DNA from: an uncultured Anaerolineae bacterium
GTDB taxonomy: Bacteria > Chloroflexota > Anaerolineae > Anaerolineales > Villigracilaceae
Length of the DNA: 64,000 nucleotides
Assembly: GCA_903822545.1 (NCBI GenBank)
Contig: CAIJPN010000146.1
Span: 1-64,000, forward strand
Direction: 5' to 3'
Shown here: positions 1-64,000 of the stretch, piece by piece
How positions within the stretch are numbered: position 1 is the stretch's first letter
Layout of the letters: each line of letters opens with the position of its first letter
Program-made: the position numbers and the translations under genes
Notes under the pieces: generated by a model
Told to the model about the DNA's origin: nothing
Database searches by the model: none
The model's input: only the letters and a program-made list of their open reading frames with translations

Positions 1-111
1 CGCACCTACCTGGAAGAATATTTCGGCAAAGGCGCGGATATCGATATTTTCTGGGGCAGCGCCCAGGAGTTCCTGAATGAACTAATGCAACTCTGGCGCA
101 GTGGAGAGTGA
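1..111 (+). CDS. C-terminal fragment of an unidentified protein
   Basis: An open frame runs in from the left edge and gives 36 residues before a TGA at 109-111. The visible tail is acidic and aromatic (it includes ADIDIFWGSAQEF) and has no motif I can assign. The stop lies only 3 bases before the ATG of the STAND ATPase gene, so the two are almost certainly co-transcribed and possibly translationally coupled. STAND ATPases of this kind are often encoded beside an effector or sensor protein, so this may be the partner. That is inference from position, and the function cannot be read from the fragment. Confidence 0.6.
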   Translation, partial: RTYLEEYFGKGADIDIFWGSAQEFLNELMQLWRSGE

Positions 112-114
112 CCC

Positions 115-3100
115 ATGACAACTAACCCCTATGTTGGCCCCCGCTCCTTTAAAACCGGCGAAGCCCTGCATGGGCGCGACTGGGAAATCAGCACCCTGCT
201 CGATTTGCTGATCGCCGAGCGGATTGTGTTGATGCACTCCCCTTCTGGCGCAGGGAAAACATCCCTGCTGCGCGCCGGGCTGCTGCCGCAGTTGCGCAAG
301 GAAAACTTCAACATCCTGCCGATGATTCGCGTAAATCTGGATCCACCCCCCGGCGCTGAAACTGCCAACCGCTATATTCTCTCCACCCTGCTCTCGCTGG
401 AAGAGGGCCAGCCGCCCGAAAAGCGTTTCTCTATCTCCAGGCTGGTCACACTCAGCCTGGATTCTTACCTTGACGAGCGCCTGGCAGCCAGCCCTGACAC
501 AGGCGACCCCATCCTGGTGTTTGACCAGTTCGAGGAGATTTTGACTGTTTCGGCGTCTGACCGTGAAGGGAAACATGCCTTCTTTGCCCAGTTGGGCGAA
601 GCCTTGCGTAACAAGAAGCGCTGGGCGCTTTTTTCGATGCGAGAAGATTACCTGGGAGCGATCTCAACTTATTCACGCGCCATCCCCAACCGGCTGGCAA
701 CCCGTTTTCGCCTGGATTTGCTGGGTGAGAAGGCTGCCATCCAGGCCATGCGCGAACCGGCCAGGGCACTTGGGGTAGACTTCACCCCCAGCGCTGCTCA
801 AAAGCTGGTGGATGACCTGCGCCGGGTTAAGGTGCAGCTGCCCGATGGCAGCATGGAGTCGCAGCCCGGGCCATACGTCGAGCCGGTACAACTCCAGGTG
901 GTTTGCTTCCGCCTGTGGGAAGGCAAAGCCCCCGACGACATGGACATCGACGAGCACGATCTGGCCAGCGTGGGGGATGTCAACCAATCCCTGGCAGAAT
1001 ACTACGCCTTGAGCGTTTCACGCGTGGCCCAGGCCAGTGACGTATCGGAGCGCAGCATCCGCGAGTGGTTCGAGCACAAGTTGATTACCCCAGACGGCAT
1101 CCGCGGGCAGGTGCGCATGGGCGCAGAGTTGAGCGATGGCCTGCCCAACCCGGCTGTGCGCAAACTGGAGGATGCCCACATCATCCGCGCCGAGCAGCGC
1201 GCCGGGCAGTCCTGGTACGAACTCTCGCATGACCGGTTGATCGAGCCGGTGCGCGCCGATAACCGAGGATGGTTTAGTGTGCATTTGAGCCTGTTCCAGC
1301 AGCAGGCGGTGCTGTGGAGCCAGCAGGGTAAGTCTGATGGGCTGCTGCTGCGCGGCAAGGAGTTGGAAAAAGCCGAAGACGAAACCAAATCACTCACTAT
1401 GACCGCTGATGAACAGGCTTTCCTGGAAGCCTGCCGCAAACTGCGTGAGCGCGAACAGCGTGACCGCCGCCAGCGGCAGTTCATCATCGCCGGGCTGGTG
1501 GCTTCGCTGGTGCTGCTGGTGGTGGCCATTTTCTTTGGCTTCAGCGCCAACGCCGCCACCCAGGATGCGAAAGAAAAAGCAGCAGTGGCGCAAACCTCGC
1601 AGGCTGATGCAGAAGTGGCCAAATCGGAGGCTGAATCGGCCAAATCCACCGCCGTTTCCAACGAAAAGGATGCCCAGCTACAGAAAGCCAATGCGGAAAC
1701 CGCCTCCCGTCGGGCGCTCTCGGGCCAGTTGGCGCTGGCCTCGATAAGTGTTTTGGAACAGTATCCCCAGCGCGCCCAGCTGCTCGCGCTGGAGGCGTTA
1801 CAGGTTAACCTGGATGCCAGGGAACCCACCACTGCCATTGCCGAAGAAGCCTTGCGCGCCGCCAACGCAAAAGTTAATGGTTACGGCCTGCCCGGCTTTT
1901 CGCGGGAAGTCTCCTTCCTGGAATTTACACGGGATAACCAGTGGTTGATGGCTGGCTCCTGGTATTCGGGGGAGTTCCATGCCTGGAATATCGCTGAAAT
2001 GAACCAGCCGGGGTATCGCTTCTTCCAAGCCATCGTTCCTCCTCCCTTGGAAGGGGAAACAATCCATTATTTCAGCGACCAACAAACCTGGTTCGTGGTT
2101 GACCGGGGCATTGACACGCACTTGTGGCAAATGTCCACGCTGAAGGCTGGCGCGGAACCACTGGTTTTCGAGGGCAGCGTGATTTTCCTGGCAGATGACC
2201 AGGCACTATTGGAACAAAAACCAGACCAAACCGTCCTGTGGCGTTTTAATTCGCAAAAAATGCCCGAAAAAACACCTTTTGTTCTGGATGGAAAATACAC
2301 AAACATCCAACCCGACCTGACCACTGTCATTACCACTACTGTGGATGGGCAGGTATTGGCCTGGGATACAACCAAAACCCCGCCCCAAAGCAGTTCTTTC
2401 AAAGGCCAACCCACACCCGCCAGCCCGGAATCGGGTCAACAGGCATCTTCGCCAACTGAAGTTCCCCTGGCTGATGTGTGGGAATCGATTCCCCGCAGGG
2501 GCTTCGAAGACCCATCGGTGATCAGCGCCACCAGTTCCGACCAGCAGTGGCACGCTGAAGGGGCGTATGGCGGTTCCCTGCGCCTGTGGAACCTGGTCGA
2601 AGAGCAAAAATTCCAGGTTGGCGAGGATGTTTCCAGGTTGGAATTCAGCGCAGATGGAAAATGGATGATTTCTGGCGCGAATCTATGGCAATTGAAGGAC
2701 GGTTTGCCGGTTGGGTTACCAATCGAGTATTCACCGGTAGCGGTTTATGATGCTGTCTTCAGCCCGGATGGCCGCTGGTTGCTTTACATGGGATCTGGCA
2801 TGCAATTGCTCGATCTCAGCCAGCCTATTGGGAATCTTGCAAGCAGTTCACTTTTTATTGATCTGACTCTTTTGGGGCCGGACAAGGCGTGGTATCTCGT
2901 TTTCAGCCCGGGCAGTCGCTGGCTGGTGGCAAGCGGCGGCGAAAACACAGGATTGTGGAACCTTGACGAGCCTCAGACTGGCCCGGTTGTGCTGCCTGAA
3001 AAGTCATTATCAGATGTGGCCTTTACCCCCGGCGATGAATACATTGTCGGGCTGAAAACATCCATCGGTCCAAATTATTGGGATAAAAATGCTCCCCCAA

Positions 3101-4362
3101 TCGGCTCTGATGTTTGGATCTGGGAGGTTTCCCCTCAATCTTCTCAGGTCACCCAAATTGGAGAGCTCAAGATTGACCTGCCAGCGCAGGTCAGTGCCAA
3201 TGGAATCTGGCTTATTGCCCAAAAAGGCGGGGTAAACAGTGATGGATACTATCAGGCAAATGCGGATGGTGAGTTATGGGATTTGCGCTGCGTTATCCAA
3301 AACACACCCTGCGATCCATTCCCAATCACTGGAATAGCCGAGCCTCCCGATACATCTGGTGGCCTTGCGCTTGAATTCAGCCCCGACTCTCGTTACCTTA
3401 CCAGTTATCTACCTTACAATTGGTCTACCCCCAGCCCGTTTCGCATCCTGGATTTACAGGAAGCCAGCGGCCAAAACAAGGTTGCCCCCAGGCTGGTTTA
3501 TGATGCCACTGCAAAGTATCTTTCTGCCATGCCCATCTGGAATACCGTTCAAAAAATCACCAGGATGATATATCTTTTTGGGGGTGGAGGCGGCGGTGGT
3601 GGTGGTGAACCGGGCAGCTATAAAGTGGATTATGGTATCCAGCTATTCGAACCATCTGCTGAGACAACCTCCCTGCAATCCCTGATTTTGCGCGGGCACG
3701 AAGAACCTGTTGACACCAGACTAACCAGTCCAAGCGGGCGCTGGACAGTTACCATTTCGCAGGATAGTGTCAAATTATGGGACTTGACCACACTTCAGGA
3801 TGATCCTTTCGCTGCCCCGGTAAACCTGCCCCTGGAATATTCCTCGAGTAATTTCGGGTTTAGCATGGATGAGCGCTGGCTGGTTTTTCTGATAAGCCAA
3901 ACGGATAGCGATCTATCGCGGCTTGTATTTGTGCCCCTGCAACTGGATACCCTGATGACCCAGGCCTGCCAATCGGTTGGGCGCAATTTCATCATCAACG
4001 AGTGGCAGCGCTACTTCCAGGGCGCACTTTACCATGAAACTTGCGCAAACCTGCCTGAGCATCAATCCGTACAAATCTTACTGCAACCCACCCCCACCGC
4101 CACAGTCCCCGCACCCACGGCAACGACTGCCAGCGATAATGGATTCACATCCACCCCAGGGCCTACCGCCACCCCAACACTGGAGCCGGGCTCCGTAATG
4201 GTTACCTACACCGTCAAAAATGGCGATACCCTGATTTCGATTGCCAACCGTTTGAACACCGACCTGGATACGCTTATGCGCGAGAACAACATCACCAACC
4301 CAGACCTGATTGCCATTGGACAGGTAATTATCCATAAGGCCACTGTCACTCCAACGCCATAG
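115..4362 (+). CDS. nSTAND-type ATPase with a transmembrane helix, propeller-like repeats and C-terminal LysM domain
   Basis: The protein has 1415 residues. The N-terminus (NPYVGPRSF, then a HGRD-type box) is typical of the nSTAND1 branch of STAND NTPases. The P-loop is at about residues 43-50 (GAGKT core) and Walker B at about 133-141 (ILVFDQFEE). A hydrophobic helix at about 457-477 is followed by an Ala/Gln/Lys-rich coiled coil to about 560, then degenerate WD40-like repeats (WNL, LWDL, FSPDGRWL motifs) over about 600-1290. There is a glycine run near 1155. A Pro/Thr linker leads to a LysM domain at about 1362-1405 (YTVKNGDTLISIA). STAND proteins act as ligand-gated switches. If the helix crosses the membrane once, the ATPase is cytoplasmic while propeller and LysM face the cell wall. 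The start follows the previous stop by 3 bases. The ligand is unknown. Confidence 0.85.
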   Translation: MTTNPYVGPRSFKTGEALHGRDWEISTLLDLLIAERIVLMHSPSGAGKTSLLRAGLLPQLRKENFNILPMIRVNLDPPPGAETANRYILSTLLSLEEGQPPEKRFSISRLVTLSLDSYLDERLAASPDTGDPILVFDQFEEILTVSASDREGKHAFFAQLGEALRNKKRWALFSMREDYLGAISTYSRAIPNRLATRFRLDLLGEKAAIQAMREPARALGVDFTPSAAQKLVDDLRRVKVQLPDGSMESQPGPYVEPVQLQVVCFRLWEGKAPDDMDIDEHDLASVGDVNQSLAEYYALSVSRVAQASDVSERSIREWFEHKLITPDGIRGQVRMGAELSDGLPNPAVRKLEDAHIIRAEQRAGQSWYELSHDRLIEPVRADNRGWFSVHLSLFQQQAVLWSQQGKSDGLLLRGKELEKAEDETKSLTMTADEQAFLEACRKLREREQRDRRQRQFIIAGLVASLVLLVVAIFFGFSANAATQDAKEKAAVAQTSQADAEVAKSEAESAKSTAVSNEKDAQLQKANAETASRRALSGQLALASISVLEQYPQRAQLLALEALQVNLDAREPTTAIAEEALRAANAKVNGYGLPGFSREVSFLEFTRDNQWLMAGSWYSGEFHAWNIAEMNQPGYRFFQAIVPPPLEGETIHYFSDQQTWFVVDRGIDTHLWQMSTLKAGAEPLVFEGSVIFLADDQALLEQKPDQTVLWRFNSQKMPEKTPFVLDGKYTNIQPDLTTVITTTVDGQVLAWDTTKTPPQSSSFKGQPTPASPESGQQASSPTEVPLADVWESIPRRGFEDPSVISATSSDQQWHAEGAYGGSLRLWNLVEEQKFQVGEDVSRLEFSADGKWMISGANLWQLKDGLPVGLPIEYSPVAVYDAVFSPDGRWLLYMGSGMQLLDLSQPIGNLASSSLFIDLTLLGPDKAWYLVFSPGSRWLVASGGENTGLWNLDEPQTGPVVLPEKSLSDVAFTPGDEYIVGLKTSIGPNYWDKNAPPIGSDVWIWEVSPQSSQVTQIGELKIDLPAQVSANGIWLIAQKGGVNSDGYYQANADGELWDLRCVIQNTPCDPFPITGIAEPPDTSGGLALEFSPDSRYLTSYLPYNWSTPSPFRILDLQEASGQNKVAPRLVYDATAKYLSAMPIWNTVQKITRMIYLFGGGGGGGGGEPGSYKVDYGIQLFEPSAETTSLQSLILRGHEEPVDTRLTSPSGRWTVTISQDSVKLWDLTTLQDDPFAAPVNLPLEYSSSNFGFSMDERWLVFLISQTDSDLSRLVFVPLQLDTLMTQACQSVGRNFIINEWQRYFQGALYHETCANLPEHQSVQILLQPTPTATVPAPTATTASDNGFTSTPGPTATPTLEPGSVMVTYTVKNGDTLISIANRLNTDLDTLMRENNITNPDLIAIGQVIIHKATVTPTP

Positions 4363-4487
4363 TTGTTCAGTGGCGTCCCGGATTTTCGAAGCCTGGAAGC
4401 CATATGCTATAATTTGAGTCTGTGAGTCGCGAAATGCCAGGCAAAAGACAATTAATGCTTTTGGGGTGGCTGCTTTCTCAAAATAAT

Positions 4488-4537
4488 ATCGGTGCAAATC
4501 GGTGCAACACATCTATTTTGGATGGTTTTTTTGCACC
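4488..4537. repeat. Iteron-like GGTGCAA sites (two direct, one inverted)
   Basis: GGTGCAA occurs at 4491-4497 and 4501-4507 as part of an exact 10-bp tandem repeat, and inverted (TTGCACC) at 4531-4537. They lie 80-125 bp from the tRNA fragment. Clusters of short direct and inverted sites at this distance are typical of arm-type binding sites for tyrosine recombinases or excisionases. That role is inferred from position only. Confidence 0.45.
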
Positions 4538-4613
4538 AAATGGACTAAAATACCCCCATATATGGCGTGTCTGGACGAAATACCCGCCAGATATACGGCA
4601 TGGACGCTGGATG

Positions 4614-4661
4614 TTCTGACTTCGGATCAGTAGGTTGCGGGTTCGAGTCCTGCCTGGGGCG
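4614..4661 (+). tRNA. 3' fragment of tRNA-Arg(TCG), probable attachment-site remnant
   Basis: The 3' half of a tRNA is readable. It has an anticodon stem CTGA/TCAG (4616-4619, 4627-4630), a seven-base loop with anticodon TCG at 4622-4624, and a five-base variable region. The T-arm is GCGGG / TTCGAGT / CCTGC (4637-4653). A 3' acceptor strand CTGGGGC and discriminator G (4654-4661) follow. The matching 5' acceptor strand GCCCCAG and a D-arm are absent upstream, so this cannot make a tRNA. Such displaced 3' ends arise when an integrative element inserts into a tRNA gene and restores it at the other end. The orientation predicts an intact tRNA-Arg on the plus strand to the left of the window. Confidence 0.7.
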
Positions 4662-4744
4662 AAAGGCCCCCACGTTGATTATTTTCGAGCTATACTGTGT
4701 TTTTTGTCAGCGAAATCGGCCTATCAAAAGGCCAGGAGAATTTA

Positions 4745-5032
4745 ATGTCAACCTTTACTTATTGGATAGCACTCGAAATTCAAGGCGCGGGGCGGGTGGC
4801 CAGTTATTTCACAAATTCTGCCCCGCCGCATATCGGTGAAACCATCAACCTGACTTACGTTGCGCGTCATGCCGATAATCCCAACAAAATCGATCTTAAG
4901 AAGTTGTATCGGGTCATCAATGTTATTCATTGCCCTCAGGATTATGGCAAAATTCCCAATGAAGATGTGCCGCAATCCCGGTTAAACTTTGTTAAGATCC
5001 TTCTTGAGCAGATGGATGCGGCTGTCAGTTAG
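4745..5032 (+). CDS. Small conserved-looking protein of unknown function
   Basis: The protein has 95 residues and starts at an ATG preceded by AGGAG at about 4734-4738, a good ribosome-binding site. The sequence (MSTFTYWIALEIQ..., ending LEQMDAAVS) is mixed charged and aliphatic, with no signal peptide, membrane helix or cysteine cluster. It resembles a small soluble alpha/beta protein. It sits alone between the tRNA scar and a strong terminator at 5052-5091, so it is probably monocistronic. I do not recognise a family. Confidence 0.55.
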   Translation: MSTFTYWIALEIQGAGRVASYFTNSAPPHIGETINLTYVARHADNPNKIDLKKLYRVINVIHCPQDYGKIPNEDVPQSRLNFVKILLEQMDAAVS

Positions 5033-5051
5033 TTGGATTTGAATAGCCTCG

Positions 5052-5091
5052 AACCAAAAACGAGACCCAGATGTGTGTCTCGTTTTTGGTT
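5052..5091 (+). terminator. Rho-independent terminator after the small protein gene
   Basis: Perfect 15-bp inverted repeat (AACCAAAAACGAGAC at 5052-5066 and its complement at 5077-5091) around a 10-base loop, 20 bases after the stop. The descending arm carries the T-run (CGTTTTTGGTT), so it could work in either direction. Confidence 0.8.
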
Positions 5092-5166
5092 TCCTGCCAG
5101 GTTGGATTGGGGAAACTGTCGTAGCCAGCCATAATAACTTAACCATAAATCGTGTATAGTTGGAGT

Positions 5167-5610
5167 ATGTCATCCACCGCCGATTTTCTCCAGCGCCTGT
5201 GCCGGTTTATTGAATCTGAGTCGGATGCCCAGCGTTATGCGTTGGAGCGTCAGTGGGCGCGCACGCTGGGGGAGCAGGTTTCCATAAGCTCGCCGATTGA
5301 AGGTCTGCGCGTGGTTGGGTTTGAAAAAAATATCCCCGGCTGGTTGGCGATAGCAATCACGACCGCTTCCGCGAAGGCGATGCTGAACACTGCGGAAGAT
5401 TCCCGGCTTGGGCGCAGCACCATCCTGCCGTTCTTGCAGGGATCCATCACTCCAAAAAAAGGAAGTACCCACAATGACCAACGCGAACCAAGATATTCAA
5501 CGTTACCGGCAAAACCTGCAAAAGGAAGTGGATGGCGCAGCGCTCTATGCCGTGCTTGCGCAGAAGGAAACACGCCCGGAGATGCAAACCGTCTTCCAGC
5601 GGCTGTCTGA
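5167..5610 (+). pseudogene. Probable truncated gene: N-terminal fragment, possibly of a large ATPase/helicase
   Basis: A frame opening at ATG 5167 encodes a protein-like stretch for about 90-100 residues (MSSTADFLQRLCRF..., containing PIEGLRVVGFEK). It then becomes Lys/Pro/Arg-rich and low in sense while overlapping the start of the next gene (5474). The N-terminal part reminds me of the first segment of long AAA/DNA2-type helicases in Chloroflexota, but this is recollection of style, not a match I can verify. The best explanation is a remnant left by deletion between the tRNA scar and the VIT gene. A short genuine gene or a fortuitous frame are alternatives. Confidence 0.35.
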
Positions 5611-6601
5611 AAGCGAACAGCGTCATGCCCAATTTTGGCGGACCAAACTTGCCGAGGCTGGCGCCACCCTGCCGGAACCCCAGCCCACCTGGCAGACGCG
5701 CACCCTGATCTGGCTGGCGCGCCGTTTTGGGCCGCAGTTTGTCCTGCCCACAGTGACCAGCCACGAAAACGCCGATAGCGGCTCTTATGCCAACCAGCCC
5801 GAAGCGGAAGCGGCGGCCATGTCAGCGGAGGAGCAGTCGCATGCCCGGTTGCTCTCCGCGGCCAGCAGCGGCGGCGGGGTTTCCGGCAGCATTGTTGCTG
5901 AAACCGAGGGGCGGCATCGCTCCGCGGGCGGCAATGCGCTGCGCGCGGCGGTCTTGGGCGCCAATGATGGCCTGGTTTCCAACCTGAGCCTGGTCATGGG
6001 CGTCGCCGGGGCGGAGTTGGCCGGTCAGGGCATTCTCATCACCGGCCTGGCCGGGCTGTTGGCTGGAGCCGGTTCGATGGCCCTGGGCGAATGGCTTTCG
6101 GTGCAAAGCTCACGCGAGTTGTACGAGCGTCAGATCGGCATCGAAAAAGAAGAACTGGAAGCTAATCCCGAAGAGGAAATCGAAGAACTGGCCCTGATCT
6201 ACCAGGCCAAGGGCCTGCCCGAAGCGCGCGCCCGCGACCTGTCGCGCAGCCTGCTGGCCAACAAAGCCACCGCCCTGGACACCCTGGCGCGTGAAGAATT
6301 GGGCATCGACCCGAATGAATTGGGCGGCTCGGCCTGGGAAGCGGCGTTTACCTCCTTCTTTTTATTTGCGGTTGGGGCGATTATCCCGGTCATTCCCTTC
6401 ATCTTTTTGAGCGGGATGATCGCTGTCTATATCAGCGTTGTCATCAGCGGCCTGGGCCTGTTTGGGATTGGCGCGGCCATCACCCTGATGACCGGGCGCA
6501 GCATTTGGTACTCTGGCACCCGCCAGGTTTTGTTTGGGCTGGCTGCCGCCGCCCTGACCTTTGGCATTGGCCGTTTGATTGGCGTTTCCATCGGCGGATA
6601 A
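5474..6601 (+). CDS. mbfA: Ferritin-like domain fused to a VIT1/CCC1 metal transporter (MbfA-like)
   Basis: The protein has 375 residues from ATG 5474, which I prefer over an upstream frame extension because the protein then begins directly with the ferritin-like helix. Residues about 8-130 form a rubrerythrin/erythrin-type four-helix domain with paired Glu/ExxH motifs (SESEQRH near 45-51 and AEEQSHARLL in the second half). From about 156 onward comes the VIT1/CCC1 domain (LGANDGLVSNLSLVMGVAGA) with several membrane helices and the acidic cytoplasmic loop NPEEEIEELA. Members of this fusion family export iron (or manganese) across the cytoplasmic membrane, the ferritin domain sensing or loading metal. 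No metal-regulated operator is obvious upstream. Confidence 0.88.
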   Translation: MTNANQDIQRYRQNLQKEVDGAALYAVLAQKETRPEMQTVFQRLSESEQRHAQFWRTKLAEAGATLPEPQPTWQTRTLIWLARRFGPQFVLPTVTSHENADSGSYANQPEAEAAAMSAEEQSHARLLSAASSGGGVSGSIVAETEGRHRSAGGNALRAAVLGANDGLVSNLSLVMGVAGAELAGQGILITGLAGLLAGAGSMALGEWLSVQSSRELYERQIGIEKEELEANPEEEIEELALIYQAKGLPEARARDLSRSLLANKATALDTLAREELGIDPNELGGSAWEAAFTSFFLFAVGAIIPVIPFIFLSGMIAVYISVVISGLGLFGIGAAITLMTGRSIWYSGTRQVLFGLAAAALTFGIGRLIGVSIGG

Positions 6602-6684
6602 ATTGACCTATTCGATGGCGCGCATCCTGCCTGACACCCTGCCCGGCGAAGTTTTGCGAGTCAAGGCTTTGCCGGACTTGCTTT

Positions 6685-6933
6685 TCATCTGGCACCACCT
6701 TGCTTCTTTATGTGGGCGAGTTTCTGGGGACGTTTAAGATGGCTTGGGACAGTTGGGTTGGCCGTTGCTGACGCGGCTTTTATATCTGCTAGCGCTACGG
6801 ATGCAGGCTTTTGACTGGAACTGGTTGTAATGCCGCGCAAACGATTTAAAATAGAAGTATCTACTTTGGCAATGTCAGATGGGTGCATTTCTGAAAACAC
6901 AGGATATCTTTCGTAAATGTAGGGGCGACCCAC
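6685..6933 (-). CDS. Doubtful small ORF, partly inside the MITE
   Basis: This minus-strand frame encodes 82 residues; its first codons lie inside the inserted element. The Ala/Ser/Lys-rich C-terminal part (SHLKRPQKLAHIKKQ) has no recognised domain and the frame has no good ribosome-binding site. If the element and one copy of its 9-bp target repeat are removed, the frame stays open upstream through the palindrome (GluSer-AspIleAlaLys), so it may be the tail of a gene split by the insertion. Evidence is thin. Confidence 0.15.
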   Translation of the reverse strand: MGRPYIYERYPVFSEMHPSDIAKVDTSILNRLRGITTSSSQKPASVALADIKAASATANPTVPSHLKRPQKLAHIKKQGGAR

Positions 6934-7046
6934 CCGGGCATAAAAATCTTCGGTTTTGGTTGGATAGCCCGGTAAAACTGTAGTTTTTTTTCTGGCATTG
7001 ACGGGTCGCCCCTACCCTGCTGGCAGGCAGGTTGAGAGATGCACCC
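6881..7046. mobile_element. MITE-like non-autonomous insertion with 12-bp inverted ends and a 9-bp target duplication
   Basis: The 166-bp element begins GGGTGCATTTCT (6881-6892) and ends with AGAGATGCACCC (7035-7046), the reverse complement with one mismatch. It is flanked by exact direct repeats ATGTCAGAT at 6872-6880 and 7047-7055, a classical target-site duplication. Inside is a second perfect 13-bp inverted repeat, GTAGGGGCGACCC (6919-6931) and its complement (7003-7015). No transposase frame fits inside. A 9-bp duplication suits several IS families, which I cannot separate here. Confidence 0.75.
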
Positions 7047-7050
7047 ATGT

Positions 7051-7090
7051 CAGATTCCACCCTGGGCGGCTCCGCCCAGGGTGGAATCTG
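7051..7090. repeat. Perfect 40-bp palindrome
   Basis: Nineteen bases (7051-7069) are followed, after CT, by their exact reverse complement (7072-7090). The core is CCACCCTGGGCGG / CCGCCCAGGGTGG. It abuts the right target duplication of the MITE. No T-run follows on the plus strand, so it is more likely a repeat unit or cruciform than a terminator. Confidence 0.75.
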
Positions 7091-7197
7091 CAAGTTTGAT
7101 AGCCACTGGTAAAAAAATAAAACATCCCGATATCAGGGTGTGTACTATCTAAAGCCAACAGTATTGCGCTCATACAATCTGAGCAAAGGATGGAATT

Positions 7198-10100
7198 ATG
7201 TCGGCCAAGCAATTTGATGTCAATTCCTTGCCGCTTTCAGCCTCCGTCAAAGGCTCGATCAGCGTTATCGATGCAGACCAGGAAATCCCGGCCTGGCAGG
7301 TGGCCTGGGGGATTTTGCAATTACACAAGGAATACGCTGGCAGGCTGGGCGAAAAACTCAGCGCCGGCACCGGCCCATCTTTCAAGAATGTGCGCACCGT
7401 CGAAGAGTGGTTCATGATGCTGGCTGAGTTGTTTAATCTCGAACTGCTCCGACAGCAGGTTGAATGGCTGGATGGGCGTTTGACGATCTGGGGGCTGGCC
7501 CAGCTCGATGCCGAGATGAAAGCGTATCTTGATTCTTTTGGGTTCCTGTATCTGCTGGAAGAAGAATATTTCGATGTGGCCAGTGTTTACCCGGGTGATT
7601 TAACCAAAACCCCAACCGCCCGTTCGGTGCGTCCCGAAAACCTCCCAGACCTGTATGCCCCTGAAGATCCATCCGATCAGGTGGCGATGATGCACCGGGG
7701 CGTCAAACTCTGTGTAGCGAAGACTGCCAAAGGCTGGAGACTGCCCGCCGATGCTTTCCTCCTGCGCGCCGGAATTGGCAACAAGGTTGTGGCTGGCTCC
7801 ATCTATGACGAGTTGCAACAAGATATTGAGCGCCCCGCGCGCAGCCAGGTGACCGATTTCTTGCGCGATTTTATGAATTCGAACGAGCCACCTACCACCG
7901 TTCGGCCTCTTTCGGTTAATTTGGATGAATCCCTGGCGAAAAAGGTGCTGCCGTTTACTCCCACTGGCACAGCCTGCCTGATTATCGCCGCTTACGAAAC
8001 CATGCAAACCGCCACCCTGGCCGAAGTCCGCCCGGTGATACGTGGAATTGTGAACGCTGCCCAGGCCAGGAATGTTTCTCACCTGGTGATGCCAAACCTG
8101 ATCTCCAGGACTAAACCTGCGCAGGAACGGGTGGAGAAAGCCCGTTACATGCTCGATGCGCTGCTGGAAATCACCGAATTTGGCTCACTTAAAACCATCA
8201 CCCTGGTTACCACCTCCCCGCAATTGTTGGAAATGGCGCGCCAGCGGCTGGACTTGCGTGAGAACAACCTGTCACAGGCGCTTTCCAATGACCAGGCCGA
8301 TGGAGATGATATGCTCAATATCTCTGCCGAAATCTATGCCCTGGCCGATACCCTGCTTTTGCACGAAGTCCGCGCACCGCTGGCGGTTGGCATTATGGGC
8401 GGTTGGGGCAGTGGCAAATCTTTTGTGATGCACCTGCTCAAGCAGCGCATGGCCAACATCCGCGCGCGGCGGGTGCTGAAGGGTTGGCCGCCTTTCAGCG
8501 GGGATGCGCCCCGGTCACCTTTTGTTGGGCATATTTACCAGGTTACTTTTAACGCCTGGACGTATGCCAAATCCAACCTGTGGGCCAGCCTGATGCACAC
8601 CATCTTTTTTGAACTAAACCGGCAGCTTTCACTGGAGAAGGTGCTCTCGCGCGGTTCGGTCGAGGCGCTGTTGGCGGGCGGGGATGTGTATAAAAACCTG
8701 TACCGCGAAGATTACCAGCTTCCACCTGAAAGTTACAGCCAGGCCGGGGATGTAATGGATAACAACCTGCTCTGGCTGACGATGCGCAGCCAGAAAAAGA
8801 CCGAACTGGAAAAGTTGAACGCATTGGAAACCCAAATTGCCAGCCAGCGATCCAGCCGCGAAACGGCCAGCAAAGCCCGGCTTGAAAAAGTCCAGGCAGA
8901 AATCGGCAGCCAGGCTCAATTTGCCGCATCTGAAATATTAAAGAAAAAAGCCACGGCGCTGGCTGAAAATATTATTGATTCGGATGGCAAGCTGCTTTTG
9001 TCTCAAGCGAAGCTGGATGTGGGCCAGGTGGAAACACTGTTGGCCTCGCTGCGCAGCCTGCGCACTACCTGGGGATATATTTCCAGCGTTGTCAAAAAAT
9101 CGTGGACAAATATGGCGCTGGCGCTGCTGCTGGCGATTTTCCTGGCTGGCAGCCTGGTCACAAACCTTCCGAGTGTGGCCGAACTGCTCAAACTGGATTG
9201 GCTATCTCGCCTGACGGCGCAGTTGGGCGCGCTGGTGGCCCTGGCCCTGCCGATCATTCGCCTGGCTGATAGTTGGAGCACTCGGGTGAAGGAAATTGTG
9301 CAGGAGTACCAGGCTAGCGTGGATACTGAGCTGGAAAACTGGCAATCTACCCGCGATATACGCCTGGCCGAGCAGCAAGCCCAGGATGAAGCCGCGGTGC
9401 AAGAAATCATCGGCGCGCCGGGGCTTTCACTGCAGGCCAAACGCGCGGCGCTGCAAAACCTGGCGGCTACGAATGTAACCGCCAACGACAAGTTGGTGGA
9501 GATGCTACAGTCCGAGGCGGAAGAACAGCGCCGCAAAGTAGGCCCGACTGCGCATTATTTGACGTTGCTCGAATTTGTCCGCTCGCGGTTGGCAGATGAT
9601 AGTTATGAGAAACAGCTCGGGTTGATGCACCAGGTCAAGCAGGATTTTGACGAGTTGACCGCCAGTTTGATGCGTGATGACGATGGCACGCAGGAACTTT
9701 TCCCACGCGGGGAGCCTCGCATTGTGCTTTTCATTGATGATCTTGACCGCTGCCCGCCATTGCGTGTGGTGGAAGTGCTCGAAGCTGTGCAGCTTTTGCT
9801 CAATACCAAACTTTTTGTGATTGTGATGGGGCTGGATACGCGTTATGTCACCCGCGCGCTGGAAAAGGAGTACAAGGAAATCCTACAGCATGAAGGCGAC
9901 CCATCAGGGCTGGATTACATCGAGAAAATCATCCAAATCCCATACCGCGTGCGACCCATGGAACCGGGCGGGTTGCAAAATTTCCTGCAAAAACAAATGC
10001 AGATTGAAAACACTGCCAGCAAACCCAGGCCGGGATCTGATCCGGCGGCTGAAACGCCCAAAGGCGAGCCCAAAAGCACCAGTGATGGGCTGGCCGCCCC

Positions 10101-10770
10101 GGCACCCGGCGAAGCCCCGGTGGGGGATAATTCCCAAAAGACGGTGGATGTTTCCCAGGGTGTATCGCCTGAAACTCCAACCAACGTTCCACCAATCGAA
10201 TTTTCTGCCGAAGTGGTCAAATTCCAGCAGGATGACCTGACCGACCTGGCGCTGTGTTGCCAGCAGGTGGACCTGACACCCCGCAGCGTTAAGCGGCTGG
10301 TGAATGTGCTGAAACTTATCAAAATCTTTTGGTTTCGCAGCCTGGGCGGGGATCGCACCCGCCCGGTGAAACAAAGCGTAATGAGCCTGCTGGCGCTTTC
10401 GGCGGCTTATCCCGAGATCATGCGCGAAATATTTATCGAGATGGATTCTTATTTCAAGGGCGGGAATGTACTGCGGGAAGAAGCTGTCATTTCGCAGTTG
10501 AAAACGATCCGGTTGCGCAGCGCCATTGAAACCAGTTTTGCCTGGCAGCTGGTGCTTTTTCGCCGCGATGTGGATGTTTTGCAAGCCCAGAAATTTGGCC
10601 TTGTCACCATTGCCGAACTGGATCAGACCACCCTGAACATTGTGCGCTCATTCTCTTTTGTGGGCGACCCCAGCTACTGGACTGACCAGAAACCGGAACC
10701 CGCCCCCAGGCCAGCCGAAAGCGCATCCACTGAGAAAGGTATTGATGTCTCCCAATCCGCAGCCCAATAA
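7198..10770 (+). CDS. KAP-family P-loop NTPase, membrane-associated
   Basis: The protein has 1190 residues, starting at ATG 7198 with AAAGGA upstream. The first ~390 residues form an uncharacterised region. About 260-345 contain a Rossmann-like pattern ([37 protein letters not shown]) that recalls macro domains. The KAP module follows: Walker A GGWGSGKS at 401-408, a long helical insert with a hydrophobic pair at about 636-657 and 675-690, Walker B with [12 protein letters not shown] at 841-852, and a C-terminal helical part with [17 protein letters not shown] Pro/Gln/Ser-rich insert lies around 940-1000. KAP NTPases are usually tethered to the inner membrane face through such inserted helices; several take part in phage defence or signalling. 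It overlaps the downstream VF530-type gene. Confidence 0.85.
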
Positions 10771-10981
10771 CCCCCTGCATGGCATTACGTTAGAAATGAT
10801 CCTTACCCAACTGGTACAGCAATACGGCTGGGTGGAACTGTCGAAACGCATCCAGATTCGCTGTTTTTACAACGAGCCGAGCATCAAATCCAGCCTGAAA
10901 TTCCTGCGCCGCACGCCCTGGGCCAGGGCAGAAGTTGAAAAGTTATACCTGCAAACCCTGGCGGCCAAAAAATCCCCATAA
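10745..10981 (+). CDS. VF530 family (DUF2132) small DNA-binding protein
   Basis: The protein has 78 residues. The start ATG 10745 lies 26 bases inside the end of the KAP gene in another frame, implying translational coupling. The core ([50 protein letters not shown]) matches the compact VF530 fold, for which a DNA-binding role has been suggested from structure. In this family length is usually 70-90 residues, so the gene is complete. Coupling to a KAP NTPase is not a pairing I know as standard. Confidence 0.85.
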
Positions 10982-11012
10982 AGCGGTGAAAGGATGCTGC
11001 GGGCATTTTTAT

Positions 11013-11906
11013 TTAAAGCCTGGTCACCGTTGGTTTGAGATCCAGCGCATCGATCAACTCGTTCAGTTCCGCATCAGACAGGCGGCGGTTTTTGGCGGCG
11101 TAGGCGGTTAGCGCCGCTTCGAGCGTGTTGGTGCCAAACGAGCGGCCATCATAGCGCGGGGTGGTGGTAATCACCAGCTTCGCGCCGCGCTCGCGCAGCA
11201 GCTCCAGGTTTTCAGCGGTGGTGGTATTGGTTAAAATTGTTTTCCCGCGCAGGTCTTTGGGCATGTATTTCCGCATAAACAGGAAATCCCCGGCCCATAA
11301 ATCCGATTTTTCAAAAGCGGCGGTGTATTTCGGTTCGTGTTCCGCGCCATCGCTGCCATAAAAGATCATGCTGAGGGGGAATCGGCTCACAAACGGCATC
11401 AGGATTTTTGCCACCCTGAGATAGTTCTTCAACCCGTAAATGGGCAGCGGAATTCCCAACCCGACCATTAAGTCGCCGTACAAAACGCGTTTGCTTACTT
11501 CCTCGGTGGATCCGGCTAAACCCACCCTGTCGAGCGCCACCGGGATAAAAGCCTGCTCAAAGGCTGGGGTTTTTCCCAGCTCCGGGCGGGCCAGCTCAAA
11601 GACGCGCCGTTCCAGCGTGTGTTTCAGCCCGCGCCCATCGCACAGCGGCGTGACTTTGACATCTTCCACCAGTTTGAGCGCGGCATATAGCGGGTACTCG
11701 CGCTCGCCCAGCCGGATGTACAAATCCACGCCGCCTACGCCAAAGGCATCGACTTTGCCATCCATTTCGCGGTAAAGCTGCCTGGCTTTTTCCACATTCC
11801 CATCGGTGCCGATGCGTTCGATGATGACAGTTTCATCTTTGAATTTAACTTCCACGCGTTTGTCGCGTTTGGAGCTTCCCAGGCTGATGCCGACGGCGTG
11901 TTTCAT
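11013..11906 (-). CDS. Quinate/shikimate dehydrogenase-like conserved protein
   Basis: The protein has 297 residues and starts MKHAVGISLGSSKRDKRVEV. A Gly-rich stretch (FGVGGVDLYIRLG) near 55-67 and a second alpha/beta segment around 155-230 suggest nucleotide-binding folds. Proteins of this kind are commonly labelled quinate 5-dehydrogenase in anaerobes, but I see no canonical shikimate-dehydrogenase catalytic Lys/Asp motif, so the label is by resemblance only. It is the last gene of a minus-strand run, 6 bases after the stop of the upstream metallohydrolase start region, and probably co-transcribed with it. Confidence 0.6.
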   Translation of the reverse strand: MKHAVGISLGSSKRDKRVEVKFKDETVIIERIGTDGNVEKARQLYREMDGKVDAFGVGGVDLYIRLGEREYPLYAALKLVEDVKVTPLCDGRGLKHTLERRVFELARPELGKTPAFEQAFIPVALDRVGLAGSTEEVSKRVLYGDLMVGLGIPLPIYGLKNYLRVAKILMPFVSRFPLSMIFYGSDGAEHEPKYTAAFEKSDLWAGDFLFMRKYMPKDLRGKTILTNTTTAENLELLRERGAKLVITTTPRYDGRSFGTNTLEAALTAYAAKNRRLSDAELNELIDALDLKPTVTRL

Positions 11907-11912
11907 GGCGGT

Positions 11913-12551
11913 TTACTCCTGCACAAACGGATTGGATGCTTTTTCTCTGCCCACCGTGGTAAGTTCACCGTGCCCGGAGAGCAGGCGCGTATCATCGGGC
12001 AGGCTGTACACCTGGCTGCGGATGCTGTGCTCCAACTGCTCCCAACTGCCGCCGGGGAAGTCGGTGCGGCCCACGCTGCCCGCGAAGATTAAGTCGCCGG
12101 TGAAGCAGGTTTTGGCTTCGGCGCAGTAGAAAATGCAGTGGCCGGGGGTGTGACCGGGCGTGAAACGCACTTCCAGGGTGTTGGAACCAAGCCGCAGCGT
12201 TTGCCCCTGCTCGAAGTCGATGGCCGGCTCGGGGCCGGGGTCGATTGCCAGCCCGAACATCTTCCCTCCGCCGCCAGCCCGCCACAGGACGTGGTCGTTG
12301 GGATGCAGCGCCACCAGCGGCAGCGGATTGAGTGCATCGGCAATGGCTGCCGCGCCGCCAATGTGGTCGAAATGGGCGTGGGTGTACCACAGGTGGCCGA
12401 TCCGCCAGCCGCGTTTTTGGGCCGCTGCCAGGATGATATGCCCATCCCAGGCCGGGTCGATGACTGCGGCTTCTTTTGTCTCCGGGTCGGCAATTAAATA
12501 GGCGTTGGTCTGGACGGGGCCGAGGGTGAAGGGGATGATTTCGAGGGGCAT
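11913..12551 (-). CDS. Metallo-beta-lactamase-fold hydrolase, glyoxalase II type
   Basis: The protein has 212 residues. The metal site is clear: HAHFDH at 58-63, then TPGHTPGHC and the bridging-Asp motif CFTGDLIF, with a late SGHGELT histidine. The N-terminus (FTLGPVQTNAYLI) is typical of hydroxyacylglutathione-hydrolase-like enzymes, which cleave thioesters with a dinuclear zinc or iron site. Physiological substrate is not deducible. It lies 6 bases upstream of the quinate-dehydrogenase-like gene and 46 bases downstream of the MFS gene, the gap being filled by a palindromic repeat. Confidence 0.88.
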   Translation of the reverse strand: MPLEIIPFTLGPVQTNAYLIADPETKEAAVIDPAWDGHIILAAAQKRGWRIGHLWYTHAHFDHIGGAAAIADALNPLPLVALHPNDHVLWRAGGGGKMFGLAIDPGPEPAIDFEQGQTLRLGSNTLEVRFTPGHTPGHCIFYCAEAKTCFTGDLIFAGSVGRTDFPGGSWEQLEHSIRSQVYSLPDDTRLLSGHGELTTVGREKASNPFVQE

Positions 12552-12574
12552 GGATGTCTCCTGAGTTTTTTTAT

Positions 12575-12602
12575 CGTAAAGCGAGATAAATCTCGCGTTA
12601 CG
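12575..12602. repeat. Palindromic repeat, copy 1
   Basis: GTAAAGCGAGAT and ATCTCGCGTTAC arms around a short AT centre. It fills the gap between the MFS and hydrolase genes and includes the MFS stop codon. It has the same layout (GTA / GCG-rich arm / AT-rich centre) as copies at 13750 and 26839. Confidence 0.6.
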
Positions 12603-13737
12603 TCGGCGTATTTGCCAGGGCGGGCCGGTTCCGGGGGGTGAAAAAGTAAGAGAGGCCGAGGCTGGCCAGGATCAGCACCAGGCTGATCGGGTAGATGATC
12701 TCTGGATTCAGCGTATACAGCAGCCCGGCCAGCGGCGGGGCGATGATGTTGGGCACGGCGCTGACGGTTTCGCTGATGCCGTAAGCCAGGCCCATCTGCG
12801 AGATGTGGACGAGTTCGCGCACCTGGGCGCTGATGAGCGGGCGGATGCCGCGAAACCCGCTCATCATGAAATAGGCCATGTAAAAATGTTCGATGCCGGT
12901 TCCACGCCAGAGCAGCAGGCTAAAGCCTGCCATGGCTGCCTGCCCGATGAAAAAGCCGATGCGCGGGTTGAACTGGCCCAGGATCAGGTTGAACAGCACA
13001 ATCCCCAGGCTGTTGGTGGAACCAAGCTGGCCGACCTGCTCCAGAGTGATGCCGCGCTGGTTTTGCAGGAAATTTGCGGTGAGCGGCTGTGGCAGGTAGC
13101 AGGCGAAGATGACGGCGAAAACCAGCCCCAGGTAGCCGATGAAACGCCGGTTGTCGAACAGGCTGGCGGGCGGTGAGTCGGGGTCGTGGTGGTCGCGCGG
13201 CTGTGGGCGGATGAAAACCAGGATGGCCCACGATACAATGAAGATGATGGCAGCGGCCAGGTAGGTTTTTTCCAGACCGTAGTTGTCGCCGATGTAACCG
13301 CCAATCAGCGGCCCGGCGATTGCGCCGATGTTGTACATGGCCGAGACGAGCGTCATGGCGCGCCCCGGGCTGAGTTTGCCGCGCGCGGCCGTGATGTAGC
13401 TGTTCATCGGCGAGACGACGAAGGCGGTCAGCCCGTACAGCACCATGCCAGTGATGAAAACGCCCAGGTTGGGGGCCAGGGCCATGATCCAACCGGCCAG
13501 CACGCCCAACGTCCAGGCGAAGATCAGCAGCGGGCGGCGGCCCACCCGGTCTGAGAGATACCCGGCGGGAGTGTGTGCCACCGCCATGGCAAAACCCACT
13601 ACGCCCAGCACAATGCCGATGATCAGCGGGTCTGCGCCCAGTTTTTGCAGGTAGAGCGGGTTGAAGTAGAAGAACATGGTCTCACCCAACCCCCAGGTGA
13701 GCAGGGAAAAGCTGATTAAGATAAGGTCAGGTGTCAT
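12598..13737 (-). CDS. Major facilitator superfamily transporter
   Basis: The protein has 379 residues with about 12 hydrophobic helices. The loop between helices 2 and 3 carries the MFS signature GYLSDRVGRRPLL, and a second related segment opens the C-terminal half. The protein starts at its first helix, so no signal peptide is expected. The substrate cannot be read from the sequence; drug or sugar efflux is common for this length. The gene opens a three-gene minus-strand run with the metallohydrolase and quinate-dehydrogenase-like genes. Confidence 0.85.
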   Translation of the reverse strand: MTPDLILISFSLLTWGLGETMFFYFNPLYLQKLGADPLIIGIVLGVVGFAMAVAHTPAGYLSDRVGRRPLLIFAWTLGVLAGWIMALAPNLGVFITGMVLYGLTAFVVSPMNSYITAARGKLSPGRAMTLVSAMYNIGAIAGPLIGGYIGDNYGLEKTYLAAAIIFIVSWAILVFIRPQPRDHHDPDSPPASLFDNRRFIGYLGLVFAVIFACYLPQPLTANFLQNQRGITLEQVGQLGSTNSLGIVLFNLILGQFNPRIGFFIGQAAMAGFSLLLWRGTGIEHFYMAYFMMSGFRGIRPLISAQVRELVHISQMGLAYGISETVSAVPNIIAPPLAGLLYTLNPEIIYPISLVLILASLGLSYFFTPRNRPALANTPT

Positions 13738-13749
13738 AAAGGTTTCGTG

Positions 13750-13770
13750 GCGCGAAATAGCATTTCGCGC
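13750..13770. repeat. Palindromic repeat, copy 2
   Basis: Perfect 9-bp arms GCGCGAAAT / ATTTCGCGC around AGC, 12 bases from the MFS start codon. The centre ATAGCAT is shared with the copies at 26839-26904. Confidence 0.65.
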
Positions 13771-13932
13771 AATGGAAAAATTTTAGCGTGCCAAAGAGAC
13801 GGGTTCAACTGGCTTCGTAATTTAGCAACGTTGTTCACAACAGAGCGGCGCGTGGGCGAGAAAAAGCATCGATAACGGAAAAATTGCCAGTTTGGGGTAT
13901 CTTAACCCGGAGAAGCTGGGAAAGAACAAACA

Positions 13933-14004
13933 AACCGCGAAGGCCGCCAGGAGCGCCAAGAAAACCTTAAAAAAATCTTCGCGCTCTTGGCGTACTTTGC
14001 GGTT
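13933..14004. repeat. Long imperfect inverted repeat, AACCGC...GCGGTT type
   Basis: The left arm starts AACCGCGAAGGCCGCCAGG (13933) and the right arm ends TTGGCGTACTTTGCGGTT (14004). Both contain GCCAAG/CTTGGC. A related arm, ending CTTGGCGGCCTTTGCGGTT, is at about 47615-47633. Confidence 0.55.
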
Positions 14005-14050
14005 CACAAAAAATCAGGCTGGGGTTGAGCGAGCGCAAATCTCAAAAACA

Positions 14051-14830
14051 TCATTCCGCGCCGCCGATAAACTCCGCCGCAGCCCGGAAAGCCGTCTCGC
14101 GCTGCGCGTCGCGGGTGATGACGTGCCCCGAACCGGCCAATACCAGCTTCTCCTTGCGCGTCGAGCCAACGTGCTCCAGCATATACGCCAGGGTCTCTTC
14201 GCTGCCCATCGGCAGGTACGTGTCATCTTTGGAGTAAATGAAGAGCGCCGGGACGCTGATTTTCGGCAGCGCGGCGCGCACTTCGCCCAGCAGCTTATCC
14301 AACTCGCCAATCGAGCGCAGCGGGTTCTGCGGGTACGAAATGTGCCCCCGCAGCGCTTCCTTGTCAAACCAGCCATCCCCGTGCTCATCGCTGGTCTTGG
14401 GCATGTAATGGATGGTTCTGGAAAGCAGCTCAATATGCCGCAAGCGCGGGTCGGGCGGCAGGCGGTACGGCGCAGCAATGGCGATAACGCCCTCCACCGG
14501 CAGGTACGAAGCCCCCAGCAGCGAAAGCGCCCCGCCCATCGAAAGCCCCACCAACCAGATTTTCTCCACCAGGCCCGAAAGCAGGTTGTGTGCATCTTCC
14601 ACAGACGCCACCCAGTCAGTGTAACGGCTGCGGATCATATCTTCGGGCTGGGTGGCGTGCCCCGTCAGGCGCGGCCCAATCGCCCAATAGCCGCGCTGGT
14701 TAAGATATTCGCCCATCCAACGCATCTCTTTCGGCGTGCCGGTGAAGCCGTGCGTCAGGATCACGCCGGTGTTGGATGTTCCACGGAAAAGGAATGGCTC
14801 GGTAGTGGGGATAATCTGGCGGCTGGTCAT
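14051..14830 (-). CDS. Alpha/beta hydrolase (carboxylesterase / monoacylglycerol lipase type)
   Basis: The protein has 259 residues from ATG 14830, chosen because it forms an ATGA overlap with the upstream glycosylase stop; an ATG 12 bases earlier is possible. Features are the oxyanion loop LTHGFTGTPKEM, nucleophile elbow GLSMGG with Ser at about 97, an acidic residue in YSKDDTYLP and a late histidine in GSGHVITRD. This is the Est30/lipase-like architecture that cleaves short-chain or monoacyl esters. It has no signal peptide and is cytosolic. Translational coupling to a DNA repair gene is probably just compact packing. Confidence 0.85.
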   Translation of the reverse strand: MTSRQIIPTTEPFLFRGTSNTGVILTHGFTGTPKEMRWMGEYLNQRGYWAIGPRLTGHATQPEDMIRSRYTDWVASVEDAHNLLSGLVEKIWLVGLSMGGALSLLGASYLPVEGVIAIAAPYRLPPDPRLRHIELLSRTIHYMPKTSDEHGDGWFDKEALRGHISYPQNPLRSIGELDKLLGEVRAALPKISVPALFIYSKDDTYLPMGSEETLAYMLEHVGSTRKEKLVLAGSGHVITRDAQRETAFRAAAEFIGGAE

Positions 14831-15372
14831 TTTTCCATCCATTTAGGATTTTGACGCGCCACCAGGCTGTATACCGGACAATCGGCAGTGTGCGCGCCTG
14901 GCAGGTATCCCGTTGACATCAGGAACTCCCCGACAATTTCCCCGCCTGTAAAGACAAATTCACGTTTGAAGAGTTTCACCCACCCGGCTTTTTCCAGCGG
15001 ATGATGGGCATTCAGCCACTTTTGGAATGACCCGTACTCGCGCTGGATACCCTGGATGCGCCGGGCATTTTCGATGGCGGCATTCACTTTCAGCCGGTTG
15101 CGGATAATTCCAGCATCAGCCAGCAGCCGGGCGCGGTCTGTTTCAGTGTAGGCTGCCACTTTTTCGATGTCGAATCCATCATAGGCGCGGCGAAAGCCCT
15201 CCGCCTTTTTCAGGATTGTGATCCACGACAGCCCGGCCTGGTTGATTTCCAACACCAATCGCTCGAAGAGCAGGTTGTCATTCTCGAGTGGGAATCCATA
15301 TTGGGTGGCATGGTAGGTGTGGTTGAAGGTGTCTTCGGGGTGGGTGTTACAGTAATCACAGTAGGTGGTCAT
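14827..15372 (-). CDS. tag: DNA-3-methyladenine glycosylase I
   Basis: The protein has 181 residues, the usual Tag length. It excises 3-methyladenine from alkylated DNA as the first step of base-excision repair. The zinc-snap residues expected of Tag are present: an N-terminal Cys (CDYC at 5-8) with a nearby His, and a C-terminal HTADC giving the HxxxC pair. The Tag core is also seen (EINQAGLSWITILKK, then FRRAYDGFD, IIRNRLKVNAAI). The start ATG 15372 fits the family. Its last bases overlap the following hydrolase gene. Confidence 0.93.
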   Translation of the reverse strand: MTTYCDYCNTHPEDTFNHTYHATQYGFPLENDNLLFERLVLEINQAGLSWITILKKAEGFRRAYDGFDIEKVAAYTETDRARLLADAGIIRNRLKVNAAIENARRIQGIQREYGSFQKWLNAHHPLEKAGWVKLFKREFVFTGGEIVGEFLMSTGYLPGAHTADCPVYSLVARQNPKWMEK

Positions 15373-15390
15373 AGTAGGGTATTTTACCTT

Positions 15391-16701
15391 TTATTTGATC
15401 ACATACAGCGTGGCCGACTGGGCCGGTAACGTGAGCACGCCGTCAGCGGGGATGGGTTGTTTGCCAAGATTTTCGGCGTTGTGGCTTGCATCTAAAAGCC
15501 AGGTTTCGGCCTCGTTCAGGGTTATGCCATCCACTCGCAGCGGCACTTTTTGCTTGGTGTCTGACAGGTTGATGATCATCAACGTCAGCGCGCCATCTTT
15601 GCGTTTGGCGGCAAAAATGTCCACATCGGTGATGCCCGAGGCGGCATAAACTTGCGCGTTGCCGAAATTCTTGTAAAGCGGGAAAACATAGTATGTCGGG
15701 CGGATTTCTGTGCCTTTAAAAAGCCCCAGCCCGGTGGCACGCTGGGAAATGACCCACTGGTTGACCATGAACACATCGGCGTTCATCATCTGGCCGAGCA
15801 CATCGGCATACCAGATGGCGTTGTAGAAGGAATCGGGCGAGGCTTCCTGGAGTTGTGCGGCGCTGGGGTCTGAATTCAGTTCTGTGATGGCGATGGGGAG
15901 TTCTTTCCCCAGGATTTCACGGGTCAAGCTGCGCAGGTATTCAATTTCGCGCACCCATTGACGGGTGTTTTGGCGCAGGGATTGGATCGTGACCGGGTTG
16001 CTGGGGGCGTGTAGCGGGTAGCGGTGCACCGAGATGATATCGACCAGGTCGCCGTTGGCTTTTAAGAATTCGGTCATGTAGTCACGCCCGGCGGAATCTT
16101 TGGGGGTGGATGCCAGGTCGAGGTTCCACTGGCTGATTTCCGGCCCGACAAGTTTAATGCTTGGGTCGGCTTTTTTCATGGCTTCGGCGATGGGCCGCCA
16201 GTCTCTGTTCAGGTTTTCGGTGGTGTAATCGTAATCGGCTTGTTTCAACTGGGTGTAGATATTGGCTTCATTGCCGATGCTCCAGTAGATGACGCCATAT
16301 TTTTTCTCTTTGTTGGTGTAGCGTACCAGTTCGGCGGCAACTTCTGGTGAACCATCAAGCAGGCGCACGCTGATCATGGGGATGGCGCCCATTTGTTTGC
16401 AAAATTCGATGAATTGATCGATCTGGTGCGGTTTGATATCAACGGAATCTGTCCAGGCTCCGCCGGGGAAGCGCAGGATGGTGAACCCGGCCTGTTGGGC
16501 CATCGGTAGCATGGATGGGGTGATGGCGTGCATGGGGCCGTAGTTGGTGCCAAAAAGATAGGGGCTGATCTCACCTAATCCAATGCTTGGGGAGACGGTG
16601 AGCGCATTGGGTGTGGTGGTGGGCAAGACGATCGGAGCAGGCGGGGTGCAGGCGGTTAGCAGGGCGAGCAAGATGATGGTGATGATGGAAGTTCGTTTCA
16701 T
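15391..16701 (-). CDS. Lipoprotein glycoside hydrolase, clan GH-A, arabinofuranosidase-like
   Basis: The protein has 436 residues. A signal peptide ends in the lipobox LLTAC (Cys18), followed by a Pro/Thr linker, so it is an outward-facing lipoprotein. The catalytic part has the clan GH-A signature: SIGNEAN with the proton donor Glu near 145, and ITELNSDP with the probable nucleophile Glu near 274. The opening ISPYLFGTNYG and LRFPGGAWTD fit GH51/GH39/GH79-like enzymes acting on plant or exopolysaccharide side chains. The exact family cannot be settled by eye. The gene lies 18 bases before tag on the same strand. Confidence 0.8.
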   Translation of the reverse strand: MKRTSIITIILLALLTACTPPAPIVLPTTTPNALTVSPSIGLGEISPYLFGTNYGPMHAITPSMLPMAQQAGFTILRFPGGAWTDSVDIKPHQIDQFIEFCKQMGAIPMISVRLLDGSPEVAAELVRYTNKEKKYGVIYWSIGNEANIYTQLKQADYDYTTENLNRDWRPIAEAMKKADPSIKLVGPEISQWNLDLASTPKDSAGRDYMTEFLKANGDLVDIISVHRYPLHAPSNPVTIQSLRQNTRQWVREIEYLRSLTREILGKELPIAITELNSDPSAAQLQEASPDSFYNAIWYADVLGQMMNADVFMVNQWVISQRATGLGLFKGTEIRPTYYVFPLYKNFGNAQVYAASGITDVDIFAAKRKDGALTLMIINLSDTKQKVPLRVDGITLNEAETWLLDASHNAENLGKQPIPADGVLTLPAQSATLYVIK

Positions 16702-16861
16702 TGATTTTTACTCCGTGGGGAAATGTTGAGCAGGAAGTCTCCATTTTACGCTTAACCGGTGATTTACCCATAGCATGATTGACGTTTCCAGATGGGTTTG
16801 TTGGCTTCCTGGCGGTAAAAAGGCTGACTTTAAGGAAGCCCTGTACCTTTACAAGTGGTGC

Positions 16862-16889
16862 TTGAAACAAGTTTTATTTGTGCTATCAT
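16862..16889 (+). promoter_or_regulatory. Sigma-70-type promoter for the small lipoprotein gene
   Basis: TTGAAA (16862-16867), 16-base spacer, TATCAT (16884-16889), 39 bases before the ATG at 16929, with a GAAGGGAGAG ribosome-binding site between. Confidence 0.6.
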
Positions 16890-16928
16890 ATTTGTAAGGT
16901 TTCCAATACACGAAGGGAGAGTGTACTT

Positions 16929-17588
16929 ATGAAATACCAGAAATTTGCTTTGCTTTTGTCTGTTTTGATTGTTGCAATGTTTGTGTTGGGGGCATGTGGT
17001 ACTCCTCAGCCGGTTCCAACGGTTGTGCAGGTTACGGTTGTGGTAACTGCCACCCCAGGTGATGCTGTTGCTTGCCCGGAAAAATGTACTGTTACCGAGG
17101 AGCCAAGAGAAGCCTGTGTTAATATTGACAAAGGTGTGTGGGATTGCAGTAAATTTGGGCACACATTGATTTTTTCTAACGTGCCTGAGACGATGACCCC
17201 CTACTCATACCCTATCAAGCCTGATGTTCTGGCGAAGTTACGTCCTGAAGTATCGAAATTTTCTTCCCTGGCTGATAGTTCGATAGTGGTCGTTTCTGTT
17301 ATTGGCGACTTTCGCTTTATCGATAACGCCACTGGGGTTGAGCAAACTGCATTCCCATCACCAGTTAAAGTGAATATGGGCATTACCCCGGCAGATCTGG
17401 CTTTAGCGCCAGGCGGTGATATTAATGCATTGTTCCCAATCCAGACTGTGCTTTTACCCGATGGTAGCTATAGCCCCTGGAAAAGATTGTCTACAGATAC
17501 TATTGAGTATACTGGCAGCGGAGCGATTTTCAATGTGACTACCTGGGGTGCTGATCCGCCAACAGGAATTGGCACGGGTGGAACTTAG
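16929..17588 (+). CDS. Secreted lipoprotein of unknown function
   Basis: The protein has 219 residues from ATG 16929 with GAAGGGAGAG upstream. The signal peptide ends in VLGAC, a lipobox, then a Val/Thr/Pro stretch typical of Chloroflexota lipoprotein linkers. Two cysteine-bearing segments (VACPEKCTV and EACVNIDKGVWDC) suggest disulfides, and the rest looks beta-rich. No family is recognised. It has its own promoter and ends at a strong bidirectional terminator, so it is a single-gene unit. It is more AT-rich than its neighbours. Confidence 0.75.
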   Translation: MKYQKFALLLSVLIVAMFVLGACGTPQPVPTVVQVTVVVTATPGDAVACPEKCTVTEEPREACVNIDKGVWDCSKFGHTLIFSNVPETMTPYSYPIKPDVLAKLRPEVSKFSSLADSSIVVVSVIGDFRFIDNATGVEQTAFPSPVKVNMGITPADLALAPGGDINALFPIQTVLLPDGSYSPWKRLSTDTIEYTGSGAIFNVTTWGADPPTGIGTGGT

Positions 17589-17605
17589 TTATTTCTAAAC
17601 ATGAT

Positions 17606-17639
17606 AAAAACACCCCGCACAATCATGCGGGGTGTTTTT
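17606..17639. terminator. Bidirectional intrinsic terminator
   Basis: Perfect 14-bp stem: AAAAACACCCCGCA (17606-17619) and TGCGGGGTGTTTTT (17626-17639). It serves the convergent lipoprotein gene (plus) and kinase gene (minus). Confidence 0.92.
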
Positions 17640-17652
17640 TCGACTGTGCGCG

Positions 17653-20600
17653 TTATGGCAAATAGTTTTCAAGCTCTTGCAAGGTTTTCTCTGCACGCTG
17701 TAAGCCCAAATAATTATTGATCTGCTTGAACCCTTCAATTGCATCTTCCACAGGCTTACGGGATTGGGCCTGGTACCCCATATTTTTGAGAAATTCTGCA
17801 TAGTCCAAGTGGGCACACGCTCGTTCATATGTGTTTGCTTTTCCCTGTAGCAATGTAAAAGTGCGCTCAAATTTGTCTTTGGCCGCATCTAACCGGCCCT
17901 GACGCCAGTCCAGCACAGCTTGCAAGCGAAGTGTTTGACCGGCAAACGAATTTGTTTTATCCCTGAGAAGCGAGGGCTTCAATATTTCCAAAGTGATTTG
18001 GGCTTGCTCGTATAAGCCCAGAGCAATCTGGGCTTCAGCCAGGTATAAGCCGGATGAAATTTCGTCTGTATAGAATCTTTTCTTGTGGGCCAGATCAAGA
18101 GCATATGAAAGCTCATCACAGGCTTTTTCATATTCACCCTGTTGTAGCAGCACATCACCGGTGTTTAAACGAAAAACCATTACGCCACGCGCATCTTTTA
18201 TCTGTTCACAGGCTCTCACTGTGTGACGGTAATATTCAACAGCAGAATCAAATTGATTTAAGTAATAATACACAATCCCAAGCTCACCAGTGATATAAGC
18301 GGTTTCCTTCATTTTATGCTGTTCTTGGAATAATTTTCGTGATTTCTCCAGGTATTGGATTGCAAGCTCTAACTGGCCCTGTGCCCGGCAGGAGATTCCT
18401 TTCAGGCCAATAATTCTGGCATACTGATACTCATCTGGGTGGTGCGCCAAAATTGCTAAAACTTGCTCGCATAGTTCTTCGGCAAGATCAAACTTCCCCT
18501 GTCCATATTCTGATTCTGCCCTATCTGCCAGGTTGGTTGCCATGAGCTGAGGGTCGTCTTGCCCTGAAATATCCAATGCCGCAGTTGCGAAACAATCTGC
18601 GCTTTTTGAAAATTCAACCAGATAGTAATAGGCTGCTCCTAAAGCCCGGTTTAAGTTGATTGTTTCTATCTTCGATAGCGGTTTTTGTTTTACGGTTGCG
18701 AAAGTGTGTTCACATAACTCTACCAGCAATGTGAATTCATTCCACTTCTTGAGATGCATGTTCATTCCAGTCTCGAACAGCGCTTCATAGGCGCTATGTG
18801 CCTCCCCGGCCTGGATGGCATGGTGGTGCCATTCGAGCGCGCTGGCGTAATCGTCGATTTCTTTGGGGGCCAGCGGGTGCGGTTGTTTTTTGTAATATTC
18901 CAGGGCGCGCAGGTGGGCCGAGCGGCTGGCGGTGGAATCTTCGGGTTGCAGGCTCAATTTCACCAGTGAGGGCAGCCAGAAGTTGGCAGCCTGGTTTTTT
19001 GCCAGGAATCCGGCTTCAGCCCAGCGCTTGATCATGGCCGGTTTGGCCGGGCCGATCTCTTTCAACCCATCGATGGGGATTTCGCGCTGGAGCACAGCCA
19101 GGGATTGGAGTGCGGCGTATTCATCCGCTGTGAGCCGCTGGTGGAGCAGCGACTCAAAATGTGATAAAAAATCATCGAGTCCCCCTTGCAGGCTGTCCAG
19201 CGCGGCATCGATGCCGAGGGTCAGGATGTAGCGGGCAACGTGTTTAAGCGCAAATGGGTGTCCGTTTACTTTGCTAACAATCGTGGCAAGCGTTTCATCG
19301 CTGACATCATCCTGCAACCCGTTGGCGCGCAGGAATTTGATGGCAGCCGTTTCGTTGAGCCCACTCAGGGTGAGCGGCTGGCTGCCGAACTCCAGCAGGT
19401 ATTCGTTGTTTGACATGACCGGCACGAGCGGGCTGGTGATGATGATCCTGGCATTATGCTGGTTGTTTTTTAGTCCTTCAAACAGGTACTCCAGCGCCGG
19501 GTCGGTGAATTTGTTGCTGCCGGGGGCCAGGACGGTTTCCAGGTTGTCGAAAACCATCCACATGGATTTATCCTGGTTCAGGTAATCGGTCATCACATCC
19601 ACATCGTTGATGGAGGCCTGCTGGTCAGGGCCGTTGCGGAACGACAGGATTTCCTCGCGCACGCCGCCGCCCAGGCATTTTTCCAGGTAGCTGGCGATGC
19701 GGTCGAGCAGAATGCCCAGGCTGTTGCCGCTGCCTTTTTGGCGGTCAAAGTCATACCAAAAGGGCGGGGGCGAGGCGGGCGGCATAAATTCCAGCAGGGC
19801 GCGTGCCAGGGTGCTTTTGCCGATGCCGGGCATGCCGGTGATGACCAGCAGACGGTGTTCTTCCAGGTGAGAGATGCAGCCTGCCAGTTCTTTTTCGCGG
19901 TTGCTGATGATGAGTTCTTTTTCACCTGGCCCCAGCACCGGGACGGTGGATTTTGGATAGCTTTTGCGCCGCCAGTCTTTTTCCCATTCCTGGCGGGCCG
20001 GGGCGCGGGAGTTTGCCAGCTCTGCCAGGGTTTGGGCGTTAGGTTGTATGATCCAGCCGGGGCCGGTGGTGGCCCGATCTGATTGCAGCAGAATCAGGGC
20101 AGCATCCACCATATGTGCCGAAGAAGGGCGTTCGAGCGGATTCTTGCTGAGCATCTGCATCACCAGGGTGTTCAGCATATCGGGTACTTCGGGGTTGCGA
20201 TCTTTGGGCGATGGTGCATTGCCGCGCAGCAACTCAGCGAACAGGTGGGCAATATCGGAGCCCTGGAAAGGCAGATCGCCGGTCAAAAGCTCGTAGAGCA
20301 TCACACCCAGCGCATACAGGTCAGATTGCGGGCTGGGCTGCCCACCCTGGATCAACTCTGGGGCGATGTAGGCAAATGTTCCCACCAGTATCCCGGCATC
20401 GGTGACGCGGGCGCTGTCCATGCTCAGGGCCAGGCCAAAATCCATCAATTTGATGGAGCCATTGGGTGAGAGCAGCACATTATCGGGTTTGATATCGCGA
20501 TGGATAACGCCTTTGCCGTGTGCATGAACCAGCGCCGCGCAGATCTGGCGGATGTAATCGATTACTTTTGGAAACCCCACAAAGTAGTTGAATCGCAGCG

Positions 20601-20877
20601 AGTGGCCTTCCACCAGTTCCATGATGATGAAGGGTACGCCATCTTCCTCCAGTGCGTCATAAACGGTGACGATGTTGGGATGATTGAGTTTTGCCACTGC
20701 TCGTGCTTCTGAAAGTAGACGCGAACGCGCCTCGCTATTGATGTTGGAGGCCGAGATGGCTTTGATTGCTACCGGGCGGTTCAGGAAGGTATCGTACCCC
20801 TGGTAAACTACCCCCATACCTCCGTGTCCAAGCTCGGTGTCAATCCGGTAACGGTTGACGAGCGTTTTTCCGAGCAT
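17653..20877 (-). CDS. Ser/Thr protein kinase fused to a STAND-like NTPase and TPR repeats
   Basis: The protein has 1074 residues. The N-terminal Hanks-type kinase is complete: Gly loop GHGGMG (18-22), Lys39 in VAIK, HRDIKPDN (126-133), DFG (146-148) and a GTFAYIAPE activation segment. A P-loop NTPase follows with GMPGIGKST near 346-354 and IIITS, resembling NB-ARC/STAND proteins. From about 660 to the end are TPR-like helices (ALGAAYYYLVEFSKSADCF and similar). Such fusions couple a sensory TPR scaffold to phosphorylation. There is no membrane helix, so it is cytosolic. The ATG has only a weak ribosome-binding site. The gene ends at the shared terminator at 17606. Confidence 0.9.
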   Translation of the reverse strand: MLGKTLVNRYRIDTELGHGGMGVVYQGYDTFLNRPVAIKAISASNINSEARSRLLSEARAVAKLNHPNIVTVYDALEEDGVPFIIMELVEGHSLRFNYFVGFPKVIDYIRQICAALVHAHGKGVIHRDIKPDNVLLSPNGSIKLMDFGLALSMDSARVTDAGILVGTFAYIAPELIQGGQPSPQSDLYALGVMLYELLTGDLPFQGSDIAHLFAELLRGNAPSPKDRNPEVPDMLNTLVMQMLSKNPLERPSSAHMVDAALILLQSDRATTGPGWIIQPNAQTLAELANSRAPARQEWEKDWRRKSYPKSTVPVLGPGEKELIISNREKELAGCISHLEEHRLLVITGMPGIGKSTLARALLEFMPPASPPPFWYDFDRQKGSGNSLGILLDRIASYLEKCLGGGVREEILSFRNGPDQQASINDVDVMTDYLNQDKSMWMVFDNLETVLAPGSNKFTDPALEYLFEGLKNNQHNARIIITSPLVPVMSNNEYLLEFGSQPLTLSGLNETAAIKFLRANGLQDDVSDETLATIVSKVNGHPFALKHVARYILTLGIDAALDSLQGGLDDFLSHFESLLHQRLTADEYAALQSLAVLQREIPIDGLKEIGPAKPAMIKRWAEAGFLAKNQAANFWLPSLVKLSLQPEDSTASRSAHLRALEYYKKQPHPLAPKEIDDYASALEWHHHAIQAGEAHSAYEALFETGMNMHLKKWNEFTLLVELCEHTFATVKQKPLSKIETINLNRALGAAYYYLVEFSKSADCFATAALDISGQDDPQLMATNLADRAESEYGQGKFDLAEELCEQVLAILAHHPDEYQYARIIGLKGISCRAQGQLELAIQYLEKSRKLFQEQHKMKETAYITGELGIVYYYLNQFDSAVEYYRHTVRACEQIKDARGVMVFRLNTGDVLLQQGEYEKACDELSYALDLAHKKRFYTDEISSGLYLAEAQIALGLYEQAQITLEILKPSLLRDKTNSFAGQTLRLQAVLDWRQGRLDAAKDKFERTFTLLQGKANTYERACAHLDYAEFLKNMGYQAQSRKPVEDAIEGFKQINNYLGLQRAEKTLQELENYLP

Positions 20878-20919
20878 CGTGAGCCAGCTTTCAGTTGGGA
20901 TAAGTTATGAAAATAAAGG

Positions 20920-20945
20920 AAAAGCCCTCGTAACTAAGGGCTTTT
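20920..20945 (-). terminator. Intrinsic terminator after the sensor-kinase pair
   Basis: AAAAGCCCT and AGGGCTTTT arms (20920-20928, 20937-20945) around an 8-base loop. It lies downstream of the stop at 21097 and before the kinase start, insulating the two minus-strand units. Confidence 0.75.
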
Positions 20946-21096
20946 GGGGAATGATGTAGCTGGTATGTGTGTAAAGCCTATTCGATTATATAAGAAACGG
21001 GGGAGTATTTCAACAAGGCCTGGGGATTCTGTAACAGGGGGGCCAAAATCTGCTGGTTTGGGGTTTGGTAAATTTGCATACCAAATATCAGGTGTT

Positions 21097-22581
21097 TTAC
21101 CGCTCGTTGTTTAAACTGTTTGGGAAACGGATTTTGCAGCTGACGCCTTTTTTGTGTGAGAATGTGATCTGCCCCTGGAGTTGGTTTTGCCCAAGTGCCA
21201 TCACCATCTGCAACCCCAGCTTGCTGCTGGTTTCGATGTCGAATCCTTCGGGGAAGCCGATGCCGTTATCAGATACGGTTAAGGTGATGAAGTCTTTTTC
21301 GAGGGTCAGGCTGACTTTGATCTGGCCATCGTGATTGTGCGGGAAGGCATATTTCAGGGCGTTGGAAACCAACTCGTTGAGCAGCAGCCCGCATGGGATG
21401 GCAACATCGATCGAAGCCGGGATCGGCTCCACTTCGGTCACCAGGCTGACACTGCCATCTGCAACCCGGTAGCTTTTCATTAAAAGTTCGGCCAGGTTGG
21501 AGATGTAATCGCCCAGGTCGATATTGCTCAGGTTGCGAGACTGGTAGAGCTTCTGGTGCACCATCGCCATCGACATGATGCGCGTGCGCATTTCTTCCAG
21601 AATCAGTGATAAGCGTGAGTCGTCCAGGTATTCTTCTTCCAGCGCCAGCATGGCGGTGATGACCTGCATATTGTTTTTGGTGCGATGATACAGCTCGCGC
21701 AACAAGGTTTCTTTTTCCGCCAGGGCTGCGATCAGTTTTTCCTCGGCCTGTTTGCGTTCGGTGGTTTCTACCAGTGAAAGCACCAGCCCTTCCACCTGCC
21801 CGGCAGCATCTTTAACCGGTGTCAGCGTCCAATCCCAGTAAGTAATGCCCCGTTCGGGCTGGCCAGGAAAGGTGAATGGCTGATCCTGAAATGAAATCGA
21901 CTCACCGCTTTCGCGCACCTGCATGAAAATGGCTTTGTTTTCTTCGTTTGGGAAGACATCAAAATGATTTTTGCCAATCAGATCCTCGGGCGTTTTCTTG
22001 CTGGAATTGGTATATGCGTTGTTGACCGCCACAAAATTGAAGTCAGCATCGAGATACACCAACTGGGTGTGAGCTTTGTCGATGATCAATTGCGAAAACT
22101 TGCGCTGGCGTTCCAGTTCGGCTTCCACGCGTTTTCGTTCGCTCAGTTCGCTCTGCAATTCGGCGGTGCGCAGTGCCACTGCGTTCTCAAGATGCGCACG
22201 CAATTGACTCAGTTCCATGTGTGTGCTCACGCGCGCCAGCATTTCATCCTCGCTAAACGGCTTGGAGATGAAATCGACCGCACCCATTTTCAGGCCTTCT
22301 GTGCGTTCGTGTGCTTCTGTCAGGGAACTCAGGAAAATCACCGGGATGTTGCGGCTTTTTTCACTGGCTTTCAGCCTGCGGCAAACCTCGAAGCCATCCA
22401 TTATCGGCATACGGATATCCAGCAGAATCAGGTCTGGCTGGCTGGCTGCCACAGATGCCAGGCCCAGTTCGCCGCTATCCGAAGGGCGCACCTGGTAACC
22501 TGCAGATGATAGGGTTTTTTCCAACAGCGACAGGGATTCGCGCGAATCATCTATGACAAGGATCGTGCCTGGTTTTTTCAT
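21097..22581 (-). CDS. Receiver-PAS-histidine kinase (HisKA_2 type)
   Basis: The protein has 494 residues. The N-terminal receiver has DD at 11-12, phosphoacceptor Asp55 (LILLDIRMP) and Lys in FISKPF. A coiled linker leads to a PAS domain at about 165-275. The kinase core carries ELYHRTKNNMQVI with the phosphorylated His near 299, diagnostic of HisKA_2 (HWE-related) kinases, and an ATPase domain with LLLNELVSNALKYAF and DNGIGFP. There is no membrane segment. The start ATG overlaps the stop of the upstream hybrid kinase by 4 bases (ATGA), so the two are translationally coupled. A receiver in front of the kinase suggests input from that partner. Confidence 0.9.
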   Translation of the reverse strand: MKKPGTILVIDDSRESLSLLEKTLSSAGYQVRPSDSGELGLASVAASQPDLILLDIRMPIMDGFEVCRRLKASEKSRNIPVIFLSSLTEAHERTEGLKMGAVDFISKPFSEDEMLARVSTHMELSQLRAHLENAVALRTAELQSELSERKRVEAELERQRKFSQLIIDKAHTQLVYLDADFNFVAVNNAYTNSSKKTPEDLIGKNHFDVFPNEENKAIFMQVRESGESISFQDQPFTFPGQPERGITYWDWTLTPVKDAAGQVEGLVLSLVETTERKQAEEKLIAALAEKETLLRELYHRTKNNMQVITAMLALEEEYLDDSRLSLILEEMRTRIMSMAMVHQKLYQSRNLSNIDLGDYISNLAELLMKSYRVADGSVSLVTEVEPIPASIDVAIPCGLLLNELVSNALKYAFPHNHDGQIKVSLTLEKDFITLTVSDNGIGFPEGFDIETSSKLGLQMVMALGQNQLQGQITFSHKKGVSCKIRFPNSLNNER

Positions 22582-24338
22582 TCTGTCTCCTTAGGAGCAA
22601 GCTGCACAGCATGAAGAATCGCGGTGTACTGGTATTGCGCCGCATAATTTGCCAGTATTGCCCCCAAGTCTGGATACTGCCCGGTAATTTTCTGGATCGT
22701 TTCATCAAGTTGTTCGCGTTTCAGGCTAATCAGCGCCTCCACCAGGGCAGAACGTAGTTCATCTGGCAGCGCAGCCAGCATTTGCTGGCTGAGTGGCTGC
22801 AATTTTGCGGTTTTGCTGCCAGCCTGGGCATGCGAATAAACGAACTGCACCCCCAGGTGCCGCCCCATACACTCAAAAATTTCCCCGGAACGGTACGGTT
22901 TGCGGATGAAATCATCCATTCCGGCAGACAGTACGCGCTGGCGTTCCTCCTGGAAGACTGAAGCCGTTAGCGCCACGATTTTCACATCCTGGCCGCCCTC
23001 CAGCGCGCGAATGCGCCGGGTGGCTTCCAGACCGTCCATCACCGGCATACGCACATCCATCCAGATAAAATGCGGATGCCAGCCATGGAACATTTCGATG
23101 CCCGTTTGGCCATCCTCCACCACACGCACATCGAACCCGGCAAGTTCCACGATTTGCTTAAGCAGCAGCCAGTTTTCCTTTTGATCTTCCACAATCAAAA
23201 TGCGGTATTGGGGTTGACCGGCTGCCAACCCAACCACCTCGCCCTGCTCCGTTTTGGGAGATGGAATCTGCTCGGGGGTGACTTTCTCCACCGGCAATTC
23301 CACCCGGAAAAGCGAACCCCTATTCAAGGTGCTTTTCAGGTTGATTTTCCCGCCCATCAACTCCACGTTCTGACGGGTGATTGCCAACCCCAGCCCGCTG
23401 CCCTGGTGTTCTTCTGGCCTGCCAACCTGCACAAACGGTTCAAAGATCAGCTTCTGATCTTCGGCTGAAATACCTACCCCGGTATCTTCCACTTCGATGA
23501 TGAGTAATTGGTGAGCTGCAGGCAGATCCTGGCACGAGAGTCGCAGCATGACTCCGCCCTGTTGGGTATATTTGATGGCGTTGCCGATCAGATTGAGCAG
23601 CGTTTGGCGCAGCTTGGGAGCATCGGCGCAGGCAAAGCGGGGAAATTGTGAGGATTGATCGACTTTCAGGTACAGGCCCTTCTCCTCGGCGCGTAAACGC
23701 ATCAGGTCGGTGATATCCAGCACCATTTCGCCCAGGTCGAAGACTGTGTTTTCCAGGATAACCCGCCCGGCTTCGATTTTTGCCATATCGAGCACATCAT
23801 TGATCAGGGTCAGCAGGTGTTCGCCGCTGCGATTGATCAGGTCGAGGGTTTTACGCTGTTCTTCGGGGATGGCTTTGTCATTGCGCATCAGGTTTGAAAA
23901 ACCCAGGATGGCATTTAACGGAGTGCGCAGCTCGTGGCTCATGCTGGCCAGGAAAACGCTTTTGGCTTTGTTAGCGGCTTCGGCCTGGGCCTGCGCGGCT
24001 TTGGCGCTGGCCTGCGCTCGTCGCATGGCATCGGATATCCCCGAAATCATCGTACAGCTCATCAGGAAAACACCCATTGCCAGCCACTCGACGCTGGAAA
24101 GCTGCCCTTCATCTATCCAAAAATACGCCAGGAAAGCCGAAATGATGGTCGCCAGCATTCCGGGTGCCAGCCCGCCAAAAACGGCAGCTACCATCACTGC
24201 CGGGTAAAATGTCAGGTAGGGGATTCCGCGCCCCAAATCTATTAGCAGCCAGGCTCGCAGGCCAGCGGCCAGGGCGATGACCAGGAGTGCCACGGTGTAG
24301 CGTAACCATGCCGGGGCTTTTGCGCCAGTCCAGTCCAA
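22578..24338 (-). CDS. Membrane-bound hybrid histidine kinase
   Basis: About 586 residues. No ATG is suitably placed; a TTG at 24338 lies 5 bases after a perfect GGAGG, so I take that start (a TTG 12 bases earlier is the alternative). Several N-terminal helices resemble the DUF4118 sensor (YTVALLVIALAAGLRAWLL, LTFYPAVMVAAVFGGLAPG). HisKA follows with SHELRTPLNAILGF, His near 135. The HATPase domain has NLIGNAIKYT, DTGVGI and GSGLGLAI. The C-terminal receiver has phosphoacceptor Asp near 428 (MDVRMPVMDG). An Hpt-like tail is possible but unproven. It is coupled to the downstream receiver-kinase and both should form one phosphorelay. Confidence 0.88.
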   Translation of the reverse strand: MDWTGAKAPAWLRYTVALLVIALAAGLRAWLLIDLGRGIPYLTFYPAVMVAAVFGGLAPGMLATIISAFLAYFWIDEGQLSSVEWLAMGVFLMSCTMISGISDAMRRAQASAKAAQAQAEAANKAKSVFLASMSHELRTPLNAILGFSNLMRNDKAIPEEQRKTLDLINRSGEHLLTLINDVLDMAKIEAGRVILENTVFDLGEMVLDITDLMRLRAEEKGLYLKVDQSSQFPRFACADAPKLRQTLLNLIGNAIKYTQQGGVMLRLSCQDLPAAHQLLIIEVEDTGVGISAEDQKLIFEPFVQVGRPEEHQGSGLGLAITRQNVELMGGKINLKSTLNRGSLFRVELPVEKVTPEQIPSPKTEQGEVVGLAAGQPQYRILIVEDQKENWLLLKQIVELAGFDVRVVEDGQTGIEMFHGWHPHFIWMDVRMPVMDGLEATRRIRALEGGQDVKIVALTASVFQEERQRVLSAGMDDFIRKPYRSGEIFECMGRHLGVQFVYSHAQAGSKTAKLQPLSQQMLAALPDELRSALVEALISLKREQLDETIQKITGQYPDLGAILANYAAQYQYTAILHAVQLAPKETE

Positions 24339-24591
24339 TTGTGCCTCCAAATAATAAGTTTCAGACCGTCCCTTCTTTCCATGCAGACGGAAAGGGACGC
24401 ACTGCGTATAGTTGCGCGGCAGCGTTCAGGTTTAAAAGGTAGGAAATTGGGTAAAGAGCTGAGTCGTTTGGACAACTATTATTAGTGTAGCAGAAAATGG
24501 TGTGTTTTGTTGCTGTTAAGGCGTGAATATTTTCACAATACTGGCAGGGAATTGATTTAAAATGATTGGTCACCTGGTTGGATGTGGAATC

Positions 24592-25737
24592 CTAAACCCC
24601 GGCCTGGGAGGCGGCGAAGCGCCGTTCCAGCCAGTTGAAGAAGAGCAGCGCCACGATCAACCCAACGCCAAAGATGAAGTACATGTTGCGAATGCCGGTC
24701 AGGTCGATCAGCCAGCCGCCGATGAAGCCACCCAGGGATGCGCCAATGCCCATCAGCGCCGCGCCGAACAGGCTTTGGGCGGTGGCTTTAACGCTTTCCG
24801 GGGCGTTTTCGTTGGCGTAGGTTACACCGGCCACCAGGATGAGCGGGAAGGTGAATCCATGCAGGAGCTGCACAGCCACCAGTCCGAGAGGCAGGTTCAG
24901 GGCGGATCCGATAATTAATCGCACCGCAATGGCTCCCAGGCCGATGATCAGCAGGGTGTGGGCGCCAAAGCGTTTGATCAGTCGATCTGAGAAAAATAGC
25001 ACGGGTACTTCTGAAAGGAAGGTTGAAACGGTTAGTGAGAAGCCCATCAGGTCTTTGCTGGCGCCGAGTTCGCCAAAATACATGAACAGGTAGTTGTTGA
25101 TGGTGGACATGCCCATGCCGCCGACCAGAACCATGGCCAGGAATGACAGCCAGCGCGGGTTGGTGAGAATGGTTTTGATGCCGCTCTGGATGGAGGCTGG
25201 TTTTTCGAGGCTTTTCTCGAAGCGGAAGAACAGCCCAACCAGCATGGCGCTGAACATAAAGATGGAATAGAGCCAGAATGACCAATCTTGTCCATAGCGT
25301 TCGATGATAAAACCAGTTCCCCAGGCGATCAGCCCCCATCCCAGTGCGCCGCCGGTGCGTACCCGCCCATACAGTTCGCGCCGCCCCTCCAGCATCGACA
25401 TGGTGGCAAGATCGGCCAGGGCGTTGGATGGTGAAAGGGCGATGTTGAGGAAGATGATGATGCTGAAAATGCCCCAAAATGAGCGTGTAAAGGGGAATAG
25501 CAGCGCCAGACCGCTGGTAATCCCCAGTGAGAGCAGGAAAATCAGCTTGTAGCGGCGGGTGCTGTCGGCGAGGCCACTTAGCACGGGGCCGGTTACAAGC
25601 GAGACGAGCGGAGTCAGGCCGGTGATCAGGCCAATTTGGGTGCCGCTGAAGCCGATGTTCTGGTAGAAAAGTGTCATATAGGGCAGCATGGCGGCAAATG
25701 CGCCATAGTACAGGAAGTAGTAGGCAAAGGAAATCAC
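24592..25737 (-). CDS. Major facilitator superfamily transporter, sugar-permease-like
   Basis: The protein has 381 residues, starting at GTG 25737 (no in-frame ATG sits before the first helix). About 12 helices are visible, with a GPVLSGLADSTRRYK loop after helix 2 and IERYGQDWSFWLYS mid-protein, which resembles the LacY/nucleoside-permease-like or PucC-like MFS_1 branch. It is 7 bases downstream of the esterase lipoprotein gene and probably shares its transcript. The substrate is unknown. Confidence 0.82.
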   Translation of the reverse strand: MISFAYYFLYYGAFAAMLPYMTLFYQNIGFSGTQIGLITGLTPLVSLVTGPVLSGLADSTRRYKLIFLLSLGITSGLALLFPFTRSFWGIFSIIIFLNIALSPSNALADLATMSMLEGRRELYGRVRTGGALGWGLIAWGTGFIIERYGQDWSFWLYSIFMFSAMLVGLFFRFEKSLEKPASIQSGIKTILTNPRWLSFLAMVLVGGMGMSTINNYLFMYFGELGASKDLMGFSLTVSTFLSEVPVLFFSDRLIKRFGAHTLLIIGLGAIAVRLIIGSALNLPLGLVAVQLLHGFTFPLILVAGVTYANENAPESVKATAQSLFGAALMGIGASLGGFIGGWLIDLTGIRNMYFIFGVGLIVALLFFNWLERRFAASQAGV

Positions 25738-25744
25738 GGTTGGC

Positions 25745-26824
25745 TCATTTCAGGGTGCGGTCGAAGAATGCGATGGTTCTATCCATGGCGGTGGTGAAAA
25801 ATTTGGAGATGTTGTGATTGTCACCGGGGTACTCATACAACTCAACGGTTTGACCAGCGGCCCGCGCTTCTTCTGCCAGCCGCACCGAAAATGCCAGCGG
25901 CACATCTTCATCTTGGGTGCCATGATGCAGTTGCAGCGGGCCAGAAAGGTCGACCAGGTAGCTATTGGCTGAGAGCGACGCCCAAAAGTCGGGGTTTTGC
26001 TCGGGCGTGCCGTATTGTGTCATCCATACGCTGCGCCAGCTGCTCGAACCGGGGCGCGGAGTGAAGCTGCCAGTCCGGCGCCAATTGTAGAGCATATCGG
26101 GGTAAGACGCTACCACTCCGGCCCAAATGACACCTATTTTAACATCTTTGGTTGCTACCATGGCACGCAGGGTCAGGTAGCCGCCCATCGAGTGACCCCA
26201 CATGCCGATTTTTTCCGGGTTCACTTTTGGATGTTGTTTCAGCGACGCGACGGCATTTAACACATCCACGGCATATCCGGGGCTGGAATAGGCTCCGCTG
26301 GCCTGGCCTTCAGATTTATCGTGGCCGCGATAGTCGATTCGGAAGACAACATACCCCGCGCGGGCCAGTCGATCGACATAGGCGATGTATCGCTCGGTGG
26401 TTTTATACACATCGGGTGGAATGTAGCCGTGGTTGAAGACGATGGCCGGGAATCCGCCCTCGGGCATTTCTCCATCCGGGATGGTCAGCAGGGCGTAGAT
26501 TTTTAGCCCTTCAGAAAGATAATAAGCGTAGTAGCGCCGGTAATTTGCGCCGCGCTCCAGCTCGCGCTCGATGATAATTTCGCTGCCAGGGTAATTTCCT
26601 GCTCGCAGCGCGGCGATGCTCATCGGGTGCGGAACCGGCGTTTGGGTGGGGATTGGCGTGGATGTGGGCGTGCGAGTCGGGGTGTTGGTAACGGTCGGGG
26701 TTAAGGTTGCCACCTGGGGCGGTGGGAGTGGCGTGGATGTGAAGGCCGCTGCTGGGGTGGGGGCCGCCGGGGTGCAGGCGGCGAGGAGCAAGGATGCAAG
26801 TACCAGTAAAGTGAGTCTTTTCAT
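25745..26824 (-). CDS. Alpha/beta hydrolase lipoprotein (prolyl-oligopeptidase-like esterase)
   Basis: The protein has 359 residues. The signal peptide ends in LLAAC, a lipobox, followed by a long Thr/Pro linker to about residue 70. The catalytic domain has an oxyanion HGYIPP motif, a nucleophile GHSMGG (Ser near 212), an acidic residue in GTQDEDVPLAF, and His in YPGDNHNI. This is the dienelactone-hydrolase/S9-like set, acting on esters or peptides outside the membrane. It is transcribed with the downstream MFS carrier, which may take up its product; that link is inference. Confidence 0.85.
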   Translation of the reverse strand: MKRLTLLVLASLLLAACTPAAPTPAAAFTSTPLPPPQVATLTPTVTNTPTRTPTSTPIPTQTPVPHPMSIAALRAGNYPGSEIIIERELERGANYRRYYAYYLSEGLKIYALLTIPDGEMPEGGFPAIVFNHGYIPPDVYKTTERYIAYVDRLARAGYVVFRIDYRGHDKSEGQASGAYSSPGYAVDVLNAVASLKQHPKVNPEKIGMWGHSMGGYLTLRAMVATKDVKIGVIWAGVVASYPDMLYNWRRTGSFTPRPGSSSWRSVWMTQYGTPEQNPDFWASLSANSYLVDLSGPLQLHHGTQDEDVPLAFSVRLAEEARAAGQTVELYEYPGDNHNISKFFTTAMDRTIAFFDRTLK

Positions 26825-26838
26825 TTTTCTCTCAATGA

Positions 26839-26904
26839 GTAGCGCGGGATAGCATCCCGCGCGGATGAAAGCTATAAAGAACGCGGGATGCTATCCCGCG
26901 CTAC
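26839..26904. repeat. Paired palindromic repeats, copies 3 and 4
   Basis: Two 23-bp arms (26839-26861 and 26882-26904) are perfect reverse complements. Each arm is itself a small palindrome GCGGGATAGCATCCCGC, so the unit is a BIME-like double hairpin. It fills nearly all the gap between the esterase and pseudokinase genes. Confidence 0.8.
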
Positions 26905-26911
26905 TACAGGG

Positions 26912-28921
26912 TCATGGCTGCCAGCGCGGCTGCCAGTCGGGTTCGGGATCTTTGGTGATCTGGCGTAGGTTGGAGCCATCGGCGCGCATGACGAAAATAT
27001 CGGCCTGGCCGTTGTTGCGCAGCGAGTTGAAGGCGATCCACTGCCCATCGGGCGAGTAGGAACTGGCGGCGTTGTTGCCGCCGCTGGTCAGTTGGGTGGC
27101 CTGCCCGGTGGCGACATCCAGCCGGTAGATGTTCTTATCCCCGGCTGGCCCGGCGTAGATCAGCAGGTTTGTGCCATCGGGTGACCAATCCAGGCTGCCG
27201 CCGATGCCGGGCAGCCCCTGGGTGATGCGGCGGTGGTTCTTGCCGTCGGTATCCATCAGGAAGACTTCGTAGGCATCGGGTTGGTCAACCGCCATGCAGT
27301 AGGCAATCGTCAGGCCGTCTGGCGACCAGGCGGTGGCGACGATGGTATTTGGCCCGGCATAGAGCAATTTGGGGTTCACGCCGCCATTATCCACCACCCA
27401 AATGGCTGTCGGGCCGTCGGCGGCGCGGTTGGCGAAGACGATCTTCTGCCCGTCGGGCGAGAAATCGGGCGAAACCACGTTGCCGATGCCCTCGGTAAGC
27501 TGGATTTGCCTGCCGTCTTTCATGAACATCAGGAACAGGTCAAAATAACCGTTCTGGTTGGATGCAAACACAATCATATCGCCCTGTGGGGCGAAGCCGG
27601 GGTAGTAATCGTGCGCGGCGTGGCGGGTGATGCGCCCCAACTCCGTCCCATCGGCGTTGACGCGGCAGAGCTGGTTGTAATCGCCGCGCGTGCATGTGAA
27701 GATGATGCGCCCGCCGTGGGCGGCAGTCGGTTTGGGCGGGCGGGTGGGGGTGGGGAAGGGGGTGAAATTTTCGGCGCGGATGTTTGGTTCGCCGGGGAGG
27801 TAGACTTGCTGCTCGATGGGTTTGATCTGCCAGAGCAGGAAGATCACCGCCCCGAAGAGTGCCAGCCCTCCCAGCGGGCGGATCAAGTCTGATAGCTGGA
27901 AGCGGCGCGAGGGAGTTTTGACCGCTGCCATGACATTTTCTTTGAGCGGGGTCAGTTCGCGCGGAACGCTGCGCGGCTCGATGGGCGGCAGGAATCTCCA
28001 GCTTTGGAGCAGGTTGTGGGTAACGGCAGCCACATCCGGGGCGATGGAATCCGGGCTGGATAAAGGATCGAGCCGGGCAGCCATGCACAGGGTCAGGAAC
28101 AATTCGTTTGCGCGGGAAAACCTTTCATTTTCCCGCTTAGAAAGGGCTTTTAGCAATGTGCGCGAGAGATAATCGGGCAGTTCGGGGTTGAAGTTGCGCG
28201 GGGCGGGCGGCAGCAGGAAGGTGTGCGCGCGCCGGATGGTTTCGGGGTCGAGTTCGAGTGGGGATGGGGATTCTTCGCTTTTGCGGGCCAGCCAGCGCCC
28301 GGTGAATAGCTCGAAGAGCATGGAGGCCAGGGCGTAGGTGTCGGCGGTGGGACTGGACGGGGCAGCCTGGAATTGTTCGGGCGCGGCGTAGATGGCCGGG
28401 AAGGGGCCGGGGCGCAGGCTGGCGGGTTCGTCTGCCGGGAGGCAGGCCCACAGGCCCGCAAGGTGGATTTTGCCGTCTTTGCCGATGCGGATTTGCTCCG
28501 GCGCGAGGCTGAGATGCACAAAACCGGCTTTGTGGATGGCATCCAGTGCGGCGCTGATGGCTTTGGCGTAGGTGATGGTTTCGGACAGGCTGAATGATTG
28601 GCCGGGCTGGCTGTTCAGCACGTCGCGCAGGGTTGGGCCGTCGATGAAGTCTTCGGTGATGAAGGCGGTCAGGCCGCTCTGGTGCAGTCCGTGGAAGGGG
28701 GTGAGCGCCGGGCCGTTGATTTTTTGCAGGGCTGGCAGGCGTGTTTCGAGGGCTTTGAGTGCTTCGGGGCTGGTCAGTTCTGCGGGCAGGATGGTGATTG
28801 CCAGCCGCCGGTTGAGCCTGAAATCCCAGGCGCGGTAGGTTTCCCCCAGCGGCGTGAGGCCCAGGAAGGCATCCACACGGTACTGGCCGAGCAGGGTCTG
28901 GTTGAGCAGGTCGGCGGGCAT
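26912..28921 (-). CDS. Pseudokinase with transmembrane helix and TolB-like propeller
   Basis: The protein has 669 residues. The first ~280 residues follow a Hanks-kinase layout (LGQYRVDAFLG, AAPEQFQ, SYLARTLL-like end), but the catalytic residues are gone. The Gly loop is eroded, the VAIK lysine is Thr43, HRD reads HLS (136-138), the downstream Asn is Gln, and DFG is AGL (155-157). A single helix at about 345-365 precedes an outward-facing propeller of PD40/TolB-like repeats (FSPDGQKIVFA, WSPDGLTIAY, YSPDGQWIAF). It should therefore be a signalling scaffold and not an active kinase. The nearby active kinase (17653-20877) is a possible partner by position only. Confidence 0.85.
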   Translation of the reverse strand: MPADLLNQTLLGQYRVDAFLGLTPLGETYRAWDFRLNRRLAITILPAELTSPEALKALETRLPALQKINGPALTPFHGLHQSGLTAFITEDFIDGPTLRDVLNSQPGQSFSLSETITYAKAISAALDAIHKAGFVHLSLAPEQIRIGKDGKIHLAGLWACLPADEPASLRPGPFPAIYAAPEQFQAAPSSPTADTYALASMLFELFTGRWLARKSEESPSPLELDPETIRRAHTFLLPPAPRNFNPELPDYLSRTLLKALSKRENERFSRANELFLTLCMAARLDPLSSPDSIAPDVAAVTHNLLQSWRFLPPIEPRSVPRELTPLKENVMAAVKTPSRRFQLSDLIRPLGGLALFGAVIFLLWQIKPIEQQVYLPGEPNIRAENFTPFPTPTRPPKPTAAHGGRIIFTCTRGDYNQLCRVNADGTELGRITRHAAHDYYPGFAPQGDMIVFASNQNGYFDLFLMFMKDGRQIQLTEGIGNVVSPDFSPDGQKIVFANRAADGPTAIWVVDNGGVNPKLLYAGPNTIVATAWSPDGLTIAYCMAVDQPDAYEVFLMDTDGKNHRRITQGLPGIGGSLDWSPDGTNLLIYAGPAGDKNIYRLDVATGQATQLTSGGNNAASSYSPDGQWIAFNSLRNNGQADIFVMRADGSNLRQITKDPEPDWQPRWQP

Positions 28922-29003
28922 ATGGAGATTCTACCAGCGAAGACAAATCCTGTTTAACAGATTCTTCCAGTCTGTCTGGTGCGATGCACCCTCACCCGCA
29001 ACC

Positions 29004-30833
29004 CTAAATCGCATTCCCCTTAAACTGACTCATATACAACTGGTAGAAAAAGCCCTTCATCGCCAGCAGTTCGGAGTGTTTGCCGCGCTCGATGATTTCG
29101 CCATCTTTGATGACCAGCACCTGGTCGGCGTCGCGGATGGTGGACAGGCGGTGGGCGATCACAAAACTGGTGCGGCCCTCCATCAGCTTGAGCAGCGCTT
29201 TCTGGATGCGCGCCTCGGTGCGCGTGTCCACGCTGGAGGTCGCCTCGTCCAAAATCAAAATGCCAGGGTCGGCCAAAATCGCGCGCGCAATCGCCAGCAT
29301 CTGGCGTTGGCCCTGGCTCAGGTTGGCGGCGCGCTCCGAGAGCACCGTCCTGTAGCCGTGCGGCAGTTGGCGGATGAAGTGGTCAGCATCGGCCATGCGC
29401 GCGGCCTCCATCACCTCGTCGTCGCTCGCGTCCAGCCGCCCGTAGCGGATATTCTCCATGACCGTATCGGCAAACATGAACGTATCCTGCAAAACCAGCC
29501 CCAGCGCGCGGCGCAGGTCGGCGCGGCGGATGTCGCGCAGGTCGTTCCCATCAATGCGGATCGAGCCGCCGTCGATGTCGTAAAAGCGCGTCAGCAGGTT
29601 GGTGATGGTTGTCTTTCCCGCCCCGGTCGGGCCGACGAGCGCAATCGTCTGGCCGGGCAGGGCCTCCAGCGTCATGTTTTTGATGATGGGATGTCCCGTT
29701 TCGTAGGAGAAATCCACAGCCTGGAATTCGACGTGACCCTTGAGATTTGCCAAACTCACCGCCCTGTCGCTGTCTACCGTTTCGGGGGCCGTGTCAATCA
29801 CCTCGAAGACCCGCTCCGCACCCGCCAAAGCAGCCTGGATGGCGTTATAGATATTGGCGAGCTGGCGCAGGGGCGAGATGAATCCGTGGGCGTAGCTGAT
29901 AAAGGTGGCGATAATGCCCACGGTCACGAGTCCGCGCAGGGCCAGCCATCCGCCCAATCCTGCCAAAACGATGACAAACAGATTGCCAAGCTGGTTGGTG
30001 AGCGGCATCAGCATCATGGCGTAGGTGTTGGCAAAGACGCCCGCCTTGAACACATCCGCGTTGACCCGGCGGAAGTTCTCCACCGATGTTTCGTTGCGCC
30101 GAAAAGCCTTGACCACGCGCTGCCCGCTGATGGACTCCTCCATCACGCCGTTCAGCTCGCCCAGGCTTTTTTGCAGGTCGCGGAAGCCTTTGCGGGTCGA
30201 CTTGGCGATGAAGTCGGTGAACCAGACCATGATCGGCACGACGATAACCGAGGCCAGCGCCAGCCAGAAGTTGAGCACGAACATCGCCACCACGAACCCG
30301 ACCAGCGAGAGCACGCTGCCGAGCATGGCGATGACATTTTGCGAGACGGCCTGGTTGATGGCATCGATGTCATTAGTCAGGCGACTCATCAACTCCCCGG
30401 CGTTGTGCGTGTCAAAAAACTTGAGCGAGAGTTCTTGCAGGTGCGTGAACAGGTCGCGGCGCAGGTCTTTGAGCGCGTTCTGCGAAACCCGCGCCATCGT
30501 CCACGCCGAGAGCGCCTGGAGCGACTGGTTGGTGATGTAAACCACCAGCAGGGTGACCGCCATCTGGGCCAGCCCGGCGAGCTGTTTGTCCCCGATATAT
30601 TGGTCGATTGCCCGCCCCATCAGGTACGGGCCGAGCAAATCCAGCCCGGTGGTGACGAGAATCAGGATCAGCACCAGGGTGATGGCTGCCCGGTAATGGC
30701 TGAGATACGGGATCAGCCGGGCCAGCGCCTTGCGCGGGTCGGATGCTTTTTCAATTTTGGAGGGGCGCATCGGGCCGCGAGCGGCCAGCGCGGCGCGGGA
30801 GGCTTGTTGTTGGGAGGCTGTTTGGTTGGTCAT
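29004..30833 (-). CDS. ABC exporter half-transporter, canonical catalytic subunit
   Basis: 609 residues from ATG 30833, preferred because a GGA box precedes it and sequence further upstream belongs to a repeat. Six membrane helices occupy about 50-330. The nucleotide-binding domain has Walker A GPTGAGKTT, Q-loop, signature LSQGQRQ and Walker B ILILDEATSSVD with an intact catalytic Glu. This is a type IV (MsbA/LmrA-like) exporter. The partner gene at 30969 has a degenerate site, so the two form a heterodimer. The cargo may be a lipid, drug or peptide and is not deducible. Confidence 0.9.
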   Translation of the reverse strand: MTNQTASQQQASRAALAARGPMRPSKIEKASDPRKALARLIPYLSHYRAAITLVLILILVTTGLDLLGPYLMGRAIDQYIGDKQLAGLAQMAVTLLVVYITNQSLQALSAWTMARVSQNALKDLRRDLFTHLQELSLKFFDTHNAGELMSRLTNDIDAINQAVSQNVIAMLGSVLSLVGFVVAMFVLNFWLALASVIVVPIMVWFTDFIAKSTRKGFRDLQKSLGELNGVMEESISGQRVVKAFRRNETSVENFRRVNADVFKAGVFANTYAMMLMPLTNQLGNLFVIVLAGLGGWLALRGLVTVGIIATFISYAHGFISPLRQLANIYNAIQAALAGAERVFEVIDTAPETVDSDRAVSLANLKGHVEFQAVDFSYETGHPIIKNMTLEALPGQTIALVGPTGAGKTTITNLLTRFYDIDGGSIRIDGNDLRDIRRADLRRALGLVLQDTFMFADTVMENIRYGRLDASDDEVMEAARMADADHFIRQLPHGYRTVLSERAANLSQGQRQMLAIARAILADPGILILDEATSSVDTRTEARIQKALLKLMEGRTSFVIAHRLSTIRDADQVLVIKDGEIIERGKHSELLAMKGFFYQLYMSQFKGNAI

Positions 30834-30848
30834 TTGTTTTCCATTTGT

Positions 30849-30965
30849 CATTGCGAGCCGCATGCTTTTGCGGCGCAGCAATCTCCTCTCGCTTGGGAAA
30901 ATCTCGTTAAACGGGTATTCCTGACTTTTGGGAGATTGCTTCGGGCTATCGCCCTCGCAAGGACA
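30849..30965. repeat. CATTGCGAG / GAGATTGC inverted repeat between the ABC genes
   Basis: The left part begins CATTGCGAGCCGCATGC and includes CAGCAATCTCC (30849-30886). The right part reads GGGAGATTGCTTCGGGC and ends CTCGCAAGGACA (30930-30965). They are imperfect complements around a 43-base spacer. This resembles the widespread intergenic repeat containing CATTGCGAG and GCAATCTC known from many bacterial genomes. Confidence 0.7.
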
Positions 30966-30968
30966 TCG

Positions 30969-32807
30969 TTAATTTACCCCGCTCCCTAACTGGGAAGCGA
31001 AAATTTCCTGGTAAATCGGGCTGGACTGCATCAACTGGCTGTGCGTGCCTTCGGCGGCGATGCGGCCCTCGTCGATGACGATAATTTTGTCGGCGTTGAG
31101 CACGGTGCTGATGCGCTGGGCCACCATAAATGTAACCATGCCGCCTTCTTTGGCCCAACCCGCCATCGCTTCGTGGATTTTTGTCTCGGTCTCCACATCT
31201 ACCGAACTGGTTGAATCATCCAAAATTAAAATCGCCGGGCGCAGGATCAGGGCGCGGGCGATGGCGATGCGCTGTTTCTGCCCGCCCGAAAGGTTGACCC
31301 CGCGCTGGTTGACGTGAGTGTTGTACCCATCCGGCAGTTTTTCGATAAACCCGTGCGCCTGCGCCGCCTTGGCCGCCGCGATGACTTCTTCGTCGCTGGC
31401 CTCCGGTTTGCCGTAGGCGATATTCTCGCGCACCGTGCCCGAGAACAACACTGTTTCCTGCGGCACGATGCCCACCTGCGCCAACAGGCTGGACTGCGAC
31501 AACTCGCGCACATCCACGCCGTTGATGCGGACGCTGCCGCTGGCAACCTCGTAAAAGCGCGGGATCAGGTTGATCAGCGTCGATTTGCCCGAGCCAGTCG
31601 AACCGAGAATGGCCACCGTCTGCCCCGGTTGGGCGGTCAGGTGGATGCCTTCGAGCACCGCGCCGTCATTGTAGTGGAAGTGAACGTTGGCAAAATCCAC
31701 CCTTACCCCGCTTTCCCTCACCCCTAACCCCTCTCCCGCGGGGAGAGGGGGACTGAACTCCCCTCCCCCCGCGGGGAGAGGGGGACTGAACTCCCCTCCC
31801 CCCGCGGGGGAGGGGCTGGGGGTGAGGGCTTTCGCAGTGGGAGCATCCTGCACTTCTGGCACAGTCTCCAGAACCTCGTTAATTCTCTCCGCCGAGGCCG
31901 TCGCCGCGGCGATGATGTTCGAGAGCATCACCATAATCCCGAGCGGCCCCAAAATCGTTTGCAGATAGTTGATGAAGGCCACAATTTGCCCAACGGTGAC
32001 ATCGCCGTTAATCGCCTGGACGCCGCCGTACCAGATGACCGTCACGATGCCGAAGTTGACCATCAGCGTCAGCGAGGGCGACATGCTGGCCATGAACTGC
32101 ATCACCCTGATGTTGCGGTCGGCAAAATCCGCGTTGGCAACGTTGAAACGCTCCACTTCGCGGGCATCGCGCACAAAGGCTTTGACCACGCGCGCCCCGG
32201 CGATGTTCTCCTGCAAGATACTGTTGAGCCGGTCGAGGCGCTGCTGCACCGTCAGGAAGAGCGGGCCCATTTTGGTGGTAAAAAAAACAATCAGCCCGGT
32301 GGCAACCAGCAAGATGGGCAGCATGACAGTCGCCAGTTTGGCGTCGGTGTTGTACATCAAAATCAGGCTGCCGACCATCAACAGCGGGGCGCGGGTGCCG
32401 ATGCGCAGGAAAACCTGCGTCAGCCGCTGGAAAACCGTCGCATCGCTGGAGAGGCGCACCATTAGCTGGCCGGTATTGAGTTTGTCGAGATTGCCATACG
32501 AAAACGACTGGATTTTGACAAACATCGCCTCGCGCAGGTCGCGCGCCACACTCTCACCAGCCAGGATCGACAGGTAGTTGTTGCCCAGGGCCAGGAGCGT
32601 GCTCGTAATCGAGATCGCCAGCATCAGGGCGGCGGTTTGGTAGACCACGGTATAGTTTTGGGCGTGGATTCCGTCATCGATGATGCGCTGGACAAGGCGT
32701 GGAATCGACAAATCCAGGAAAACGACGATGGTTAACAACACCAGCGAGGCAATCGCAGGTTTCCAGTAGGGCGTGATGAAGGGGAAGAGTTTTTTAATAT
32801 GATTCAT
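30969..32807 (-). CDS. ABC exporter half-transporter, degenerate-site subunit
   Basis: The protein has 612 residues. Membrane domain about 15-310; nucleotide-binding domain from about 366 with Walker A GSTGSGKST, signature LSGGQKQR, and Walker B ILILDDSTSSVD, in which Asp replaces the catalytic Glu. That is the hallmark of the non-hydrolysing site in heterodimeric exporters such as TM287/288. The linker between domains (about 326-364) carries an extra Pro/Gly-rich segment encoded by a palindromic tandem repeat at 31716-31829, absent from normal family members. It lies upstream of its partner on the same strand, separated only by a repeat. Confidence 0.9.
   Translation of the reverse strand: MNHIKKLFPFITPYWKPAIASLVLLTIVVFLDLSIPRLVQRIIDDGIHAQNYTVVYQTAALMLAISITSTLLALGNNYLSILAGESVARDLREAMFVKIQSFSYGNLDKLNTGQLMVRLSSDATVFQRLTQVFLRIGTRAPLLMVGSLILMYNTDAKLATVMLPILLVATGLIVFFTTKMGPLFLTVQQRLDRLNSILQENIAGARVVKAFVRDAREVERFNVANADFADRNIRVMQFMASMSPSLTLMVNFGIVTVIWYGGVQAINGDVTVGQIVAFINYLQTILGPLGIMVMLSNIIAAATASAERINEVLETVPEVQDAPTAKALTPSPSPAGGGEFSPPLPAGGGEFSPPLPAGEGLGVRESGVRVDFANVHFHYNDGAVLEGIHLTAQPGQTVAILGSTGSGKSTLINLIPRFYEVASGSVRINGVDVRELSQSSLLAQVGIVPQETVLFSGTVRENIAYGKPEASDEEVIAAAKAAQAHGFIEKLPDGYNTHVNQRGVNLSGGQKQRIAIARALILRPAILILDDSTSSVDVETETKIHEAMAGWAKEGGMVTFMVAQRISTVLNADKIIVIDEGRIAAEGTHSQLMQSSPIYQEIFASQLGSGVN
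31716..31829. repeat. Palindromic GC-rich repeat inserted in frame in an ABC transporter gene
   Basis: Outer arms CCCTCACCCC and GGGGGTGAGGG flank two perfect 33-bp tandem units (31741-31773, 31774-31806), each palindromic (CCCCTCCCC...GGGGAGAGGGG). The unit is 11 codons, so the frame survives and GGGEFSPPLPA is encoded twice. Confidence 0.88.
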
Positions 32808-32833
32808 AGGCGTTCAGTCGTATGACTGCGGCT

Positions 32834-33550
32834 TTACCCAAAAACAATTTGAGAGAAGCGCTTCAGCGTTTGCGCCGCCAATGGGGATTGACGCACCGAG
32901 GCCAGAATCTCATCCGGGTTCAAGCCCTCGGCAGATAGCTCGGCTCGCTCGGCGTGGATGTACGTCCGGGCGATTTCGGCATCCATTTCCGGGTGGAATT
33001 GCACGCCCCAGGCCTTTTGGCCGATTCGAAAAGACTGGTTTGCATCCCAGCTATCGAAGGCCAGGCGGGTCGCTCCGGGCGGCAGTTTCAGCGCCGATTG
33101 AGCGTGACTGACTTGCGCATCGAATTTTTCCACGCCCAGGCCGCCCAGCAGCGGGTCAGCCAGCCCTTCGGGGGTCAGCTCGATGGTGGTGGTGCCTTCT
33201 TGCGTGCCGTTGGGATTGTTGCCCACTTCCCCGCCAAAGGCATAGGCCAGAAGCTGGTGCCCGTAGCACACACCCAGGGTTGGGATTCCCGCCCCGACCA
33301 TGTCCACCAGCCATTTGGCAGTGCGCTCGCTCCAGGGCTGGTGTTCTGTCACCATCGTGTGCGAACCCGTTACCAGGATACCGGCAAGCGAGTTTGGGGG
33401 CGGGAAACCTGCGCCAGTGCGAGGGTCGAACACGGCCACTTGGGCCGAATCCAGCCCCAGGCCAGCGATAAACCAATCTTCAAAATCTCCGCGGCGTTTT
33501 GCCAGTTCGGGTATGGTGTCGCCAACTTTGATGATGAGAAGTTTTTTCAT
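32834..33550 (-). CDS. Class I glutamine amidotransferase, GuaA-N-like
   Basis: The protein has 238 residues. The catalytic triad is visible: Cys95 in GVCYGHQLL, His186 and Glu188 in VQFHPEMD. The domain stands alone with no synthase part, as in free GATase proteins that hydrolyse glutamine-like amides or gamma-glutamyl compounds. Its start overlaps the stop of the upstream two-domain dehydrogenase by 4 bases (ATGA), implying coupled translation. A shared pathway, perhaps sugar amidation, is possible but only inferred. Confidence 0.85.
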   Translation of the reverse strand: MKKLLIIKVGDTIPELAKRRGDFEDWFIAGLGLDSAQVAVFDPRTGAGFPPPNSLAGILVTGSHTMVTEHQPWSERTAKWLVDMVGAGIPTLGVCYGHQLLAYAFGGEVGNNPNGTQEGTTTIELTPEGLADPLLGGLGVEKFDAQVSHAQSALKLPPGATRLAFDSWDANQSFRIGQKAWGVQFHPEMDAEIARTYIHAERAELSAEGLNPDEILASVRQSPLAAQTLKRFSQIVFG

Positions 33551-35712
33551 ATCGAAACTTTTTCTCCGTTTTTGCGGATGGATTCTACGGCTGCGAATGT
33601 GGCTTTGGTCACGCCGATGAGATGCTCATACGCGATGGGCGCTTTGCCGCTGCGGATCGACCCCACCCAGGCCTGCCACTCGTTAAAGTGACCTTTATCC
33701 TGGCTGGCAAGTTTGACCGTTTTCTTTTTCCCATCCTTCACCGTTTCCAGCGACCGGAAATCATCCAAAACCGCAATCTGGCCGCCACAAAAAACTTCGA
33801 CTCTTTCCTTGGGGAAGGATTTGTCGCCATTGGCGAGATAATCTACCACGCCAACCGAGCCATCCGCAAAAGTGAAGGTCATCGTCACATTGTCTTCGCG
33901 GTATTTGCCGTTATTCGGCATCGCCGCCGCGCTGACGCTGACCGGCGCAGAACCGGCCAGGAAGGTGAGAAAATCCACGAAATGACAGCCCTCGCCGATG
34001 ATACGCCCGCCGCCCTGCTCGGGGTCGTGAGTCCAGTGGTTGAGGGGAATGTAGCCGGCGTTGACACGGTAGTGCATGTAAAGGGGTTCGTTGCGATTGG
34101 CGTAGAAAGTGGAAAGTTGCCTGGCGAGGGGGGCGAAGCGGCGGTTAAAACCAGTCATCAATAAACAGTGATCAGCCTGCCCCTGGTTTGTTGGGGCCTG
34201 TTGTAACTGATGACTGATCAAGGATAACTGCTCACTGTTCACCGCCAGCGGCTTCTCTACAAAAACGTGTTTCCCGGCCCGCAGTGCCTTTACTACCAAA
34301 TCGGCATGAGAATCGTGGCGCGTGAGAATGGCGATGGTGTTGATGTTGGGGTCGCTCAGGATTTGCTCGTCGTCTGAGCAGGCGTACCGGAATCCGAATT
34401 TCTTGCCGGAGTGTTGGGCGTGCAACCCGCCCGCCGAGGCGATGCCGACCAGTTCGGTTCCATCTGACTTTTTTATGGCAGGCAAAAGGGTGGCGTTGGC
34501 GAACAATCCTGCGCCCAGAACGCCCAGGGTTACCCGGTTTTCCGGTTTGCCGGTTTTTTCATTTAACTGGATAACTGGAGAACCTGCCAACTGGTCAACG
34601 GGATACGTTAGAAGAACGCCGAGAAATGGCTCTTTCTTCTTCCCGGTGATCGTTTCGTACGCTTCTGCCGCTTTTTCGATGGGGAAACGATGTGAGATAA
34701 GACTTTCCACTTTCAACTTCCTACTTGCTACCAACTCCACAATCGCCTGAAAGTTGCGTCCCTCCGTCCAGCGCACGTAGCCGATGGGGTAGTCGTGGCC
34801 GTTTTCTTCATAGGCGGCATCGTAGCGGCCCGGGCCGTAGGAGCGCGAGTTGATGAAGCTGAGTTCTTTTTCGTAGTAGATTTTGCGGGGGAAGGTCAGG
34901 CCGATGGCGCCGGTGGCAACGATTTTGGCGCGGTCGCGGGCGATTGTCCCGGCCAGTTCAACCGGGTCGTTAGAGGCTGTGTCGGCGCAGATGATGACAC
35001 TGTCGAAGCCGCGGTTGGCGGTGAAGGCCTGGGCGGAATCGATAGCGTTTTGACGGGAGCAGGCTGAAACTCCGAACTGCCCGGCGAGTTGGACCCGCTG
35101 CGGGTTGGTATCCACGCCAAAAACGCGGCACCCGGCGGCAGATGCCAGTTGAATGGTCATTAAACCCAATAAACCCAGCCCAATCACGCAGATGTTTTCG
35201 CCAAGCTGCGGCTCGGCCAGCCGGAAGCCGTGCAGGGCAATGGCGCCGAGGGTGGTGAAGGCGGCGGATTCGAAATCGACACTGTCGGGCAGGGGTGTGA
35301 GCAGGCTGCGCGGCACAACGTTGTACTCGGCATGGACGGCGTAGCCGCCGCCCGCGCAGGCCACGCGCTGGCCGATGTGGAAGCCATCCATGTTGGGGCC
35401 GAGCGCAATAATTGTCCCGGCGGAGGAGTAGCCGAGGGCCATGGGCTGGTCGAGGCGGCTGAAGGCGGCTTGCAGGGTGGGGAGGATGCCCTCGCGCTGC
35501 ATTTTATCCAGAACTTGTTTGACCAGGTCGGGGCGGGAGCGGGCTTTGCCGACCAGGCTTTTTTCGGCGAATTCGACCACCATGCGCTCGGTGCCCGCCG
35601 AAACCAGCGATGCGGCCACTTTGACAAGCGCTTGCCCGGCGCGTGGGGTGGGAACGGGGATTTCTTCGACGGTGGTGAGGCCGTTTTTCATGTTTTGGAG
35701 GAGTTGTTTCAT
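33547..35712 (-). CDS. Two-domain dehydrogenase: zinc-type alcohol dehydrogenase plus Gfo/Idh/MocA oxidoreductase
   Basis: The protein has 721 residues from ATG 35712, chosen for its AAGGAAATAAG box. Residues 1-365 are MDR-type (GYSSAGTIIALG, GLGLLGLMTIQLA Rossmann motif, ACAGGGYA). Residues about 395-721 are Gfo/Idh/MocA (GVLGAGLFANATLLPA, GKHVFVEKPLA with the conserved EKP Lys, and CHFVDFLTFLAG). Such fusions sit in polysaccharide or aminosugar loci and oxidise sugar substrates with NAD(P). Two segments look foreign: the linker near 371-391 (VDQLAGSPVIQL) and about 487-515 (VNSEQLSLISHQLQQA), which match peptides produced by short repeat invasion. Confidence 0.85.
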   Translation of the reverse strand: MKQLLQNMKNGLTTVEEIPVPTPRAGQALVKVAASLVSAGTERMVVEFAEKSLVGKARSRPDLVKQVLDKMQREGILPTLQAAFSRLDQPMALGYSSAGTIIALGPNMDGFHIGQRVACAGGGYAVHAEYNVVPRSLLTPLPDSVDFESAAFTTLGAIALHGFRLAEPQLGENICVIGLGLLGLMTIQLASAAGCRVFGVDTNPQRVQLAGQFGVSACSRQNAIDSAQAFTANRGFDSVIICADTASNDPVELAGTIARDRAKIVATGAIGLTFPRKIYYEKELSFINSRSYGPGRYDAAYEENGHDYPIGYVRWTEGRNFQAIVELVASRKLKVESLISHRFPIEKAAEAYETITGKKKEPFLGVLLTYPVDQLAGSPVIQLNEKTGKPENRVTLGVLGAGLFANATLLPAIKKSDGTELVGIASAGGLHAQHSGKKFGFRYACSDDEQILSDPNINTIAILTRHDSHADLVVKALRAGKHVFVEKPLAVNSEQLSLISHQLQQAPTNQGQADHCLLMTGFNRRFAPLARQLSTFYANRNEPLYMHYRVNAGYIPLNHWTHDPEQGGGRIIGEGCHFVDFLTFLAGSAPVSVSAAAMPNNGKYREDNVTMTFTFADGSVGVVDYLANGDKSFPKERVEVFCGGQIAVLDDFRSLETVKDGKKKTVKLASQDKGHFNEWQAWVGSIRSGKAPIAYEHLIGVTKATFAAVESIRKNGEKVSI

Positions 35713-35855
35713 CTTATTTCCTTGTTTGTCAGTTTTCCAGCGAACTGGTCGGTTTTTATAGTTTCTGCCAGTATACCGCATTGCGCTGATGCGCCTGGGA
35801 ACTTTGTCATACAAAAGATGTGAAGATTATTGCTATTAAGAAAAAACTTAATTGA

Positions 35856-35884
35856 TTGACTTCGATTTTGGGGGGTGCTATCCT
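35856..35884 (+). promoter_or_regulatory. Sigma-70-type promoter for the aldehyde ferredoxin oxidoreductase gene
   Basis: TTGACT (35856-35861), exactly 17 bases, then TATCCT (35879-35884), 67 bases before the ATG, with an AAGGAG ribosome-binding site at about 35939-35944. Confidence 0.65.
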
Positions 35885-35950
35885 ATTTTCAACATCCCAT
35901 CGGTCTCCGATGGACACTTTTAATTTCCCAGATTTCACAAGGAGAACATT

Positions 35951-37777
35951 ATGGCATATGGTGGTTACGCTGACAAAGTCGCCTGGGTCGATCTGACCGC
36001 AGGTAAAGTCGAGTACAAACCCATCGCGGACGAAGATAAGCGCAAATATATTGGCGGTCGCGGTTTGGGTGTGAAATATGTGTTCGATAATGGCCCGCAA
36101 GTTGAGCCGCTTTCGCCCGATAACATCCTGTGCTTCATGACCGGCCCGTTGACTGGTTCGGAAGCAAATATGAGCGGACGCATGGCGGTGGTAACTAAAT
36201 CTCCACTTACTGGCACTGTTACCGATTCGCATCATGGTGGTTGGTCGGCCGCTCGTTTGCGCTGGTCAGGGTTCGATGGCCTGGTTTTCAAGGGCAAGGC
36301 CGAGAAACCGGTTTATGCGTATGTGCATGATGGCGCTGTGGAACTGGTGGATGCCGGTGAAGTCTGGGGCAAGGGTGTCCATGATACCGTGAAGTTCTTT
36401 AAGGAAAAATATGGCGAAAAAGACCTGACGGTGATTTCCATTGGCCAGGCCGGTGAAAATCTTGTCAAGTTTGCATGCTGGATTAATGAAAATGACCGCG
36501 CTTCTGGCCGCGGCGGCACCGGCTGTGTGGGTGGATCGAAAAATCTTAAGGCGGTTGTGGTCAAAGCTGAGAAGAATATCACCAAAGCGGCTGATCGCGA
36601 TGCCTGGAAGGCTGCCCACAAACGCGCCCTGGAATGCATTATGGCCCCTGAGAATATCACCAGCCCGCGCAAGGGCGGTCTCTCGGTCTATGGCACCAAT
36701 GTACTGATGAACATCACCAACAGCATCGGCGCGCTGCCCACCAAGAACAGCCAGGTGACTGCTTATGGCGAAGATGCCGAGAAAATTTCCGGTGAATACG
36801 TTAAAGAAAACCTGCTCGTTGATGATCCGACCTGCCACGCCTGCCCGGTAGCCTGTAAGAAGGAAATCGAAGTTAAGGATGGCCCTTACAAAGGCCTGCG
36901 TATGGAATCGGTGGAATACGAACCGGCCTGGTCGGTTGGCGCGAACTGCGGCAACAACGACGCCCGCCTGGTTGGCAAGATGATCGACCTTTCCAATGAT
37001 TTCGGCCTCGACGCTATCGAAATCGGTCACCCGCTCTCTGTGTGGATGGAAGCCACTGAAAAGGGCTATACCGGAGCAGAAGGCAAGCTGGAATGGGGCG
37101 ATCCGGATGGCATGACCAACGCTGCCGAAATGATCGCTTTCCGCAAGGGCTTTGGCAATGTTATGGCCGATGGCGCAGATGCCACCGCCGCTCATTTTGG
37201 ACACCCCGAACTTGCCATGACCGTCAAAGGCCAGGGCATTCCGGCTTATGACCCGCGCGGCCTCAAAGGCATGGGCATCGGCTATGCCACATCCAATCGT
37301 GGCGCCTGCCACCTGCGCGCCTACACCCCCGCCGCCGAATTGGGCGTCATGCCCTTTGGCTCACTCAAAGTTGATCCAATCGAGTGGAAAGGCAAAGGCG
37401 AACTGGTCATGATCTTCCAGAACTTCCATGCTTTCTCTGACAGCCTGGATATCTGCAAATTCTCAGCCTTTGCCCAGGGCGCCGATGAATATGCGGCCCA
37501 GTACTCTGCCATGGTGGGCGTTCCCTGCACAGCTGCCGATGTTCTCAAGGCTGGCGAGCGGGTCTACAACCTGGAACGCTATTACAACAACCTGATCGGC
37601 TTCAAGGAAGGAAGCGACTCCTTGCCCGAGCGTTTCTTGAAGGAACCCTCCACCATGCAGGGATCCAAAGGCCAGGTTTGTGAACTCGACCAGATGTTGG
37701 CTGAATACTACGAAAAGCGCGGCTGGGATAACGGTGTTGTACCCGAAGCCAAACTCAAAGAACTGGAAATCATCTAG
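35951..37777 (+). CDS. aor: Aldehyde ferredoxin oxidoreductase (tungstopterin enzyme)
   Basis: The protein has 608 residues, the normal AOR length. It oxidises aldehydes to carboxylic acids with ferredoxin, using a bis-pyranopterin tungsten site and one [4Fe-4S] cluster. The cluster ligands are seen at Cys295, Cys298 and Cys302 (CHACPVAC) and Cys502 (LDICKF). The N-terminal domain has YIGGRGLGVKYVF and LTGSEANMSGR, typical pterin-binding segments; WSVGANCGNND is also conserved. A strong upstream promoter and downstream terminator make it monocistronic. Cofactor genes run convergently just beyond it, which supports an intact tungsten-enzyme locus. Molybdenum use cannot be excluded by sequence alone. 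Confidence 0.93.
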   Translation: MAYGGYADKVAWVDLTAGKVEYKPIADEDKRKYIGGRGLGVKYVFDNGPQVEPLSPDNILCFMTGPLTGSEANMSGRMAVVTKSPLTGTVTDSHHGGWSAARLRWSGFDGLVFKGKAEKPVYAYVHDGAVELVDAGEVWGKGVHDTVKFFKEKYGEKDLTVISIGQAGENLVKFACWINENDRASGRGGTGCVGGSKNLKAVVVKAEKNITKAADRDAWKAAHKRALECIMAPENITSPRKGGLSVYGTNVLMNITNSIGALPTKNSQVTAYGEDAEKISGEYVKENLLVDDPTCHACPVACKKEIEVKDGPYKGLRMESVEYEPAWSVGANCGNNDARLVGKMIDLSNDFGLDAIEIGHPLSVWMEATEKGYTGAEGKLEWGDPDGMTNAAEMIAFRKGFGNVMADGADATAAHFGHPELAMTVKGQGIPAYDPRGLKGMGIGYATSNRGACHLRAYTPAAELGVMPFGSLKVDPIEWKGKGELVMIFQNFHAFSDSLDICKFSAFAQGADEYAAQYSAMVGVPCTAADVLKAGERVYNLERYYNNLIGFKEGSDSLPERFLKEPSTMQGSKGQVCELDQMLAEYYEKRGWDNGVVPEAKLKELEII

Positions 37778-37804
37778 TTCACCCGCAAACAAACCCCAGT
37801 AACA

Positions 37805-37835
37805 AAAAGAACGCGCCCGAAAGGCGCGTTCTTTT
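37805..37835. terminator. Bidirectional terminator between AOR and the cofactor genes
   Basis: AAAAGAACGCGCC (37805-37817), loop CGAAA, and GGCGCGTTCTTTT (37823-37835): a 13-bp perfect stem with T-runs on both strands. Confidence 0.92.
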
Positions 37836-37868
37836 ATTAGCTTTGGAAATCCCAACACTTTTCCAGCC

Positions 37869-38129
37869 TTAGCCGCCAGCCCTGAGCGTTTTCATCCTGA
37901 AACGCTCCACAAAATCATCATACACATCTTCGCGGATTTGCATCTCCAAACGTACCTGGCCGACTTCCAGGGAACCCAGCCTGAAGGGTTCCATCCGCTC
38001 CAGCCGAACGCTCCACCCCTCGCCTGCTACCGTATCCTCGGCCTTAATCTCACCGCCGAGTTCCTGCAAATACTCTTTCAACAGGAAATATGGAATTCCG
38101 CGCATCGTGTGGAAAATGGTTTTCATCAT
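37869..38129 (-). CDS. Small protein of the AOR locus (DUF1952-like, tentative)
   Basis: The protein has 86 residues from ATG 38129, which has GGAAG about 8 bases upstream; an ATG at 38165 in the same frame is a weaker alternative. The sequence (MMKTIFHTMRGIPYFLLKEY, then MEPFRLGSLEVGQVRLEMQI, DVYDDFVERFRMKTLRAGG) looks like a compact alpha/beta fold with no cysteines. It is 37 bases downstream of the radical SAM maturase gene and is probably in its operon with the MoaD-like gene. That context suggests a role in tungsten-enzyme maturation. The DUF1952 label is from memory of similar small proteins and is tentative. Confidence 0.6.
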   Translation of the reverse strand: MMKTIFHTMRGIPYFLLKEYLQELGGEIKAEDTVAGEGWSVRLERMEPFRLGSLEVGQVRLEMQIREDVYDDFVERFRMKTLRAGG

Positions 38130-38166
38130 AAAGTGTTCTTCCAAAAAATGCCCATCTTGGGGCATG

Positions 38167-39432
38167 TTACGGACATTGGATAATTCCCTGCGCCCACAAG
38201 CAGCCGCCGCAAACCGGGAAAGTTGTATTGGCGAGGCAATCTTCCTCGTTTGTCTCTGAAAGTTCGCAGCCGCCACAAAAAGCGCAGGGCGCAAAGGCGA
38301 AATTGTGCAGGCGTTCACGGTAAGCCACGTAATCGGGATCCAGCCACAACTCAGACAGACTGCGTTCATTCACACTGCCGATAATGTGCTTGCGCGAAAG
38401 GCGCTGTTTGCCGTGCAGGTAACTGGTGTGCGTGTGCATCAACGGCCAGCATGGGCTGATATCTCCCGTCCAGGCGATGGACATGGTGCCGCTTTCAACA
38501 AAATTGCAGGTGTCATTTGCGCCACCCCAGTTGTTGCCCGCGTAACTGATATTTAACTGGCTGTTGAAGGTCTCGATCAGCGCTGCCGATGTCAGGTGGT
38601 TGAAATCCATCTTGGGCAGGCTCAAGCGCGGCAGGTTGGGAGCCTGCATATAAGCGATGTTGTGAATGGTGCCGGTATACAACCGGTCATCCTGCATATT
38701 ATCGGTGGCGGGCTGCACATTGCTAACTGAGAAATATTTGGCCTTGAGCGATTTCCCCAGCTTGATCACTTGGGGCAGGTCGGCAATGTTGCGCTTCATG
38801 GCAACAAAAGCGATGCCGATCTCAGGCCTGGGGTAATGGCTGGCGCGCCGCATGTTGGCAAAACGCTTCAGGTTGTTGACAATTACCGGCAGTTCGGCAC
38901 CCAGCCGAACATCGGAATAGGTTTCAGGAGAGGCTCCATCAATCGAAACCCACAGCACATCCAGCCCAGAATCGATCAACTCCCGCGCTTTTTTCTCTGT
39001 GAGCGTGGTGCCATTTGTGATAAGCTCCACTTTTTCAACGCCCAAGTCTTTGACACGTTTGACCCACTCGATGGTTTTGGGGTGGAACAGCGGCTCGCCA
39101 ATCCCGCCGAAATAAACATGCGGCAGTGGGGAAAGTTCTTTTAGCCCGGCCAGGATGCGTTCAAAGGTTTGATCGCTCATGCGGCCCAGCGGCTGATCCC
39201 AGGCATTGCGAAAACAGGTGATGCAATCCAGGTTACAGGCTACCGTTGGCTCAATGTAGACTTTGGTCAGGTGTGTAACCGGGCGGTGCATCCGCACGAA
39301 ATTGCTGTCTTCATCCAGCCGGACTTTGGTGCCAGGCTGGATGCCATAGCGCGCTGCCATTTCGGGCGGCAGCACCAGCCGTCCTTGTTCATCGACTTCG
39401 GCCCAGGCTGTGGTACTTTTGGTTGAATACAT
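38167..39432 (-). CDS. Radical SAM maturase of tungsten-cofactor oxidoreductases, with N-terminal AbrB-like domain
   Basis: 421 residues from ATG 39432, which has GGAG 6 bases upstream; the frame can be extended 4 codons only via TTG. Residues 8-50 form a SpoVT/AbrB-type swapped hairpin (AEVDEQGRLVLPPEMAARYG). The radical SAM core begins at Cys66, Cys70, Cys73 (CNLDCITC) with GGIGEPLFHP and a SPASM-like C-terminal cysteine region (CAFCGGCELSE, CGGCLWAQG) for extra Fe-S clusters. A family of such proteins is known to accompany tungsten AORs. It lies between the MoaD-like and small-protein genes, convergent with AOR. Putative job: peptide or cofactor modification of AOR. Confidence 0.85.
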   Translation of the reverse strand: MYSTKSTTAWAEVDEQGRLVLPPEMAARYGIQPGTKVRLDEDSNFVRMHRPVTHLTKVYIEPTVACNLDCITCFRNAWDQPLGRMSDQTFERILAGLKELSPLPHVYFGGIGEPLFHPKTIEWVKRVKDLGVEKVELITNGTTLTEKKARELIDSGLDVLWVSIDGASPETYSDVRLGAELPVIVNNLKRFANMRRASHYPRPEIGIAFVAMKRNIADLPQVIKLGKSLKAKYFSVSNVQPATDNMQDDRLYTGTIHNIAYMQAPNLPRLSLPKMDFNHLTSAALIETFNSQLNISYAGNNWGGANDTCNFVESGTMSIAWTGDISPCWPLMHTHTSYLHGKQRLSRKHIIGSVNERSLSELWLDPDYVAYRERLHNFAFAPCAFCGGCELSETNEEDCLANTTFPVCGGCLWAQGIIQCP

Positions 39433-39549
39433 AATCGGCTCCAATTTTTGACTCTACCGGTAATTGGCACATTTCAGGAGCGATTCTAATCCCCACGCCT
39501 TAGGATGGGATGTGATAAAGGTCTCATTTTTGGATGGAACTTGTCTTGT

Positions 39550-39828
39550 TTAGCCGCCGCCCACAGCCGGGAAGACATCCAGCTTGTCCTCGCGCGAAAC
39601 CGGGGTGTCGAGCGCTTTTTCCATGTAGGGCACGTCACGCCCGTTAACGAAGAAGTGAACGTGGCCGTGCAGTTGCTCGCCGCTCATCAGCTCGGTGCGC
39701 AAGGCCGGGTAAAGCTGGAAACAGGCTTCCAGCACATCGCGCACGCGGCTGCCATCGGGCAGGTGCTCAAGAGTCAATGTTTTTTTACCGGTAATTAGTC
39801 GCAGCGTGGCATAAAAATTGACGTTCAT
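39550..39828 (-). CDS. MoaD/ThiS-like sulfur carrier
   Basis: The protein has 92 residues starting MNVNFYATLRLITGKK and ending in the functional Gly-Gly tail (VFPAVGGG). A GAGGAG ribosome-binding site precedes ATG 39828. MoaD-family proteins carry thiocarboxylate sulfur to the pterin dithiolene. The length and the VHFFVNGRDV segment fit a MoaD paralog devoted to AOR tungstopterin synthesis. It is first in the minus-strand set with the radical SAM maturase. An extension upstream to 40014 is possible in frame but has no conserved content. Confidence 0.9.
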   Translation of the reverse strand: MNVNFYATLRLITGKKTLTLEHLPDGSRVRDVLEACFQLYPALRTELMSGEQLHGHVHFFVNGRDVPYMEKALDTPVSREDKLDVFPAVGGG

Positions 39829-40046
39829 GGGATACGCTCCTCGGGAGATCGGATAGAATGCATAATTTTTATCATTAAATTGATGAAAATTCAATATGGA
39901 GACCAATGCAAAACATCCACCATCTCTAGGCAAGGCGAGATCATCCCGCGCCACAGAAGGCAAATCCACAGATTGGCGCAGGATTTTACATGGATACACA
40001 CTCATCTCCTGCATGACTCAACAACAAAAGCGATCACATGTGCTGG

Positions 40047-40055
40047 TGATATAAT
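40047..40055 (+). promoter_or_regulatory. Extended -10 promoter for the aminopeptidase gene
   Basis: TGATATAAT (TG at 40047-40048, TATAAT at 40050-40055), with no convincing -35. It lies 31 bases before ATG 40087, and AGGAGAAAA precedes the start. Confidence 0.6.
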
Positions 40056-40086
40056 TCTCCAAGCCATCATTTTCAGGAGAAAAACC

Positions 40087-41190
40087 ATGAGCGATGCCCG
40101 TATCGATAAATTTGCCCAAATCCTGGTGGATTACTCTGCCCGCATCCAACCCGGAGATCGGGTTTTGCTGGAATCAACTACCGCCGCCGAACCATTGATC
40201 CGCGCCCTGTACAATCGCATCCTGGAAGTGGGTGGTCACCCGCATGTGCAGATGGAATTCCCAGAACAACAGGAAATCTTCTACGAACAGGCCAGCGAAG
40301 CCCAACTGGATTTTCCACCCACCTTCCAAAAACTGGCTTACGAACAGTTTGAATCGCGCATTCGCATCGGCTCATCGACCAATCCCCGCGCCCTGAGCGG
40401 GGTCGACCCCAAAAAGCTGTCCCGCCGCCAGAAGGCGCTCGCCCCGCTGCTAGAAACGCAGATGCGCCGCGGCGCTACCGGCGACTTGAAATGGGTCACC
40501 ACGCTTTTTCCAACCGAAGGTCAGGCTATCGAAGCTGAAATGAGCCTGCGGGCTTATGAAGATTTCGTCTACCGTGCCTGCCATGCCCACGAAGCTGACC
40601 CGGTGGCTTATTGGAAACAGGTGGAAGCCGACCAGGCTCGATTTATCGAGTTCATGAAAGGCCGCAACCTGGTCACGCTGCATGGCCCGAATGTAGACTT
40701 GAGCCTTTCGGTCAAAGGTCGCACGTTTATGAACTCTTGCGGCACCCATAACATGCCCGATGGTGAGATTTACACTGGCCCGGTGGAAGAATCTGCCAAC
40801 GGATGGGTAAAATTCACTTATCCGGCGCTCTACAACGGGGCGGCGGTGGAAGGCGCAGAGTTGACCTTCTCCCAGGGCAGGGTATCCATTGCCAGAGCGG
40901 ATAAAAATCAGAAATTCCTGCTGGAAATGCTGGAAGTTGATTCTGGTGCGCGTTACCTGGGCGAGTTTGCCATCGGCACCAACTTTGAGATTGACCGCTT
41001 CACTCGCAACATTCTTTTCGACGAGAAGATTGGCGGCTCCTTCCACATGGCGCTGGGTGCCGGCTACCCCGAGACTGGTTCTAAAAACAAGAGCGTCATC
41101 CACTGGGATATGATTTGCGATATGCGCAAAGATGCAGAAATCGCCGCGGATGGTGATGTTTTCTATAAAAACGGTAAATTTGTGTTCTAA
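40087..41190 (+). CDS. M29 family aminopeptidase (thermophilic aminopeptidase type)
   Basis: The protein has 367 residues and starts at ATG 40087 behind AGGAGAAAA. M29 enzymes release N-terminal residues using two metal ions. Ligand motifs are in place: Glu in MPDGEIYTGP, Glu in YLGEFAIGTN, His in GSFHMALG, and the His-x-Asp of IHWDMICDM. Length matches the family (360-410). No signal peptide, so it is cytosolic peptide turnover. The gene is monocistronic, with its own extended -10 promoter and a strong terminator at 41216. Confidence 0.92.
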   Translation: MSDARIDKFAQILVDYSARIQPGDRVLLESTTAAEPLIRALYNRILEVGGHPHVQMEFPEQQEIFYEQASEAQLDFPPTFQKLAYEQFESRIRIGSSTNPRALSGVDPKKLSRRQKALAPLLETQMRRGATGDLKWVTTLFPTEGQAIEAEMSLRAYEDFVYRACHAHEADPVAYWKQVEADQARFIEFMKGRNLVTLHGPNVDLSLSVKGRTFMNSCGTHNMPDGEIYTGPVEESANGWVKFTYPALYNGAAVEGAELTFSQGRVSIARADKNQKFLLEMLEVDSGARYLGEFAIGTNFEIDRFTRNILFDEKIGGSFHMALGAGYPETGSKNKSVIHWDMICDMRKDAEIAADGDVFYKNGKFVF

Positions 41191-41215
41191 CCCCCTTGGC
41201 GTGATTTAAAACCGG

Positions 41216-41260
41216 AAAAGCTGTTCCGCAAAAACGAGAATTTTTTGCGGAACAGCTTTT
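41216..41260. terminator. Bidirectional terminator between the aminopeptidase and rtcB
   Basis: A 19-bp perfect stem (41216-41234 with 41242-41260; core GCTGTTCCGC / GCGGAACAGC) ending in A-run and T-run on each side. Confidence 0.92.
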
Positions 41261-41264
41261 TATT

Positions 41265-42683
41265 TTAGAACTCTCCCGCTTCGTCGGCCATACGAACGAT
41301 GCGCGGGCTGAACTTGCCGACCATTTCGATCAGTTCTTGTTGGGCGGCGATAACCTGTTCGATGGGTTTGTAGGCCTGCGGCGATTCATCCAGCCCGCCG
41401 CCGAGCAGGGTTACGCCGTGCTCTTTGAGATAACCGTCGCGGGTGGATTTACTGATGGAATTGAGCGCGGTTTTGCGGCTCATCAGGCGGCCAGCGCCGT
41501 GTGAGGCCGATTCGAGCGAATCTGCCACGCCCCTGCCGCGCACCACATAGCCAGCATCGCCCATTGAGCCTGGGATGACTCCCAGCACGCCCGCGCCAGC
41601 CGGGGTGGCACCCTTGCGGTGGACGATCACCGTCTGTCCATCGGGCAGGATTTGCTGCCAGGCAAAATTATGATGGTTTTCAACCACGGCTGTTTCTCGC
41701 AGCCCTACCGCCTCGGCCACACGTTGGTGGATGATGGCATGATTGGCGGATGCGAAGCGACCGGCCAGTTCCATCGAAAGCCAATATTCCTGGCCTTCCT
41801 CAGAATCCAGCGATAGCCAGGCCAGGTGCCGGACGCTTTTGTCCAACTCGGGGTGTTTTTCCATCGCCAGTTTGCTGTAGCGGTCGGCGACCTTGAATCC
41901 CACACTGCGCGATCCGCTATGTGAGAGCAGCGCCAGGTATTCGCCCGGTTTCAGGCCCAAAAGCGGTTCGTACAGGCGGAAAGAACCCCACTCGACGAAG
42001 TGGTTGCCGGTTCCGCTGGTGCCAAGCTGGCGGGCGGCATTATCTTGCAATGACTGGAGCAGGCGGGTGGCCTCCCAGGCCGGGTCATCCAGCACGGGGT
42101 GTTCGGCGCGCTGTTTGCCTTTCCACTGCGCGCCCATGCCGAAGGCGGTTTGCTCCAGCAGGGCATTCTCGAACAGGCCTTTTTTCTGGCCCATCAGGTG
42201 TGGAGAAACTTCGTATAGCGACAATCTCATCCGGCAGGCAATATCCACGCCAACAGCGTAGGGGATGACGGCGTTATGGGTTGCCAGCACGCCGCCGATG
42301 GGCAGCCCATATCCAACATGGGCATCGGGCATCAGGGCACCGGCAACACTGACGGGCAGGCGCATGGCGTTGTCCATTTGGGCCAGATATCCATCGTCGA
42401 TGGCCTCGCGGCCCCAGATGGGGTAAGGCAGCGGCGCTTCGCGCAGTTCGGTGCTGGCTTCTTCTTTGGGGTGCAGGCGCAGGCATTCGCGTGCCAGGTC
42501 AGCCAGCAGCGGGTCGGTGAGGAATTGGCCGGGGTTGCTGCGCACTGTGTCCAGCCTCGCCAGCACCATTTCACGCTCCAGGCCTTCTTCCGAAAGCTGG
42601 GTGGCTACATTTTTGGCGATGCCGATGATTTTGCCATCGGGCCAGTTGTTGAGTTTGAGAATTTTCCCGGTGATGATGTCCAT
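41265..42683 (-). CDS. rtcB: RNA-splicing ligase RtcB
   Basis: The protein has 472 residues from ATG 42683 with AAAGGAG upstream. RtcB joins 2',3'-cyclic-phosphate and 5'-OH RNA ends using GTP and manganese. Conserved sites: DAHVGYGLPIGG from Asp120, the metal Cys150 in GVDIAC, GTGNHFVE, VENHHNFAW, and the guanylylated His segment IVHRKGATPAGAG. No archease gene is next to it. The leader (42684-42900) contains a promoter, a short upstream ORF and a terminator hairpin, suggesting attenuation. In bacteria RtcB mostly repairs stress-cleaved RNA. Confidence 0.94.
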   Translation of the reverse strand: MDIITGKILKLNNWPDGKIIGIAKNVATQLSEEGLEREMVLARLDTVRSNPGQFLTDPLLADLARECLRLHPKEEASTELREAPLPYPIWGREAIDDGYLAQMDNAMRLPVSVAGALMPDAHVGYGLPIGGVLATHNAVIPYAVGVDIACRMRLSLYEVSPHLMGQKKGLFENALLEQTAFGMGAQWKGKQRAEHPVLDDPAWEATRLLQSLQDNAARQLGTSGTGNHFVEWGSFRLYEPLLGLKPGEYLALLSHSGSRSVGFKVADRYSKLAMEKHPELDKSVRHLAWLSLDSEEGQEYWLSMELAGRFASANHAIIHQRVAEAVGLRETAVVENHHNFAWQQILPDGQTVIVHRKGATPAGAGVLGVIPGSMGDAGYVVRGRGVADSLESASHGAGRLMSRKTALNSISKSTRDGYLKEHGVTLLGGGLDESPQAYKPIEQVIAAQQELIEMVGKFSPRIVRMADEAGEF

Positions 42684-42727
42684 ATTTTGCTCCTTTCTGC
42701 GGACAAGGACATCCACATAATAAAAAA

Positions 42728-42753
42728 GACAGTCACTTTTCAAGGTGACTGTC
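42728..42753 (-). terminator. Terminator hairpin in the rtcB leader
   Basis: Perfect 9-bp stem GACAGTCAC / GTGACTGTC with an 8-base loop, followed on the minus strand by TTTTTTA. It lies 45 bases before the rtcB ATG, downstream of the uORF, so it either ends the upstream kinase transcript or attenuates rtcB. Confidence 0.8.
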
Positions 42754-42796
42754 CTGTTGGCGAGGGGTAGGGATGCAGATACGGTCAGATTGAAAG

Positions 42797-42862
42797 TTAA
42801 GTTGGTGGAGTGGACGCGTTATGGCGGCCAACATTGGGGTGGGTGGTGGTTTTCTGCATCAT
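42797..42862 (-). CDS. Short upstream ORF in the rtcB leader (possible leader peptide)
   Basis: A 21-codon frame, MMQKTTTHPNVGR..., with five threonines, begins 7 bases after a TATAAT box. The transcript could therefore start at or beside its ATG (leaderless). It ends 44 bases before the terminator hairpin. A frame this short may be chance; its position between promoter and terminator is what makes it worth noting. Confidence 0.35.
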   Translation of the reverse strand: MMQKTTTHPNVGRHNASTPPT

Positions 42863-42869
42863 GGAGTTG

Positions 42870-42899
42870 ATTATAGCAAAGTTTTGATGAATAGGTGAA
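42870..42899 (-). promoter_or_regulatory. Sigma-70-type promoter of the rtcB leader
   Basis: TATAAT (42875-42870, minus strand) and TTCACC (42899-42894) separated by 18 bases. It lies just before the sensor-kinase stop, so rtcB has its own promoter. Confidence 0.6.
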
Positions 42900-42914
42900 A
42901 AATAAGAACCAAAC

Positions 42915-44444
42915 TTACCCAGAGACTGGCAGGGGAGTGAAAGCTTTGGGGAATTCCAGATAAAATGTGGCGCCCTGGCCAGGTGCGCTTTGGGCATAGA
43001 CCTTGCCATTCATGCGATCCATGGCCTTGTGGACAATCGACAGGCCCAGCCCTGTGCCGGGGTATTCCTGGTCATTGTGCAGGCGTTGGAAGAGTTCAAA
43101 AATGCGGTCATGGTATTTCATGTCGAAGCCAATGCCATTATCACGAACCCACACCACCTGTTGATCGGCGTTTTCCTGCCCGCCAATTTCAACTACTCCC
43201 TGGGTTGCGCCGCGTGTAAATTTGATGGCGTTATCCAGCAAATTGCGCAACACCTGGCGCAGGCCCTCCGGGTCGGCCATCACCATCTCAAAGGGAAGAT
43301 TCACCCGGATGAGAATCCCATACATTTCAATCTCCCCGGCTTTCTCGCGCAACAAATCTGCGATGATGCGTGAGATATTGACCTGCCGCCCGCCCTGTGT
43401 GCGCCGTTCTACTCGCGAGTAAATCAACAGATCATCAACCATTTCGCGCATATTCCCGGCTGCCCCTTTAATGTGTTCCAGTTTTTGGCGGCAGTCTGGT
43501 TCCATTTTGTCGGCGTAATCATCCATCAACATCCCGGCATAGCCATTGATGGCGCGCAGCGGGGCTTTCAGATCGTGTGATATCGAATAGGTGAAAGATT
43601 CAAGCTCTTTATTGATGCTTTCCAGCTTTTCGGTGCGCTCACGCACCCGTTCTTCCAGTTCCTGGTTGAGATTGCGGATTTGCTCTTCGGCAATGTGCCG
43701 CTCTGTGATATCCCGTCCGTGGCTGACGATATAGCCGTTCTCTCCATTGTGGACATAGTCATCGAGCATTTCCAAGCGGATAGGTTTGCCCGCGCTACTA
43801 AAGTTTGAAATTTCGTAGCGGGTCATCCCCACAGTTTGCACGTGAGCCCAATGCGCTGCCCAGGTTTCAGGAGTGAATGTTTTATCGCATTCCCATACTT
43901 TATGACCAGGCCATGATTTGCCCTCGTGCCCAAAAATCCGGTTTGCGCTGGCGTTCGAATAGGTGATAGAGCCATCTTCTCGAATAATGCGGACAGATTC
44001 CAGGGCATGATCCACACTATATTGCACCAGGAGCATTTCTTGGGCGGCGTGCTGCTGCTCTTCCAGTTTAGTGATCAGCACCGCGCTTTCTTTTTCGGCC
44101 TCAAAAAGGCGCTCGGAACGCTGTTTTAACCTTCCCACCAGCCAGATCATGAACGGCATGCTGGCCGCTGCGATCCAAAACCGAATGGCTTCTTCACTTG
44201 AAAAGTGGCTTGTATCCTGTGACAGATACAGGCGAATGTCAATAATTCCCAGGATGGCTGTGATGCTTCCAGCAAACCAGCCACCGGTGTAAGTGCCAAA
44301 AACCGTCAATAATGTGTAAATTGCCAGGGGAGGAATGTTCAAACCGTGGTTGCTCAACTCAAGCAGCAGGACGGTGGTAATAATCGTCAGCGAGGGGCCA
44401 ATTGAGAGAGGAATGATTTTATCTTTAGGAATCTGAATCTGCAT
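42915..44444 (-). CDS. Membrane sensor histidine kinase with PAS domain
   Basis: 509 residues from ATG 44444, which has GAGG 5 bases upstream; a GTG two codons earlier is less likely. Three or four N-terminal helices (LSIGPSLTIITTVLLLEL, AIYTLLTVFGTYTGGWFAG, FWIAAASMPFMIWLVG) are followed by a coiled segment, a PAS domain at about 145-255 and a second coil. HisKA then carries SISHDLKAPLRAI with His near 290, and the HATPase has NLLDNAIKFT, DNGIGFD and GTGLGLS. The HisKA type resembles bacteriophytochrome-like kinases. No response regulator is adjacent, so the partner is elsewhere. Confidence 0.88.
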   Translation of the reverse strand: MQIQIPKDKIIPLSIGPSLTIITTVLLLELSNHGLNIPPLAIYTLLTVFGTYTGGWFAGSITAILGIIDIRLYLSQDTSHFSSEEAIRFWIAAASMPFMIWLVGRLKQRSERLFEAEKESAVLITKLEEQQHAAQEMLLVQYSVDHALESVRIIREDGSITYSNASANRIFGHEGKSWPGHKVWECDKTFTPETWAAHWAHVQTVGMTRYEISNFSSAGKPIRLEMLDDYVHNGENGYIVSHGRDITERHIAEEQIRNLNQELEERVRERTEKLESINKELESFTYSISHDLKAPLRAINGYAGMLMDDYADKMEPDCRQKLEHIKGAAGNMREMVDDLLIYSRVERRTQGGRQVNISRIIADLLREKAGEIEMYGILIRVNLPFEMVMADPEGLRQVLRNLLDNAIKFTRGATQGVVEIGGQENADQQVVWVRDNGIGFDMKYHDRIFELFQRLHNDQEYPGTGLGLSIVHKAMDRMNGKVYAQSAPGQGATFYLEFPKAFTPLPVSG

Positions 44445-44773
44445 AATCACCTCAGAGCCTTATTTGACGTGGGGTATCTCGGAAAAGGAATTTTTCTCGC
44501 TGGGGAGGCCACAATATGCCAAACGGGACTTTTCTATGCAAAAACAGATTCCGTTTACCAGATTTGACCAAAAAAAGGGGGGGGGTGACTTGCTGCGCGT
44601 GTAGTTTGCGAGATGCCCCCATTTTACATTTATTTTGCCTTGTGTAATCATTTATTTTACCAACCTGCCCTGCTCAAACCTGAGTGATGCAAAAAAGGTG
44701 CGTTTGTACCAGGGCCGAAGGCGAGTTTGGGATTGTAAACCGGAATTCGCCGAAATCGCTGTAAAATTAATCC
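44445..44773. other. Divergent intergenic region, no feature supported
   Basis: This 329-base stretch separates the minus-strand kinase from the plus-strand SWIM gene. A ten-base G-run follows an A-run near 44572-44586. I see no promoter good enough to call, no terminator and no small gene. Confidence 0.5.
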
Positions 44774-46120
44774 ATGCCCGCACTCACCGCCGACCAGGTC
44801 AAAGCCCTCGCCCCCGACCCCGCCTCGCTCAAGGCCGGGCAAGGGCTGGCAGAGGCCCGGCACTGGGCCAGCCTGGGCAAAAACGAGGCCGCGTTGTGGG
44901 GCGAATGCAAAGGCAGCGGCCAAGAACCCTACAAAACCCGTGTCGATCTGTCCAACAACGGCACATCCTGCACCTGCCCCAGCCGCAAATTCCCGTGCAA
45001 ACATGCTTTGGGATTGATGTTCCTGGCTGCGGCCTCACCCGTCAAACTGGTGGATTCTACGCCCCCGGCCTGGGTGGCCGAGTGGCTGGAAAAGCGCGCC
45101 GCCCCCAAGCCTGCCCCCGTTAAAAAAGCCGAATCCCAGTCCACGCCTGAATCCCGTCAAAAAGATGCCGCCAAACGCGCCGCCAAACGCGAAAAACTGG
45201 CCGAAAGCGGGCTGGAAACCCTCAGCCTGTGGCTCAAAGACCTGACCCGCCAGGGGTTGGCCTTCGCCCAAAACGCCCCGGCAGCATTTTGGGAACAGCA
45301 GGCCGCCCGGCTGGTGGATTCGCAGCTACCCGGCGCAGCGCGGCTGGTGCGCGAAATGGCCGTCGGCCCCGGCTCACAGCCAGCCTGGGCCGAGACCCTG
45401 CTGCTGAAACTGGCCCGGCTCAACCTGTTGATTCTGGCTTATCGCAAGTTGGACAACCTGCCCGCAGCAACTCAAGCCGATGTGCGTTCCCTGCTCGGCT
45501 GGAGCATCAACCAGGATGAATTGCTCGCCAGCACCCCCGGCATAAGCGATGACTGGCTGGTGGTGGCACAAACGCTGGAAGTGGATGAAAAAACCGGGCT
45601 GTACACCCAGATCAACTGGCTGTGGGGCCGCCAGGGCCACAAACCGGCCCAGATCATCAACTTCGCTTTTCGCACCCAGCCCATGGATGCGAGTCTCATC
45701 CCCGGCGTAACCCTGCGCGGCGAACTGGTCTACTTTCCCGGCGCGTTCCCCCTGCGGGCGGTCTTTAAAAACAAACAGATTATCCCTGCGCCTTTTCTCC
45801 CTACCGGTTCCCCCCATTTTTCCGCGTTTCTCGAAGCCTATGCCGCCGCCCTCGGCCTGAACCCCTGGCTGGAAGTTTTCCCGGTAGTTATCCACGGACT
45901 TCAAAGCCTCCCGATTTTGGAAGGCTTACATTCCGCCCCGCAGCGCTGGTTGCTGCGCGATTCGCAAAACAGGGTTATTCCCATCTCTGCGCAATTCCGT
46001 TCCACCTGGGAGCTTTTTGCCATCTCAGGCGGCGGCCCAGTCACCATTTTTGGTTTGTGGGATGGGTTTGTTTTCCTGCCTATGGTAGTTTGGGATGGCG
46101 GGAGGTTTGTGCGGTTATGA
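44774..46120 (+). CDS. SWIM zinc-finger protein (YehQ-like)
   Basis: The protein has 448 residues. The SWIM motif CxC...CxH is at Cys66, Cys68, Cys75 and His77 (SCTCPSRKFPCKHALGL). Ahead of it ALWGECKGSGQEPYKTRV is typical of this branch. A basic Lys/Ala-rich linker runs to about 140, then a large uncharacterised alpha/beta region. SWIM domains bind DNA, RNA or protein. This is the first gene of a conserved vWA-MoxR gene set; its stop overlaps the ATG of the DUF5691 gene by 4 bases (ATGA). E. coli yehQ is the nearest well-known relative in composition. Confidence 0.88.
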   Translation: MPALTADQVKALAPDPASLKAGQGLAEARHWASLGKNEAALWGECKGSGQEPYKTRVDLSNNGTSCTCPSRKFPCKHALGLMFLAAASPVKLVDSTPPAWVAEWLEKRAAPKPAPVKKAESQSTPESRQKDAAKRAAKREKLAESGLETLSLWLKDLTRQGLAFAQNAPAAFWEQQAARLVDSQLPGAARLVREMAVGPGSQPAWAETLLLKLARLNLLILAYRKLDNLPAATQADVRSLLGWSINQDELLASTPGISDDWLVVAQTLEVDEKTGLYTQINWLWGRQGHKPAQIINFAFRTQPMDASLIPGVTLRGELVYFPGAFPLRAVFKNKQIIPAPFLPTGSPHFSAFLEAYAAALGLNPWLEVFPVVIHGLQSLPILEGLHSAPQRWLLRDSQNRVIPISAQFRSTWELFAISGGGPVTIFGLWDGFVFLPMVVWDGGRFVRL

Positions 46121-47553
46121 CCACACTCAAACAGATGACGCAATCTGCCATGCTCGGTTCTGCCGAAGACTCGCTGTTGGTTTCTGCGGCCAGCACGGGC
46201 ATGGCGGAATTGGGTGGCTACATGCCTGCAACTTTCGAGGGTGAGGTAACTGCCAGCATAGCAGAATCCAGACCGCAGATGCCGAAGAAAGCTGTGGGAT
46301 TGCTCAAGCGCCTGGTAGCGGGAGAATTTGACGGGTTGCTGCCTGAATTCCTGCAACTGAGCGCCGTGCGCGGAACTATCGCGCCGCCGGAGATGCTGCC
46401 CGCGCTGCTGGGGCTCGGCAAAACCGATCTGCGAAAACTGGTCATCCCGGTCATCGGCGAGCGCGGACGCTGGCTGGCAGCCTACAACCCGGCCTGGGCC
46501 TACGCCCTCGGGCGCGATCCGCTGGATGCCTGGGAAAACGGCCTGCGCGCCGAGCGTATCGCCGCGCTGGAGCAGGTGCGCGCCACGCAACCGGGAAAAG
46601 CCCGGGAGTGGTTGCAAAGCACCTGGGAACAAGATTCACTTGAAGACAGGGCTTTATTCCTGGCTGTGTTTTCGGTTGGGTTGAGCATGGACGATGAGCC
46701 ATTCCTTGAAAGCTGCCTGGATGACAGGCGCAAGGAAGTGCGTGATGCGGCGCGTGGGTTGCTGCTGCGGCTGGAGAATTCGCGTTTTGTGGGGCGGATG
46801 TGGGCGCGGGTGAGGCCGTTGGTTAAGCTAAAATCCAAATTCCTGGGCGGTGATGCGTTGGAATTGTCGCTGCCCGAGGGGCTTGATCTTGCCGCGAAAC
46901 GGGATGGGCTGGGTGGGGTGCTGCTACGCAAAAAAATGGGCGAGAAAGCCAATTTACTGGCGCAGATGCTGGCATTCATCCCGCCCGCGTTGTGGAGCAG
47001 GGATTTTGGCAAGCCGCCAGAGAAAATCGTGGCAGCGGGGCTGAACTGCGAGTGGAAGGAGCCGCTGCTGCTCGGCTGGCAGCTGGCTGCCATCGGCGTG
47101 GCAGATGAAGCCTGGGCCGAGGCAATTGCTCCGCTATGGGCGACACAGGCTGAGGGGCGGTCGCTTCTCGATGTGGATTCATTGCCAGCGTTGGTGCGGC
47201 TGATGCGGTTGGAAAAGGTCGAGGCGCTGGTCACATCCACGATTAAACCGCTGATTGGTGAGTTGGATGATAAAAGCCTGCTGGTTTCGCTGCTGGAGAA
47301 ATATAACCGCCCGTGGACGGCGCGTATGGCGCGGATGGTGGTGCAGAGCGCCCAGCGGCAATCTGGTGATTTTCGAGCCAACCTGCCACAGGCGCTGCCC
47401 GGTTTTGCGCGCTGGATGCCGCCCGAACTGGCGGATGAGTTTTCGCAAGGCTGGGCCGCCGAGCCAAAGGGTTACTGGAGCGGCAAAATTGACGAGTTTT
47501 TGGCTATTTTGCGCTTTCGGAACGAGATGCGCGAAAATTTGGCTTTTCATTGA
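46117..47553 (+). CDS. DUF5691 family helical-repeat protein
   Basis: The protein has 478 residues, starting at ATG 46117 in an ATGA overlap with the SWIM gene. It is nearly all helical, with repeated Leu/Ala/Trp patterns (LLKRLVAGEFDGLLPEF, LLALGLGKTDLRKLVIP) suggesting a HEAT-like scaffold, and no catalytic motif. DUF5691 proteins are known mainly by their constant position between SWIM and MoxR genes. It most likely bridges the SWIM protein and the ATPase/vWA pair. An imperfect inverted repeat separates it from the MoxR gene. Confidence 0.75.
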   Translation: MTTLKQMTQSAMLGSAEDSLLVSAASTGMAELGGYMPATFEGEVTASIAESRPQMPKKAVGLLKRLVAGEFDGLLPEFLQLSAVRGTIAPPEMLPALLGLGKTDLRKLVIPVIGERGRWLAAYNPAWAYALGRDPLDAWENGLRAERIAALEQVRATQPGKAREWLQSTWEQDSLEDRALFLAVFSVGLSMDDEPFLESCLDDRRKEVRDAARGLLLRLENSRFVGRMWARVRPLVKLKSKFLGGDALELSLPEGLDLAAKRDGLGGVLLRKKMGEKANLLAQMLAFIPPALWSRDFGKPPEKIVAAGLNCEWKEPLLLGWQLAAIGVADEAWAEAIAPLWATQAEGRSLLDVDSLPALVRLMRLEKVEALVTSTIKPLIGELDDKSLLVSLLEKYNRPWTARMARMVVQSAQRQSGDFRANLPQALPGFARWMPPELADEFSQGWAAEPKGYWSGKIDEFLAILRFRNEMRENLAFH

Positions 47554-47640
47554 ACCGCCGAGCGCGCAACCCCACAAAAAACGTGGAGCTAGCGAACGTG
47601 AAGTTGATTTGCTTGGCGGCCTTTGCGGTTCGTTTTTGAA
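47554..47640. repeat. Degenerate AACCGC...GCGGTT repeat
   Basis: Left end TGAACCGCCGAGCGCGC, right end TTGGCGGCCTTTGCGGTT. It shares arms with the repeat at 13933-14004 and fills the gap before the MoxR gene. Confidence 0.5.
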
Positions 47641-47657
47641 TTTTCATGAGGTGATTT

Positions 47658-48740
47658 ATGACCGGCCTTTTACGTGAACATGCCGAAGGACAATTTGCCG
47701 CCGAACTGGCGGAACTGGCGAAAACCGATACGCGCCAGCGCCCTCCCAATTGGAAACTCTCGCCCTGGGCGGTGACAACTTACATTTTAGGCGGTAAGCT
47801 GGAAAATGGTTTTACGATCAGCCCCAAATACATCGGCAGCCGCCGCATCATCGAGGTGGCGGTGGCGACGCTGGCAACCGACCGGGCGCTGTTATTGCTG
47901 GGCGTGCCAGGGACGGCCAAAAGCTGGGTATCGGAGCATCTCGCGGCGGCCATTTCCGGTGATTCAACGCTGCTGATCCAGGGCACAGCGGGCACAGCGG
48001 AAGAGTCCATCCGTTACGGGTGGAATTATGCCCGGCTGCTTTCAGAAGGCCCAAGCGAGAAGGCGCTCGTCCCCAGCCCGGTGATGGTGGCGATGCGCGC
48101 TGGTAAACTGGCCCGGCTGGAGGAGTTGACCCGCATCCCGGCGGATGTGCAGGACACGCTGATCTCGATTCTCTCCGAGAAAACCCTGCCCATCCCCGAG
48201 TTGGAAAGCGAAGTTCAGGCGGTGAAAGGCTTCAATGTGATCGCCACCGCCAACAACCGCGACAAAGGCGTGAACGAACTCTCATCGGCGCTGCGGCGGC
48301 GCTTTAATACGGTGGTGCTGCCGCTCCCGGCCACGTTGGATGAGGAAGTGGAAATCGTTCAAAGCCGTTCTGCCGCGCTGGGACGCGCCCTGGAACTACC
48401 CGCCGAGCCGCCTGCGCTGGATGAAATCCGCCGGATTGTGACGATTTTCCGCGAACTGCGCGCCGGGATGACCGCTGATGGCAAGACCAAGCTCAAATCG
48501 CCCAGCGGCACCCTTTCCACCGCCGAAGCCATTTCGGTGGTCAATAACGGCCAGGCGCTGGCCGCCCATTTCGGCGATGGCAAACTCCGCGCCGGGGATG
48601 TGGCCGCCGGGCTGGTCGGTGCGGTCATCAAAGACCCGGTGCAGGACAAAATTGTCTGGCAGGAGTATCTTGAAACTGTTGCAAAAGAGCGCAAAGAGTG
48701 GAAAGACCTGTACCGGGCCTGCAAGGAGATGCTGGAATGA
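47658..48740 (+). CDS. MoxR-type AAA+ ATPase (YehL-like)
   Basis: 360 residues behind a GAGGTGATTT box. Walker A GVPGTAKSW at 82-90, a MoxR-type insertion (GTAGTAEESIRYGW), and sensor 1 in NVIATANNRDKG. The Walker B segment reads LARLEELTR (151-159), with Glu in place of the usual Asp-Glu, as in the YehL branch. An arginine-finger region ALRRRFNTV follows. MoxR ATPases work with vWA proteins as chaperones that insert metals or remodel complexes. The cognate vWA gene is at 53204. The stop overlaps the next start (ATGA). Confidence 0.9.
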   Translation: MTGLLREHAEGQFAAELAELAKTDTRQRPPNWKLSPWAVTTYILGGKLENGFTISPKYIGSRRIIEVAVATLATDRALLLLGVPGTAKSWVSEHLAAAISGDSTLLIQGTAGTAEESIRYGWNYARLLSEGPSEKALVPSPVMVAMRAGKLARLEELTRIPADVQDTLISILSEKTLPIPELESEVQAVKGFNVIATANNRDKGVNELSSALRRRFNTVVLPLPATLDEEVEIVQSRSAALGRALELPAEPPALDEIRRIVTIFRELRAGMTADGKTKLKSPSGTLSTAEAISVVNNGQALAAHFGDGKLRAGDVAAGLVGAVIKDPVQDKIVWQEYLETVAKERKEWKDLYRACKEMLE

Positions 48741-49885
48741 GTGACGAACCCCTTACCCCTGTAGAGCCGCCTGCGCTTGTATCGGTTTTGCCCGCAGCGT
48801 TGGTCGAGCGAGTATTCTGGGCGCTGGTGGTGATCTTCCTGCCACCGCTGGCGTTTTTCGGCGCGGCTGTTATGATCCCTGAATGGCAAAACGGCCAGGT
48901 CAGTGCCTATGCCGCGCTCTTACTTAATCCGAAGGCATCCATCATCTTCCTGCTACTTATCGCCTATTCGGTGATATCGTTCCTTTTGCTCATCAAAAAC
49001 CAGGCGCGTTTTGGCCCCAAACTGGAAGTGCGCTTTGGCGTTTACACTGGCGTTTTGCTGGCCTTGCAATTCATCATCATTGCAAGCGTCTTTTTCTTAC
49101 CATCGCTTGTTGCCGGGCCCTTAATGTTGCTCTTCATCTGGGCAGTCAAAAAGATAAGCCAGAAATACGGGGCGTTGGCAGGCCTGGGCTTTCTCATCGG
49201 CGCCCCAGTTGCGGTTTCAATCCTTTGGACATTAATCCCGGTTCTTATAAACATCATCCTTTCCAGGGATTCATTTTCCCTGGGCCAGCTTCCGTTCCTG
49301 ACATCCATCAATCCCATCAGTCAATTACCCATCCTGAGCTTGGTCGCCCTGGTGTCCGCCTCACCGTTTTTATGCTTTTGGCTCATGCAGATGACCGCCC
49401 GGCGGCTTTTTCGCGTCTATGAACTTCCCCTGGCCCTGGACTGGGTGCGGGCCACTGGCATCGGCACCTGGCTGACCGTTTATACCGCTGCCTGGGCTTT
49501 TTCCATCTACAGGATGTTCCAACTTTACGCCGCCCTGCCCAAATCCCCGCCGGATTGCTACATCGCCACTGCCGCCGCGCGCGGACACCCTGCTGTTGTC
49601 GGCTCACATCCCGTCCACATGAAAAACGGCACGCTGATGGTCAACCGCCAGCTCCAAACGCTCAAACTCGCCGAACTGACGCTGATGGCACTCACCCCCG
49701 GCTTTCATCGTCCCCTGCGGCGGTTCTACGATATCATCGGTCGCCCCCTTGCCCATCGCCTGACCCATCCCTTGCTGGCTGACCTGGCCTATCTGTTGCT
49801 CAAACCTGCCGAATTCATCTCCCGCGCCATTTTGCGCATCCTTTTACCCAATTTTGACGAATACATTGCGCGTCTTTATTGCTAA
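48737..49885 (+). CDS. Polytopic membrane protein (DUF6688-like) with CYIATA box
   Basis: 382 residues, ATG in a 4-base overlap with moxR and an AAGGAG upstream. About seven helices span residues 25-265. The C-terminal cytoplasmic part has CYIATAAARGHP, a box seen in several uncharacterised membrane proteins, followed by a helical tail. DUF6688 is my best label by memory of this box. It is not part of the E. coli set, so here the system may be anchored to the membrane. Tight coupling to moxR argues that it works with it. Confidence 0.7.
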   Translation: MSDEPLTPVEPPALVSVLPAALVERVFWALVVIFLPPLAFFGAAVMIPEWQNGQVSAYAALLLNPKASIIFLLLIAYSVISFLLLIKNQARFGPKLEVRFGVYTGVLLALQFIIIASVFFLPSLVAGPLMLLFIWAVKKISQKYGALAGLGFLIGAPVAVSILWTLIPVLINIILSRDSFSLGQLPFLTSINPISQLPILSLVALVSASPFLCFWLMQMTARRLFRVYELPLALDWVRATGIGTWLTVYTAAWAFSIYRMFQLYAALPKSPPDCYIATAAARGHPAVVGSHPVHMKNGTLMVNRQLQTLKLAELTLMALTPGFHRPLRRFYDIIGRPLAHRLTHPLLADLAYLLLKPAEFISRAILRILLPNFDEYIARLYC

Positions 49886-49915
49886 TGATGCATTCCTCCT
49901 TCTGATTTCCGCAAT

Positions 49916-52207
49916 ATGTTGACCATCCTCGGCATCCGTCACCACGGCCCCGGCTCCGCGAGAAGCGTTCGCGCAGAGCTGGAAAAACTGCGCCCCGACT
50001 GCGTCCTCGTCGAAGGCCCGCCGGATGCCGACGCCCTGATTCCGCTCATTGCCCAGGCGGGGATGATTCCCCCCGTGGCATTGCTGCTCTACCTGCCGGA
50101 TGATCCCCAAAAAGCAGTTTACTATCCCTTCGCCGAATTCTCCCCCGAGTGGCAGGCCATCCAATACGCGCTGGCGCACAAGGTCCCGGTGCGGTTTATG
50201 GATTGGGAGCAAAAGTACCAGTTGGGATTGGATAATGAGAGAGGCGATGATGAGAAAAAAGGGACAAGTAATGAATCTCCACAAGATTCTCCTTCTCTCA
50301 TTTCTCATCACTTTGATCCTTTCACTGGTATTGCCGAAGCCGCCGGATACTCGGACGGCGAACGCTGGTGGGAGCATTTTGTCGAGCAGCGCCGCGGATC
50401 GGGCGAGGTCTTCACCGGCATCCTCGAACTGATGATCGCCCTGCGCGCCGAATCGGAAAAATTAGGGCAAATCGAGCCGCGCGACCTTGTCCGCGAAGCC
50501 GCCATGCGCACCATCATCCGCGCCGCGCAGGCCGAAGGCCGCCAGAACATCGCCATCATCTGCGGAGCCTGGCACGCCCCGGCCCTCGTCAAGCTCGATG
50601 CCGCCAAGGCGGATGAAAAACTGCTCAAAGGCGCGAACAAAAACCCCGGTCAGGTGGCGTCCACTTTCGTCCCCTGGACTTATGACCGTCTCGCCCGGCG
50701 CTCCGGCTATGGCGCCGGCATCGACTCGCCCGGCTGGTACGAGCATCTCTGGCAGACCGAATCCCACCTTGTCGAAACCTGGATGGTCAAAGTCGCCCAA
50801 CTAATGCGCCAGGAAGACCTCGGCATCTCGCCCGCTCACGCCATCGAAGCGACCCGCCTGGCCGAAACCCTGGCCGCCCTGCGCGGGCGTCCACTCCCCG
50901 GCCTGCCCGAGCTGGACGAAGCCATCCAGGCCATCTTCTGCTTCGGCGACGACGCCCCCATGCGCCTGATCCGCGAAAAACTGATTGTCGGCCAGCGCAT
51001 GGGCAATGTGCCACCCTCCGCGCCCACCGTCCCGCTCCAGCGCGACATCACCGCCGCCCAAAAACGCACCCGCCTCGAACCATCCGCCTCGCCCGAAAGC
51101 CTCGACCTCGACCTGCGCAAACCGCTCCTGCTCGAGCGCAGCCAGCTCCTGCACCGCCTGAACCTGCTCGGCATTCCCTGGGGCAAACTGCAAACCACGC
51201 GCGGAGCTAAAGGCACCTTCCACGAACTCTGGCAAATCGAATGGAAGCCCGAATTCGCCGTCAGCATCATCGAAGCCAGCCTGTGGGGCAATATCATCCT
51301 CGAAGCCGCCACCAACAAAGTGACTGCCCGCGCCGCCCAGGCTGCCGACCTGCCCGGCCTTACCCCGCTGGTCGAATCTGCCCTGCTGGCCGACCTGGCC
51401 GAAAGCATCCCGCCGCTCATGGCGCGCGTCCAGAACCTCGCCGCCGCCAGCGCCGACCTCCCGCACCTGATGGAAGCCCTCCCGCCGCTGGTCAACGTCA
51501 CCCGCTACGGCAACGTCCGCCAGACCGACACCGCCCTCGTCCGCCACGTCGTCGATGAACTCATCACCCGCATCTGCATCGGCCTGCCCGCCGCCTGCAC
51601 CGCCCTCGACGACGATGCCGCCCAAGCCATGTTCGAGCGCATCAAAGCAGTTCATGGTGGGATTTTCCTGCTGGAGGATAGCCCCCTTCCCCCCAACAGG
51701 GAGCGATCTTCTTCCTATTTGGGGGAAAACCGGGGGGATGGGGGTCACGCCGAAAGCTGGTTGCGCACCCTGTCCATTCTCGCCGCGCCGCAAGCCGGGC
51801 ACGGACTCACCCGTGGGCTTGCCTCCCGTTTAATCTACGATCGCCGCGCTGACAACGACACCGCCAGCAGGATGAGCCTGGCCCTTTCCCCGGGCACACC
51901 CGCCGCCGAATCCGCCGCCTGGGTGCAGGGATTCCTCCACAGCGGCGGCCAGGCCCTGATCCATGATCCCGCCCTCTGGCACTTGCTCAACGATTGGGTT
52001 TTGTCGCTCCCTGAAGCTTTGTTCACCACTTTGCTGCCGCTCTTGCGCCGCACCTTCAGCACCTTCCCCGCCCCCGAGCGCCGCCAAATCGGCGAACTGG
52101 CCAAAACCGGCGGCCGCAGCGCTTCATTCACCACTGAAATCGAGCTGGATCCCCTCCGCGTTGAAAAAGCCCTGACCCTCGTCAATCTCATCCTGGGAAA
52201 AGGATAA
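49916..52207 (+). CDS. DUF5682 family protein (YehM-like)
   Basis: 763 residues. The N-terminus (ILGIRHHGPGSARSVRAEL, LVEGPPDADALIPL) is diagnostic of DUF5682. A histidine-rich motif at 7-10 and an ICGAWHAPAL segment suggest a TraB/erythromycin-esterase-like fold, although the reaction is unknown. Two segments look inserted: about 103-138 (DNERGDDEKKGTSNESPQDS) and about 585-611 (PLPPNRERSSSYLGENRGDG), each encoded by palindromic or simple DNA unlike the surroundings. DUF5682 is a constant partner of MoxR/vWA/SWIM genes. The ribosome-binding site is weak. Confidence 0.85.
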   Translation: MLTILGIRHHGPGSARSVRAELEKLRPDCVLVEGPPDADALIPLIAQAGMIPPVALLLYLPDDPQKAVYYPFAEFSPEWQAIQYALAHKVPVRFMDWEQKYQLGLDNERGDDEKKGTSNESPQDSPSLISHHFDPFTGIAEAAGYSDGERWWEHFVEQRRGSGEVFTGILELMIALRAESEKLGQIEPRDLVREAAMRTIIRAAQAEGRQNIAIICGAWHAPALVKLDAAKADEKLLKGANKNPGQVASTFVPWTYDRLARRSGYGAGIDSPGWYEHLWQTESHLVETWMVKVAQLMRQEDLGISPAHAIEATRLAETLAALRGRPLPGLPELDEAIQAIFCFGDDAPMRLIREKLIVGQRMGNVPPSAPTVPLQRDITAAQKRTRLEPSASPESLDLDLRKPLLLERSQLLHRLNLLGIPWGKLQTTRGAKGTFHELWQIEWKPEFAVSIIEASLWGNIILEAATNKVTARAAQAADLPGLTPLVESALLADLAESIPPLMARVQNLAAASADLPHLMEALPPLVNVTRYGNVRQTDTALVRHVVDELITRICIGLPAACTALDDDAAQAMFERIKAVHGGIFLLEDSPLPPNRERSSSYLGENRGDGGHAESWLRTLSILAAPQAGHGLTRGLASRLIYDRRADNDTASRMSLALSPGTPAAESAAWVQGFLHSGGQALIHDPALWHLLNDWVLSLPEALFTTLLPLLRRTFSTFPAPERRQIGELAKTGGRSASFTTEIELDPLRVEKALTLVNLILGKG

Positions 52208-52309
52208 AAACCAGCATCTCCACAGATAGCTCATCATGGCAAAGGTATTGCAGCAAAAATCACTGCCCCATTTTTTGCAAAAATACTATCAATTCTGGTC
52301 GAATTATTC

Positions 52310-52315
52310 TATAAT
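52310..52315 (+). promoter_or_regulatory. Probable -10 box before the LysM gene
   Basis: TATAAT at 52310-52315 in AT-rich DNA, 36 bases before the LysM ATG; the -35 region is weak. Confidence 0.4.
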
Positions 52316-52351
52316 TTATTAAGGTTGACCATATATAACGGAGATAAATCA

Positions 52352-53131
52352 ATGAATACCAAAAAGTTGCTCCAACTGTTGATGATTGCATCCCTGCTTT
52401 TCACATCTTTCGCTTTCACCGAACGCGCCCAGGCGATCTCAGATTGTTCCGCAACGGTCGTTGTGCAGTGGGGTGATACGCTCAGCGGGATTGCCGCATA
52501 CTGCGGCACCACGATGGATGCCATCCGCGCTGTTAACCCGGGCCTTGGCTGGTGGTTATATGCCGGCCAGGTACTGAAGCTCCCAACCGGTTCCAGCCCG
52601 GCCCAGGCACCCTTATCGGGTGGTTCCTATGTGGTGCAGGCTGGTGATACCCTCAAGGTTATCGCTACCCGGGCCGGCGTTACCATCGATGGAATCCTGG
52701 CGGTTAATCCCGAGATCACAAACATGAACCTGATCTATGTTGGGCAGGTTATCAAACTGCCCACTGGCAATGCCCCGGCCCCCGTCCCAACCGCAGGGGC
52801 ACCAACAACAATTGTGACACCACCACCGGCTACGCAACCCGCCTTCCAGCCGCTTGCGTTGGCATTTTCCCCGCTAAGAATTAAATACAAGCATGGAATG
52901 TACATCCGCAACACACCCAACGGAACGATTATTGCATCGGCTGTAGATGGAGATACGCTCTACTACAAGCCCGGTTCTGATATTAGCGATGCGAAAGGAC
53001 GGATCTGGATAGAAGTTCGTCTCTACCCGCCAACCCAGGGCTATACCACAGGCTGGCTGCTTGTTCGGGATCAGTATGGCACATTCTTTACCAAGCCACG
53101 CTTCAGGCCGTTGGGCGAGCTGACTCAATAA
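52352..53131 (+). CDS. Secreted protein with two LysM domains and an SH3-like domain
   Basis: The protein has 259 residues from ATG 52352 with ACGGAGATAA upstream. A signal peptide ends near ERAQA (28). LysM 1 (VVQWGDTLSGIAAYCG) and LysM 2 (YVVQAGDTLKVIATRAG) are followed by a Pro/Thr linker and a bacterial SH3-like segment with MYIRNTPNGT and TTGWLLVRDQ. LysM and SH3b domains bind peptidoglycan glycan and peptide. The gene sits between the DUF5682 and vWA genes on the same strand but has its own -10 box and terminator, so it may be a separate transcript. Confidence 0.85.
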   Translation: MNTKKLLQLLMIASLLFTSFAFTERAQAISDCSATVVVQWGDTLSGIAAYCGTTMDAIRAVNPGLGWWLYAGQVLKLPTGSSPAQAPLSGGSYVVQAGDTLKVIATRAGVTIDGILAVNPEITNMNLIYVGQVIKLPTGNAPAPVPTAGAPTTIVTPPPATQPAFQPLALAFSPLRIKYKHGMYIRNTPNGTIIASAVDGDTLYYKPGSDISDAKGRIWIEVRLYPPTQGYTTGWLLVRDQYGTFFTKPRFRPLGELTQ

Positions 53132-53136
53132 TTAAG

Positions 53137-53165
53137 AAAATGCCCCCCGCCGGGGGGCATTTTTA
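53137..53165 (+). terminator. Intrinsic terminator after the LysM gene
   Basis: AAAATGCCCCC and GGGGGCATTTTT arms around a short CGCC loop. Confidence 0.88.
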
Positions 53166-53203
53166 TTACACCTAACGAGAAAAAATAACCAAAAGGAACA
53201 AGC

Positions 53204-54406
53204 ATGGCGTCAGACGACTCTTTGCCCATTTCTCAAATGCCCATTCCCGTTGCCGGGGAACGAACCCGCCGTTGGCGTCTTATGCTTGGCGGCGACGCGG
53301 ATGGCACTGGCTGTGCCCTGACCGGCGAATCTGACCTGGGCATGGATAAGACTTTATCGACGCTCTATTCAGAATCAGAGAAAAAAGGCAAAGGCGGATT
53401 GGGCGGCTCGGCCCCCAACGTTGCCCGCTGGCTGGGGGATATTCGCAGCTATTTCCCCAGTTCGGTTGTCCAGGTGATGCAAAAAGACGCCCTCGAGCGG
53501 CTGAACCTGCGCCAGATGCTGCTCCAACCCGAAATGCTGGAAACCGTCGAACCGGATATCCACCTCGTCTCAACCATCATCTCGCTCAATCGTGTCATCC
53601 CCGAAAAAACGAAAGAAACCGCCCGTATGGTCGTGCGCAAAGTGGTTGAAGAGTTGGAGAAAAAGCTGGAGGGCCCGCTGCGCCAGGCCATCCTGGGCAG
53701 TCTCAACCGCGCCATGCGCAATCGCCGCCCGCGTCACGCCGATATGGACTGGAACCGCACCATCCGCGCCAACCTGAAAAACTACCAGCCCGCCTACAAA
53801 ACCATCATCCCCGAAACGCGCATTGGCTTTGGCCGTAAAAAATCAGCCTCCAGTCTGCGCGACATCATCCTGTGCGTTGACCAGAGCGGCTCGATGGCTG
53901 CCTCGGTGGTTTACGCTTCCATCTGTGCGGCGGTGATGGCTTCACTCTCGGCGGTGAAAACTGCGCTGGTGGTTTTCGACACATCTGTGGTGGATTTGAC
54001 CCCCGAACTGCACGACCCGGTGGAAGTGCTGTTTGGTACCCAACTGGGCGGTGGAACGGATATTGAGCGGGCGTTGGGCTACTGCCAGGGTCTCGTTCGC
54101 ACCCCAGGTGACACCATCCTGGTGCTGATCAGCGACCTGTACGAGGGCGGCAACCACGACAAATTGCTGCGCCGCGCCGCTTCGCTGGTCAATGCCGGGG
54201 TGCAGGTCATCACCCTGTTGGCGCTGAGTGACCGGGGCGCGCCAGCGTCTGATCATGTTGTCGCCGCGCAGTTTGCCGCGCTTGGTATCCCCTGCTTCGC
54301 CTGCACTCCAGACCAATTCCCCGACCTTATGGCAGCGGCGATTAAACGGGAAAATATCCAGCAGTGGGCCGCCAGCGAGGGCATTGTCACTGCCAGGGCG
54401 GAGTGA
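53204..54406 (+). CDS. vWA domain protein (YehP-like)
   Basis: The protein has 400 residues with AAAAGGAAC before the ATG. A helical N-terminal half (about 1-215) contains EKKLEGPLRQAILGSLNRA. The von Willebrand A domain (about 218-385) has an intact MIDAS: DQSGS at 226-230, Thr285 in GGGTDI, and an Asp in LISDLYEGG. MIDAS sites bind a divalent ion and ligand carboxylate. With the MoxR ATPase at 47658 it forms the core vWA-MoxR pair. There is no membrane helix or signal peptide, so the pair works in the cytoplasm. The gene starts after a terminator, implying separate control. Confidence 0.9.
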   Translation: MASDDSLPISQMPIPVAGERTRRWRLMLGGDADGTGCALTGESDLGMDKTLSTLYSESEKKGKGGLGGSAPNVARWLGDIRSYFPSSVVQVMQKDALERLNLRQMLLQPEMLETVEPDIHLVSTIISLNRVIPEKTKETARMVVRKVVEELEKKLEGPLRQAILGSLNRAMRNRRPRHADMDWNRTIRANLKNYQPAYKTIIPETRIGFGRKKSASSLRDIILCVDQSGSMAASVVYASICAAVMASLSAVKTALVVFDTSVVDLTPELHDPVEVLFGTQLGGGTDIERALGYCQGLVRTPGDTILVLISDLYEGGNHDKLLRRAASLVNAGVQVITLLALSDRGAPASDHVVAAQFAALGIPCFACTPDQFPDLMAAAIKRENIQQWAASEGIVTARAE

Positions 54407-54438
54407 TGGCTTTTTCCAAAAAAGGGCAAATTGGGGGC

Positions 54439-54466
54439 TTGACAAATTGCATCTATATCGTAAAAT
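54439..54466 (+). promoter_or_regulatory. Promoter of arsR giving a leaderless transcript
   Basis: Consensus TTGACA (54439-54444), 16 bases, TAAAAT (54461-54466). The initiating base would fall about 54473, the A of the arsR ATG, so the mRNA is probably leaderless. Confidence 0.7.
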
Positions 54467-54472
54467 TACGAT
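54457..54472. promoter_or_regulatory. ArsR operator 1
   Basis: ATCGTA-AAAT-TACGAT inside a 20-bp perfect palindrome (54455-54474). It covers the -10 box and start point, so repressor binding would block transcription. Confidence 0.75.
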
Positions 54473-54799
54473 ATGAATACCACCCTGACCAACGAACAAC
54501 AACGCCTGGCGCGCATGTTAAAAGCCCTCGGGAACCCGATCCGCTTCCAGATTGTGGAATACCTGGCCGCCAGCCAGAGCTGCATCACCAACGATATTGT
54601 GCGCGCCCTGCCGCTGGCCCAATCCACCGTCAGCCAGCATCTCAAGGTGCTGCGCGAAGCCGGTCTGATCCTCGGCGAGATTGAAGGCCCGGCAACCTGT
54701 TATTGCCTGGATGTGGCCGGTATTCAATGGCTCAAAGAGCAGATCGGCAACTGGCTGCCGGGCTGTTGCCCGTCTGCCGGGCCGCTCATCCAACTGTAA
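54473..54799 (+). CDS. arsR: ArsR-family metalloid-responsive repressor
   Basis: The protein has 108 residues with the ArsR/SmtB winged helix (LKALGNPIRFQIVEYL, LPLAQSTVSQHLKVLREAGL). Cysteines at 37, 76, 78, 98 and 99 are available for arsenite; the CYC pair in the wing and the C-terminal GCCP differ from the classical ELCVCDL motif, so the sensing site is of a different arrangement. It should repress itself and arsM through ATCGTA-N4-TRCGAT operators. A terminator separates it from arsM. Confidence 0.88.
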   Translation: MNTTLTNEQQRLARMLKALGNPIRFQIVEYLAASQSCITNDIVRALPLAQSTVSQHLKVLREAGLILGEIEGPATCYCLDVAGIQWLKEQIGNWLPGCCPSAGPLIQL

Positions 54800-54803
54800 C
54801 CTG

Positions 54804-54824
54804 ACGCCGTTCGCGGCGTTTTTT
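54804..54824 (+). terminator. Intrinsic terminator between arsR and arsM
   Basis: ACGCCG, TTCG tetraloop, CGGCGT, then TTTTT: a compact terminator 4 bases after the arsR stop. Confidence 0.85.
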
Positions 54825-54836
54825 CAGGTGCGAATA

Positions 54837-54852
54837 ATCGTATTTTTGCGAT
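54837..54852. promoter_or_regulatory. ArsR operator 2, upstream of arsM
   Basis: ATCGTA-TTTT-TGCGAT repeats the half-sites and 4-base spacing of operator 1. It lies 14 bases before the arsM ATG, just after the terminator. Confidence 0.7.
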
Positions 54853-54865
54853 ATTAGGAGAGAAA

Positions 54866-56257
54866 ATGAACATAACCAATCCTTCTGCTGCCTATTTTGA
54901 CCAGGTTGCTGGGCAATGGGATCGCCTGCGCAGCGGCTATTTTCGCGAGGCGGTGCGTCAGGCTGCCATTGAGAAAGCCTTCTTGCACCCCCAAATGGTT
55001 GTAGCGGATGTTGGCGCGGGGACCGGGTTCATGGCGAGCGGCCTGGCCCCGTTGGTGGAAAAAGTCTACCTGCTGGATGGATCCGCTGCCATGCTGGCAG
55101 TTGCCCGGCAAAACCTGGCGCAGTTTACCAACCTGGAGTTCCACACTGCCGATGGACTGGCCCTGCCCCTGCCAGATGCCAGCCTGGATGCTGTCTTTGC
55201 CAACATGTACCTGCACCACTGCCCCGACCCGTTGGCTGCCATCCGCGAAATGGTGCGGATTTTGCGCCCCGGCGGGCGGCTGGTAATCACTGACATGGAT
55301 GCGCACACCCATGAATGGCTCAAAACCGAGATGGCTGATCTGTGGATGGGCTTTGAGCGTGACCATCTGCGCGCCTGGTTTGAGCAGGCCGGTCTGGTGA
55401 ACGTGATTGTTGATTGCACTGGCGAATCTTGCCAATCGGAGTGTAAATCGGAGGCGGGTGAGTGTGCCGATATCAGCATTTTTGTGGCGGCTGGAACCAG
55501 GCGCATCCACGCCCGCGATTCTGTTCAGGACAGTTATGCGGCCCGCGCCCTGGGCGCAGGTTGCGCCTGTGACTCGAGTTGCTGTACCCCTGGTATTATC
55601 CCGCTCGAAGAGATTGGTTCGGTCAAATGGGATGGCGGCTACAGTCATGCTGACAAGGCCGGGGTGCCCGCCGATGCTGCTGATTTTTCGCTCGGCTGTG
55701 GCAATCCATTGGCCATGGCCAGTTTGCGCGAAGGTGAAACTGTCCTGGATATTGGATCTGGCGGCGGGCTGGATGCGTTTATTGCTGCCAGGCGGGTGGG
55801 GAAAACCGGGCAGGTGATCGGTGTGGATATGACCCCGGCCATGCTCCAGCGTGCGCGCCGGTCTGCTAAAAAGGGCGGTTTTGATAATGTCAAGTTTAAG
55901 CACGGTTACGCCGAGAAATTGCCGGTTCCGGCTGGCTCGGTGGATGTGATCATTTCGAATTGTGTCATTAACCTGGCCGAAGATAAGGGCAAAGTTTTCC
56001 GCGAGGCTTATCGCGCCCTGAAGGCGGGTGGGCGGTTGGAAGTGAACGATATGGTTTTTGGAGGGGCGATCTTGCCGTCGAGCCGTGTGTCTGCTGCCGG
56101 GTGGGCAGAGTGCATCTCGGGGGCGCTGCCAGAGATGGAATATCTCGATTTGGTGAAGCAGGCCGGGTTCCAGGATATTTCTATCCGCCGCAGCACCAGC
56201 GCCGGTAGCTCAGATGGGGTTCCAGTCTATAGTGTGCAAGTTTCGGCCAAAAAGTAG
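54866..56257 (+). CDS. arsM: Arsenite S-adenosylmethionine methyltransferase with an extra N-terminal methyltransferase domain
   Basis: The protein has 463 residues behind AGGAGAGAAA. The second half (about 245-463) is ArsM: SAM motif DIGSGGG at 295-301, and the three arsenic-binding cysteines at 278 (SLGCGNP), 366 (SNCVINL) and 416 (ECISGALP). The first 210 residues are a second class I methyltransferase with DVGAGTG at 48-54 and ITDMDAHTH. A Cys-rich linker (GCACDSSCC, 233-240) may also bind arsenic, as may CQSEC near 189-193. ArsM converts As(III) to methylated, volatile forms. The ArsR operator upstream supports arsenic control. ArsM is usually ~250-380 residues without this N-terminal domain. 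Confidence 0.9.
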   Translation: MNITNPSAAYFDQVAGQWDRLRSGYFREAVRQAAIEKAFLHPQMVVADVGAGTGFMASGLAPLVEKVYLLDGSAAMLAVARQNLAQFTNLEFHTADGLALPLPDASLDAVFANMYLHHCPDPLAAIREMVRILRPGGRLVITDMDAHTHEWLKTEMADLWMGFERDHLRAWFEQAGLVNVIVDCTGESCQSECKSEAGECADISIFVAAGTRRIHARDSVQDSYAARALGAGCACDSSCCTPGIIPLEEIGSVKWDGGYSHADKAGVPADAADFSLGCGNPLAMASLREGETVLDIGSGGGLDAFIAARRVGKTGQVIGVDMTPAMLQRARRSAKKGGFDNVKFKHGYAEKLPVPAGSVDVIISNCVINLAEDKGKVFREAYRALKAGGRLEVNDMVFGGAILPSSRVSAAGWAECISGALPEMEYLDLVKQAGFQDISIRRSTSAGSSDGVPVYSVQVSAKK

Positions 56258-56278
56258 TTTTCACGCTGTGAGTTTGCC

Positions 56279-56313
56279 AGCTCCCCTTGCCGGTTCAGGC
56301 AGGGGGAGCTTTC
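56279..56313 (+). terminator. Intrinsic terminator after arsM
   Basis: AGCTCCCCTTGCC and GGCAGGGGGAGCT arms with one wobble, loop GGTTCA, then TTCATT. Confidence 0.7.
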
Positions 56314-56355
56314 ATTGCACGGCTGTTGCAATCGCGCCATTGCTGGCGCGCTGAT

Positions 56356-56384
56356 TTGACTAAATATGCCATAGACTGTAAACT
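56356..56384 (+). promoter_or_regulatory. Sigma-70-type promoter of the signalling cassette
   Basis: TTGACT (56356-56361), 17 bases, TAAACT (56379-56384), 28 bases before the hybrid kinase ATG at 56413. Confidence 0.55.
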
Positions 56385-56412
56385 AAACTCATCACGATTG
56401 GTGCGAGGTGCA

Positions 56413-59400
56413 ATGGGTATGGCAAAATCGTCATCATCTACCCGGCGGGCGGGCAAGAAAGAGCACCAGCTGCAAGCTGCCCAGGGGTTTGCCGCTGGCG
56501 ATTTGTCTTTAGTCCAGTTGATTGAGCGCGCCCATGAGCTGGCCCGCAGCGGGCAGCCCGCTCAATCGATTGACCTGTGCTTGCAAATCCTGGCTGATCC
56601 GCACATCGATGCCGGCCAGCAGGCTGGCGCGCTGGCGCTGATTTCAACGCAATCGCATGCTCTGACCCAGACCATCGAACAATACAAAGAGCAGCTCACC
56701 ATCCTGAACAGTGTCGGCGAGGCGATGGCGAATACGCTCGATGTTAAGACTGTCGCCAAAATTGTGGGCAACAAGGTGCGTGATATTTTCAATGCGGATG
56801 TGGTTGGAATAAGGCTGTTTGAAAAATCAACCAACTTGATCTACCCGGTATATGCATATGATAAGGGTGAGGGCGGGTACGTGGAATATCTCCAGCCCTT
56901 CCCGCTTGGCAAAGGGATGACTTCCAAAATCCTGGAAACCTGCCAGCCGCTCCTGCTGGGCACCATCGATGAGCAGCGCGCGAACGGGGCGTATTTTTCG
57001 CCAGAACAATTGCAGCAAAGCACAAATAATTGGACAACCTCCTGGCTGGGCGTGCCCATCATGGTCAGCGATAAAGTGCTGGGCATCGTTAATATTGCCG
57101 ATTATCGTGAATATGCCTACAATGAAAACGACCTGCGGCTTTTGCAAACGCTTTCATCCAACATGGGTGTTGCCATTGAGAACGCGCGTCTGTTTGATGA
57201 AACCCAACGCCTGCTGAAGGAAAGCGAACAACACAACGCTGAACTGGCCATCATCAACAGTGTGCAGGCCGCCCTGGCTGCCGATCTCAACATCCAGGGC
57301 ATTTACAGCACGGTGGGAGATAAAATCTGCGAGATTTTCCAGGCGCAGTTTCTTAGCATTTCTTCCCTCAACCAATCTACCGGGATGGCCACCTATGAAT
57401 ATGTGATGGAAAAAGGCCAGCGCATTTACCCGGAAGCCTACGCCTATGGCGCTATCGCCAAACAGGTGATTCTCACCCGCCAGTACGTTCTGATCAACCA
57501 GGATGTGGAGAAACACCTGCTCTCGCTGGGTGTGACGCTGATCCCGGGTACACAATCACCAAAATCGGCCCTGTATATGCCCCTGCTGGTAGGCGAACAG
57601 ATCAAAGGCCTGGTCAGCCTGCAAAATTTTGACCGCGAAAACTGTTTCAGCGATTCAGATGTGCGCCTGCTCCAGACCATTGCCAATAGCATGAGTGTGG
57701 CGCTCGACAATGCGCGCCTGTTTGCTGAAACCCAGCGCCTGCTCAAAGAAACTGAGGCCCGCAACGCTGACCTGGATGCTATCAGCACTGTCAGCCAGGC
57801 CCTGGTAACAGAGGCCGAGCTGGAAAGTTTGATCCAGTTAATCGGTGAACAGATGCGGGTTATCTTCCAGGCGGATATTGCCTATCTGGCGCTGTACGAT
57901 CCCAGGACGAATCGCATCAATTTCCCTTACCAGTTTGGCGAGACTTTTGAATCGATGGAATTTGGCCGCGGCCTGACCAGCAAAATCATCCAGACTGGCG
58001 AACCGCTGCTCATCAACCAGGACGTGGATGAACGCCGCAAAGAGATTGGCATCAAACGTGTTGGCAGAGAGTCGCTTTCGTACCTGGGGGTACCCATTAA
58101 ATCTGGCAAAGATACCATCGGTGTAATCAGCGTCCAGAGCACCGAGCGCGAGGGGGCTTTTACCAGCGCCGCCTTAAATTTACTGACCACCATCGCCGCC
58201 AACGCCGGGGCTGCCATCCACAACGCCCAGCTTCACGCCGAAACCCAGCGTCGCGCCCGTGAAACTGCCGCCCTGCTCGACATCAGCCGCGATATTTCTT
58301 CCACGCTGGATGCCGCTGCCGTGCTGGAAAGCATCGCCACACACGCCAAAAACCTGTTCAACGGCAGCATGAGCGCCCTGTTCCTGCCAGAAGGAGATGG
58401 GACGGTTTTCCGCGCCATCACCGCTGTTGGCAACGAAGCCGAACAGGTGCGCAACGACAGTATCCATCTGGGGCGTGGCATCCTGGGGAACATCGCCAAA
58501 AACAAAGTCGGTGAAATCGTCAACGATGTCAACCATGATTCGCGCGTGGTTGCCATCTCTGGAACCACCATCGCCAGCGATGAACACGTGCTGGCGGTAC
58601 CGTTGCTGGCCGGTGATGAACTAAAAGGTCTCATGGCTGTCTGGCGCACCGGCTCGGGCCTCGACTTTAACGAGCACGAACTGGAATTCCTGAATGGCCT
58701 GGCCCGCCAGGCTGTCATCGCCCTGCAAAACGCGCAGCTCTTCGCCGATACCCAGCGCCTGCTGCAAGAAACCGAGCAGCGCGCCAGCGACCTGCAATTT
58801 ATCAACACCATTGGGCAGATCCTCACCCAGGGCCTGGATTTGAATACCATGCTGGAACGCGTTGGCGACCGGCTGCGCAAATCATTCAAAGTTGAAAACA
58901 TCGGCATTGGCCTGTACGACGAAAAAACCAACATCATGTTTACGCCCTACGTTTACCGCGCCGGTGAACGATTCCAGATGGAACCCTTTTCACTGAACCC
59001 CTTCAACCGGCGCGTCTCCAAGATGGGAAAAACCCTGGTGGTGAATTCTGACGCTCGCAAACACTGGCAAAAACTTGGCACCATCTCTGCCAACGGCGAG
59101 TGCCCCCAATCCTTCCTGATGATCCCACTCATGGCGGGCAAAGAGATGGTCGGTGGCATCAGCATCCAGGATTACGAGCGCGAAAACGCCTTTTCAGATA
59201 TATCCGTCAGCCTGCTGGAAACCATCGCCTCCAACATGGGCACCACCATCCAGAACATCCGCCTGTTCGACCAGACCCAGCGCCTGTTTGCCGAAGCCCA
59301 GGAAGCCCGTGCCGCCGCCGAAGCCGCCAACAAAGCCAAAAGCACCTTCCTGGCCAACATGAGCCATGAACTGCGCACTCCACTTAATGCCATCATCGGC

Positions 59401-60828
59401 TTCACCCGTATCGTCCGGCGTAAAGCCGAAGGCGCCCTGCCCGATAAACAACTCGAAAATCTCGATAAAGTCCTGTCCAGTTCTGAACACCTGCTCGGCC
59501 TGATCAACACCGTGCTCGACATCGCCAAAATCGAAGCGGGCCGTGTAGATGTCATCCCCGCCAACTTCAGCATCGTCCACCTGCTGGAAAATTGCGCCAA
59601 CCTGGCAATCCCGCTGCTCAAACCCAACGTAATCCTCGAAAGACAATTCGATGACAGCCTGGGCCTGATCTACTCCGACCAGGACAAAATCAAACAGATC
59701 ATCATCAACCTGCTCAGCAACGCCGCCAAATTCACCCACGAAGGCAAAATCATCCTATCGGTGATGCGCGGCACCACCGATAGCATATCCATTTCCGTTC
59801 AGGATAGCGGCATCGGCATCAGCGAAGAATCCCTGGAGCGCGTTTTTGATGAATTCCAGCAGGCCGACACCAGCACCACCCGTCAATATGGCGGCACAGG
59901 CCTGGGACTGACCATCAGCCGCAACCTGGCGCACCTGCTCGGAGGTGAATTAACCGCCGCCAGCGAACTGGGGCAAGGCTCCACCTTTACCCTCAGCCTG
60001 CCCATCAAATTTGGAATAAAGCCCCCGCAGCACCCGGAACCGAAGCCCGCCACCGTTGAAAAGGCCGGATCCCAGCCCGCGCCTGGCTCCGCCAAAAAGA
60101 ACATCCTGATCATAGACGACGATCCAGACGCCGTCTACCTGCTGCAAGAGAGCCTTAACCTGGCCGAATTCAAAGTGATTGGCGCGCGCAACGGGCACGA
60201 TGGCCTGCAAATGGCCCGCAGCCACCAACCCGATGTCATCCTGCTCGACATCCTCATGCCCCAAACCGACGGCTGGCAGGTGCTCAACAACCTGAAAGAA
60301 GACCCCGCCACCACCAACATCCCGGTCATCCTGCTCACCATCGTAGACAAAAAAGCCCTGGGGTTCCGGCTGGGCGCGGCAGCCTACCTGCTCAAGCCCC
60401 TCAACCCCGCCATCGTGCTCGACGCCTTGAACCGGGTATTGGGCGAGAAAAACCATCCGCACAAGCACATCCTGGTGGTGGATGACGACCCCAGCGTGGC
60501 AGAAATCCTGCGCCAGGTCTTAACCGCACCCGACTTCGAGCTGGTATCTGCCGAAGATGGGCAGGCAGGCCTCAGGGCGGTCGCAGCCCACCGCCCCGAT
60601 ATCATCCTGCTCGACCTGATGATGCCCAAGCTGGATGGATTCGGCGTCATCGAAACCCTGCGCGCAGACCCAGAGACGCGCAACATCCCCATCATTGTTA
60701 TCAGCGCCAAAGAACTCACCGACACAGAATCAAAAAAACTGAGAGAATCAGTATCATTTGTGATGAAAAAGCAGGGCTTCGACAGCGATACTTTGAAGCA
60801 AGAACTGCATAGCGTGATGAGAAAATAG
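56413..60828 (+). CDS. Large cytosolic hybrid histidine kinase with five GAF domains and two receivers
   Basis: 1471 residues from ATG 56413; GAGGTG lies 2-8 bases upstream and an ATG at 56419 is equally plausible. After a helical opening, five GAF domains begin near 96, 273, 451, 616 and 792, each preceded by a repeated linker (ETQRLLKE-type). Then HisKA with SHELRTPLNAIIGF (His near 985), HATPase with NLLSNAAKFT, DSGIGIS and GTGLGLTI. Two C-terminal receivers follow, with phosphoacceptors near Asp1279 (LLDILMP) and Asp1401 (LLDLMMP). No membrane segment, so it reads cytosolic signals. The repeated GAFs share strong sequence likeness, suggesting internal duplication. It heads an operon with a lone receiver and a receiver-cyclase. 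Confidence 0.9.
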   Translation: MGMAKSSSSTRRAGKKEHQLQAAQGFAAGDLSLVQLIERAHELARSGQPAQSIDLCLQILADPHIDAGQQAGALALISTQSHALTQTIEQYKEQLTILNSVGEAMANTLDVKTVAKIVGNKVRDIFNADVVGIRLFEKSTNLIYPVYAYDKGEGGYVEYLQPFPLGKGMTSKILETCQPLLLGTIDEQRANGAYFSPEQLQQSTNNWTTSWLGVPIMVSDKVLGIVNIADYREYAYNENDLRLLQTLSSNMGVAIENARLFDETQRLLKESEQHNAELAIINSVQAALAADLNIQGIYSTVGDKICEIFQAQFLSISSLNQSTGMATYEYVMEKGQRIYPEAYAYGAIAKQVILTRQYVLINQDVEKHLLSLGVTLIPGTQSPKSALYMPLLVGEQIKGLVSLQNFDRENCFSDSDVRLLQTIANSMSVALDNARLFAETQRLLKETEARNADLDAISTVSQALVTEAELESLIQLIGEQMRVIFQADIAYLALYDPRTNRINFPYQFGETFESMEFGRGLTSKIIQTGEPLLINQDVDERRKEIGIKRVGRESLSYLGVPIKSGKDTIGVISVQSTEREGAFTSAALNLLTTIAANAGAAIHNAQLHAETQRRARETAALLDISRDISSTLDAAAVLESIATHAKNLFNGSMSALFLPEGDGTVFRAITAVGNEAEQVRNDSIHLGRGILGNIAKNKVGEIVNDVNHDSRVVAISGTTIASDEHVLAVPLLAGDELKGLMAVWRTGSGLDFNEHELEFLNGLARQAVIALQNAQLFADTQRLLQETEQRASDLQFINTIGQILTQGLDLNTMLERVGDRLRKSFKVENIGIGLYDEKTNIMFTPYVYRAGERFQMEPFSLNPFNRRVSKMGKTLVVNSDARKHWQKLGTISANGECPQSFLMIPLMAGKEMVGGISIQDYERENAFSDISVSLLETIASNMGTTIQNIRLFDQTQRLFAEAQEARAAAEAANKAKSTFLANMSHELRTPLNAIIGFTRIVRRKAEGALPDKQLENLDKVLSSSEHLLGLINTVLDIAKIEAGRVDVIPANFSIVHLLENCANLAIPLLKPNVILERQFDDSLGLIYSDQDKIKQIIINLLSNAAKFTHEGKIILSVMRGTTDSISISVQDSGIGISEESLERVFDEFQQADTSTTRQYGGTGLGLTISRNLAHLLGGELTAASELGQGSTFTLSLPIKFGIKPPQHPEPKPATVEKAGSQPAPGSAKKNILIIDDDPDAVYLLQESLNLAEFKVIGARNGHDGLQMARSHQPDVILLDILMPQTDGWQVLNNLKEDPATTNIPVILLTIVDKKALGFRLGAAAYLLKPLNPAIVLDALNRVLGEKNHPHKHILVVDDDPSVAEILRQVLTAPDFELVSAEDGQAGLRAVAAHRPDIILLDLMMPKLDGFGVIETLRADPETRNIPIIVISAKELTDTESKKLRESVSFVMKKQGFDSDTLKQELHSVMRK

Positions 60829-60855
60829 TCCCCCAACCAATGCGGAGCGCAACCC

Positions 60856-61209
60856 ATGAAAACCATCCTGATTGTTGAAGATGTCGAACTCAATGTCGAT
60901 CTGCTCACCCAACTGCTGGAAGATGATTACAACCTGCTGGTGGCGAGCGATGGCGCACAGGGCGTGACGATGGCCCTGGAAAACAACCCCGACTTGATTC
61001 TCATGGATATATCCCTGCCCATGATGGACGGTTACGAAGCCACCCGCCGCATCCGCCAGACCCTGACCTCCCTGCCAATCGTTGGGCTTTCAGCCCACGC
61101 CATGCAAAGCGATATCGAGCGCGCCAAGGCTGCCGGATGTAACGACTACCTCACAAAACCGGTGGATGATAACCTGCTGTTCAAAATGCTCGATAAATAC
61201 CTGGGATGA
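60856..61209 (+). CDS. Single-domain response regulator
   Basis: 117 residues, a bare receiver: acidic pair ED at 8-9, phosphoacceptor Asp51 (LILMDISLP), Thr/Ser and Lys in NDYLTKPVD. The pattern MMDGYEATRRI is typical of DivK/CheY-like relay proteins. GGAG lies upstream of the ATG. It is 27 bases after the large hybrid kinase, so it probably shuttles phosphate between that kinase and the cyclase-receiver downstream. Confidence 0.93.
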   Translation: MKTILIVEDVELNVDLLTQLLEDDYNLLVASDGAQGVTMALENNPDLILMDISLPMMDGYEATRRIRQTLTSLPIVGLSAHAMQSDIERAKAAGCNDYLTKPVDDNLLFKMLDKYLG

Positions 61210-61263
61210 TGCCAGGGCTGGTGTATTTACTGCTGGTTGATTTTTCAGATGAAAGAGACATTC

Positions 61264-62289
61264 ATGTCCAAACCCAAGATTTTGATTGTCGATGATGAAC
61301 CTTTCAATATCGATTACCTCGAACAGGAACTCGAAGAATTGGATTATGACACCATCTCTGCCGAAAATGGTCTGGATGCCCTGGAAATAGTCAGGGCTGA
61401 ATCTCCAGACCTGGTGCTGCTCGATATTATGATGCCAATCATGGATGGCTTTACCGTGCTCGGGCAGATGAAATCAGACGCAGCCCTGCGCGACATCCCG
61501 GTCATCATCATCTCAGCCATGAACGACTTGAAAAGCATGGTGCGCGGCATTGAAAAAGGCGCAGAAGATTACCTGCCCAAACCCTTCGAGCCGATCCTGC
61601 TCAAGGCCCGCATCGCTTCCAGCCTGGAGAAAAAACGCCTGCGCGATGAACACCGCCGCCTGATCCGCACTTTTGCAGACAAGGATGTGGCCGAAAACCT
61701 GATGCGCGAGGGCTTTTCACTGGGTGGCAAACACACCGTCATCACCTCCATGTTTTGCGATGTGCGAGATTTCACCACCATCACCGAAGCCAACGATCCG
61801 TCTGATGTGATTGACCTGATCAACCAGTATTACCAGATCGTGATCAACACCGTCCAGGCGTATGGCGGCAACGCCAACCAGATGCAAGGTGACGGCCTGA
61901 TGTCGTTTTTCGGCGCGCCGGTATATCATCCCGAACACGCTTTGCTGGCAGTGCAGGCTGCCATCGAGATCCGTCAGAAACTGGCTGTTTTCAACCGTGA
62001 CCAGGCCCAAAAAGGCGGCCAGCAAATTGAAGTCGGGTTTGGAATTGCCACCGGGCGGGTAGTGGCCGGTTATGCCGGGACCGAGACGCGTGCAACCTAC
62101 CTGTGCGTTGGTGATACGGTTAATCTCAGCGCCCGGCTGGAATCGCATACCAAGGTAGTCAAACGCCCTATCCTGATCGATGGCGCCACGCGCAAGGAAC
62201 TGGATGCAACTATTCGGGTAGAATCGCTTGGCGAAGAAATTTTTAAAGGCAAAACCCATGCGGTGCAGGTTTTTTCGGTTTATTGCTAA
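61264..62289 (+). CDS. Response regulator with class III adenylate/guanylate cyclase domain
   Basis: 341 residues from ATG 61264; an in-frame start 27 bases earlier has no conserved content. Receiver with Asp54 (VLLDIMMP) and Lys106, then a class III cyclase at about 155-341. Both metal aspartates are there, Asp166 (FCDVRDFT) and Asp210 (MQGDGLMSFFG), with GFGIATGRVVAG and VGDTVNLSARLE carrying the transition-state Asn and Arg. It should be an active cAMP-forming enzyme controlled by phosphorylation. It follows the kinase and lone receiver in the same operon. Confidence 0.92.
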   Translation: MSKPKILIVDDEPFNIDYLEQELEELDYDTISAENGLDALEIVRAESPDLVLLDIMMPIMDGFTVLGQMKSDAALRDIPVIIISAMNDLKSMVRGIEKGAEDYLPKPFEPILLKARIASSLEKKRLRDEHRRLIRTFADKDVAENLMREGFSLGGKHTVITSMFCDVRDFTTITEANDPSDVIDLINQYYQIVINTVQAYGGNANQMQGDGLMSFFGAPVYHPEHALLAVQAAIEIRQKLAVFNRDQAQKGGQQIEVGFGIATGRVVAGYAGTETRATYLCVGDTVNLSARLESHTKVVKRPILIDGATRKELDATIRVESLGEEIFKGKTHAVQVFSVYC

Positions 62290-62306
62290 AATAACGGTAT
62301 CTTCAG

Positions 62307-62900
62307 ATGAATTTTGAATACGCTATCCAATATGCCCAGCACCGCCTGGAGCACGAACTACCATCCACACTCTGCTATCACTCTGTGGGGCACACCCGCG
62401 ACGAAGTTGTTCCGGCGGTAACCCGGCTGGCCCGTATGGAAGGCGTGCGCGGCGAGCCTCGCAAATTGCTGCTGACTGCGGCCTGGTTTCATGATATTGG
62501 CTTTATCGTCCAGCAGCCATACCATGAATTGATCAGCACGCGGATCATTCGGGAGGTTTTGCCGGGGTTTGGATACACCCCCAAACAGGTGGAGGTGGTG
62601 ATGTGGATCATCCTGGCAACCATCTTGCCGCAGGCCCCGCACACACGCCTGGAACGGATCATGGTTGACGCCGACCTGGATGTGCTTGGCAGCCAGGATT
62701 TTGTCCTCCGCAACCAGGAATTGCGCCGCGAAATGGCCCAGCTTGGCAAAGAATATAGTGATGAAAGTTGGTATACCAGCCAGATCAAGTTTATCCAGGA
62801 TCATCAGTATTTCACCAAATCGGCGCATACCTTGTTGGATGCGCAGAAGCTGGTCAATATCGCCGGGTTGAGAAGGTCGCTGGATTCATTATCGCGATAA
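62307..62900 (+). CDS. HD-domain phosphohydrolase-like protein
   Basis: The protein has 197 residues. Metal-binding HD residues are visible: His25/His29 (CYHSVGHT), His62-Asp63 (WFHDIGF) and Asp121/Asp123 in VDADLD. HD proteins cleave nucleotides or cyclic nucleotides. The gene lies 17 bases after the cyclase, which suggests that it may degrade or relay the second messenger; HD domains of this size also act on other phosphoesters. There is no membrane segment. Confidence 0.85.
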   Translation: MNFEYAIQYAQHRLEHELPSTLCYHSVGHTRDEVVPAVTRLARMEGVRGEPRKLLLTAAWFHDIGFIVQQPYHELISTRIIREVLPGFGYTPKQVEVVMWIILATILPQAPHTRLERIMVDADLDVLGSQDFVLRNQELRREMAQLGKEYSDESWYTSQIKFIQDHQYFTKSAHTLLDAQKLVNIAGLRRSLDSLSR

Positions 62901-62949
62901 AAGGCTGGCCGTGCCAATAAAATTTTCCTGCAAGGTAAAATAATCCCTG

Positions 62950-63828
62950 ATGATGGCAAATTTGCGCAAAAAGAAATGGTTTATCCTGCTGATGGGCCTG
63001 GCAGGCCTGGTTGCGTTGGATTTTGTGGCAGCCTCGCTGGTCAATCTCAGGTTTGAACCGGCTCGCCCATTCTCTTTTGAGTGGCAGCCTGGGGGGCCGG
63101 TGGCAGAAAGTCCCTCGCTAGAAACTGATACTTCTATTTTGGAATTTATCATTTACTCGTACCTGTTTGTTGTTTTCATTTCTTTAATCATTAGCCTTTT
63201 CCGCCCCGAACTGCGCAAAATGCTGTTTAAGAAGCTGGCGCAGCTGGCTGTTTTTGCGCTGGCGGCTTACCTGCTGATGTCGGTACAGTTCCCGATGGAT
63301 GAAGGGGAAGTGGTATCTGCTATTGAACCGGCGCCACAAACCAACGCGGGGAACCTGCCAGGGATCAATGATGCGTTTGCGCCGCCGCAGGTCAACCCGT
63401 GGATGCAGTTTGCCATCAGTTTTGGGATAACGCTGGGGTTGGTGTTTGCGCTGGGGTGGCTGGCGCTTCGGTTAACGGCCAAAAAGCCCCAGGGCGGATT
63501 TATCCTCGATGAGATTGCTACAATCGCGCGGAAAACGCTGCGGGAGTTCGAATCCGGTCAAAATTGGGATGAAGTCATCGTCAACTGCTATATCCGCATG
63601 AGTGAAGTGGCCAGTGAGCAGCGCGGCATTTATCGGCAGGCCGCCATGACGCCGCTGGAATTTGCCACCAAGATGGAAAAGGCCGGGCTGCCCGCCGAGG
63701 CGGTGCGCACGCTCACCAACCTTTTCGACGAAGTGCGTTATGGCGGGCGCAAAGCCGATGTGCAGCAGCGTGACCTGGCAGTGGCGGCCCTGAATGCCAT
63801 CTTAACGGCTTGCGGGGTTCACGCATGA
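62950..63828 (+). CDS. DUF4129 membrane protein
   Basis: 292 residues starting at the first of two adjacent ATGs (62950 or 62953). A helix near 10-27 is followed by an extracytoplasmic stretch, then helices near 60-80, 90-105 and 155-175. The C-terminal cytoplasmic domain (about 190-285) has the DUF4129 pattern SEVASEQRGIYRQAAMTPLE and FDEVRYGGRKA. Such proteins usually sit in operons with DUF58 and MoxR genes. Its stop overlaps the next start (ATGA). Confidence 0.85.
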   Translation: MMANLRKKKWFILLMGLAGLVALDFVAASLVNLRFEPARPFSFEWQPGGPVAESPSLETDTSILEFIIYSYLFVVFISLIISLFRPELRKMLFKKLAQLAVFALAAYLLMSVQFPMDEGEVVSAIEPAPQTNAGNLPGINDAFAPPQVNPWMQFAISFGITLGLVFALGWLALRLTAKKPQGGFILDEIATIARKTLREFESGQNWDEVIVNCYIRMSEVASEQRGIYRQAAMTPLEFATKMEKAGLPAEAVRTLTNLFDEVRYGGRKADVQQRDLAVAALNAILTACGVHA

Positions 63829-64000
63829 AACTGCCGCGCTGGCAGGTGGCCCTGGGCGTGCTGGCTGCGGTGACGCTGGCTTTTTTGTTGCGCGACATGG
63901 TGCAGGTGATTCTCGTTGAGCCGCTGGCGTACTTTTTTTGGCGGCTGGGGGTGATTTACCGTATCATCCCGCAGCAGGTTTACTGGATTTTTCTCATCAT
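63825..64000 (+). CDS. Partial membrane protein at the right edge
   Basis: An ATG at 63825 overlaps the DUF4129 stop and opens 58 residues before the window ends: MKLPRWQVALGVLAAVTLAF, then a helix near 43-58. It is the N-terminal part of an operon partner of the DUF4129 gene. The remainder, and its identity, lie outside. Confidence 0.7.
   Translation, partial: MKLPRWQVALGVLAAVTLAFLLRDMVQVILVEPLAYFFWRLGVIYRIIPQQVYWIFLI

Follow-up and report, generated by a model that had tools for sequence, protein, structure and literature searches.

A displaced 3' end of tRNA-Arg(TCG) as the probable right attachment site of a tyrosine-recombinase island in an uncultured Anaerolineae bacterium

In the Islander account (PMC4383910), islands residing in tRNA genes display an intact tRNA at one end and a displaced 3' fragment at the other, with a tyrosine integrase gene beside the intact tRNA and the cargo in between. 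The locus analysed here shares this organization, and its sequence identity begins around the anticodon, which corresponds to the position designated the 'A' subsite in the same text, but its integrase is truncated, the middle of the island is unassembled and its ends lie on different contigs. As described in a second source, the anticodon loop and stem of a tRNA resemble the overlap and core site of an integrase (PMC8371274). Nothing in the literature searched was judged to concern this element or Anaerolineae islands at tRNA-Arg. In the Tn916-type arrangement, paired arm repeats are bound by the N-terminal domain of the integrase. Against this background, the assignment to an otherwise ordinary tRNA-gene island, with a well known route of insertion, is well supported, the mildly interesting aspect being an arm motif common to integrases located beside different tRNA genes.

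The tRNA-Arg(TCG) gene and its displaced 3' end

The window, meaning the whole stretch of 64,000 nucleotides that was analysed, comprises bases 1-64,000 of contig C146 (83,478 bases) in a genome of 5.53 Mb assembled into 237 contigs. The following features make up the presumed end of the island.

4489-4508, plus strand: two GGTGCAA words forming a pair, putative arm sites for the integrase; identical over 20 bp to C4:1302-1283 (minus strand)
4531-4537, minus strand: third GGTGCAA word, inverted, a putative arm site (from the word count)
4551-4567, no strand assigned: 17-bp sequence with an inverted match across the core, at 15 of 17 positions, to C4:1340-1324 (from the alignment)
4616-4661, plus strand: displaced 3' end of tRNA-Arg(TCG), very probably the attR core, 46 bp; 100% identical to C4:1415-1370 (minus strand)
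4662-4673, plus strand: continuation of the attL/attR identity into the hairpin past the tRNA; compared with attL, a gap of 15 bp (from the alignment)

ARAGORN identified an intact tRNA-Arg(TCG) gene elsewhere in this genome, on contig C4 (1369-1442, minus strand), and its 46-base identity with the window stops one base short of the 3' end assigned by ARAGORN. When the hairpin is included, 4616-4673 aligns with C4:1415-1343 in 58 identical columns interrupted by a single 15-bp gap. An earlier note on this DNA had assigned 4614-4661 to the 3' end of a tRNA-Arg, of which 4616-4661 is exact while 4614-4615 falls outside the match. The same note had predicted an intact plus-strand tRNA-Arg(TCG) beyond the window; the gene does exist and follows the same orientation logic, but it sits on the separate contig C4, since the left edge of the window is a contig end. 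The search that the note proposed, for a tRNA-Arg(TCG) with a matching 3' end and an adjacent integrase, led to C4 for both, the integrase being present as a remnant. Intact gene and displaced fragment are thus found in one genome, on two contigs and both near contig ends. Apart from this, the genome matches 4480-4700 at E <= 0.001 only in 25 bp belonging to a tRNA-Trp gene. A relative (G065) gives the same picture, in that a hairpin located behind its tRNA-Arg (C366) and behind a 3' fragment (C357) is common to both, as judged by eye.

A working tRNA is absent at the fragment: ARAGORN returned zero tRNAs for the window, and the region of 4616-4661 gave a weak full-length tRNA alignment with an Rfam score of 18.8 bits, below the cut-off of 29. 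Fragments of tRNA genes can originate by other routes, and together with this weak alignment that could point to a stray duplication or a decayed tRNA gene in which no integrated element was involved. Such an origin is highly improbable in view of the repeat pair found at both ends, the integrase remnant adjoining the intact tRNA and the complete parallel in a relative (G085) described below.

The integrase remnant, which represents the tyrosine integrase gene at this end of the element, occupies C4:793-1215, between the tRNA and the cargo, and the corresponding Pfam match to Phage_integrase extends over C4:580-1215 (4e-16). Compared with three full-length relatives, it corresponds to the C-terminal part of the protein, from about residue 248 of about 390 onwards (C4:793 on), and no significant match to the upstream part of the integrase was found in C4:1-1700 (best E of 0.12). 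The missing part includes the GMRQGELLGLTW motif of the relatives, which we take to carry the first catalytic arginine, and the catalytic domain is accordingly incomplete. With its resident integrase reduced to a C-terminal remnant, the island is probably fixed at present, unless an integrase acts in trans; the truncation bears on present mobility and not on origin.

The exact copy of the tRNA 3' end, the pair of repeats and the integrase remnant together indicate that C4 and the window hold the attL and attR sites of one element. The region 4489-4673 is therefore very probably the attR site of a tyrosine-recombinase island residing in the 3' part of tRNA-Arg(TCG), and the intact tRNA, the integrase remnant, the repeat pair and the complete G085 parallel bear out the earlier proposal of such an island end. 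A tyrosine recombinase would have inserted the island into the 3' part of the gene, with strand exchange most likely at the anticodon loop; the new 3' part brought by the island would have made the tRNA whole again at attL, the left end (on C4), and the original 3' end of the host gene would have been displaced to the right end (attR, in the window).

The counterpart in G085 is complete on one contig and spans 43.5 kb from tRNA to fragment (C5:406358-449965). Its tRNA-Arg(TCG) starts at 406358 and its integrase gene occupies 407300-408469. The 3' fragment (449923-449965) shares the strand of the tRNA, the element lying between the two, and by eye the identity of tRNA and fragment starts in the anticodon loop. 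The two elements share the tRNA-Arg(TCG) target, an integrase beside the tRNA, type I restriction genes (416523-420913 in G085, where a likely specificity gene continues to 422085), a STAND/NACHT-type protein towards the fragment (the last large protein in G085, with Trypsin_2 and NACHT/nSTAND3 matches) and paired repeats at both ends. They differ in the integrase, which in G085 is full length (389 aa) and 42% identical over the shared part, and in the repeat word, TTACTGCAACC or TTACTGCAATC at both ends of the G085 element (by eye) in contrast to GGTGCAA here. Six of the ten G085 proteins scanned match PADLOC families at E <= 1e-5, including type I restriction models, a PtuA-like ATPase and, weakly, protease/Avs-like models. 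What appeared as a 46-bp scar can now be read as an island whose limits and two attachment sites are placed, in a bacterial group that has been little studied; tRNA-Arg(TCG) is added as an insertion target that is used repeatedly in this group.

The GGTGCAA repeats and related integrases

GGTGCAA words are located at 4491 (plus), 4501 (plus) and 4531 (minus); three such sites had earlier been placed within 125 bp, and they do occur, spanning only 47 bp. The window as a whole shows no enrichment of the word (8 observed and 14 expected by shuffling), so that the weight rests on the cluster and on its exact second copy by the intact tRNA. An exact GGTGCAAATCGGTGCAA is found at just two places in the 5.5-Mb assembly, at 4491-4507 of the window and at C4:1300-1284 (minus strand), and with up to three mismatches at 24 places, compared with six for the reversed control pattern. 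The pair on C4 starts 68 bases past the tRNA, between it and the integrase remnant, and that in the window ends 108 bases ahead of the core; the inverted 17-bp sequence lies on the island side of both cores (15 of 17 positions matching). The same short repeats flank the core at both ends, inside the element, which also applies to G085 upon reading of its ends.

As the element has these repeats at each of its ends, integrase arm sites are a better reading of them than the replication iterons suggested by the earlier label 'iteron-like'. They are here regarded as putative arm sites, through which the integrase, by its arm-binding domain, would keep the left and right ends together. Short direct repeats spaced by one helical turn are alike whether they serve as iterons, as binding sites for an excisionase or repressor, or as arm sites, and a helix-turn-helix gene adjoins the integrase in relatives (G056). 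Nevertheless, the element has copies at either end, separated from the core by 68 and 108 bases, and similar pairs lie close to the 3' end of the integrase gene in 15 of 29 related loci, which renders a role other than that of integrase arm sites unlikely; in addition, against iterons in particular, no replication gene was found in the stretches scanned (the middle of the island is not in the assembly). The putative arm sites resemble the Tn916-type arrangement in that short repeats are found outside the core at both ends, and in that the related integrases of G104 and G056 combine a weak Arm-DNA-bind_4 match with SAM-like and catalytic domains. On the other hand, the Arm-DNA-bind_4 match is below the cut-off in both proteins and was not reported in the integrase of G019, the target here is a tRNA gene and the arm sites are predicted from sequence.

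The integrase relatives in G104, G056 and G019, which are genomes of the host's family, are full length, share 61-64% identity with the remnant and are each located beside tRNA-Arg(TCG). A scan of the genome contigs for integrase relatives yielded 24 loci, and tRNA-Arg(TCG) was present in all four of those with at least 56% identity (G104, G056, G019 and JAGXRB010000076.1). At a threshold of E <= 1e-20, 52 integrase matches were obtained in 38 of 200 genomes, and the island's own match and 29 of the 51 others, one per genome, were surveyed. A tRNA was present in 22 of these 29 loci and was tRNA-Arg(TCG) in seven. Seven loci have a strict GGTGCAA pair and 15 a loose TGCAA pair, compared with 0 loci each time for the strict pair and 0 to 4 for the loose one when the whole set was dinucleotide-shuffled 20 times; 14 had neither. 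As the 29 loci are related, these counts do not represent independent events.

The strict pair is found by Arg, Lys, Met, Asn and Leu tRNA genes, and the looser pair by Val and His tRNA genes. Tentatively, and with more doubt than confidence, a lineage of tRNA-targeting integrases in this order may have kept one arm-site code, consisting of paired TGCAA words approximately one helical turn apart, while its members changed tRNA genes. If so, recognition of the arms and recognition of the core would evolve independently of each other, and relatives with the same arm code might mobilize in trans an island whose integrase is broken, such as this one. The shared motif could also be of use in locating where related islands end when assemblies are fragmented. 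Two results speak against a universal code. For the integrase on contig C62 of the same genome, which lies beside tRNA-Lys(CTT) and was considered as an internal control, neither a TGCAA pair nor a tRNA-Lys 3' fragment was found in C62:1-40000, a result that also weighs against the island reading. Furthermore, none of the 18 viral stretches containing CGGTGCAANNCGGTGCAA encodes a relative of the four integrases tried (E <= 1e-4), and the bare motif is hence not specific. No relative of the C4 integrase fragment was detected among the viral contigs, the tRNA core pattern was found in no viral stretch, and all matches of the G019 integrase to phage and plasmid records were below 60% identity.

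As a side observation, JAGXRB010000076.1 (L188) is a 3.4-kb contig titled Bacteroidetes on which tRNA-Arg(TCG) is accompanied by an integrase with 57% identity to the one in the Anaerolineales MAG; it is possibly mis-binned.

Extent and probable cargo of the island

On the attR side, the window contributes one large gene.

115-4362, plus strand: nSTAND1-WD40-LysM protein of 1415 aa, attR-side cargo (from the open reading frame and Pfam; membership of the island presumed from its position)

On the attL side, C209 begins with exactly the 141 bases that end C4, and the hsdR gene crosses the join (model positions 9-142 and 107-805), followed on C209 by MazE-like, PIN and hsdM genes. The layout consists of type I restriction-modification genes and a MazE/PIN pair towards attL and a STAND ATPase towards attR. 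The element lies to the left of the fragment, as had been proposed, and the STAND ATPase, also proposed as cargo, is assigned to it by position. No PADLOC family matched the nSTAND1-WD40-LysM protein at E <= 0.001. The cargo probably comprises phage-defence genes, and no phage structural or conjugation genes were found among the assembled proteins scanned, which exclude the missing middle of the island.

The assembled island amounts to approximately 10.6 kb, C4 contributing 1,368 bases past the tRNA, C209 a further 4,588 and the window 4,615, with the middle missing. No bridging contig was matched by the last 141 bases of C209 or the first 141 of the window, and since no contig joins the two, a single continuous element is unproven; an unassembled middle would connect them. 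A link between the tail of C209 and the end of C126 (75 bp, same orientation), apparently a repeat boundary common to both, was left aside.

Separately, positions 1-114 of the window, the end of a small gene upstream of the STAND gene, have 77% matches on contigs C221 and C3 of the same genome, which suggests that it may contain several such pairs of a small gene and a STAND gene.

The right flank and other sequences at tRNA-Arg

To the right of the fragment, three features were compared with other genomes.

4745-5032, plus strand: small gene with no Pfam match; homologue elsewhere only in G046
5167-5457, plus strand: AAA_11/AAA_12 helicase remnant, compared with G056:C132:10575-12317
6635-6703, plus strand: short UvrD-like helicase remnant; aligned with G056:C132 from 13747 on, 81 columns at 72% DNA identity

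The small gene was found in two of 101 genomes (its own and G046) and has no Pfam or PHROG match; its G046 homologue lies approximately 4 kb from tRNA-Ala(CGC), among genes reading as mobile and near an open reading frame that presumably encodes a serine recombinase. The first helicase remnant matches the G056 protein in three pieces, of 56 aa (68%), then of 19 aa in a different frame (74%) and of 25 aa (68%). In G056 an intact helicase pair, in the same order and on the same strand, begins 5.1 kb downstream of tRNA-Arg, behind an integrase, so that the counterpart of the window's right flank follows tRNA-Arg there, sharing its contig and strand. Open reading frames of at least 70 aa were taken from around tRNA-Arg(TCG) at 28 loci, some genomes being represented by two stretches, and compared with the window; matches were obtained at approximately 20-61 kb and none near the fragment. 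Of the relatives compared, only G056 (L174 and L189) has a match adjoining the fragment on its right side, at 5167-6703. No empty site was found among the genomes searched, which included no other of the same genus, and G056 carries its own integrase at the tRNA-Arg site sharing the right flank; the comparison supports placement of this flank at tRNA-Arg and is not an empty-site test. The lack of an empty site, the restriction of this flank to G056 among the relatives compared and its own mobile look weigh against the island reading.

Matches to the first helicase are patchily distributed (13 of 101 genomes, E <= 1e-10), which suggests that the pair is a mobile two-gene module. The decayed helicase pieces, their patchy spread and the G046 homologue point to a flank that is at least partly decayed and probably mobile, and there may be several layers at the tRNA-Arg locus. 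We lean slightly towards a refinement of the island reading in which a newer island on the left and older remains on the right both entered at tRNA-Arg(TCG). This is favoured by the mobile-looking surroundings of the only other homologue of the small gene, by the descent of 5167-5457 and 6635-6703 from a helicase pair that in G056 follows tRNA-Arg and an integrase, and by the patchiness of the first helicase, of which an 88% copy exists on C62 of the same genome. Against it, a second tRNA-Arg fragment was not found further to the right in this genome, nor in G056, and the helicase pair may simply be a regular chromosomal neighbour that is frequently lost.

Some further observations were made at these loci. 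The intact helicase pair of the host genome is located at C62:6641-10377 (L231), and its members are 88% and 85% identical to those of G056. Between the helicase remnants of the window, as if inserted, lies a gene for a VIT1 family protein with a rubrerythrin-like N-terminus (5474-6601, plus strand), and 7198-10770 (plus strand) encodes a KAP-family NTPase with weak PADLOC matches to QatA and PifA, a possible further defence gene. On C126 of the same genome (L107, 9000-14732), regular repeats of approximately CRISPR size are visible in the open reading frame translations.

Tandem arrays of 2.2 to 4 copies were observed directly 3' of tRNA-Arg(TCG) in G008 (L098:4739-4965), G030 (L073:1553-1729) and G032 (L100:4823-4992), and 3' of the displaced fragment in G085 (L172:11959-12189), with units of 65, 82, 71 and 57 bp, respectively, each consisting of part of the tRNA 3' end and a hairpin. 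The hairpin pattern was found in six of 101 genomes, in four of which it lies beside tRNA-Arg(TCG). The repeats of a tRNA 3' end downstream of tyrT in E. coli may offer a parallel.
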